A stretch of DNA of 26,526 nt from Bacteroidota bacterium (GTDB lineage: Bacteria; Bacteroidota; Bacteroidia; Bacteroidales; F082), in contig NYYH01000028.1 of NCBI GenBank assembly GCA_002686705.1, positions 12,972-39,497 of the forward strand. The letters are read 5' to 3'. The position numbers and the translations under genes were made by a program. Shown here piece by piece: positions 1 to 26,526 of this stretch (positions are counted from its first letter, which is position 1; every line of letters starts with the position of its first letter). The notes beneath the pieces were generated by a model. The model did not search any database. It was not told the DNA's origin and saw nothing but the letters and a program-made list of their open reading frames with translations.

Positions 1-582
1 ATTTGAATTTTCAAATTCACGAGTTCTGATTTTCACCATGCTGTTTTGATATCTTACCCCAAACTTAAGGGGACCAATAATTCGAATACGTGCATCAATA
101 ATATAGCAGAAATCATTCTTATTGTAAACACCACTATTAAGTGAAGTAGATTCAACACGTTTACCATGTTCCCACTCCTGTACACCAACCAATCTTCCCC
201 ATGAAAAGCCTGCCCCAATAGTTATAAACTCCTTGTCGGTATATTGAATTAACACAGGAACTTCCACATAATTAAGTCGTAACTTATAAGCACCAGTGGT
301 TATGTTTCCAAGAGAGTCAGTTTCAATATACTGGTCTTTTTGGGTTGCGCCTTTTTGATTAAACGTAACTTCCATACTTACATCCCAATTCTTATTAAAG
401 GGAATCAATACGCCAGCTCCAATGTTTAATCCAACCTTTTTGAAACCATGTACCTCATCGCCTTCAACTTGTGTCAGATTCAATCCTAAAAGAGCTTCCC
501 CCTTTATTATTTGTCCTACTAAGGTGCTAGATATTCCGCAGATAATCAATAATATAACGATTATTATCTTTGTTCCTCTCAT
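1..582 (-). CDS. Outer-membrane beta-barrel protein, PorT-like (3' end outside window)
   Basis: Open reading frame of 194 codons from ATG at 582-580 that is still open at the left edge, so the protein is partial. The N-terminus (MRGTKIIIVILLIICGIS...) is a signal peptide of about 23 residues. It is followed by alternating hydrophobic/polar strands with glycine-rich turns (GEALLGLNLTQVEG, LNIGAGVLIPF, LRLNYVEVPVLIQY, TIGAGFSWGRLVGVQEW, LKFGVRYQNSM). This pattern, especially the 'NYVEVPVLIQY' strand, is typical of the small outer-membrane barrels of Bacteroidota annotated as PorT family or outer membrane protein beta-barrel domain. A specific ligand or role cannot be given. A TAnnTTTG box on the minus strand (609-616) lies about 27 bases upstream of the start. 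The gene is divergent from the RelA/SpoT homolog. Confidence 0.8.
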   Translation of the reverse strand, partial: MRGTKIIIVILLIICGISSTLVGQIIKGEALLGLNLTQVEGDEVHGFKKVGLNIGAGVLIPFNKNWDVSMEVTFNQKGATQKDQYIETDSLGNITTGAYKLRLNYVEVPVLIQYTDKEFITIGAGFSWGRLVGVQEWEHGKRVESTSLNSGVYNKNDFCYIIDARIRIIGPLKFGVRYQNSMVKIRTREFENSN

Positions 583-608
583 TTACATTAAACTATTTTA
601 TGCCAACG

Positions 609-616
609 CAAAAATA
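609..616 (-). promoter_or_regulatory. Bacteroidota -7 promoter box (TAnnTTTG) for the barrel gene
   Basis: The minus strand reads TATTTTTG here, an exact match to TAnnTTTG, 27 bases upstream of the start at 582. No clear -33 TTG at the usual spacing was seen. Assignment rests on motif and position only. Confidence 0.45.
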
Positions 617-696
617 GCACAATAATTGTAAAAAATTAACAGTTATTTCAATTGTAGAAAAAGGACTGAGCATTTTATAATTAGTAGAAATTTCGA

Positions 697-704
697 TATA
701 TTTG
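697..704 (+). promoter_or_regulatory. Bacteroidota -7 promoter box (TAnnTTTG) for the RelA/SpoT gene
   Basis: TATATTTG matches TAnnTTTG exactly. Transcription would begin near 710, giving a leader of about 85 bases before the start at 794. That leader holds a 24-codon ORF (710-784). No strong -33 element was seen. Confidence 0.45.
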
Positions 705-793
705 CATATATGTCAATTGATTTAAAAATATTGAACAACCCAGTACAAGAAATAATGGTTTTCAGTATTAGCAAAGAAAACTAACATCATTTT

Positions 794-2974
794 ATGAAAT
801 CTTATGATGATATTATTCAGGCTAAGTTTAATGAATTACTCGAGAGTAACTTGTACTCTTTACCAACTGTTGATAAAGTTTCTCTAAAGCTTGCCTTTGA
901 GATTGCATCTGATGTTTACCGTAATGAGGTAACAAAAGACGGCAAGCCTTTAATAATTTATAACATTGATATTGCGATCATTGTTATGAAAGAAATTGGA
1001 CTTGGTCCAACATCTGCAATTTGTGCATTACTACATGGTATTAATTTAAAAACTGATTACACTCTTGATAAGATTGAAAGTGATTTTGGTGAACATGTTA
1101 CTGAAATAATTAAAGGTTTTAATGCCGTTGGTGAACTTGGTACTGAACGTATTTCTCTTCATTCTGAGGAACTTCGAACATTATTTGTGTCAATGGTTGA
1201 TGACGTGAGAGTAATACTTATAAGATTAGCGCATCGCTTAAACGACGTCCGTCAGATTGATATCCTAGGAGAGAATAAAGAGCAATTTATTGATGAGGTT
1301 AAATACCTATATACTCCAATTGCTCACAGATTAGGTTTATATAAAGTGAAGGCTGAGTTTGAAGAATGTGTTATGAAACACAAGCATCCCAAGATTTATG
1401 AGGAGATAAGTAATAAAATCCAGCAGACCAAAGCAAAACGTGAAGTATATATTCAGGATTTTATTAGACCTGTTGAAAGAGATTTGCTCAGACATAAGTT
1501 TAATTTTGAGGTTAAATGGCGCACTAAATCAGTGCCATCTATTTGGGCTAAAATGATGAGACAAGATGTTGTATTTGAAGAGGTTTATGATTTGTTTGCT
1601 GTTCGTATCGTAGTAAATGGAAAATTAAAAAAGGAAAAAGAAGATTGCTGGAGAGTTTATTCACACATTACTAATATTTATGCACCCAATCCAAAACGAT
1701 TACGTGATTGGATATCAACACCTAAACCTAATGGCTATGAGTCGTTACATACGACGGTTATGGGTCCTAATGGAAAATGGATCGAAGTACAAATTAGGAC
1801 TGTAAGAATGGATGATGAAGCTGAAAAGGGTCATGCTGCGCATTGGCAGTATAAAGGTGCGCTAAAAAAGAAGAACACTGAAAATTGGCTTTCACAGGTT
1901 CGTGATATTTTAGAAAATCCTGATCAGATTATTCAAGATAAATTATACAAAAGTAATCACGGAAAGCAAAATGATAGTGTTTTTGTTTTTACCCCTCTTG
2001 GTGATCTAAAACAGCTTCCAATTGGATCAACCGTACTAGATTTTGCTTTTGGTATACATACTGATATTGGCGTCAAATGTCGTGGGGCAAAAATTAATAA
2101 TAAAGTTGTTCCTATCAGATATATCCTTAAAAACGGTGATAAGGTTGACATATTAACTGCTAAAAATCAAACACCAAAACTCGACTGGCTTTCATTTGTT
2201 ACAACTGATAAGGCACGTATCCGGATAAAACGTCAGCTAAAAGAAGATAAATATAAAGAAGCCGATATTGGTAAATCATTGTTATTACGAAAATTTAAAA
2301 ACTGGAAGATTAAAAGTAATGATGATCTAATAAATCTTCTTGTAAAGCATTATAAGTTGGATGCTAGTATTGATTTGTATTATTTAGTTGCTACCGAGAA
2401 AATAGATCTGTTAGAGATTAAAGGTTTATTACAGGAATATGATAAGATTGATAATAGAAAGAAACAAGAAACCCCTGAAAATGGAATTGTCCAAAAGGAG
2501 AATAAAGAAGACAATGACGCAAATGATGTTTGGTATGTTGGTGAAAACCTTAAGAATATTGATTATCGTATAGCCAAATGCTGTAATCCTATTCCTGGTG
2601 ACAACGTATTCGGTTTTATAACAACGCATGGGGGCATTACAATACATAGAACAACTTGCCCTAATGCCAAAAGATTGAAAGAAAAGTATGAATATCGTGT
2701 ACTTGAAATAAAATGGTTAACTTCTGGCGGTGACAGTTTCTCAACTGCTAACTTGCGTATAACTGGTGAGGATGAATTAGGGGTTGTAGGATCAATAACA
2801 AAAGTAATAACTGATGACTTGAGGGTTAATATGCGATCAATTAATTTTCAAACTATGGGTAGTAAGTTTGTTGGCAAAGTAAGTGTCAGGATTAAAAATA
2901 ACGATCACTTGGATCAGCTTATTCATAAAATAAACAAAGTTAAAGGTGTGGATAAAGCGATTAGGATTAAGTGA
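794..2974 (+). CDS. relA: Long RelA/SpoT homolog, probably (p)ppGpp synthetase only
   Basis: 726 aa, full length for a long RSH alarmone enzyme. The N-terminal HD hydrolase region (about 30-160) is recognisable but its metal ligands are mostly lost. The first His position reads IIYN (55-57), the HD pair reads H81-G82, and the usual 'LADRLHN' reads 'LAHRLND' (145-151). The synthetase domain (about 235-360) looks intact: R243/K245, the catalytic Asp in 'YDLFAVRIV' (D266), 'GYESLHT' with Y315, and E331 in 'EVQIRT'. A TGS domain follows (about 392-455). Then come a zinc-finger/RIS-like region with C596-C597, H618 and C622, and a C-terminal ACT domain (about 653-726). Expected activity is transfer of pyrophosphate from ATP to GDP/GTP in the stringent response, sensed through the C-terminal half on ribosomes. 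Loss of hydrolysis is inferred from the missing ligands; a separate ppGpp hydrolase elsewhere in the genome is predicted. Monocistronic by context and convergent with the two-component operon. Confidence 0.93.
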   Translation: MKSYDDIIQAKFNELLESNLYSLPTVDKVSLKLAFEIASDVYRNEVTKDGKPLIIYNIDIAIIVMKEIGLGPTSAICALLHGINLKTDYTLDKIESDFGEHVTEIIKGFNAVGELGTERISLHSEELRTLFVSMVDDVRVILIRLAHRLNDVRQIDILGENKEQFIDEVKYLYTPIAHRLGLYKVKAEFEECVMKHKHPKIYEEISNKIQQTKAKREVYIQDFIRPVERDLLRHKFNFEVKWRTKSVPSIWAKMMRQDVVFEEVYDLFAVRIVVNGKLKKEKEDCWRVYSHITNIYAPNPKRLRDWISTPKPNGYESLHTTVMGPNGKWIEVQIRTVRMDDEAEKGHAAHWQYKGALKKKNTENWLSQVRDILENPDQIIQDKLYKSNHGKQNDSVFVFTPLGDLKQLPIGSTVLDFAFGIHTDIGVKCRGAKINNKVVPIRYILKNGDKVDILTAKNQTPKLDWLSFVTTDKARIRIKRQLKEDKYKEADIGKSLLLRKFKNWKIKSNDDLINLLVKHYKLDASIDLYYLVATEKIDLLEIKGLLQEYDKIDNRKKQETPENGIVQKENKEDNDANDVWYVGENLKNIDYRIAKCCNPIPGDNVFGFITTHGGITIHRTTCPNAKRLKEKYEYRVLEIKWLTSGGDSFSTANLRITGEDELGVVGSITKVITDDLRVNMRSINFQTMGSKFVGKVSVRIKNNDHLDQLIHKINKVKGVDKAIRIK

Positions 2975-2990
2975 TTTAGCCAATGAAATT

Positions 2991-3010
2991 ATGTAACCAT
3001 ATGATTACAT
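2991..3010. terminator. 20-bp near-perfect palindrome between convergent genes
   Basis: ATGTAAcCATATGaTTACAT is self-complementary apart from one mismatched pair. It lies 17 bases past the RelA/SpoT stop, in the gap between two convergent genes. A bidirectional terminator is plausible, but there is no T-tract and the stem is AT-rich; a protein-binding palindrome is the alternative. A second small inverted repeat (AGAAC-AA-GTTCT) lies at about 3019-3030. Confidence 0.3.
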
Positions 3011-3067
3011 TAGAAAAGAGAACAAGTTCTTAATAGCAAAGACTGATTTAAGGCCAATTTAATCCAA

Positions 3068-3771
3068 TTATTCATCGGTTACTAATCTATAACCAGCTCC
3101 ATGGTGAGTAATAATTTTTATTTGTTTATCACGCGAAAGAAGCTTTCTGAGTTTAGCAACATATACATCCATACTTCTGCTAGTGAAATAATTAGCATCA
3201 CCCCATATTGTATTTAAGGCAACTGCTTTAGGAAGTATTTCGCCTTTCTGCTCAAGCAGCATTTTTAACAACTCACATTCCTTGGGAGAAAGCGTTTGTT
3301 TATTGCTATCGTTTTTATACGACAAGCTTCTTGTTTTATAGTTAAAATTAAAATTATTAATTGGAAAGATTTCAATGTTTTGGCCTATATTACCTGAAAT
3401 TCCTCTACTTAGAACTGCTTTTATTTTGTAAAGCAATATCTCCGAATCAAATGGCTTTGTAATATAATCATCAGCTCCGGTTTTATACCCTTCAACAATA
3501 TCGTTTCTTAAAGTTTTTGCAGTAATAAATATAAAAGGAACATTTGAATCAGCTTTTTTATACTATTAGCGATTGAGAAGCCGTCAATATTAGGTAGCAT
3601 AACATCTAAAAGCACAAGGTCGTAAGCATTAGACTCAAATTTTGGCATTGCCTCTTTTCCATCATCAACCCAATCAACCGAAAAATCGTTTAATTCGAGA
3701 TATGATTTTAACACAGTGCCAAAATTGATGTCGTCCTCAACAAGTAGAAGTTTGTAATTTTTCTTTTTCAT
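3068..3771 (-). pseudogene. OmpR/PhoB-family response regulator, RprY-like, split by a -1 frameshift
   Basis: Two minus-strand frames make one regulator. The upstream frame (3771 to 3508) carries a receiver domain with the acidic pair D13/D14 and the phosphoacceptor D56 in 'LLDVMLP'. The downstream frame carries the rest of the receiver ('FITAK', 'GADDYITKPF') and an OmpR-type winged helix ending 'SRSMDVYVAKLRKLL...HHGAGYRL'. The frames join at the T6 run 3554-3559 (A6 on the coding strand). Adding one base there restores 705 nt, or 234 aa, the normal size for this family, with the expected 'IKKADSNVPFIFITAKTL' in the middle. The gene sits 16 bases downstream of its cognate kinase gene. The receiver resembles RprY of Bacteroides. 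As written the gene would give a truncated receiver; a sequencing indel in a homopolymer is a strong alternative to a real pseudogene. Confidence 0.88.
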
Positions 3772-3787
3772 CCCACAATCTTATAAT

Positions 3788-5497
3788 TTATTGCTCTGTC
3801 ATACAATTTAACATAATTGTAAAAGTGCTTCCATTGTCAGGTTCACTCATTACACTTATGCTACCTTTATGTGCTTCAATAACAGCTTTAACATAGCTGA
3901 GGCCTAAACCAAAACCCTTAATATTATGAATATTCCCCATTGGTTTTCTGTAAAATTTATCAAATATATGCATTTGTACGTCCTTGGTCATTCCTACACC
4001 GTTATCTGAAACACGAATGCACAACATATTTTGTTGATTATAAGTTTCAACAAGTATATCTGGCGTTTTATTAGTATATTTTATTGCATTATCAAACAAG
4101 TTATTCATCACATTTGCAAAATGAACCTCATCAATATTTAATATAAAATTAGTTGCTCTGAGTGAAGATGATATTTTCCCAACATTCTTTTTAATAGAAA
4201 ATTTAGCAACATCTACGCAGTTTTGAATAATTTCGTGTACATCAGTTTCTTGCAAGGCTATCTGTAGTTTTCCTTGTTCAATCAAAGCCATTTGGAGCAC
4301 TCTTTCAACCTGGTTGTTCATGCGTTTATTTTCCTGTCTAATAATTTTCAAGTAGTAAACAGTAGATTTTTCAACACCCATTACTTTTGGAGATTCGAGT
4401 GCATCGGCAGCGAGTCCAATTGTAGCAATTGGGGTTTTAAATTCGTGTGTCATATTATTTATAAAATCCGACTTTATTTCACTTAATTTTTTCTGTTTCA
4501 AAATATAGTAAAGTGTTGAACCAAATGTTAATATTATTATAAGAGTGAAAATGACAGATCCAACAACCAATATGTAAACCTTCTTGTAAATGTGTGCATT
4601 TTTTCCAGGAAAGGAAATTACTAAGTACAAGTTTTTGGTAAAAATATCATCAGGATATACTTCTGTTCTATATTTGTCAGGCAACAATTCAGAATCCTCA
4701 GTAGATGAAGAAACAACAATTGTTGTATCATTTTCTTCTTTAATTAATTGATAATTAAAAGTGATGTTAATTCCATTATTTTCTAACGCATCTGAGATAT
4801 GATGATTGTATTTGAGCATTCTGTCTTTCAAATAGTTAATATTATCTTCTAAACTATATTCCAGTACCCATTGCTCAATGTTTTCATTAAAGATTTCTAT
4901 TTTGTGTTTTACCAATTCTTCTTTTTCAACCCGAAGCTTGTCCCTTTCTATATCGAGTATCCGTTTTAGAGAATCTTTGTTTTTAAAAAACATCATATAT
5001 TCATGCTTATCCTCAATATGTATAATATCATGTTCCATTTCTTTCAAATCTTTCTTGATAATTTGTGCCTCATTATCAAGAAAGTAGACATCATCTTTGT
5101 GGTTATATTTTTTAGGAGCTAATAAGCTAATAGTATCGAGGTCACTCAATAAGTCAATATAATCTTGAGTTTTGTCATCAAAATCTATCTTGTACTTAAG
5201 ATTTGAGATTTTAGGCACCTCAATAACTGATATCACTTCTGAAATTTTAGTTAACTCTTCTAAAGTCTCGGACTTAATGATTGAAGGTTTCGGGAGCTCA
5301 ATCTTTTCATCAATAAAATCATATACTTTTTTGCGTTCTACTTTTGCAAGTGCTGATTTCATTGATTCGTAAACCAGTAAGTCGAATCGTGCTTTTTCTG
5401 TTTCAATAGCATATTTTATCCATAACCACTGAATAAAGATCAATCCGAATAGGCTGATGATCATTAAAAATAATATTATTTGGAAACGTTTTTTCAT
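3788..5497 (-). CDS. Membrane sensor histidine kinase, RprX-like
   Basis: 569 aa. TM1 is at about 6-28 and TM2 at about 307-333, enclosing a periplasmic sensor of roughly 275 residues rich in Lys/Glu and likely helical/coiled (about 140-235). The kinase core is complete: phosphoacceptor H351 in 'NNMTHEFKTP', N-box 'NLFDNAIKYT' (466-475), G1 'VSDNGVGM' (496-503), F-box 'IFDKFYR' (511-517) and G2 'GFGLGLSYVKAV' (528-539). It should autophosphorylate on H351 and pass the phosphate to the regulator encoded 16 bases downstream. The sensor shows no PAS or CHASE motif that I recognise, so the stimulus is unknown; envelope stress is a guess from the secreted partner gene. Start ATG 5497-5495. A TAnnTTTG box lies 23 bases upstream (5520-5527). 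Confidence 0.93.
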   Translation of the reverse strand: MKKRFQIILFLMIISLFGLIFIQWLWIKYAIETEKARFDLLVYESMKSALAKVERKKVYDFIDEKIELPKPSIIKSETLEELTKISEVISVIEVPKISNLKYKIDFDDKTQDYIDLLSDLDTISLLAPKKYNHKDDVYFLDNEAQIIKKDLKEMEHDIIHIEDKHEYMMFFKNKDSLKRILDIERDKLRVEKEELVKHKIEIFNENIEQWVLEYSLEDNINYLKDRMLKYNHHISDALENNGINITFNYQLIKEENDTTIVVSSSTEDSELLPDKYRTEVYPDDIFTKNLYLVISFPGKNAHIYKKVYILVVGSVIFTLIIILTFGSTLYYILKQKKLSEIKSDFINNMTHEFKTPIATIGLAADALESPKVMGVEKSTVYYLKIIRQENKRMNNQVERVLQMALIEQGKLQIALQETDVHEIIQNCVDVAKFSIKKNVGKISSSLRATNFILNIDEVHFANVMNNLFDNAIKYTNKTPDILVETYNQQNMLCIRVSDNGVGMTKDVQMHIFDKFYRKPMGNIHNIKGFGLGLSYVKAVIEAHKGSISVMSEPDNGSTFTIMLNCMTEQ

Positions 5498-5519
5498 TTA
5501 ATTTTATCATATCGCAGGT

Positions 5520-5527
5520 CAAAAGTA
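5520..5527 (-). promoter_or_regulatory. Bacteroidota -7 promoter box for the kinase-regulator operon
   Basis: The minus strand reads TACTTTTG, an exact TAnnTTTG match, 23 bases before the kinase start. No TTG is present at the normal -33 spacing; the TTAAC repeats begin 22 bases further upstream, where an activator could replace the -33 contact. Confidence 0.5.
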
Positions 5528-5549
5528 ATAAATACAAGTACTATGATTT

Positions 5550-5591
5550 TTAACTTTAACCTTTCTTTAACCTTTTTTAACCCGTCTTAAC
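5550..5591 (+). promoter_or_regulatory. Five helically phased TTAAC direct repeats, candidate response-regulator operator
   Basis: TTAAC occurs at 5550, 5556, 5567, 5577 and 5587 (first base of each), so the last four copies start 11, 10 and 10 bases apart, one helical turn. Extended units read TTTAACC, TTTAACC, TTAACCC and TTAACTT. Tandem direct repeats about one turn apart are the usual operator form for OmpR/PhoB-family regulators, and such a regulator is encoded by the adjacent operon. The array lies between the -7 boxes of two divergent transcripts, 22 bases from each. Binding by this regulator is inference. Confidence 0.55.
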
Positions 5592-5613
5592 TTATGCATA
5601 ATTAATGCTTAGA

Positions 5614-5621
5614 TACATTTG
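5614..5621 (+). promoter_or_regulatory. Bacteroidota -7 promoter box for the secreted helical protein
   Basis: TACATTTG matches TAnnTTTG exactly and lies 28 bases before the ATG at 5650. The upstream in-frame ATG at 5605 precedes this box, so it cannot be the start if the box is used. No TTG occurs at -33; the last TTAAC repeat ends 22 bases upstream. Confidence 0.55.
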
Positions 5622-5649
5622 TATCCATAAACTTTTAAAATTTAAAGAA

Positions 5650-6636
5650 ATGAATAAACCAGTAATTATTGCAATAATTGCAACATTAGTAATGATGATT
5701 TCCTTTCCTGTAAACGTTTTAAGTCAAGAGAAAGAGAAAGAAGTAAAGGTTAAAACTGTTAAAATGGTTGATGGGAAGAAGGTAGTTAAAGACACTACAT
5801 TTACTGTTAAAGATGGTGAAAACGAGCCAGATATTATAAGAACTTTGTCATGGGTCTCAGAAAAAGATTCAGCAGGTTATATAACTATAGATCTTGAAAT
5901 GGATTCAATTGGTGGCAAAGATGGTCATAACAACGTTTTTATTTTCAAAAGTGGTAAAGATGGTGGTAAAAAATACAAGTATTTTTTCAGTGACGATGAT
6001 CTTAAAGATTGTGAACATAGTATTCAGGTTCTTGAGGATTTTGACTTTGAATTTGACGAAAGCAAATTAAAAGAGATTGAACTTAAGCTTGCTGAGCACA
6101 AAGATAAGTTACACGATATGAGGATCAAGTTTGACGGAGAGAATTTAGTAATGCTGAAGGAACTTGAAAAAATTAAAGAATTCGAGGAACTTGAAAATCT
6201 CGAAGAAATTATTGAGTTAAAGCACCTGCAAAAGATTAAGGAGTTTGAAAATATTGACATCCATATTCCGGAAATATCATATTTCCCAAATCACCATGAT
6301 TATTTTATTGATAGTCATCATATGCATGATAATGTAAGCGATAAGGAATTGCGTGATGCTGGTATCAAGAACAAACCCAATAAGCTTGAATTAACTGACT
6401 ACGACATAACTATTGATGATGGTGTAGTTGGACTTTCATTTGTCTTAGTTAGTGAGGGTACACCAAAAATTACAGTATTTAATTATTTTGGCGATAAAGT
6501 TTTTTCGGGTAAACCCGAGTTGATGAATGGTAAATATGTAATAAGGATTGACCTTAGTGCCAAGCAAAATGGAGTATATTATTTGCAGGCCACACAAAAG
6601 AATAGTTCATTCACAAAAAAGTTGAGAATACATTAA
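5650..6636 (+). CDS. Secreted acidic helical protein with a T9SS-like C-terminal domain
   Basis: 328 aa when started at ATG 5650, chosen because a signal peptide (residues 1-25, cleavage near 'VLS-Q') follows at once and the promoter box lies at 5614-5621. Residues 27-115 are a charged, probably beta-rich region. Residues about 138-202 form a Lys/Glu/Leu heptad-like helix, likely a coiled coil. A His cluster follows (H215, H216, H223, H224, H226). The last ~75 residues ('KITVFNYFGDKVFSG...NGVYYLQATQKNSSFTKKLRIH') resemble the Ig-like type A sorting domain of type IX secretion substrates. The protein would therefore be exported and perhaps surface-attached. It is divergent from the kinase-regulator operon and shares its control region. 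The function is not recognised; a regulator-controlled periplasmic or surface stress protein is a hypothesis. Confidence 0.8.
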   Translation: MNKPVIIAIIATLVMMISFPVNVLSQEKEKEVKVKTVKMVDGKKVVKDTTFTVKDGENEPDIIRTLSWVSEKDSAGYITIDLEMDSIGGKDGHNNVFIFKSGKDGGKKYKYFFSDDDLKDCEHSIQVLEDFDFEFDESKLKEIELKLAEHKDKLHDMRIKFDGENLVMLKELEKIKEFEELENLEEIIELKHLQKIKEFENIDIHIPEISYFPNHHDYFIDSHHMHDNVSDKELRDAGIKNKPNKLELTDYDITIDDGVVGLSFVLVSEGTPKITVFNYFGDKVFSGKPELMNGKYVIRIDLSAKQNGVYYLQATQKNSSFTKKLRIH

Positions 6637-6661
6637 CTAAAATAATCATTGTATAAGAGTA

Positions 6662-7522
6662 TCACTCAATTCGGTATGCAACAGAAACACCGGTATTGGA
6701 GATACCCATAGTGAATTTGGATTCCTGAGATATTATGCTATAAACAGTTCGTCCGATAGCATATCCCAAGGCTGCCCCAACTAAGACATCAGATGGCCAA
6801 TGTTTATTGTCATAAACGCGCGAAAGCCCAACACCTGTAGCTAGTCCATATGACAATATTCCAACCCAGATTTTGTCTTTGTAAACCAATGACATCATCG
6901 ATGCAATTGCGAATGCAGCTGTTGTATGTCCTGAAGGAAATGATGTATAGTTAAACCCTGTAAAGGGGCCTTCCCACAAGTATGGATTTGGAGGATTATT
7001 TTGATTGGGTCTTTGTCGATGAAAAATATGTTTTAACCCCTGTGATGATAATGCTGCCATAATAAATGCCTGAGTTCCGCCAAGTGCTATTTGGCGGGCT
7101 CGTTTGTTTTTAGCAGCAAGTCCGTAAATATAGTATCCCCCGAATAAAATTGCTGGATACACCCCACTTCCCCAAGGTTCAAAAACGTATTTTGATGTAA
7201 AATCTAAGCTGCTATTTTTATTGTTTTGAAATACCTGCCTAATTTCATCGTCAAATATTATAATAGCAGCTCCTGCAACAACTAATGTGCCTGCAATCTT
7301 CCATTCTTTTCGCTTCCAATGACAAGGTCCGGTTGCAATTTTTTTTGTGGCTTCCCAGTATGATTTAATGTAATCTTTATCAGGTTTGTATGAGTAATTA
7401 GCGAAATCAGTTCCTTGGCCAATGAGGGTGATTGATATTATGTTCAGGATCAAAAACTTTACAATTATCCTACTAAGACTATTTTGATTATTGTAAACTT
7501 TAATCAATTTACCATCAATCAT
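6662..7522 (-). CDS. PAP2-family membrane phosphatase
   Basis: 286 aa from ATG 7522-7520. This start overlaps the mazG stop by 8 bases and gives a normal N-terminal membrane/signal segment (about 18-35); an upstream in-frame ATG at 7573 would overlap mazG by 59 bases and add a basic, unlikely N-terminus. The three PAP2 catalytic motifs are complete: KxxxxxxRP (K164, R171-P172), PSGH (196-199) and SRxxxxxHxxxD (S234-R235, H241, D245). Several hydrophobic segments surround them. Family members remove phosphate from lipid phosphates such as phosphatidate, undecaprenyl pyrophosphate or lipid A; the substrate cannot be told from sequence. It is the last gene of a three-gene minus-strand operon. 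Confidence 0.9.
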   Translation of the reverse strand: MIDGKLIKVYNNQNSLSRIIVKFLILNIISITLIGQGTDFANYSYKPDKDYIKSYWEATKKIATGPCHWKRKEWKIAGTLVVAGAAIIIFDDEIRQVFQNNKNSSLDFTSKYVFEPWGSGVYPAILFGGYYIYGLAAKNKRARQIALGGTQAFIMAALSSQGLKHIFHRQRPNQNNPPNPYLWEGPFTGFNYTSFPSGHTTAAFAIASMMSLVYKDKIWVGILSYGLATGVGLSRVYDNKHWPSDVLVGAALGYAIGRTVYSIISQESKFTMGISNTGVSVAYRIE

Positions 7523-8300
7523 TAATATTCTCTTCTGTTTTTTTTGCCTTTTGCCAGTAAACTTCCATTTCATCCAGACTCATATCTTCAATTTTTAGAC
7601 CATCGACGGCAGACTGGGTTTCAATATATTGAAATCTGCGAATAAACTTTTTATTTGCCTTTTCAAGGGCATCCTCCGGATTAACGTCAATGAACCTTGA
7701 ATAATTAGTTAGTGCAAAAAGTAAATCACCTAGTTCTTCTTCAATTTTATTTTTATTGGCGTTACTCTCAACTTCATGTTTAAGTTCATTGAGTTCCTCA
7801 ACTACTTTATCCCAAACATGTTCGCGTTTTTCCCATTCAAAGCCAACACCTTTTGCTTTAGCTTGTATTCGAAAGGCTTTAACAAGAGGTGGTAATGAAC
7901 TAGGAACACCCTCAAGCACAGATGTACGACCTTCTTTTAGCTTTAGTTTTTCCCAGTTATTAATTACATCTTCGGCATCAGCAACATCAACATCCCCATA
8001 AATATGAGGATGTCTGTGGATTAATTTTTCTGTGATTTTATCTAGTATGTCTTTAATATCAAAACTATTAATCTCAGAACCTAATTTAGCATAAAAAATG
8101 ATGTGTAACATTAAATCACCAAGTTCACTTTTTATGGCATCCATATCTTTATTAAGAATTGCGTCTGAAAGTTCATAAACTTCCTCGATTGTTAAATGTC
8201 GCAGACTTTCAAAAGTTTGTTCCCTATCCCAAGGGCAACCACTCCTGAGTTCATCCATTACTAAAAGAAGCTTTTCGAATGCTTGTAATTTTTCCTTCAT
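7515..8300 (-). CDS. mazG: Nucleoside triphosphate pyrophosphohydrolase MazG
   Basis: 261 aa, the normal size for the two-domain MazG. The first domain carries 'GCPWDREQTFESLRHLTIEEVYEL' elements (about 21-44) with the EExxE metal site (E39, E40, E43) and 'ELGDLM' (59-64). The second domain repeats the fold with 'EELGDLLFALTNYSRF' near 188-203. MazG hydrolyses NTPs to NMP and pyrophosphate, cleansing non-canonical nucleotides and in E. coli lowering ppGpp under starvation. The gene begins 9 bases after the receiver-protein stop and overlaps the PAP2 start by 8 bases, so it is cotranscribed and probably translationally coupled. Confidence 0.95.
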   Translation of the reverse strand: MKEKLQAFEKLLLVMDELRSGCPWDREQTFESLRHLTIEEVYELSDAILNKDMDAIKSELGDLMLHIIFYAKLGSEINSFDIKDILDKITEKLIHRHPHIYGDVDVADAEDVINNWEKLKLKEGRTSVLEGVPSSLPPLVKAFRIQAKAKGVGFEWEKREHVWDKVVEELNELKHEVESNANKNKIEEELGDLLFALTNYSRFIDVNPEDALEKANKKFIRRFQYIETQSAVDGLKIEDMSLDEMEVYWQKAKKTEENIND

Positions 8301-8309
8301 TTTATTGCT

Positions 8310-8690
8310 TTAAAGCTCAATAAAGGATATAAGCTGATCACTGGTATAAGGTTTTGAAATGTAAAGGTCGATGCCTATTTCTTTAAATTTTTCTTCATCT
8401 CCTGGCATCGCAAAAGCTGTAACGGCAATTATTCTAATCCTGGGCCATCCATTTTTCTTTTCAATCTTCCTTATCTCAATTGTTGCCTCTACTCCATTCA
8501 TTATTGGCATCTGAATGTCCATCAAAACTGCATCATATTCTTGCTTTTCAAATAACCCAACTGCTATTTTACCGTTTTCAGCAAGATCCCATGTATACCC
8601 CTTCATTTTAAGGACAGCCATAGCAAATTTTTGATTTAGCAGGTTATCTTCTACCAATAATACATGTTTTGATTTTTGCTTTGCCTTCAT
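8310..8690 (-). CDS. Single-domain (CheY-like) response regulator
   Basis: 126 aa, a receiver domain and nothing else. Acidic pocket 'VEDN' (13-16), phosphoacceptor D58 in 'LMDIQMP', T91 and K113 in 'ISKPY' are all present, so it should be phosphorylatable. The sequence is of the type usually found as the C-terminal receiver of hybrid kinases ('QMPIMNGVEATIEIRK', 'AVTAFAMPGDEEKF'). There is no output domain and no kinase gene beside it; the partner is unknown. First gene of the operon with mazG and the PAP2 gene. A near-match to the promoter box (TAACTTTC on the minus strand, about 8696-8703) precedes it. Confidence 0.92.
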   Translation of the reverse strand: MKAKQKSKHVLLVEDNLLNQKFAMAVLKMKGYTWDLAENGKIAVGLFEKQEYDAVLMDIQMPIMNGVEATIEIRKIEKKNGWPRIRIIAVTAFAMPGDEEKFKEIGIDLYISKPYTSDQLISFIEL

Positions 8691-8926
8691 TAAAGAAAGT
8701 TATCTAAAATGAGTATTGCTAAATTTGTTTTATATTTTCAGGGTGCAAGGTATTAAATTATTCTTTACGAATCATATTTAAATATATCATGAAGGATAAA
8801 TCGATTATACTCTGGAGTTTACACCACATGTTTTGAATATTAGATAACCTGCTTAATTGATTTATTGTTGTTTATAATATAAGACATAATTCTAGTCGAA
8901 TATTAATATGCAACCTTCAATATTTC

Positions 8927-8934
8927 TAACTTTG
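8927..8934 (+). promoter_or_regulatory. Bacteroidota -7 promoter box upstream of the acyl hydrolase
   Basis: TAACTTTG matches TAnnTTTG exactly, 25 bases before the proposed TTG start at 8960. It supports transcription starting near 8940 and therefore a start codon at or close to 8960. Confidence 0.5.
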
Positions 8935-8959
8935 CGACATTATCAATAAATGCACAATA

Positions 8960-10117
8960 TTGCAATCAGGAAAGTTAATATCGTTGGTTTTTTTATTTGT
9001 TTTAATTAACTGTGATTTAATTTCTCAGCCAGCAAAACCTGCGACAACCCATAATCTTACAGCAGAAATTAAACTACAATATGGATTATTGATGAGTCAC
9101 CATCTTGAGTTGGATATTTTTAGATCACATTTTCCAGCTTTTGAGATTAGTTTGCAAAAAGTTACTTATGGTAAATACAGGTGGGAGGCTGAATATAATT
9201 ATCCATTAATAGGAGTAAGTTTATGGTATTCGGGTTTGGGAGGTTTTCCTGAAATAGGTTCTGCAATAGCGGTCTATCCCACTATTAACTTTCCTCTTTT
9301 TGGAGATAAGAAGCAATCGTTGAACTTTAAATTAGGGATTGGATTAGGGTATCTTACAAATCGTTTTGACAGGCTTAAGAACTACCAAAATTTTGCTATA
9401 GGCTCTCATCTGAACATTGCGGCAAGTTTATTTTTTGAGTATAGGAATCGAATCTCGAAAATGTTAACTTTTACAACAGGTTTGGGATTAACCCATTTCT
9501 CTAATGGCACAATGAAAACTCCGAATTATGGACTCAATATTCTAACTGCATCAATAGGGATATCATCATTTTTGAGTAATCCAAACCGATCGTTGAATAA
9601 AAAAATATTACCCAAGTTATACCCTTTTGAATTTGATGGAAGAAAATATCTGAGCTTTGAAATTGCAGCTGCCATGGCATATAAAGATATGAGCCAGCAG
9701 TATGGTAAGAGTTTCTTCGTTTTTGCTGCTTATACTAACATAATGGCTCGAGTTTCTTATAAAAGCAAATTCGGAATTGGATTTGATTTAACTCATGATG
9801 GTTCAGATCAACTAATCTATGAAAGAATACACGCCACTGTTCCTAGTGACCTGCATATAACAAAAATTGGAATTAACATTGCGTATGAACTTATAATGGA
9901 CCGATTATCTTTTTTGTTTAATGCCGGTACTTATTTAAGTGGAATGGAAAGGAGTGAGAGTGATTTGTACCAAAGGTTAACTCTTAAGTATTTCATTACT
10001 CCCAAGCTGTTTGCAAACATGGCTTTAAGTGCGCATCTTGGAAAAGCTGAATATGTTGGTTTCGGACTGGGTTATCAGGTTAAATTTATTTATAAACGTA
10101 AAATTAAACACGAGTGA
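8960..10117 (+). CDS. Acyloxyacyl hydrolase / PagL-like lipid A deacylase family outer-membrane protein
   Basis: 385 aa starting at TTG 8960. No ATG lies in this frame upstream; the ATG at 8950 is in another frame and stops after 19 codons. The first ~22 residues form a signal peptide (LISLVFLFVLINC...SQ). Alternating strands then build a barrel ending in 'GFGLGYQVKF'. The motif 'GLTHFSNGTMKTPNYGLN' (176-193) has the His-x-Ser pair (H179, S181) of the PagL lipid A 3-O-deacylase family, with the conserved Asn after it. PagL removes the 3-O-acyl chain of lipid A in the outer membrane. Bacterial PagL is about 170 residues; this protein has a second barrel-like half (about 225-385), as in long Bacteroidota members. 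Substrate specificity is inferred. The stop overlaps the next gene by 4 bases. Confidence 0.78.
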   Translation: MQSGKLISLVFLFVLINCDLISQPAKPATTHNLTAEIKLQYGLLMSHHLELDIFRSHFPAFEISLQKVTYGKYRWEAEYNYPLIGVSLWYSGLGGFPEIGSAIAVYPTINFPLFGDKKQSLNFKLGIGLGYLTNRFDRLKNYQNFAIGSHLNIAASLFFEYRNRISKMLTFTTGLGLTHFSNGTMKTPNYGLNILTASIGISSFLSNPNRSLNKKILPKLYPFEFDGRKYLSFEIAAAMAYKDMSQQYGKSFFVFAAYTNIMARVSYKSKFGIGFDLTHDGSDQLIYERIHATVPSDLHITKIGINIAYELIMDRLSFLFNAGTYLSGMERSESDLYQRLTLKYFITPKLFANMALSAHLGKAEYVGFGLGYQVKFIYKRKIKHE

Positions 10118-10857
10118 AAAAGCTACTGTGGTTATTAATTCTGGCTTTAGCCTCCTTTACCTCCTGCAAGAAAGGAACTATTACCGATTGCTTTTACTCA
10201 ACCGGCAAAATGAGTAATGAGGACCGCAGTATTGATAATTTTAATAGTATCTTACTTAAAGACAATGTGAATCTCATCCTTATAAAATCAGAAAATAATA
10301 GTATTAAGGTGGAGGCAGGTGCCAACCTAATTAATCAGATTAAAACAGATGTTAATGAAAAGGGTGTTCTTGTAATAAAAAATGATAACAAATGTAACTG
10401 GATTAGAAGTTATGAAAGTCCAATAACTGTTTACTTAAATTATATTGATATTGATTCAATTGAGTACCGTTCAATCGGAGATATTAATACGTTGGATACA
10501 TTGTTTACAGATACGCTTTGGTTAAGTATTAATGAAGGTGCAGGAAAAATAAATCTGGAATTAAATGTTTTAAGATTGTATTGTGCATTACATTACGGAA
10601 CTGCAGATATAGTCCTTAGTGGAAAAAGCGGTTTATCTTTTGTTTATTCCGCAAGCTTTGGTTTAATCGATATGATTAATATGGAAACAAGTAGCATGTA
10701 TGTAAACAACCGAAGTAGCAACGATATTTATTTAACTGCAACTACACATTTAGGTGCTACAATCGAAAATATTGGAAATATTTATTACGCTGGTAATCCT
10801 TTAACAGTTGATTTAAATAGAATAGGCTCAGGTGAACTAATTAAGATTACTGAATAG
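10114..10857 (+). CDS. GIN-domain (DUF2807) lipoprotein
   Basis: 247 aa starting at GTG 10114, inside the GTGA overlap with the preceding stop, which implies translational coupling. Lipoprotein signal with lipobox 'SFTSC' (C18). The rest matches the head-GIN/DUF2807 pattern: 'RSIDNFNSILLKDNVNLILIKSENNSI' followed by repetitive short beta strands that likely form a right-handed beta helix. The family is sometimes called putative autotransporter adhesin head domain; no biochemical role is firmly known. Location next to an outer-membrane lipid A enzyme suggests an envelope role. It converges on proS with a 21-base gap. Confidence 0.82.
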   Translation: MKKLLWLLILALASFTSCKKGTITDCFYSTGKMSNEDRSIDNFNSILLKDNVNLILIKSENNSIKVEAGANLINQIKTDVNEKGVLVIKNDNKCNWIRSYESPITVYLNYIDIDSIEYRSIGDINTLDTLFTDTLWLSINEGAGKINLELNVLRLYCALHYGTADIVLSGKSGLSFVYSASFGLIDMINMETSSMYVNNRSSNDIYLTATTHLGATIENIGNIYYAGNPLTVDLNRIGSGELIKITE

Positions 10858-10878
10858 TGCAACCGTTTACCTGAAATC

Positions 10879-12348
10879 TTAGTAAGCTTTGGCAAATACC
10901 ACTCTTTGTATGGATGGATTACCGGTTAAAATACACTTACCTTTTTCCTGTTTTTCGTCGATAGGAATTATTCTGATAGTAGCTTTTGTTTTATCCTTTA
11001 TAATCATTTCTGTTTCTGAGGTGCCATCCCAGTGAGCTCTTACAAATCCTCCTTGCTTAATCCTACTGATAAACTCATCCCATGTGTCAACATTATAAGT
11101 ATTTTCATCCCTAAAAGATAAAGCCTTTTGAAATATATTGTCCTGAATCTGAATTAGTAAGTTATCGATCTTCTCACTGATATCTGTTATCTGTAACGTC
11201 TCTTTTTCAAGTGTATCTCTTCTGGCCACTTCAATTGTATTGTTTTCAAGGTCTCGCATACCAATTGCAAGACGAATTGGAACTCCTTTCAGTTCCCATT
11301 CAGCAAATTTAAAGCCAGGTTTATGTGTATCGCGATCATCATATTTAACAGAAATATATTTTTTCTTAAGCTCCTGAATAATATTTTCTACTCTTTCGCT
11401 AATTTTAGAAAGTTGTTCTTCATTCTTAAAAATCGGTACTATTACAACTTGTATAGGTGCAATTTTAGGAGGCAATACCAGTCCATTGTCATCAGAATGA
11501 GCCATAATCAGAGCACCAATTAATCTTGTTGACATACCCCATGAAGTAGCCCATACAAACTCTTGTTTATTCTCACGTGAAACAAATTTTACATCAAATG
11601 CCTTTGCGAAATTTTGTCCCAAGAAATGAGAAGTACCAGCCTGAAGCGCTTTTCCATCTTGCATTAAGGCTTCAATGCAATACGTTTCAATTGCACCTGC
11701 AAATCTTTCATTAATAGATTTAACACCTAGTAAAACAGGAATTCCTAACCAGTTTTCTGTGAATCTTTCATAAACACCTATCATTCTTTCTGCCTCTTCA
11801 AGAGCTTCACTTTCCGTGGTGTGGGCGGTATGTCCTTCTTGCCATAAAAATTCTGCAGTACGTAGAAACAATCTTGTCCGCATCTCCCATCTTACAACAT
11901 TTGCCCATTGATTAATTAATAATGGTAAATCTCGATACGACTGAACCCATTTCCTAAAGGTGTCCCAAATAATTGTTTCTGATGTTGGTCTAACAATTAA
12001 TTCCTCTTCTAATTTTGCATCTGCATCAACAACTATTTCTCCTTTTTCATTGGTTTTTAAACGGTAGTGAGTTACAACTGCACATTCTTTCGCAAATCCT
12101 TCAACATGAGAAGCTTCTCTACTAAAAAATGATTTAGGAATAAATAATGGAAAGTAAGCATTTTGATGACCTGTTTCTTTGAACATGCCATCAAGAACTG
12201 ATTGCATTTTTTCCCAAATAGCATAACCGTAGGGTTTTATAACCATTGAACCGCGTACCGCAGAGTTCTCTGCAAGGTCAGCTTTTATTACTAAATCATT
12301 ATACCACTGAGAGTAATTTTCTTTTCTGGATGTTAATTGTTTCGCCAT
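10879..12348 (-). CDS. proS: Prolyl-tRNA synthetase (archaeal/eukaryote-like type without INS domain)
   Basis: 489 aa, the size of the short class II ProRS lacking the bacterial editing insertion. Class II elements are clear: '[12 protein letters not shown]' (120-131) and motif 2 '[22 protein letters not shown]' (153-174). Next come the anticodon-binding domain (about 285-390) and the C-terminal domain ending '[18 protein letters not shown]' with the terminal Tyr typical of this type. Only one Cys of the zinc cluster of archaeal relatives remains. It charges tRNA-Pro in the cytoplasm. It is divergent from the low-complexity lipoprotein gene. Confidence 0.97.
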
Positions 12349-12352
12349 TATT

Positions 12353-12360
12353 TAAGTTTG
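12353..12360 (+). promoter_or_regulatory. Bacteroidota -7 promoter box upstream of the low-complexity lipoprotein
   Basis: TAAGTTTG matches TAnnTTTG, starting 5 bases beyond the proS start codon. Transcription would begin near 12367. Compatible with the start at 12433 (leader about 66 bases). Confidence 0.4.
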
Positions 12361-12432
12361 GTACAGTATTTGCATTTTTTAAGTAAACCGCAAAATTAAA
12401 CAATGTTTACAATTGCACAACATATCGTTAAA

Positions 12433-13857
12433 ATGGAAACTCTAAAATTTTATTATCGCTACCTTGTATTTATATTAATTGTTGTTGGATTAGGGTCATG
12501 TTCAAGTACGAGCAATCTGCCAGCTGATGATGTTTATTATTCTTCAAAAGCTAAAAATCCAACTCAGTATAACTACGATGATTTTAAAAAGAATGCTCAA
12601 AATCATTCTGATAACAATGTCGATAAAGGTAAGTACTCGGGTGAATATGATTCGGACTATTCAACGGATGTTGGTGCAGCTGCAGTAACAGGTAATGTAA
12701 CTGATAGTGTAGATAATTCAGAATACGAATTTATTGACGAATATTATGATTCCGATTACGCTTCACGGATCAACAGGTTTAATGATAACGGAAGTAGCGA
12801 TGATTATTATGATGAAAGTTATACAAGCAGTGGATGTTGTTCAAGCCCTAACTTTTCATTAAGTTTTGGAATGGGTATGGGATATGGTTGGGGCATGGGC
12901 TTTAACTACGGCTGGCCATATTATAGCTGGGGATATCCGTATTATGGATGGGGATATCCGTATTACGGATGGGGATACCCTTATTACGGAAGCTATTGGG
13001 CAGGTTATAATAATGGTTATTGGAATGGGTACAGAGATGGATATTATAATGGAGGAGGTGGTTACTATCCAGGGGGCTATTATCCTGATTACGGTTATAC
13101 AGCAGCATATAGTCCTCGTGGAAGAGGTGCTGGAGGCAGTTCAATTCCTAGGTCTGGTGGACGATCAGGAAATATTTCAAGCTCAGGTGCCAAAATGCTA
13201 AGTGATGACGAAAATGTACTTGCACGAAGTGGTAGTCTGGCAGGCGGTACAGCTTCAGTAGTAAAATCTGGAGATAATTCAGAAACGTTAAGCCCTAAAA
13301 GCAGAACTGAAAGTGCAAAGCGTAGCCCTATTGAAGCAAGGAAACAATCTGAACCAACTAAATTGAGGAAACCTGGACAAGAAATGCAGAGTGATCCATC
13401 TAAGGCAGCAATGCGCCCATCAAAACAGACTTCAAAACGTGCAACACAACGGAGCAAAACACCCAGGTATCAAAAACCAAAGTCGTACGAAAGTTTACCT
13501 TCAAGGCAACCTCGAACAAGTAAAGAATATGTAAGACAGGCAAAGCCTAATAGTAAAACAAAAACTACACGAAGTGCCAATACTTTTAACAGGTCGTTAA
13601 AACAAAATAGTTCGAGAAGTAATTATTCAGCTCCGAGAACTAACTCATCCTCCAGAAATAGTAGCGTAAAAACGCGCACAAAATCAGCACCTAAGAGTTA
13701 TCGGGCACCAACAACAAGAAGTAACTCTTCGAAAAGTTACAGTAAACCTACAAGGAGTTACAGCTCACCATCAAAAAGTAGTAGTTCTGGTGGTGGTAGA
13801 AGTAGCAGTTCAGGAGGAGGATCTTCGACCTCAAGAAGTAGTGGTGGAAGAAGATAA
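12433..13857 (+). CDS. Low-complexity Tyr/Gly- and Ser/Arg-rich lipoprotein
   Basis: 474 aa from ATG 12433, chosen over the in-frame ATG at 12403 because it places a short basic region directly before the hydrophobic core and lipobox 'GLGSC' (C23). Residues about 25-125 are Asp/Tyr/Ser-rich. A central Tyr/Trp/Gly stretch holds three copies of the heptad WGYPYYG and looks like an aromatic, possibly amyloid- or adhesive-like segment. From about residue 225 to the end the protein is Ser/Arg/Lys/Pro-rich and basic, ending in Gly/Ser blocks and 'GGRR'. No catalytic domain is visible. A surface or periplasmic structural lipoprotein is likely; the precise role is unknown. Codon use and both flanking genes look ordinary for the segment. 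Confidence 0.82.
   Translation: METLKFYYRYLVFILIVVGLGSCSSTSNLPADDVYYSSKAKNPTQYNYDDFKKNAQNHSDNNVDKGKYSGEYDSDYSTDVGAAAVTGNVTDSVDNSEYEFIDEYYDSDYASRINRFNDNGSSDDYYDESYTSSGCCSSPNFSLSFGMGMGYGWGMGFNYGWPYYSWGYPYYGWGYPYYGWGYPYYGSYWAGYNNGYWNGYRDGYYNGGGGYYPGGYYPDYGYTAAYSPRGRGAGGSSIPRSGGRSGNISSSGAKMLSDDENVLARSGSLAGGTASVVKSGDNSETLSPKSRTESAKRSPIEARKQSEPTKLRKPGQEMQSDPSKAAMRPSKQTSKRATQRSKTPRYQKPKSYESLPSRQPRTSKEYVRQAKPNSKTKTTRSANTFNRSLKQNSSRSNYSAPRTNSSSRNSSVKTRTKSAPKSYRAPTTRSNSSKSYSKPTRSYSSPSKSSSSGGGRSSSSGGGSSTSRSSGGRR
12928..12990 (+). repeat. Three tandem 21-bp units encoding WGYPYYG
   Basis: Units start at 12928, 12949 and 12970; each encodes Trp-Gly-Tyr-Pro-Tyr-Tyr-Gly, with only synonymous third-base differences between copies. 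Near-identity of DNA suggests recent duplication or slippage; copy number may vary between strains. Confidence 0.9.
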
Positions 13858-13895
13858 ATTTCGTTAATTGATTCAATAATTTATTTTGAAGTTAC

Positions 13896-13922
13896 GGTTT
13901 ACAGAATTTTAATAAGTAAACC
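13896..13922 (+). terminator. Hairpin after the lipoprotein gene
   Basis: GGTTTAC (13896-13902) pairs with GTAAACC (13916-13922) across a 13-base loop, 38 bases after the stop. No T-tract follows, so termination is uncertain; it could also be an operator for the next gene. Confidence 0.35.
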
Positions 13923-14019
13923 AAATCATTAAGTTCCTGTTTAGTTCATATAATATAGACTAGACTTTCATGAAGCATGTCTTATTAATAAAAAGATAAA
14001 TAAATAATAAGTTATAAAA

Positions 14020-15474
14020 ATGAAGAAATATATTATAATATCAGTTGTAGTGTTTATGTCGCTAACTTCTTTCGCCCAGTACGCTGACGATGCACTACGG
14101 TTCTCTCAAATTTATTATCAGGGAACTGCACGAAGTATGGCTGTAGGTGGAGCTTTTGGTGCTCTAGGAGCTGATTTTTCTACTGCGAGTACGAACCCGG
14201 CTGGCATGGGCCTTTTTAGAACAGGTGAGTTTATAATTACACCCGAAGTAGCCAATAGAAATGTATCTTCTGTGTATAATGGCAGCTTATCTGAAAGTTC
14301 TAGAGCTATATTTGATTTAAGTAATCTTGGGTATGTTATAGTAAAGCCTTTAGGTAAAGGAAGTAATTGGAAATTTTTTCAGTTTGGTATGGGTATGAAC
14401 AGACTTAATAATTATAATGCATCACTTTATATGCAGGGGGAAAATACAATCAATTCAAAATTGGATGTTTATAAAGAACTGGCTGATGGGACGCTATACA
14501 GTGATCTCGAAAATGACGATCCATATGAACTTTATCCTGCATGGTATCTTTATCTGATTGATACTCTACCAGGTACAACTGATCTTTATTCTACTGCTGT
14601 TCCTTTCGGAGGTGTATTACAACAGCAACAGGTAATTTCGCGTGGATCTAAAAATGAATGGTTATTCTCGTTTTCTGGAAATTATAATGATTTCCTTTAT
14701 TTTGGAGCGTCAATCGGTTTACCTTACATAAGATATTTCAGAGAATCATCATATGCTGAATTTGATGTTAAGGATACAATACCAAATTTTAATAACTGGA
14801 GTGTAACTGAGAACCTTACTACAACCGGTTGGGGGATTAATTTAAAACTTGGGGTAATAGTTACACCATTTGATTGGCTGCGAATTGGTGGAGCATTTCA
14901 CACACCATCATATTATTGGAGTATGAGTGATACATGGTTTTACACAACAACTGCTGATTTTGGATCAGGATTTTCTGATTCATATTCATCCATCGTGGGT
15001 AATTTCGACTATCATCTATCAACACCTTTACGAGCCATTGGAAGCACAGCTTTCTTAATTGGTTCACATGGATTTATCTCCGGTGAATATGAATATGCTA
15101 ATTATTCAACTGCAAAGTTTACAGCCAGGAATTATAACTATTCTAAGGATAATCAAGAGATTAAATCTGTTTTCAAATCAACACACAATTTTAGAGCTGG
15201 AACTGAATGGAGATTCTCTAACTTTAGTTTTAGAGGCGGATATGCTCTCTACGGCAGCCCATATAACGATAAAATTAATGATGGCAAACGAACAATGTAT
15301 TCAGGTGGTGTAGGATACAAAACCCGAATGTATGCAGTTGATTTTGCTTATGTGTACTCGGTAATGAATGAAGATTATTACATGTACACAACCGAAAATA
15401 TTTCAACAAATCCGGTGCAAAACAAGTTTACAACTCAATCGTTTGTATTATCATTTAAATACTTTATAAACTGA
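14020..15474 (+). CDS. OmpP1/FadL-family outer-membrane transport protein
   Basis: 484 aa. Signal peptide at 1-19 (cleavage after 'TSFA'). The conserved FadL N-terminal signature follows: 'YQGTARSMAVGGAFGALGADFSTASTNPAGMGLFRTGEF' (about 34-72), including the NPAG element. The rest is a 14-strand-type barrel with aromatic girdles, ending in 'SFKYFIN'. Family members move hydrophobic compounds such as long-chain fatty acids across the outer membrane; Bacteroidota members are often labelled hemin receptor or TodX-like. The substrate cannot be given. It is a single gene, convergent with the carbonic-anhydrase-like gene. Confidence 0.9.
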   Translation: MKKYIIISVVVFMSLTSFAQYADDALRFSQIYYQGTARSMAVGGAFGALGADFSTASTNPAGMGLFRTGEFIITPEVANRNVSSVYNGSLSESSRAIFDLSNLGYVIVKPLGKGSNWKFFQFGMGMNRLNNYNASLYMQGENTINSKLDVYKELADGTLYSDLENDDPYELYPAWYLYLIDTLPGTTDLYSTAVPFGGVLQQQQVISRGSKNEWLFSFSGNYNDFLYFGASIGLPYIRYFRESSYAEFDVKDTIPNFNNWSVTENLTTTGWGINLKLGVIVTPFDWLRIGGAFHTPSYYWSMSDTWFYTTTADFGSGFSDSYSSIVGNFDYHLSTPLRAIGSTAFLIGSHGFISGEYEYANYSTAKFTARNYNYSKDNQEIKSVFKSTHNFRAGTEWRFSNFSFRGGYALYGSPYNDKINDGKRTMYSGGVGYKTRMYAVDFAYVYSVMNEDYYMYTTENISTNPVQNKFTTQSFVLSFKYFIN

Positions 15475-15496
15475 TTGTTAGATTTAAAGTGAAATA

Positions 15497-15516
15497 AGGT
15501 TTATGGTCTTAAACCT
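15497..15516. terminator. Hairpin between convergent FadL-like and hexapeptide-repeat genes
   Basis: AGGTTTA (15497-15503) pairs with TAAACCT (15510-15516) over a 6-base loop, 22 bases past one stop and 29 from the other. Position suggests a bidirectional terminator; there is no strong T-tract on either strand. Confidence 0.45.
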
Positions 15517-15545
15517 AGTGTGATTACTTGAATAATGTTCAAAGT

Positions 15546-16067
15546 TTATTTATCATCATCATACCAGCTAGCATACATATTGTAGTTATTTGATATACGA
15601 TTTATTTCACCTTCAAGTAGCTCAGTGTCAACCGTTTTTATAAGTCTTGCAGGCACACCTGCATATAAACTGCCAGATTTAATAATTGTATTCTTTGAAA
15701 CAACAGCCCCGGCAGCAATCATTGAATTACTTTCCACAACAACTCCATCCATCAAAATTGCTCCCATTCCAACTAATACGTTGTTGTGAATTGTACAACC
15801 ATGAATTATTGCCGAATGTGCAATTGATACATTATCACCAATGTTTACCGGAGCTTTTTGATATGTGCAGTGTATCACAACATTATCCTGAATGTTTACA
15901 TTATTACCTATTCGAATATAGTGCACATCACCACGTACAACTGAATTAAACCAAATGCTACAATCATTGCCAATAATTACGTCACCGGTTAATGTTGCAT
16001 TATCGGCAATAAAGCAATTAGCTCCCCATTTTGGCAATACTCCTTTTACTGATTTTATTGTTGCCAT
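15546..16067 (-). CDS. Gamma-carbonic-anhydrase-like hexapeptide-repeat protein (YrdA/PaaY type)
   Basis: 173 aa. A left-handed beta-helix of hexapeptide repeats spans about 10-150, with short helix at the C-terminus. The three metal-binding His of the family are present at H66, H84 and H89 in 'NIQDNVVIHC', 'SIAHSAIIHGCTI'. The typical 'LVGMGAILMDG' and 'GVPARLI' follow. Trimeric members bind zinc or iron; many YrdA-type proteins show weak or no carbonic anhydrase activity, so the activity is uncertain. Cytoplasmic, no signal peptide. Stands alone on the minus strand. Confidence 0.92.
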   Translation of the reverse strand: MATIKSVKGVLPKWGANCFIADNATLTGDVIIGNDCSIWFNSVVRGDVHYIRIGNNVNIQDNVVIHCTYQKAPVNIGDNVSIAHSAIIHGCTIHNNVLVGMGAILMDGVVVESNSMIAAGAVVSKNTIIKSGSLYAGVPARLIKTVDTELLEGEINRISNNYNMYASWYDDDK

Positions 16068-16168
16068 AATTCATTGATTCTTTTAATAATTGCTTCTTAT
16101 AGAGTATTGATCAGGAAAACTTAAAACAATTCTGAAGTATAATTAGTAATTGTCAATTTTACAATACA

Positions 16169-17728
16169 TTAACCAGGATAATTTATATTGTAATGTAGTC
16201 CAATACTCTCTTTTCGTTTCATCGCTAATCTAATTATCAGGTAAGCTACATTAATCATATTCCTCAATTCACATATCGGTTCTGAAACTACTGATTTGTC
16301 AAAAAGGTCTTCAGTTTCCCGGTAGATAATATTTAACCTGTCAAGTGCTCTTTTTAGTCGTAGATTCGATCGAACAATACCAACATAATTACTCATAATC
16401 GATTGAAGTTCTTTTTTTGACTGTGTAACTAATATCATCTCCTCATTAAGTACTGTTCCTTTATCATCCCAATCGGGTATATTAGCTTCAAAATTAATAT
16501 TAGAAATAATTGACGATGCTTTTTGAGCTGCCCTGTGTGAGAATACAGCAGATTCTAACAAAGAGTTAGATGCTAATCGGTTTGCACCATGCAAACCTGT
16601 ATTTGCAACCTCTCCAGAGGCAAATAAATTACTAATGCTAGTTTGTCCGTGCTTGTTGGTAACTATACCACCACATGAATAATGTGCAGCAGGTACAACA
16701 GGTATCATATCTTTGGTGATATCAATACCAATGCTCAGGCATTTTGCATAGATGGTGGGGAAGTGGTTAAGTATTTCGTCTTTACTTATTTTTCGTGTAT
16801 CGAGATAGACAAACTCATCACCACTAATTTTTAATTCATTGTCGATAGCTCTGGCAACAATATCACGTGGAGCAAGAGATCCTCTTTCGTCATATTTATG
16901 CATAAACTTCTTACCTTTCCTGGTTAACAGTTCAGCACCGGCACCCCTCATAGCCTCAGTAATTAGAAATGAAGGTTTTTCTCCAGGGTTGTATAAAGAT
17001 GTAGGGTGAAACTGTACAAATTCAAGATTGTTGATTTGAGCTTTTGCCCTGTATGCCATTGCAACTCCATCACCTGTTGAAAGAGTTGGGTTTGTAGTAG
17101 TTTGATAAATATTACCAAGGCCACCTGTGGCTAACATTGTTGTTTTGGCAAGTAATGTTATAATATTGCCGTTTTTTTTATCAAGAGCATAGGCACCATA
17201 ACACGTAATTCCTTTATCTCTTCTCTTTATTAATTCTCCAAGATGATGTTGTGTGATCAGGTCAATAGCAAGATAATTCTCAAGGACCGTAATATTCGGA
17301 TGGCTTCTAACTTTTTCGCTTAATACTCTTTGTATTTCATTACCAGTATTGTCTTTATGGTGTAATATTCTATGTTCTGAATGGCCTCCTTCTTTGGCAA
17401 GACTAAATTTACCAGTTGACTCCTTGTCAAATAGGGTTCCCCAATTTACCAATTCCCGAATTCTTTCAGTTGATTCACTTATCGCAATTTGTACTATATT
17501 CTCATTATTAAGACCGGCACCAGCAATAATTGTATCCTTAATGTGCTTTTTGTAATTATCAGGTGAGTACATTACTGCAGCAATACCACCTTGTGCTATA
17601 CTTGTGGCAGTAATGTCCATTTTGATTTTAGAGAGTACACACACATTTCCAAAAGCAGCTACTTTAAGAGCGTATATTAAGCCTGCCATACCACTGCCTA
17701 TGATCAGGAAATCTACTTTATGAGACAT
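16169..17728 (-). CDS. nadB: L-aspartate oxidase NadB
   Basis: 519 aa, normal length. The FAD dinucleotide fold is at the N-terminus (GSGMAG, 11-16). 'TSIAQGGIAAVM' (42-53), 'FVQFHPTSLY', the NadB-type block around 'FLITEAMRGAGAELLTRKGKKFMHKYDERGSLAPRDIVARAID' and 'AAHYSCGGI' are all present. It oxidises L-aspartate to iminoaspartate, the first step of de novo NAD synthesis, with fumarate or oxygen as acceptor. 'HYSCGG' and the overall length favour NadB over the succinate dehydrogenase/fumarate reductase flavoprotein homologs. nadA and nadC are not in the window. A TAnnTTTG box lies upstream (17743-17750). Confidence 0.95.
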   Translation of the reverse strand: MSHKVDFLIIGSGMAGLIYALKVAAFGNVCVLSKIKMDITATSIAQGGIAAVMYSPDNYKKHIKDTIIAGAGLNNENIVQIAISESTERIRELVNWGTLFDKESTGKFSLAKEGGHSEHRILHHKDNTGNEIQRVLSEKVRSHPNITVLENYLAIDLITQHHLGELIKRRDKGITCYGAYALDKKNGNIITLLAKTTMLATGGLGNIYQTTTNPTLSTGDGVAMAYRAKAQINNLEFVQFHPTSLYNPGEKPSFLITEAMRGAGAELLTRKGKKFMHKYDERGSLAPRDIVARAIDNELKISGDEFVYLDTRKISKDEILNHFPTIYAKCLSIGIDITKDMIPVVPAAHYSCGGIVTNKHGQTSISNLFASGEVANTGLHGANRLASNSLLESAVFSHRAAQKASSIISNINFEANIPDWDDKGTVLNEEMILVTQSKKELQSIMSNYVGIVRSNLRLKRALDRLNIIYRETEDLFDKSVVSEPICELRNMINVAYLIIRLAMKRKESIGLHYNINYPG

Positions 17729-17742
17729 TAATTTGTTTTTTG

Positions 17743-17750
17743 CAAAGTTA
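17743..17750 (-). promoter_or_regulatory. Bacteroidota -7 promoter box for nadB
   Basis: The minus strand reads TAACTTTG, an exact TAnnTTTG match, 15 bases before the nadB start, implying a very short leader. No clear -33 TTG. Confidence 0.45.
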
Positions 17751-17895
17751 AAAATATCTGTCTTTGCTAATTGCTATTTGGTTATTAGAATTGAATCCGA
17801 GACCAGTTTTATTAAAAATAGACTAGAATATATATTCTTGCGATAGGTAGTAATTTACAATGTTAAGAAATCAATGATAACAAAATTTTGAAAAT

Positions 17896-17910
17896 GGAGA
17901 TTAGGTCTCC
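17896..17910 (-). terminator. Candidate terminator hairpin after purB
   Basis: GGAGA (17896-17900) pairs with TCTCC (17906-17910) over a 5-base loop, 28 bases beyond the purB stop. On the minus strand the stem is followed by ATTTTC, a weak T-run. Short stem, so moderate-to-low confidence. Confidence 0.4.
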
Positions 17911-17937
17911 CAATTTGTGAGCTAAAACAATATTAGA

Positions 17938-19290
17938 TTATATCAAAGTTATTCCGGTATAATTATCAGGGGTAATTTGCTTTAACTCCTTTTTAAGTTC
18001 ATCGGAAATTTGAAGTTTATCAATAAAATTAATAATTGACATCTGAGTTATTTTTTCGTTTGTTCGTGTGAGTTCCATCAGGGCCTCGTACGGTTTTGGG
18101 TAGTTTTCCCGGCGTAATACTGTCTGAATAGCTTCAGCAACAACAGTCCAGTTATTTTTCAGATCATCGGCTAGTTTTTGTTCATTGAGTATAAGTTTCT
18201 CTATACCTTTAAGCAAAGATTTTATGGCAATAAGCATATGACCCAGCGGAGTACCGATGTTTCGGCTTACTGTTGAATCAGTTAAGTCGCGTTGCATACG
18301 TGATACCGGTAATTTCTCTGCAAGGTGATGAAGTATAGCATTAGCAATACCAAGGTTGCCTTCCGCATTTTCAAAGTCAATCGGATTTACTTTATGTGGC
18401 ATAGCAGAAGAGCCGATTTCCCCTTCTTTTATTTTTTGCTTAAAATAATCCATAGAGATATACATCCAAATATCTCTACTAAAATCAATAAGAATAGTAT
18501 TTATTCTGCTAAGGTTTTGAAAATATGCTGCCAAATAATCGTAATGCTCTATTTGGGTTGTTGTTTTTTGCCTGTGGAGATTAAGTCCGTCATTTAAAAA
18601 CTGACAAGCAAAATTTTCCCAGTCAATTTCAGGGTAGGCAACATTGTGAGCGTTCATGTTACCTGTTGCCCCACCAAATTTACCGGAGAAAGGTATAGAT
18701 CCCAACATCATTAACTGGTTTTCTAGCCTTTCCACAAAAACATATATTTCTTTACCTAGTTTAGTGGGTGATGCAGGTTGTCCGTGAGTTCGTGCAAGCA
18801 TTGATACATTCTTCCATTCAAAAGCACAGATATTAATTTTCTCTATTAATTCTTCAAATGCAGGAATAAAGACTTTTGTGTGGGCAGCTTTAAGTGAAAG
18901 GGGTAGGGCTGTATTATTAATATCTTGTGAAGTTAATCCAAAATGAATGAACTCTTTGTATTCTCCCAGTCCGATTTCCTCAATACATTCTTTAATGAAA
19001 TACTCTACTGCCTTAACATCATGGTTTGTAGTTTTTTCTATCTGTTTAATAGAGTTAGCATCGGTAGTAGAAAACTTGATATAAATATCTCTTAATTGGT
19101 CAAACTGACTTTTGTCGAAGTTCTCAAGACCTGGTAGTGGAATATTGCACAATGCGATAAAATACTCTATTTCAGTTTGTATGCGGTATTTATGAAGGGC
19201 GTATTCCGAGAAATATTCCGCTAGTTCTTCTGTTTTATTTCTATATCTGCCATCAATGGGTGAAATAGAAGTATTTGAAGATAATTCCAT
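17938..19290 (-). CDS. purB: Adenylosuccinate lyase
   Basis: 450 aa. Fumarase/aspartase superfamily: 'THGQPASPT' (168-176) with the general-acid His, and the signature 'SSAMPHKVNPIDFENAEG' (294-311), whose flexible loop carries the catalytic Ser. The N-terminal 'SPIDGRYRNKTEELAEYFSEYAL' is typical of the E. coli-like PurB clade. The enzyme releases fumarate from SAICAR and from adenylosuccinate in purine synthesis. Alone on the minus strand, not in a purine operon. A TAnnTTTG box is found 17 bases upstream (19307-19314). Confidence 0.97.
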   Translation of the reverse strand: MELSSNTSISPIDGRYRNKTEELAEYFSEYALHKYRIQTEIEYFIALCNIPLPGLENFDKSQFDQLRDIYIKFSTTDANSIKQIEKTTNHDVKAVEYFIKECIEEIGLGEYKEFIHFGLTSQDINNTALPLSLKAAHTKVFIPAFEELIEKINICAFEWKNVSMLARTHGQPASPTKLGKEIYVFVERLENQLMMLGSIPFSGKFGGATGNMNAHNVAYPEIDWENFACQFLNDGLNLHRQKTTTQIEHYDYLAAYFQNLSRINTILIDFSRDIWMYISMDYFKQKIKEGEIGSSAMPHKVNPIDFENAEGNLGIANAILHHLAEKLPVSRMQRDLTDSTVSRNIGTPLGHMLIAIKSLLKGIEKLILNEQKLADDLKNNWTVVAEAIQTVLRRENYPKPYEALMELTRTNEKITQMSIINFIDKLQISDELKKELKQITPDNYTGITLI

Positions 19291-19306
19291 GACTATTATT
19301 TTGGTT

Positions 19307-19314
19307 CAAAATTA
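19307..19314 (-). promoter_or_regulatory. Bacteroidota -7 promoter box for purB
   Basis: The minus strand reads TAATTTTG, matching TAnnTTTG, 17 bases before the purB start. No -33 TTG seen. Confidence 0.4.
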
Positions 19315-19452
19315 AGAAATATCTTAAGAAGTTTGATGAATAAGTTTGGAGCATCAATTAAGATATTTGGATTGGTTATTGACTAAATATGAATATTATT
19401 AATTATGCTCTATGACCCCTACAGTCAGTATATGAAAAGCAAGTGATTTCGA

Positions 19453-19513
19453 AGTAGTAATTTTTCTACTTTCAAGAAAGTTAAAATGAGCTATAAACCT
19501 TTATATTACTACT
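19453..19513. repeat. Inverted repeat downstream of the restriction gene
   Basis: AGTAGTAAT (19453-19461) is the exact reverse complement of ATTACTACT (19505-19513), 43 bases apart. A smaller hairpin (ACTTTC-AA-GAAAGT, 19468-19481) lies inside. This 276-base gap between the restriction gene and purB otherwise shows no gene. It may be a boundary of the restriction-modification insertion or a transcription end signal; neither is proven. Confidence 0.4.
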
Positions 19514-19566
19514 ATCTCGCTTATATTTTATTCATTGTTAGGCACTTTTGCTTTTCTAAGGGGAGA

Positions 19567-20319
19567 TTATTTAGTCTTTTGTGTAACAGTCACCCAAGAT
19601 TTGTCAAAGCCCAAGGATTTCAATACTTGCTCCTTGTCTAGTGGTTTAGGTTGTTTTATGTTTACTATTAACCCTTTTTCTGGAACATTCTCAATTATTG
19701 TAAACTGTGAACCATGTGGCTGCCAAGTAAAAGTATGCTCTCCTGTTTTCTTACAAGTTCCAACAAGGTTATTATTCTTATTCCATTCCCAAATGTAAAG
19801 TTCATAATCATAACGAATAGTGTCAAACTCAAATACTACAACTTCTGTTAAATCATTGGATTTGATTAGTACAACTGTACGTAAATGTTTAAACTTTTCT
19901 CGAATTGCTGATACCCTCTCATTCCATATCTCAAGTACAAGTTTTCCAATAAATCCTGCATCTGCTTTTTGATCACTACGTTCTCCAAAAGAATAATTTG
20001 GAGAGTTACGCCCTGATATTAACCTTACTTTTTTTTGAGTAGATGGCCTAGTTGCCTTAACTGTTTTTGCACCCCAAGCTGTGTTTCCTTTTACAACATC
20101 ATCAAGCCCCACATTGGATGGTTTCCAATCAGCACCAATACAGTTTGCGAAAATATTCTCCCATTCCGAACCTTCAAGTTCTGATTTTCCCTTTGAGGCA
20201 AGTAAGTATATTAACTCTTTACCAAGTAAAAAGGGAAATTCCTTCGGAAATTCATTAAGTGGAAATGCCGAAACTGATTTATGTACTGTTCTTAATTTGG
20301 GGGATTTATTATTCTCCAT
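19567..20319 (-). CDS. Putative type II restriction endonuclease
   Basis: 250 aa, no signal peptide. It is called from context: the start overlaps the end of a C5-cytosine methyltransferase gene by 11 bases in the same direction, the usual arrangement of a type II system. Internally, a helix with E53 ('GSEWENIFANCIGADW') precedes 'LDDVVKGNTAWGAKTVK' (72-88). This fits the spacing of a PD-(D/E)xK nuclease core (D73/D74, then GxK with K85), although the usual acidic residue before xK is Gly here. 'KVRLISGRNSPNYSFG' (97-111) follows. I do not recognise a named restriction-enzyme family or its target. An alternative is an accessory or control protein, but size and position favour the nuclease. 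Confidence 0.65.
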   Translation of the reverse strand: MENNKSPKLRTVHKSVSAFPLNEFPKEFPFLLGKELIYLLASKGKSELEGSEWENIFANCIGADWKPSNVGLDDVVKGNTAWGAKTVKATRPSTQKKVRLISGRNSPNYSFGERSDQKADAGFIGKLVLEIWNERVSAIREKFKHLRTVVLIKSNDLTEVVVFEFDTIRYDYELYIWEWNKNNNLVGTCKKTGEHTFTWQPHGSQFTIIENVPEKGLIVNIKQPKPLDKEQVLKSLGFDKSWVTVTQKTK

Positions 20320-21283
20320 AACCTATTTCATATTCCCTTAAAACTAAATCCATTTGCATTGATGTTGCAACAAAAGGTAGTAACTTTAAGGTAACTGCTT
20401 TTACTACATTTACAGGTACTGCATTCCCAGCTTGTTTCTTAGCTTGACTATCAGATACAACAATTTTATAAGTATCTGGAAAACCTTGTAAACGTAACAT
20501 TTCTCTTGGTGTCAAACGTCTTTCTCCGTTTACGAGCAAATAATTATATGAAGCACCAGCACGAAGCGCACAAGAATATGGGTAAGAAGATATATTCCCA
20601 GATTTATTTTCGTGCCAAATAGATAATTTATATGCAGATTTATGTTTCTCTGTACGTTTTTTAGTAATATACTCTGAAGCAAAATGTTTCTTGTCAACTT
20701 TTTTCTCAATGATTTCAGTTAATGGTTTGAATGGCCTTATGGGAGAAGGGAAACTAAACAAAATAGGCTCCCTATGACCTACAATTATTACACGTTCGCG
20801 TTTTTGAGGAAGTCCGTAATCAAGAGCATTTAGTACTACATATTGTACGTTGTATCCTAATTCTTTCTCTAAGGTTTTAACAATAACTTTTAAGGTTTTC
20901 CCCCTATCATGACCAACTAATTGCTTTACATTTTCTAAAATAAATGCTTTCGGCTTTTTGTGTTTTATAATTCTAGCAATGTCAAAAAATAGAGTACCAC
21001 GGATATCATTAAATCCTTGCATTTGTCCAATAATACTAAATGGTTGGCAAGGAAAACCTGCAAATAAAATATCATGATCAGGAATATTTTTTTCGTCAAT
21101 TTTAGTTATATCACCTTCTGGTCTTTCACCAAAATTAGCTTCATAACTATCTTGACAATAAGCATCAATGTCTGAAGAAAATACACATTCTGGTATTAAG
21201 TCGTTTTCGACACAAGCCTGATCCATTGCGGTTCTAAAGCCTCCAATCCCACAAAATAAATCTATAAATTTTATTTTTTCCAA
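20309..21283 (-). CDS. DNA (cytosine-5-)-methyltransferase of a type II restriction-modification system
   Basis: 324 aa. The canonical motifs are in order: I 'DLFCGIGGF' (8-16), IV 'GFPCQPFS' (76-83) with catalytic C79, VI 'ENV' (117-119), VIII 'QKRERV' (160-165), IX 'RLTPREMLRLQGFP' (256-269) and X 'QAGNAVPVNVV' (284-294). The target recognition region (about 175-255) is short, so a short recognition site is likely; the sequence itself cannot be read from this. It methylates C5 of cytosine to protect host DNA from the partner nuclease encoded immediately downstream. A TAnnTTTG box lies 20 bases upstream (21303-21310). No C-protein gene or Vsr endonuclease gene is beside it. Confidence 0.95.
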   Translation of the reverse strand: MEKIKFIDLFCGIGGFRTAMDQACVENDLIPECVFSSDIDAYCQDSYEANFGERPEGDITKIDEKNIPDHDILFAGFPCQPFSIIGQMQGFNDIRGTLFFDIARIIKHKKPKAFILENVKQLVGHDRGKTLKVIVKTLEKELGYNVQYVVLNALDYGLPQKRERVIIVGHREPILFSFPSPIRPFKPLTEIIEKKVDKKHFASEYITKKRTEKHKSAYKLSIWHENKSGNISSYPYSCALRAGASYNYLLVNGERRLTPREMLRLQGFPDTYKIVVSDSQAKKQAGNAVPVNVVKAVTLKLLPFVATSMQMDLVLREYEIGYGE

Positions 21284-21302
21284 TGCTGAATTAATTATTA
21301 CT

Positions 21303-21310
21303 CAAATGTA
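21303..21310 (-). promoter_or_regulatory. Bacteroidota -7 promoter box for the restriction-modification operon
   Basis: The minus strand reads TACATTTG (TAnnTTTG), 20 bases before the methyltransferase start. Its presence suggests the system uses a host-type promoter. Confidence 0.45.
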
Positions 21311-21362
21311 ATATATTGGTCATTAAAATAATATCACTTTATATAAAAGTTATACAGTTTAT

Positions 21363-21399
21363 TTGTTAATGCTGTGGTTGATTGCAATTATGCATAACA
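21363..21399. repeat. Imperfect inverted repeat between the DUF4249 and methyltransferase genes
   Basis: TTGTTAATGC (21363-21372) is nearly the reverse complement of GCATAACAA (about 21392-21400), with one bulged base, and the second arm overlaps the 10-bp palindrome TTATGCATAA (21388-21397). It lies 20-57 bases past the DUF4249 stop, so it may act as a terminator or mark the insertion edge of the restriction-modification pair. No T-tract. Confidence 0.35.
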
Positions 21400-21419
21400 A
21401 TCCTAAATAAACATCTTAA

Positions 21420-22358
21420 CTAAAAATCAATAGGCTTAACTGTTGTGGAGGTAAATGCAGATGGAAAAGCTGCAAAATAGCCAACAGCATTGTTATTAAT
21501 GTTAGTTCGAACATTGGCTGGTGGCCCACTGAACATAGGGTCGTGAGGTTGCAACTCAAGCTGAAGGTCTGTCATATAGTTTGCATATTCTTCAGTAATA
21601 TTTGATAAGATAAGAGTAAACGTATCTCCCAACTCAAGCTCATCTTTGTATAATACCAGCACAACTGCACCTGAAGTGTAATTTCCATTAAATAATCTAT
21701 CGTCACTGATATTTATGCGAGAAACAGTGTCAGTAATCATGTTGCCATTCCTCATCCCGTTAAACATATAGAAATCAGTTGATGGGGGCTCCCAGGCATA
21801 AAGTCGTACCATCCATCTTTCATATTGTTCGTTATACTCAACTACAACTGAATCAATATTATCAGAGAGTTTAGGCATTTCTTCATGAGCTTTGTAATTG
21901 ACATTACCGTTTATTGATTCTGAAAGCGTTATATCAAGGTGATATGTAGTACCGGAAATTCCAAAATAATCTTCAGGTGCCAGGTAATACCCCGGATTAT
22001 TAAAATCCTCAGAAAATTCCACAGTTGACGAATCATCCGAAATTGTAACAACTGCACCTGATACGGTAGGAGCAGGCTTATTAGAGAAATAATTAGATGT
22101 TTTTGTTAAGCGAACATATTGATCGCCTTTTTGTGGCGTAATAAAACCTGCAACTGCGAGCCTCTCATAAGTCGAGTCCAGTTTGATATCAATCCTTTTA
22201 GTACAAGAATTCAAGATCACTGTTCCAAATAAGAGTATGATTATTAAGGACGCTAAAGTCCTAAGACCGAAGACCGTAGATTGAAGTAAATCGTATTTTA
22301 CAGACTTCTGTCTTTTTTCTGCTAGCTTGCAACTTCCAACTATTTCTTGTTTTCTCAT
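21420..22358 (-). CDS. DUF4249 outer-membrane lipoprotein, partner of the TonB receptor
   Basis: 312 aa from ATG 22358, one base after the receptor stop codon; an ATG at 22400 lies inside the receptor gene and is less likely. The lipobox 'VILNSC' puts the lipidated Cys at residue 52, unusually far in, because about 30 extra charged residues precede the hydrophobic core. The mature part (beta-rich, 'RLAVAGFITPQKGDQYVRLTKTSNYFS...VSGAVVTISDDSS...YYLAPEDYFGISGTTYHLDITL') matches DUF4249, a family found downstream of TonB-dependent receptors in Bacteroidota. It is thought to form part of the receptor's surface complex. The substrate is unknown. The odd N-terminus is treated in the findings. Confidence 0.85.
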   Translation of the reverse strand: MRKQEIVGSCKLAEKRQKSVKYDLLQSTVFGLRTLASLIIILLFGTVILNSCTKRIDIKLDSTYERLAVAGFITPQKGDQYVRLTKTSNYFSNKPAPTVSGAVVTISDDSSTVEFSEDFNNPGYYLAPEDYFGISGTTYHLDITLSESINGNVNYKAHEEMPKLSDNIDSVVVEYNEQYERWMVRLYAWEPPSTDFYMFNGMRNGNMITDTVSRINISDDRLFNGNYTSGAVVLVLYKDELELGDTFTLILSNITEEYANYMTDLQLELQPHDPMFSGPPANVRTNINNNAVGYFAAFPSAFTSTTVKPIDF

Positions 22359-22359
22359 A

Positions 22360-24702
22360 TTAAAATTTAAAATTGTACGTAAATGATGGGATAATTCCAA
22401 ACAAATATGTCATTTCAGCATAGGTAACATCCGGGTTATCCGGGTCGTTCTGAAAGTTAATCATATACGGGTTATGGTGGTTATAGGCATTATAAACCGA
22501 AAGTACGAATTCGTTATGCCACTTTTTATCCGGTTTGTTTTTACCTTTGTATGCTACCGAAAGGTCTAAACGATGATAATCCATCATCCTGTAGCTATTC
22601 CGTTCGGAATATACTGGTATTATAGCATTACCGTATTCAAATCGTCCAACAGGAAACGTTATGGGTTGTCCTGTTGCATATACCCAAGTAGCACTAAAAC
22701 TTAGGCGTTTATTCAGAAGATAATTTGCAACGATTGATATATCGTTAGGTCTGTCATATGGCGCCGGATACGGGTTATTGTTGTTAATACCATTGATCTT
22801 ATGAATTGCTTTCGATAAAGTGTAACTTACCCAACCTGTTAGCTTTCCGCTATTTTTTCTAACCATCAATTCAAGTCCATAACTCCAACCTTTACCAAGC
22901 AATATTTCTCCTTCTAAATATTTATTCAAGAGCAAATCGGCATGATCTACAAAATCGACAGCATTGTTTGTGATTTTGTAATATGCTTCCGCAGATGTTT
23001 CAATCGCACCATTACTGAAATTACGGAAATATCCCAAGGCAAATTGATGTCCTGTTTGTGGACGAATATTTGGGCTCGCCGGGAACCAGATATGTAGTGG
23101 CGAACCAGCTGTAGAGTTTTGAGCTTGCTGCATGTACTGGATATTTCTGGAATAGCTTGCCTTAATAGATGAAACTTCATTTAAAATAAACACAATGCCC
23201 AACCTTGGCTCAAGTCCAGTATATGTATTAAAAAAATCACCATTAACATAGGTTGTTGAATCAACAGCATTACCCTCATCGTCGTAATCGAATATAGTTG
23301 CAGGACCAATATTGTTAAACATACTTAGCCGTAATCCATATTTTAATACAAAAATTGAACTGAGTTTTTGTTCGTTACCAATATAAATTGCACTTTCAAG
23401 CGCATAGTTGTTTGGAAGTGCATATCTCGTAATAAACGACTCTTCACCAGTACTTTCTATTGTCCCTGGAAAAAAGGTATGATGTAACAAGGATATTCCG
23501 AAGGTAAAAGTATTGTTTGAGTTAAAATACCAGTTAAAATCACTCTTTAAGTTGTAATCGGTTAACGAGGATCCCCAGTTAAATGCTCTTTCATTTCCTT
23601 CAGGAATACCAAGATTATAGCTAAATCTACTCGCTATAAAAGTAAAATTTGAGAAAAGTTTTTCATGAAATACATGATTCCATCTTACAGTTCCTGTTGT
23701 ATTTCCCCATTTCATACCAAACCCTGTGTTTTTAAAAACATCCTTTCCTCTATAGGCTGATAAAAACACACGATTATTCTTGTTGATATTGTAATTTACT
23801 TTTGCATTTAAATCGAAAAAATAAAGTATGTTGTCACGCATATCTTCGTTGCTTGAAAGACGTAAAAATATATCTGCATACGACCTCCTACCAGCAACCA
23901 TAAATGATGCTTTATCTTTAACAATGGGTCCTTCAAGCATTAACCTGCTTGATATTAAACCAATTCCTCCATTTCCATGAAACTCTTTTGTGTTACCATC
24001 TTTCATTCTAATATCTATGAGAGAGGCTAGCCGACCACCATATTTTGAAGGTAAATCTCCTTTAAAAAGTTCTACACTCTTAACAGCATCATTGTTAAAA
24101 ACTGAGAAAAACCCCATTAAATGACCTGCATTATATACAGTTGCCTCATCAAGTAGAATTAGATTTTGGTCTGGACTGCCACCACGAATACTAAGTCCTG
24201 ATGAACCTTCTGCTACAAATTTCACCCCAGGCAATAGTTGTAAAGCTTTTACTAAATCTACCTCACCTAGTAGAGCCGGAATCGATTGAATTGTTTTGCT
24301 GCTTATTTTGTTTACACTCATCTGAGTGTTAGTAATATTGGCATTAGTTAGCTCACCTACTACTACTACTTCATTAAGCAGTTGGCTTGAGCTGATTAAC
24401 TCAATATTTAGAGTTGTGTCAATCAGTAAATTTATGTCTACAACTTTATCTGTATATCCAAGATATGAAAAAACAATTGTCTGTCTGCTGGCAGTAATAG
24501 TAATTGAATAATAGCCATAATTATTTGATACAGTACCAGCTTTTAAACTTTTAATAAATATTGTAGCACCCGGCAGCGTTTCGCCATTTTTACTATCTGT
24601 GATGTATCCGCTTAAAGTTACCAATTTCTCTGGTTCAGCACTTAATTTTGTGAATACAAACAGGAAGAGAATAATTAAGATTATTAATGTTCTTGGATTC
24701 AA
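22360..24702 (-). CDS. TonB-dependent outer-membrane receptor with carboxypeptidase-regulatory N-domain
   Basis: 780 aa. Signal peptide 1-22 ('LIILIILFLFVFTKLSA'). Residues about 28-105 form the carboxypeptidase-regulatory-like beta sandwich ('LSGYITDSKNGETLPGATIFIKSLKAGTVSNNYGYYSI'). A plug domain follows (about 125-235: 'LLPGVKFVAEGSSGLSIRGGSPDQNLILLDEATVYN...GGRLASLIDIRMKDG'), then a barrel to the C-terminal Phe ('FTYNFKF'). It imports a substrate using TonB energy. The pairing with DUF4249 rather than SusD argues against a standard glycan locus; DUF4249 receptors have no generally known substrate. No sigma/anti-sigma pair is beside it. The two genes form an operon with 1 base between them. 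Confidence 0.95.
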   Translation of the reverse strand: MNPRTLIILIILFLFVFTKLSAEPEKLVTLSGYITDSKNGETLPGATIFIKSLKAGTVSNNYGYYSITITASRQTIVFSYLGYTDKVVDINLLIDTTLNIELISSSQLLNEVVVVGELTNANITNTQMSVNKISSKTIQSIPALLGEVDLVKALQLLPGVKFVAEGSSGLSIRGGSPDQNLILLDEATVYNAGHLMGFFSVFNNDAVKSVELFKGDLPSKYGGRLASLIDIRMKDGNTKEFHGNGGIGLISSRLMLEGPIVKDKASFMVAGRRSYADIFLRLSSNEDMRDNILYFFDLNAKVNYNINKNNRVFLSAYRGKDVFKNTGFGMKWGNTTGTVRWNHVFHEKLFSNFTFIASRFSYNLGIPEGNERAFNWGSSLTDYNLKSDFNWYFNSNNTFTFGISLLHHTFFPGTIESTGEESFITRYALPNNYALESAIYIGNEQKLSSIFVLKYGLRLSMFNNIGPATIFDYDDEGNAVDSTTYVNGDFFNTYTGLEPRLGIVFILNEVSSIKASYSRNIQYMQQAQNSTAGSPLHIWFPASPNIRPQTGHQFALGYFRNFSNGAIETSAEAYYKITNNAVDFVDHADLLLNKYLEGEILLGKGWSYGLELMVRKNSGKLTGWVSYTLSKAIHKINGINNNNPYPAPYDRPNDISIVANYLLNKRLSFSATWVYATGQPITFPVGRFEYGNAIIPVYSERNSYRMMDYHRLDLSVAYKGKNKPDKKWHNEFVLSVYNAYNHHNPYMINFQNDPDNPDVTYAEMTYLFGIIPSFTYNFKF

Positions 24703-25024
24703 AGATTAGATTAATTAATTGTGCATATGTTTGTATTAACGACAAGACAATTATTTTACAGTTGCAATTTTGCTGTAATATAATTTCATTTATAATCAAT
24801 TAGAGTGAAACGATATTTGAGTAAAAGTAGTATTTTTTATATTAATCTTTTCAAACTCTAAATGTGTGAATAATAAGATAAGAAAATGACAAATTTTTTA
24901 TATTCATTAACTCATTACTGGTTAATTTTGAGAGAGAGCTACATATTTGTGTCGCTAATAAAATAAAGGCACGTTATTTGAAGATGCAATTTTACGTTGC
25001 AAGAGTTTTATTTAAGTTCTGTTT
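24703..25024. other. 322-base gene-free region between divergent receptor and rhomboid genes
   Basis: Very AT-rich, with no ORF of coding character, no RNA gene and no long repeat recognised. It must hold the promoters of both divergent genes, but no exact TAnnTTTG box sits at a good distance from either start; 'TATTTG' versions lacking the two-base gap occur near 24946 and 24975. Confidence 0.6.
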
Positions 25025-25678
25025 ATGTCTAAGGAGAAAAGAAAGTTTATTTATTCATTATTGATACCTATCGGTTTGTTGTTTATAATGTGGATGGTAA
25101 AAATAATTGAATATAGTTTCAATATTAGCTTTGTAAACTTTGGTAATTACCCTCTTGATATTAAAGGAGTTAAGGGAATCTTCCTAATGCCATTTATACA
25201 CGGTGACTGGGATCACCTGATAGCGAACTCTGTTCCATTTTTAATATTATCATCAGCACTTTTTTACTTCTATAGTAGCATATCGGTTCGGGTTCTGGTT
25301 GGAATTTGGTTCTTATCAGGAATATGGGTTTGGTTTGGAGGTAGACCATCATGGCATATTGGCGCAAGCGGATTAATTTATGGTCTTTCTAGTTTTTTAT
25401 TTGTGAGTGGACTGATAAGAAAAGATACAAGGCTTGCCGCTTTAGCATTGATTGTCACATTTTTGTACGGAAGTTTAATTTGGGGAGCCTTTCCGGATTT
25501 CTTTCCCAAGGAAAAAAATATTAGCTGGGAAGGACATCTTGGCGGAGCCATAGCAGGTTTAGTTCTAGCCTTATATTATCGTAACTCCGGACCAAAACGA
25601 AAACAATATTCCTGGGAACTGGAAGAAGAAACTGATGAAGAAAATGATGATAAAGCTTATTGGAAAATAAAGCAATAA
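25025..25678 (+). CDS. Rhomboid-family intramembrane serine protease
   Basis: 217 aa with about six membrane segments between residues 10 and 186, followed by an acidic cytoplasmic tail. The catalytic dyad is visible: S115 in 'HIGASGLIYG' (GxSG) and H171 in 'WEGHLGGAIAGLVLA'. The oxyanion-hole Asn is in 'DWDHLIANSVPF' (N68), next to the conserved His64. Rhomboids cut transmembrane segments of other proteins within the membrane; the substrate here is unknown. Loop 1 is short. Single gene, ending 3 bases before a strong hairpin. Confidence 0.93.
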   Translation: MSKEKRKFIYSLLIPIGLLFIMWMVKIIEYSFNISFVNFGNYPLDIKGVKGIFLMPFIHGDWDHLIANSVPFLILSSALFYFYSSISVRVLVGIWFLSGIWVWFGGRPSWHIGASGLIYGLSSFLFVSGLIRKDTRLAALALIVTFLYGSLIWGAFPDFFPKEKNISWEGHLGGAIAGLVLALYYRNSGPKRKQYSWELEEETDEENDDKAYWKIKQ

Positions 25679-25708
25679 AAAAGCGCTACCAGATTTACTG
25701 ATAGCGCT
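25677..25708. terminator. Strong intrinsic terminator, best oriented for the minus-strand gene
   Basis: AGCGCTA (25682-25688) pairs with TAGCGCT (25702-25708), extended inside by CAG/CTG after one mismatch. On the minus strand the stem is followed by TTTTTTATT, the classical U-tract. It starts 19 bases after the TAA at 25730-25728, the stop the last gene would use if its TAG were read through. It can also stop the rhomboid transcript from the plus strand, with a weaker T-rich tail. Confidence 0.85.
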
Positions 25709-25790
25709 AATATCTCTTTCGGAATTATTATTTACTTAAGCGTGATTGTAATTCATCAAATATAGTTCCATATTTTCTCAGTACTCTATC

Positions 25791-26411
25791 CTATTCACGA
25801 TAAAGTTCATCACTCTTAACACTTGTTCCTGGTCTCCTTGATTCTTCACTAACCAGCTTTATTTTATATGTTAGGGGGTCAGTATCCCCAAGCTTAACAA
25901 TCAAACGAGTACGAATAGTATTTTGTTTAAATGTTTGTATTACCCATGATGTTCTAAGATACCCAGTTTCTCTATCGGTTACTTCAATTACATCAAAATA
26001 GGATGTAACAATCATACTAATTAGTTTCCAAGCATCCACTTCGGTTTTTGTTGTCCTTAACTCAATATCGATATTTGCAATATCTGTTTGAATTGACGCG
26101 TCGAATGCATCATCACGCAACATCTCAAGATAATAGGTTTTTGGTGGTGCAGCACTATTTTTCTTATTGCAGAACGTAATGGTTTCATCCAGAAATCCTA
26201 TTTTCTCTATTCTAACAGTAACACAACTGTTACTTAATATAAGTACTTCTGTGTTTCCTTTCCCCATTAGTTTTCCATCAATATATATTTCTGCATCAGT
26301 TTCTGAAACACTGAATTGTACCTTTTTCTTCCCGGCAAATGCATCCACAGAAAACGATGTACTAAGAACAAAAATTAGCAGTAGGCTGAGTAATGTGTAG
26401 GTTTTTTTCAT
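25791..26411 (-). CDS. Secreted protein with PEGA-like domain, interrupted by in-frame TAG
   Basis: 206 aa to the TAG at 25793-25791. Signal peptide at 1-26 ('LLSLLLIFVLSTSFSVDAFA'). Residues about 31-76 form a PEGA-like beta sandwich ('VQFSVSETDAEIYIDGKLMGKGNTEVLILSNSCVTVRIEKIGF'). Two Cys (C63, C81) could form a disulfide. The remainder is mixed alpha/beta without a domain I recognise. After the TAG the same frame stays open for 20 codons (DRVLRKYG...QSRLSK) to TAA at 25730-25728, followed at once by a strong terminator. The original gene therefore probably spanned 25728-26411. Exported to the periplasm; function unknown. Confidence 0.8.
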   Translation of the reverse strand: MKKTYTLLSLLLIFVLSTSFSVDAFAGKKKVQFSVSETDAEIYIDGKLMGKGNTEVLILSNSCVTVRIEKIGFLDETITFCNKKNSAAPPKTYYLEMLRDDAFDASIQTDIANIDIELRTTKTEVDAWKLISMIVTSYFDVIEVTDRETGYLRTSWVIQTFKQNTIRTRLIVKLGDTDPLTYKIKLVSEESRRPGTSVKSDELYRE

Positions 26412-26526
26412 GATAATTAGTTGTTAGATTTTTGAAGTTACCCCATAATTTATCAGTTACTTCTTTCAATCCCTTTTAAATAAAGGCACACAAGATTTTG
26501 CCAAGTGGAAAAGCACATTTTTTAAA

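What the first reader, a model, noticed from the sequence alone, without database searches (positions are those of the whole stretch)
5498..5649. Phased TTAAC repeats between a two-component operon and a divergent secreted-protein gene
Seen directly: TTAAC at 5550, 5556, 5567, 5577 and 5587; the last four are 11, 10 and 10 bases apart. Opposing TAnnTTTG boxes lie at 5520-5527 (minus) and 5614-5621 (plus), each 22 bases from the array, and neither has a TTG at the normal -33 spacing. Known: OmpR/PhoB-family regulators bind tandem direct repeats spaced about one helical turn and often replace the -35 contact. Inference: the regulator encoded at 3068-3771 binds here, activates the secreted protein and controls its own operon.
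Basis: partly seen in the sequence, partly recalled or inferred. Interest (0 to 1): 0.72.

Follow-up and report, generated by a model that had tools for sequence, protein, structure and literature searches.

The report
Shared operator between paired bacterial promoters
A short stretch of DNA carrying four evenly spaced repeats sits between two back-to-back genes and is preserved in relatives, most likely as the docking site for a stress-sensing switch protein that turns on an exported protein and controls its own genes.

Summary
In detail: TTAAC at 5550, 5556, 5567, 5577 and 5587, far above chance. Loci were selected by the secreted protein, not by DNA. In 17 of the 20 with upstream sequence in view, four repeats spaced 11/10/10 are kept exactly. 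In 18 of 18 (window included) the sigma box TAnnTTTG starts exactly 22 bp after the last repeat, although those 22 bp are not conserved in sequence. A second box on the other strand lies 27-28 bp before the core in 16 of 17.

Eight of nine host genomes tested hold a second array of the same design between a paralogous kinase-regulator pair and another small exported protein. Across 17 genomes, repeat pairs sit 22 bp from the box in 58 of 117 matches. Recurrent targets include moxR, whose promoter Riemerella PhoP binds (motif TTTAACA) and which falls in the phoP mutant. RprY-like regulator operons carry the pair at their own promoter in 21 of 25 cases, other OmpR-type operons in 1 of 18.

Best reading: an operator for an RprY/PhoP-like response regulator that activates the exported protein and is autoregulatory. 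Binding and direction of control are inferred. The window's own regulator gene is frame-broken; intact copies exist in relatives.

The parts
5556..5591 (+). core operator: TTAAC at 5556, 5567, 5577, 5587 (gaps 11, 10, 10)
   Evidence: exact in 17 of 20 relatives with upstream sequence in view; chance test
5550..5554 (+). extra TTAAC copy 6 bp before the core, lineage-limited
   Evidence: present in 7 of 18 loci
5614..5621 (+). TACATTTG, -7 box of the secreted-protein promoter, 22 bp after the core
   Evidence: gap exactly 22 in 18 of 18 loci
5520..5527 (-). TACTTTTG, -7 box of the kinase-regulator promoter, 28 bp before the core
   Evidence: gap 27-28 in 16 of 17 loci with upstream sequence
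3788..5497 (-). sensor histidine kinase (HisKA, HATPase_c)
   Evidence: relatives
3508..3771 (-). response regulator, first piece (receiver domain), frame-broken
   Evidence: Response_reg; uninterrupted in relatives
3068..3562 (-). response regulator, second piece in another frame (end of receiver plus winged-helix DNA-binding domain; listed ORF 3068-3436)
   Evidence: Trans_reg_C; open frame
5650..6636 (+). secreted protein with N-terminal hydrophobic signal-like stretch and C-terminal T9SS-type sorting domain (328 aa from the ATG at 5650)
   Evidence: Por_Secre_tail; homologues; structure

Best explanation
The array is the operator of a divergent, autoregulated two-component locus. Two head-to-tail dimers of the RprY/PhoP-like (OmpR-family) response regulator encoded at 3068-3771 fill the four half-sites on one face of the helix. 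The half-site nearest the secreted-protein gene ends 22 bp before the TAnnTTTG box, about where a -33 element would lie, so bound regulator can contact RNA polymerase and activate that gene. On the other side the same dimers sit 28 bp from the kinase promoter and control the kinase-regulator operon. Shown here: the anatomy, its conservation, the fixed spacings, the family of the regulator, and recurrence of the same grammar at moxR and at RprY-like operons. Inferred: binding, phosphorylation dependence, activation, and the envelope-stress signal.
For: Array above chance. In loci fetched by protein only, the four-repeat core is exact in 15 of 15 with the kinase divergent, and in 17 of 20 in all. 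The + box gap is 22 bp in 18 of 18 while the gap's sequence has background identity (0.37 among 11 nonredundant loci). No TTG at 18-22 bp from the + box in 18 of 18. A second array (11, 10, 11) of identical layout lies at a paralogous kinase-regulator operon in 8 of 9 genomes, + gap 22 in 8 of 8. Gap histogram in 17 genomes: 22 bp = 58 of 117, every other gap at most 6; 17 of the 58 are the secreted-gene arrays by which the genomes were chosen, leaving 41 of 100. Third target moxR at gap 22, read in 14 of 17 genomes. Riemerella PhoP: motif TTTAACA, EMSA on the moxR promoter, moxR -2.03 log2 in the phoP mutant (PMC9603813). RprY-like operons with the repeat pair 21 of 25, other OmpR-type operons 1 of 18. 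Shared recognition helix RSMDV(Y/F)..K(L/I)RK, present in the window's second piece.
Against: No binding or expression data for this locus. The window's regulator reading frame is broken. A paralogous regulator with a nearly identical recognition helix could bind instead. Six of the 18 loci do have a TTG or TTTG 16-17 bp upstream of the + box, and L012 has one 22 bp from the minus box, so a -33-like contact is not excluded everywhere. L007 and L014 have a reduced or degenerate array and no kinase in several kb upstream; L016 is degenerate too, but its contig ends there. The minus box is missing in L005. Several loci are near-copies (L019-L021, L006/L008), so counts are not independent events. 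15 of the first 17 control operons have no detected adjacent upstream kinase; of the three controls with one, one has the pair. The 12 phylum genomes used for the RprY test were picked because they had TTAAC-box hits.
Confidence: 0.84

Rival explanations
1. The operator is bound mainly by the paralogous RprY-like regulator of the second system, or by both, so the two systems form one cross-connected regulon.
For: Both regulators keep the same recognition-helix signature and both operators are TTAAC tandems with a 22-bp promoter gap.
Against: The two operators differ: mostly TTAACC with spacing 11/10/10 versus mostly TTAACA with 11/10/11. RR1 and RR2 are separate well-supported clades. G006 keeps the first array although the repeat-pattern scan found no second one there.
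Confidence: 0.25
2. The array is a repressor operator: the regulator shuts the kinase operon and/or the secreted gene.
For: Tandem sites near both promoters; the 27-28 bp geometry with reversed repeat direction at kinase promoters is distinct from the 22-bp one. Riemerella PhoP has both up- and down-regulated direct targets.
Against: An invariant 22-bp phase and no TTG at 18-22 bp fit activation; moxR falls in the Riemerella phoP mutant and has the same phase in the genomes here.
Confidence: 0.12
3. In this organism the regulator is a true pseudogene and the array is a relic or is served by the paralogue.
For: The regulator is split in two frames.
Against: The break lies in a homopolymer-rich stretch, where assembly errors are common (my judgement); 13 relatives have a full-length frame and L009's is open up to its contig end; kinase, array and secreted gene are intact here.
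Confidence: 0.15
4. The repeats are not a protein site but a curved-DNA or composition effect of AT-rich sequence.
For: The intergenic region is 23% GC.
Against: 0 of 20,000 shuffles; reversed-pattern controls 3 against 38, 22 against 131 and 35 against 113 hits (my column sums); fixed-length but unconserved gap.
Confidence: 0.02

Closest known systems
PhoPR of Riemerella anatipestifer (PMC9603813, passages read)
   Same: Bacteroidota two-component system; DAP-seq core TTTAACA; binds upstream of its own operon; binds the moxR promoter, and moxR falls in the phoP mutant; lists GLPGLI-family genes as directly upregulated
   Different: The text does not contain 'direct repeat' (0 occurrences), and the passages seen give no promoter distance and no divergent T9SS-type gene; I had no sequence of this PhoP, so orthology is untested. 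Only 50 of 764 DAP-seq genes changed in the mutant
RprXY of Bacteroides and Porphyromonas
   Same: Best NCBIfam model for the intact orthologue (L001) and for its paralogue (L064) is RprY
   Different: Scores 246 and 285 bits against a cut-off of 370, so neither is called RprY. The words motif and consensus do not occur in the two RprY papers searched
E. coli PhoB / OmpR / ArcA operators (recalled; only the ArcA likeness of the Riemerella motif is from PMC9603813)
   Same: Direct repeats at about one helical turn, with the proximal site overlapping the -35 region
   Different: Different promoter (TAnnTTTG, Bacteroidota sigma), four half-sites, divergent layout
CpxRA-cpxP and ZraSR-zraP (recalled)
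   Same: Kinase-regulator operon divergent from an exported protein gene under the same regulator
   Different: No CpxP/Zra-type Pfam domain in the secreted protein; it carries a T9SS-type tail

Membership tests
OmpR/PhoB response regulators | receiver domain plus winged-helix Trans_reg_C | tested here: met
   Response_reg 54.1 bits and Trans_reg_C 64.4 bits, on two frame-broken pieces; uninterrupted in relatives
OmpR/PhoB operators | tandem direct repeats about one helical turn apart near the -35 region | tested here: met
   gaps 11, 10, 10; last repeat 22 bp from the -7 box in 18 of 18
RprY (NCBIfam NF051850) | score above curated cut-off 370 | tested here: not met
   L001 orthologue 246.3, L064 paralogue 285.4; the window's own pieces were not scored
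Riemerella PhoP-type regulon | TTTAAC core motif | tested here: met
   TTTAAC at 5549, 5555, 5566, 5576; motif TTTAACA in PMC9603813
Riemerella PhoP-type regulon | moxR as a direct target | tested here: inconclusive
   repeat pair and box at moxR in 14 relative genomes; the window's own genome is not held
Riemerella PhoP-type regulon | in vitro binding by the regulator | not testable with these tools
   needs protein
CpxP-like feedback proteins | exported protein gene divergent from the kinase-regulator operon, operator between them | tested here: met
   layout
CpxP-like feedback proteins | CpxP/Spy (LTXXQ) domain | tested here: not met
   only Por_Secre_tail found
T9SS type A substrates | C-terminal sorting domain above cut-off | tested here: inconclusive
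   Pfam PF18962 27.1 against 27; TIGR04183 21.8 against 23; fold hits include T9SS substrate tails 8glk_D (E 1.8e-3) and 8qb1_A (E 6.3e-3), but the top hits are DUF3244 folds

The most novel reading that the evidence does not exclude
The window shows one instance of a phylum-wide operator code of Bacteroidota. RprY/PhoP-like regulators with the helix RSMDV(Y/F)..K(L/I)RK read two to four TTAAC repeats 10-11 bp apart, placed 21-22 bp from TAnnTTTG at activated targets and 27-28 bp (reversed) at their own kinase promoters. Together they run an envelope-stress regulon (MoxR-Bat, DegP/HtrA, GLPGLI and T9SS-type exported proteins), a counterpart of Cpx/sigma-E, with the divergent exported protein possibly acting as a surface feedback partner of the kinase.
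Probability: 0.5. Interest if true: 0.78.

Novelty: new variant of a known kind. Interest (0 to 1): 0.6.

Why it matters
In the passages seen, DNA sites of OmpR-family regulators of Bacteroidota are given as a short motif at most. Here sequence comparison alone yields a full promoter rule (repeat, phase, distance to the sigma box, orientation) and points to a shared set of targets that agrees with one experimental data set. It makes regulon prediction testable in uncultured Bacteroidota and gives a concrete candidate for how this phylum senses envelope stress.

Tried and rejected
A chance or composition origin of the array was rejected by shuffles and reversed-pattern controls. The idea that the conserved unit is the five-copy array was rejected: the 5550 copy is in 7 of 18 loci. 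The idea that the four-copy array itself is phylum-wide was rejected: with the box it occurs in 3 of 395 genomes (G001 itself, G284, G292); only the two-copy rule is widespread, and even that (gap 18-26) matched only 59 of 198 sampled genomes. Around the G284 and G292 arrays I saw, reading translations by eye, no adjacent kinase-regulator pair. A first automatic search for operon promoters walked through neighbouring coaE genes and missed the kinase promoters; it was replaced by a fixed 150-bp rule applied to both groups. That first count was 21 of 23 and 1 of 17; checking it, I found that two weaker RprY-like hits and one control at a contig edge had been left out, fetched them, and none has the pair, giving 21 of 25 and 1 of 18; the confidence was lowered from 0.85 to 0.84 for this. 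The secreted protein's function stayed open: only residues about 231-328 of the model are confident, and the PDB search points to beta-sandwich domains. RprY papers gave no motif; PMC3764172 (HaeR) likewise gave no site; PMC10197871 was irrelevant. An earlier count said 132 and 24 hits; recounting the columns gives 131 and 22.

Not in print: nine library searches listed no paper whose title or abstract start describes tandem TTAAC with a fixed distance to TAnnTTTG; I opened passages of seven papers only, and the library is open-access only.

Full report
WHAT IS THERE. The intergenic region 5498-5649 lies between a histidine kinase (3788-5497, minus) followed by a response regulator, and a divergent secreted-protein gene (5650-6636, plus). 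TTAAC occurs at 5550, 5556, 5567, 5577 and 5587. None of 20,000 dinucleotide shuffles of the region had three or more copies at 10/11-bp spacing, and no other 5-mer in the window forms an array of four or more. Both TAnnTTTG boxes are present as described, with no TTG 16-25 bp upstream of either. The regulator is split over two frames: the receiver piece at 3508-3771, and the remainder with the DNA-binding domain in a frame open from 3562 down to 3068. Thirteen relatives have a full-length regulator frame; that of L009 is open up to its contig end.

CONSERVATION. I fetched relatives by the secreted protein alone (27 loci from genome contigs), so the DNA array played no part in the choice. Fifteen loci show the kinase divergent from the secreted gene (14 of them with at least part of the regulator; L002 is cut by its contig end), and all fifteen have the exact four-repeat core, gaps 11, 10, 10. 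Five more loci have upstream sequence but no kinase match: L010 and L013 have the exact core, L007 has three repeats (10, 10), and L014 and L016 have a degenerate form (two TTAAC 20 bp apart). In L010, L013 and L016 the contig ends within about 330 bp upstream, so a kinase could not be seen; L007 and L014 have several kb without one. The remaining seven loci (L017, L018, L023-L027) matched only part of the protein or did not match again, and their upstream regions were not examined. That makes 17 of 20 with the exact core. Some are near-copies (L019-L021; L006 and L008), so these are not independent events.

SPACING. In all 18 sequences with the core (window included) the plus TAnnTTTG box starts exactly 22 bp after the last repeat. 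The 22 bp themselves have only 0.37 mean pairwise identity among 11 nonredundant loci, against 0.74 in the spacers inside the core and 0.86 in the box. The repeats are identical by construction of that alignment. So the length is fixed while the sequence is free, which is what a protein-polymerase contact would require. No locus has TTG 18-22 bp upstream of the plus box, but six of 18 have a TTG or TTTG at 16-17 bp. On the minus side a TAnnTTTG box lies 27-28 bp from the core in 16 of 17 sequences with upstream DNA; L005 lacks it. A TSS study in Flavobacterium psychrophilum places this box at -12 to -5 (PMC9723704, passages); the last TTAAC would then lie at -39 to -35.

A SECOND SYSTEM OF THE SAME DESIGN. 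Scanning nine of the host genomes for three tandem repeats gave 38 hits against 3 for the reversed pattern (column sums). All nine have the array of the secreted gene, and eight (not G006) have a second four-repeat array. In all eight it lies between a paralogous kinase-regulator operon and a divergent 79-116-residue exported Lys/Asp/Cys-rich protein, with gaps 11, 10, 11, the plus box at 22 bp in 8 of 8 and the minus box at 26-28 bp in 8 of 8. A few other three-repeat hits lie elsewhere (G001:C29, G002:C48, G002:C105, G004:C31).

A GENOME-WIDE RULE. In 17 genomes I searched TTAAC-(5,6)-TTAAC-(10 to 40)-TAnnTTTG: 131 hits against 22 for the reversed control (column sums). Of 117 distinct last-pair matches 58 have a gap of 22; no other gap exceeds 6. 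The 17 genomes were chosen because they hold the secreted-gene locus, which supplies 17 of the 58; without these it is 41 of 100. Orthologous promoters recur across genomes, so matches are not independent. Besides the two systems, the most frequent gap-22 target is a MoxR-type AAA+ ATPase gene, read directly in 14 of the 17 genomes (family AAA_3 confirmed on one, L103); two more (G404, G410) were judged by promoter likeness only. Single gap-22 cases include a DegP/HtrA-type protease divergent from dapF (L113), a HYC_CC_PP protein (L118), and outer-membrane or lipoprotein-like genes. The DegP case scores 410.9 against a cut-off of 416.2 for TIGR02037. Others (such as L115 and L116) do not obviously concern the envelope.

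ACROSS THE PHYLUM. In 198 genomes (G001 among them) the pattern with gaps 18-26 matched in 59 genomes, 113 matches against 35 for the reversed control (column sums). Of the 107 matches outside G001, 41 have gap 22, 29 have gap 21 and the remaining 37 are spread over seven other gaps. Among the 29 loci inspected (genes read by eye), moxR appears again at gap 22 (L147). Five loci (L133-L136, L143) have the repeats in the degP-dapF divergent promoter, though there the repeats face dapF, at gaps 25 or 21. The other loci lead to assorted genes, many of them lipoprotein or exported-protein genes.

THE REGULATOR. The intact orthologue (L001) and the paralogue (L064) both score best to RprY in NCBIfam, below its cut-off. 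RprY-like regulators were found in 12 of 12 phylum genomes tested. I then applied one fixed rule (150 bp upstream of the regulator or its adjacent kinase) to all RprY-like hits and 63 other than RR1 and RR2. 21 of 25 operons carry a TTAAC pair at 10/11 bp, 18 of those 21 with the minus box at 27-29 bp, against 1 of 18 other OmpR-type operons. Caveats: the 12 genomes had been picked for TTAAC-box hits; 15 of the 18 controls have no detected adjacent upstream kinase; of the three that do (L191, L205, L215), L191 has the pair with the same 27-bp geometry. In a 48-sequence tree (13 RR1, 8 RR2, 19 of the other RprY-like, 8 controls) RR1 and RR2 are separate clades (support 100/100 and 100/99). RR1 groups with six kinase-linked regulators of other phylum genomes and one control (100/99), but several long branches make some placements unsure. 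In that set the signature RSMDV(Y/F) is present in all RR1, all RR2 and 16 of 19 others; the exceptions are L183 and L211 (RSLDV) and L212 (RTIDN). Of the four operons without a pair, L211 has RSLDV, L212 and L214 have RTIDN, and L213's helix was not read. One control, L192, has the signature without repeats; it has no detected adjacent upstream kinase. The window's second piece carries the signature.

EXPERIMENTAL PRECEDENT. In Riemerella anatipestifer, DAP-seq of PhoP gave the core TTTAACA, EMSA showed binding upstream of its own operon and at moxR, and moxR, batA, batC and GLPGLI-family genes fell in the phoP mutant (PMC9603813, passages). The same paper finds only 50 of 764 DAP-seq genes changed, more of them up than down. 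In L185 and L186 the gene facing the RprY-like operon, or close behind it, is a GLPGLI gene. In Porphyromonas gingivalis a PG0720 study lists GLPGLI and VWA genes with negative values (PMC8757827, one table passage). These agree with the present rule but concern other organisms, and I had no sequence of either regulator.

HOW IT MOST LIKELY WORKS. Four half-sites for two head-to-tail regulator dimers, the proximal one taking the place of the -33 contact of the secreted-protein promoter, with the kinase-regulator promoter under the same operator. Activation of the secreted gene is the likelier sign, by the 22-bp phase and the moxR precedent. The sign of autoregulation is open. The signal is unknown; the target set suggests envelope or oxidative stress (inference).

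NOVELTY. The system is of a known kind (OmpR-family, autoregulated, divergent). The tandem phased architecture, its fixed distance to the Bacteroidota sigma box and the recurrence at moxR across uncultured lineages did not show up in nine library searches or in the passages opened. PhoB/OmpR and CpxP/ZraP comparisons are from recall.

Noticed in passing
window 3508-3771 and 3068-3562 (minus): The response regulator is split by a frame break in a homopolymer-rich stretch; intact copies exist in relatives, so it may be an assembly error or a recent loss.
   Followed up: partly
window 20309-21283 and 19567-20319 (minus): A C-5 cytosine DNA methyltransferase (Pfam DNA_methylase, PADLOC type II MTase) overlaps a 250-aa gene without any Pfam or PADLOC match at E 0.001, a possible unclassified restriction partner.
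   Followed up: partly
L062-L069, about 60-130 bp after the second array: A family of tiny exported Lys/Asp/Cys-rich proteins (79-116 aa), each divergent from the second kinase-regulator operon; the two members scanned (L064, L067) have no Pfam match above its cut-off.
   Followed up: partly
L073, L074, L116: An NtrC-like regulator gene divergent from an ABC transporter has TTAAC repeats in its promoter region in three genomes (three tandem copies in the two behind L073 and L074).
   Followed up: no
L070-L072 (G284, G292): Four-repeat arrays with the box precede exported-protein genes in two genomes of the phylum sample, with no kinase-regulator pair seen next to them.
   Followed up: partly
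window 12403-13857 (plus): A 484-aa Gly/Ser/Tyr-rich ORF, probably a lipoprotein, without any Pfam match at E 0.001.
   Followed up: no
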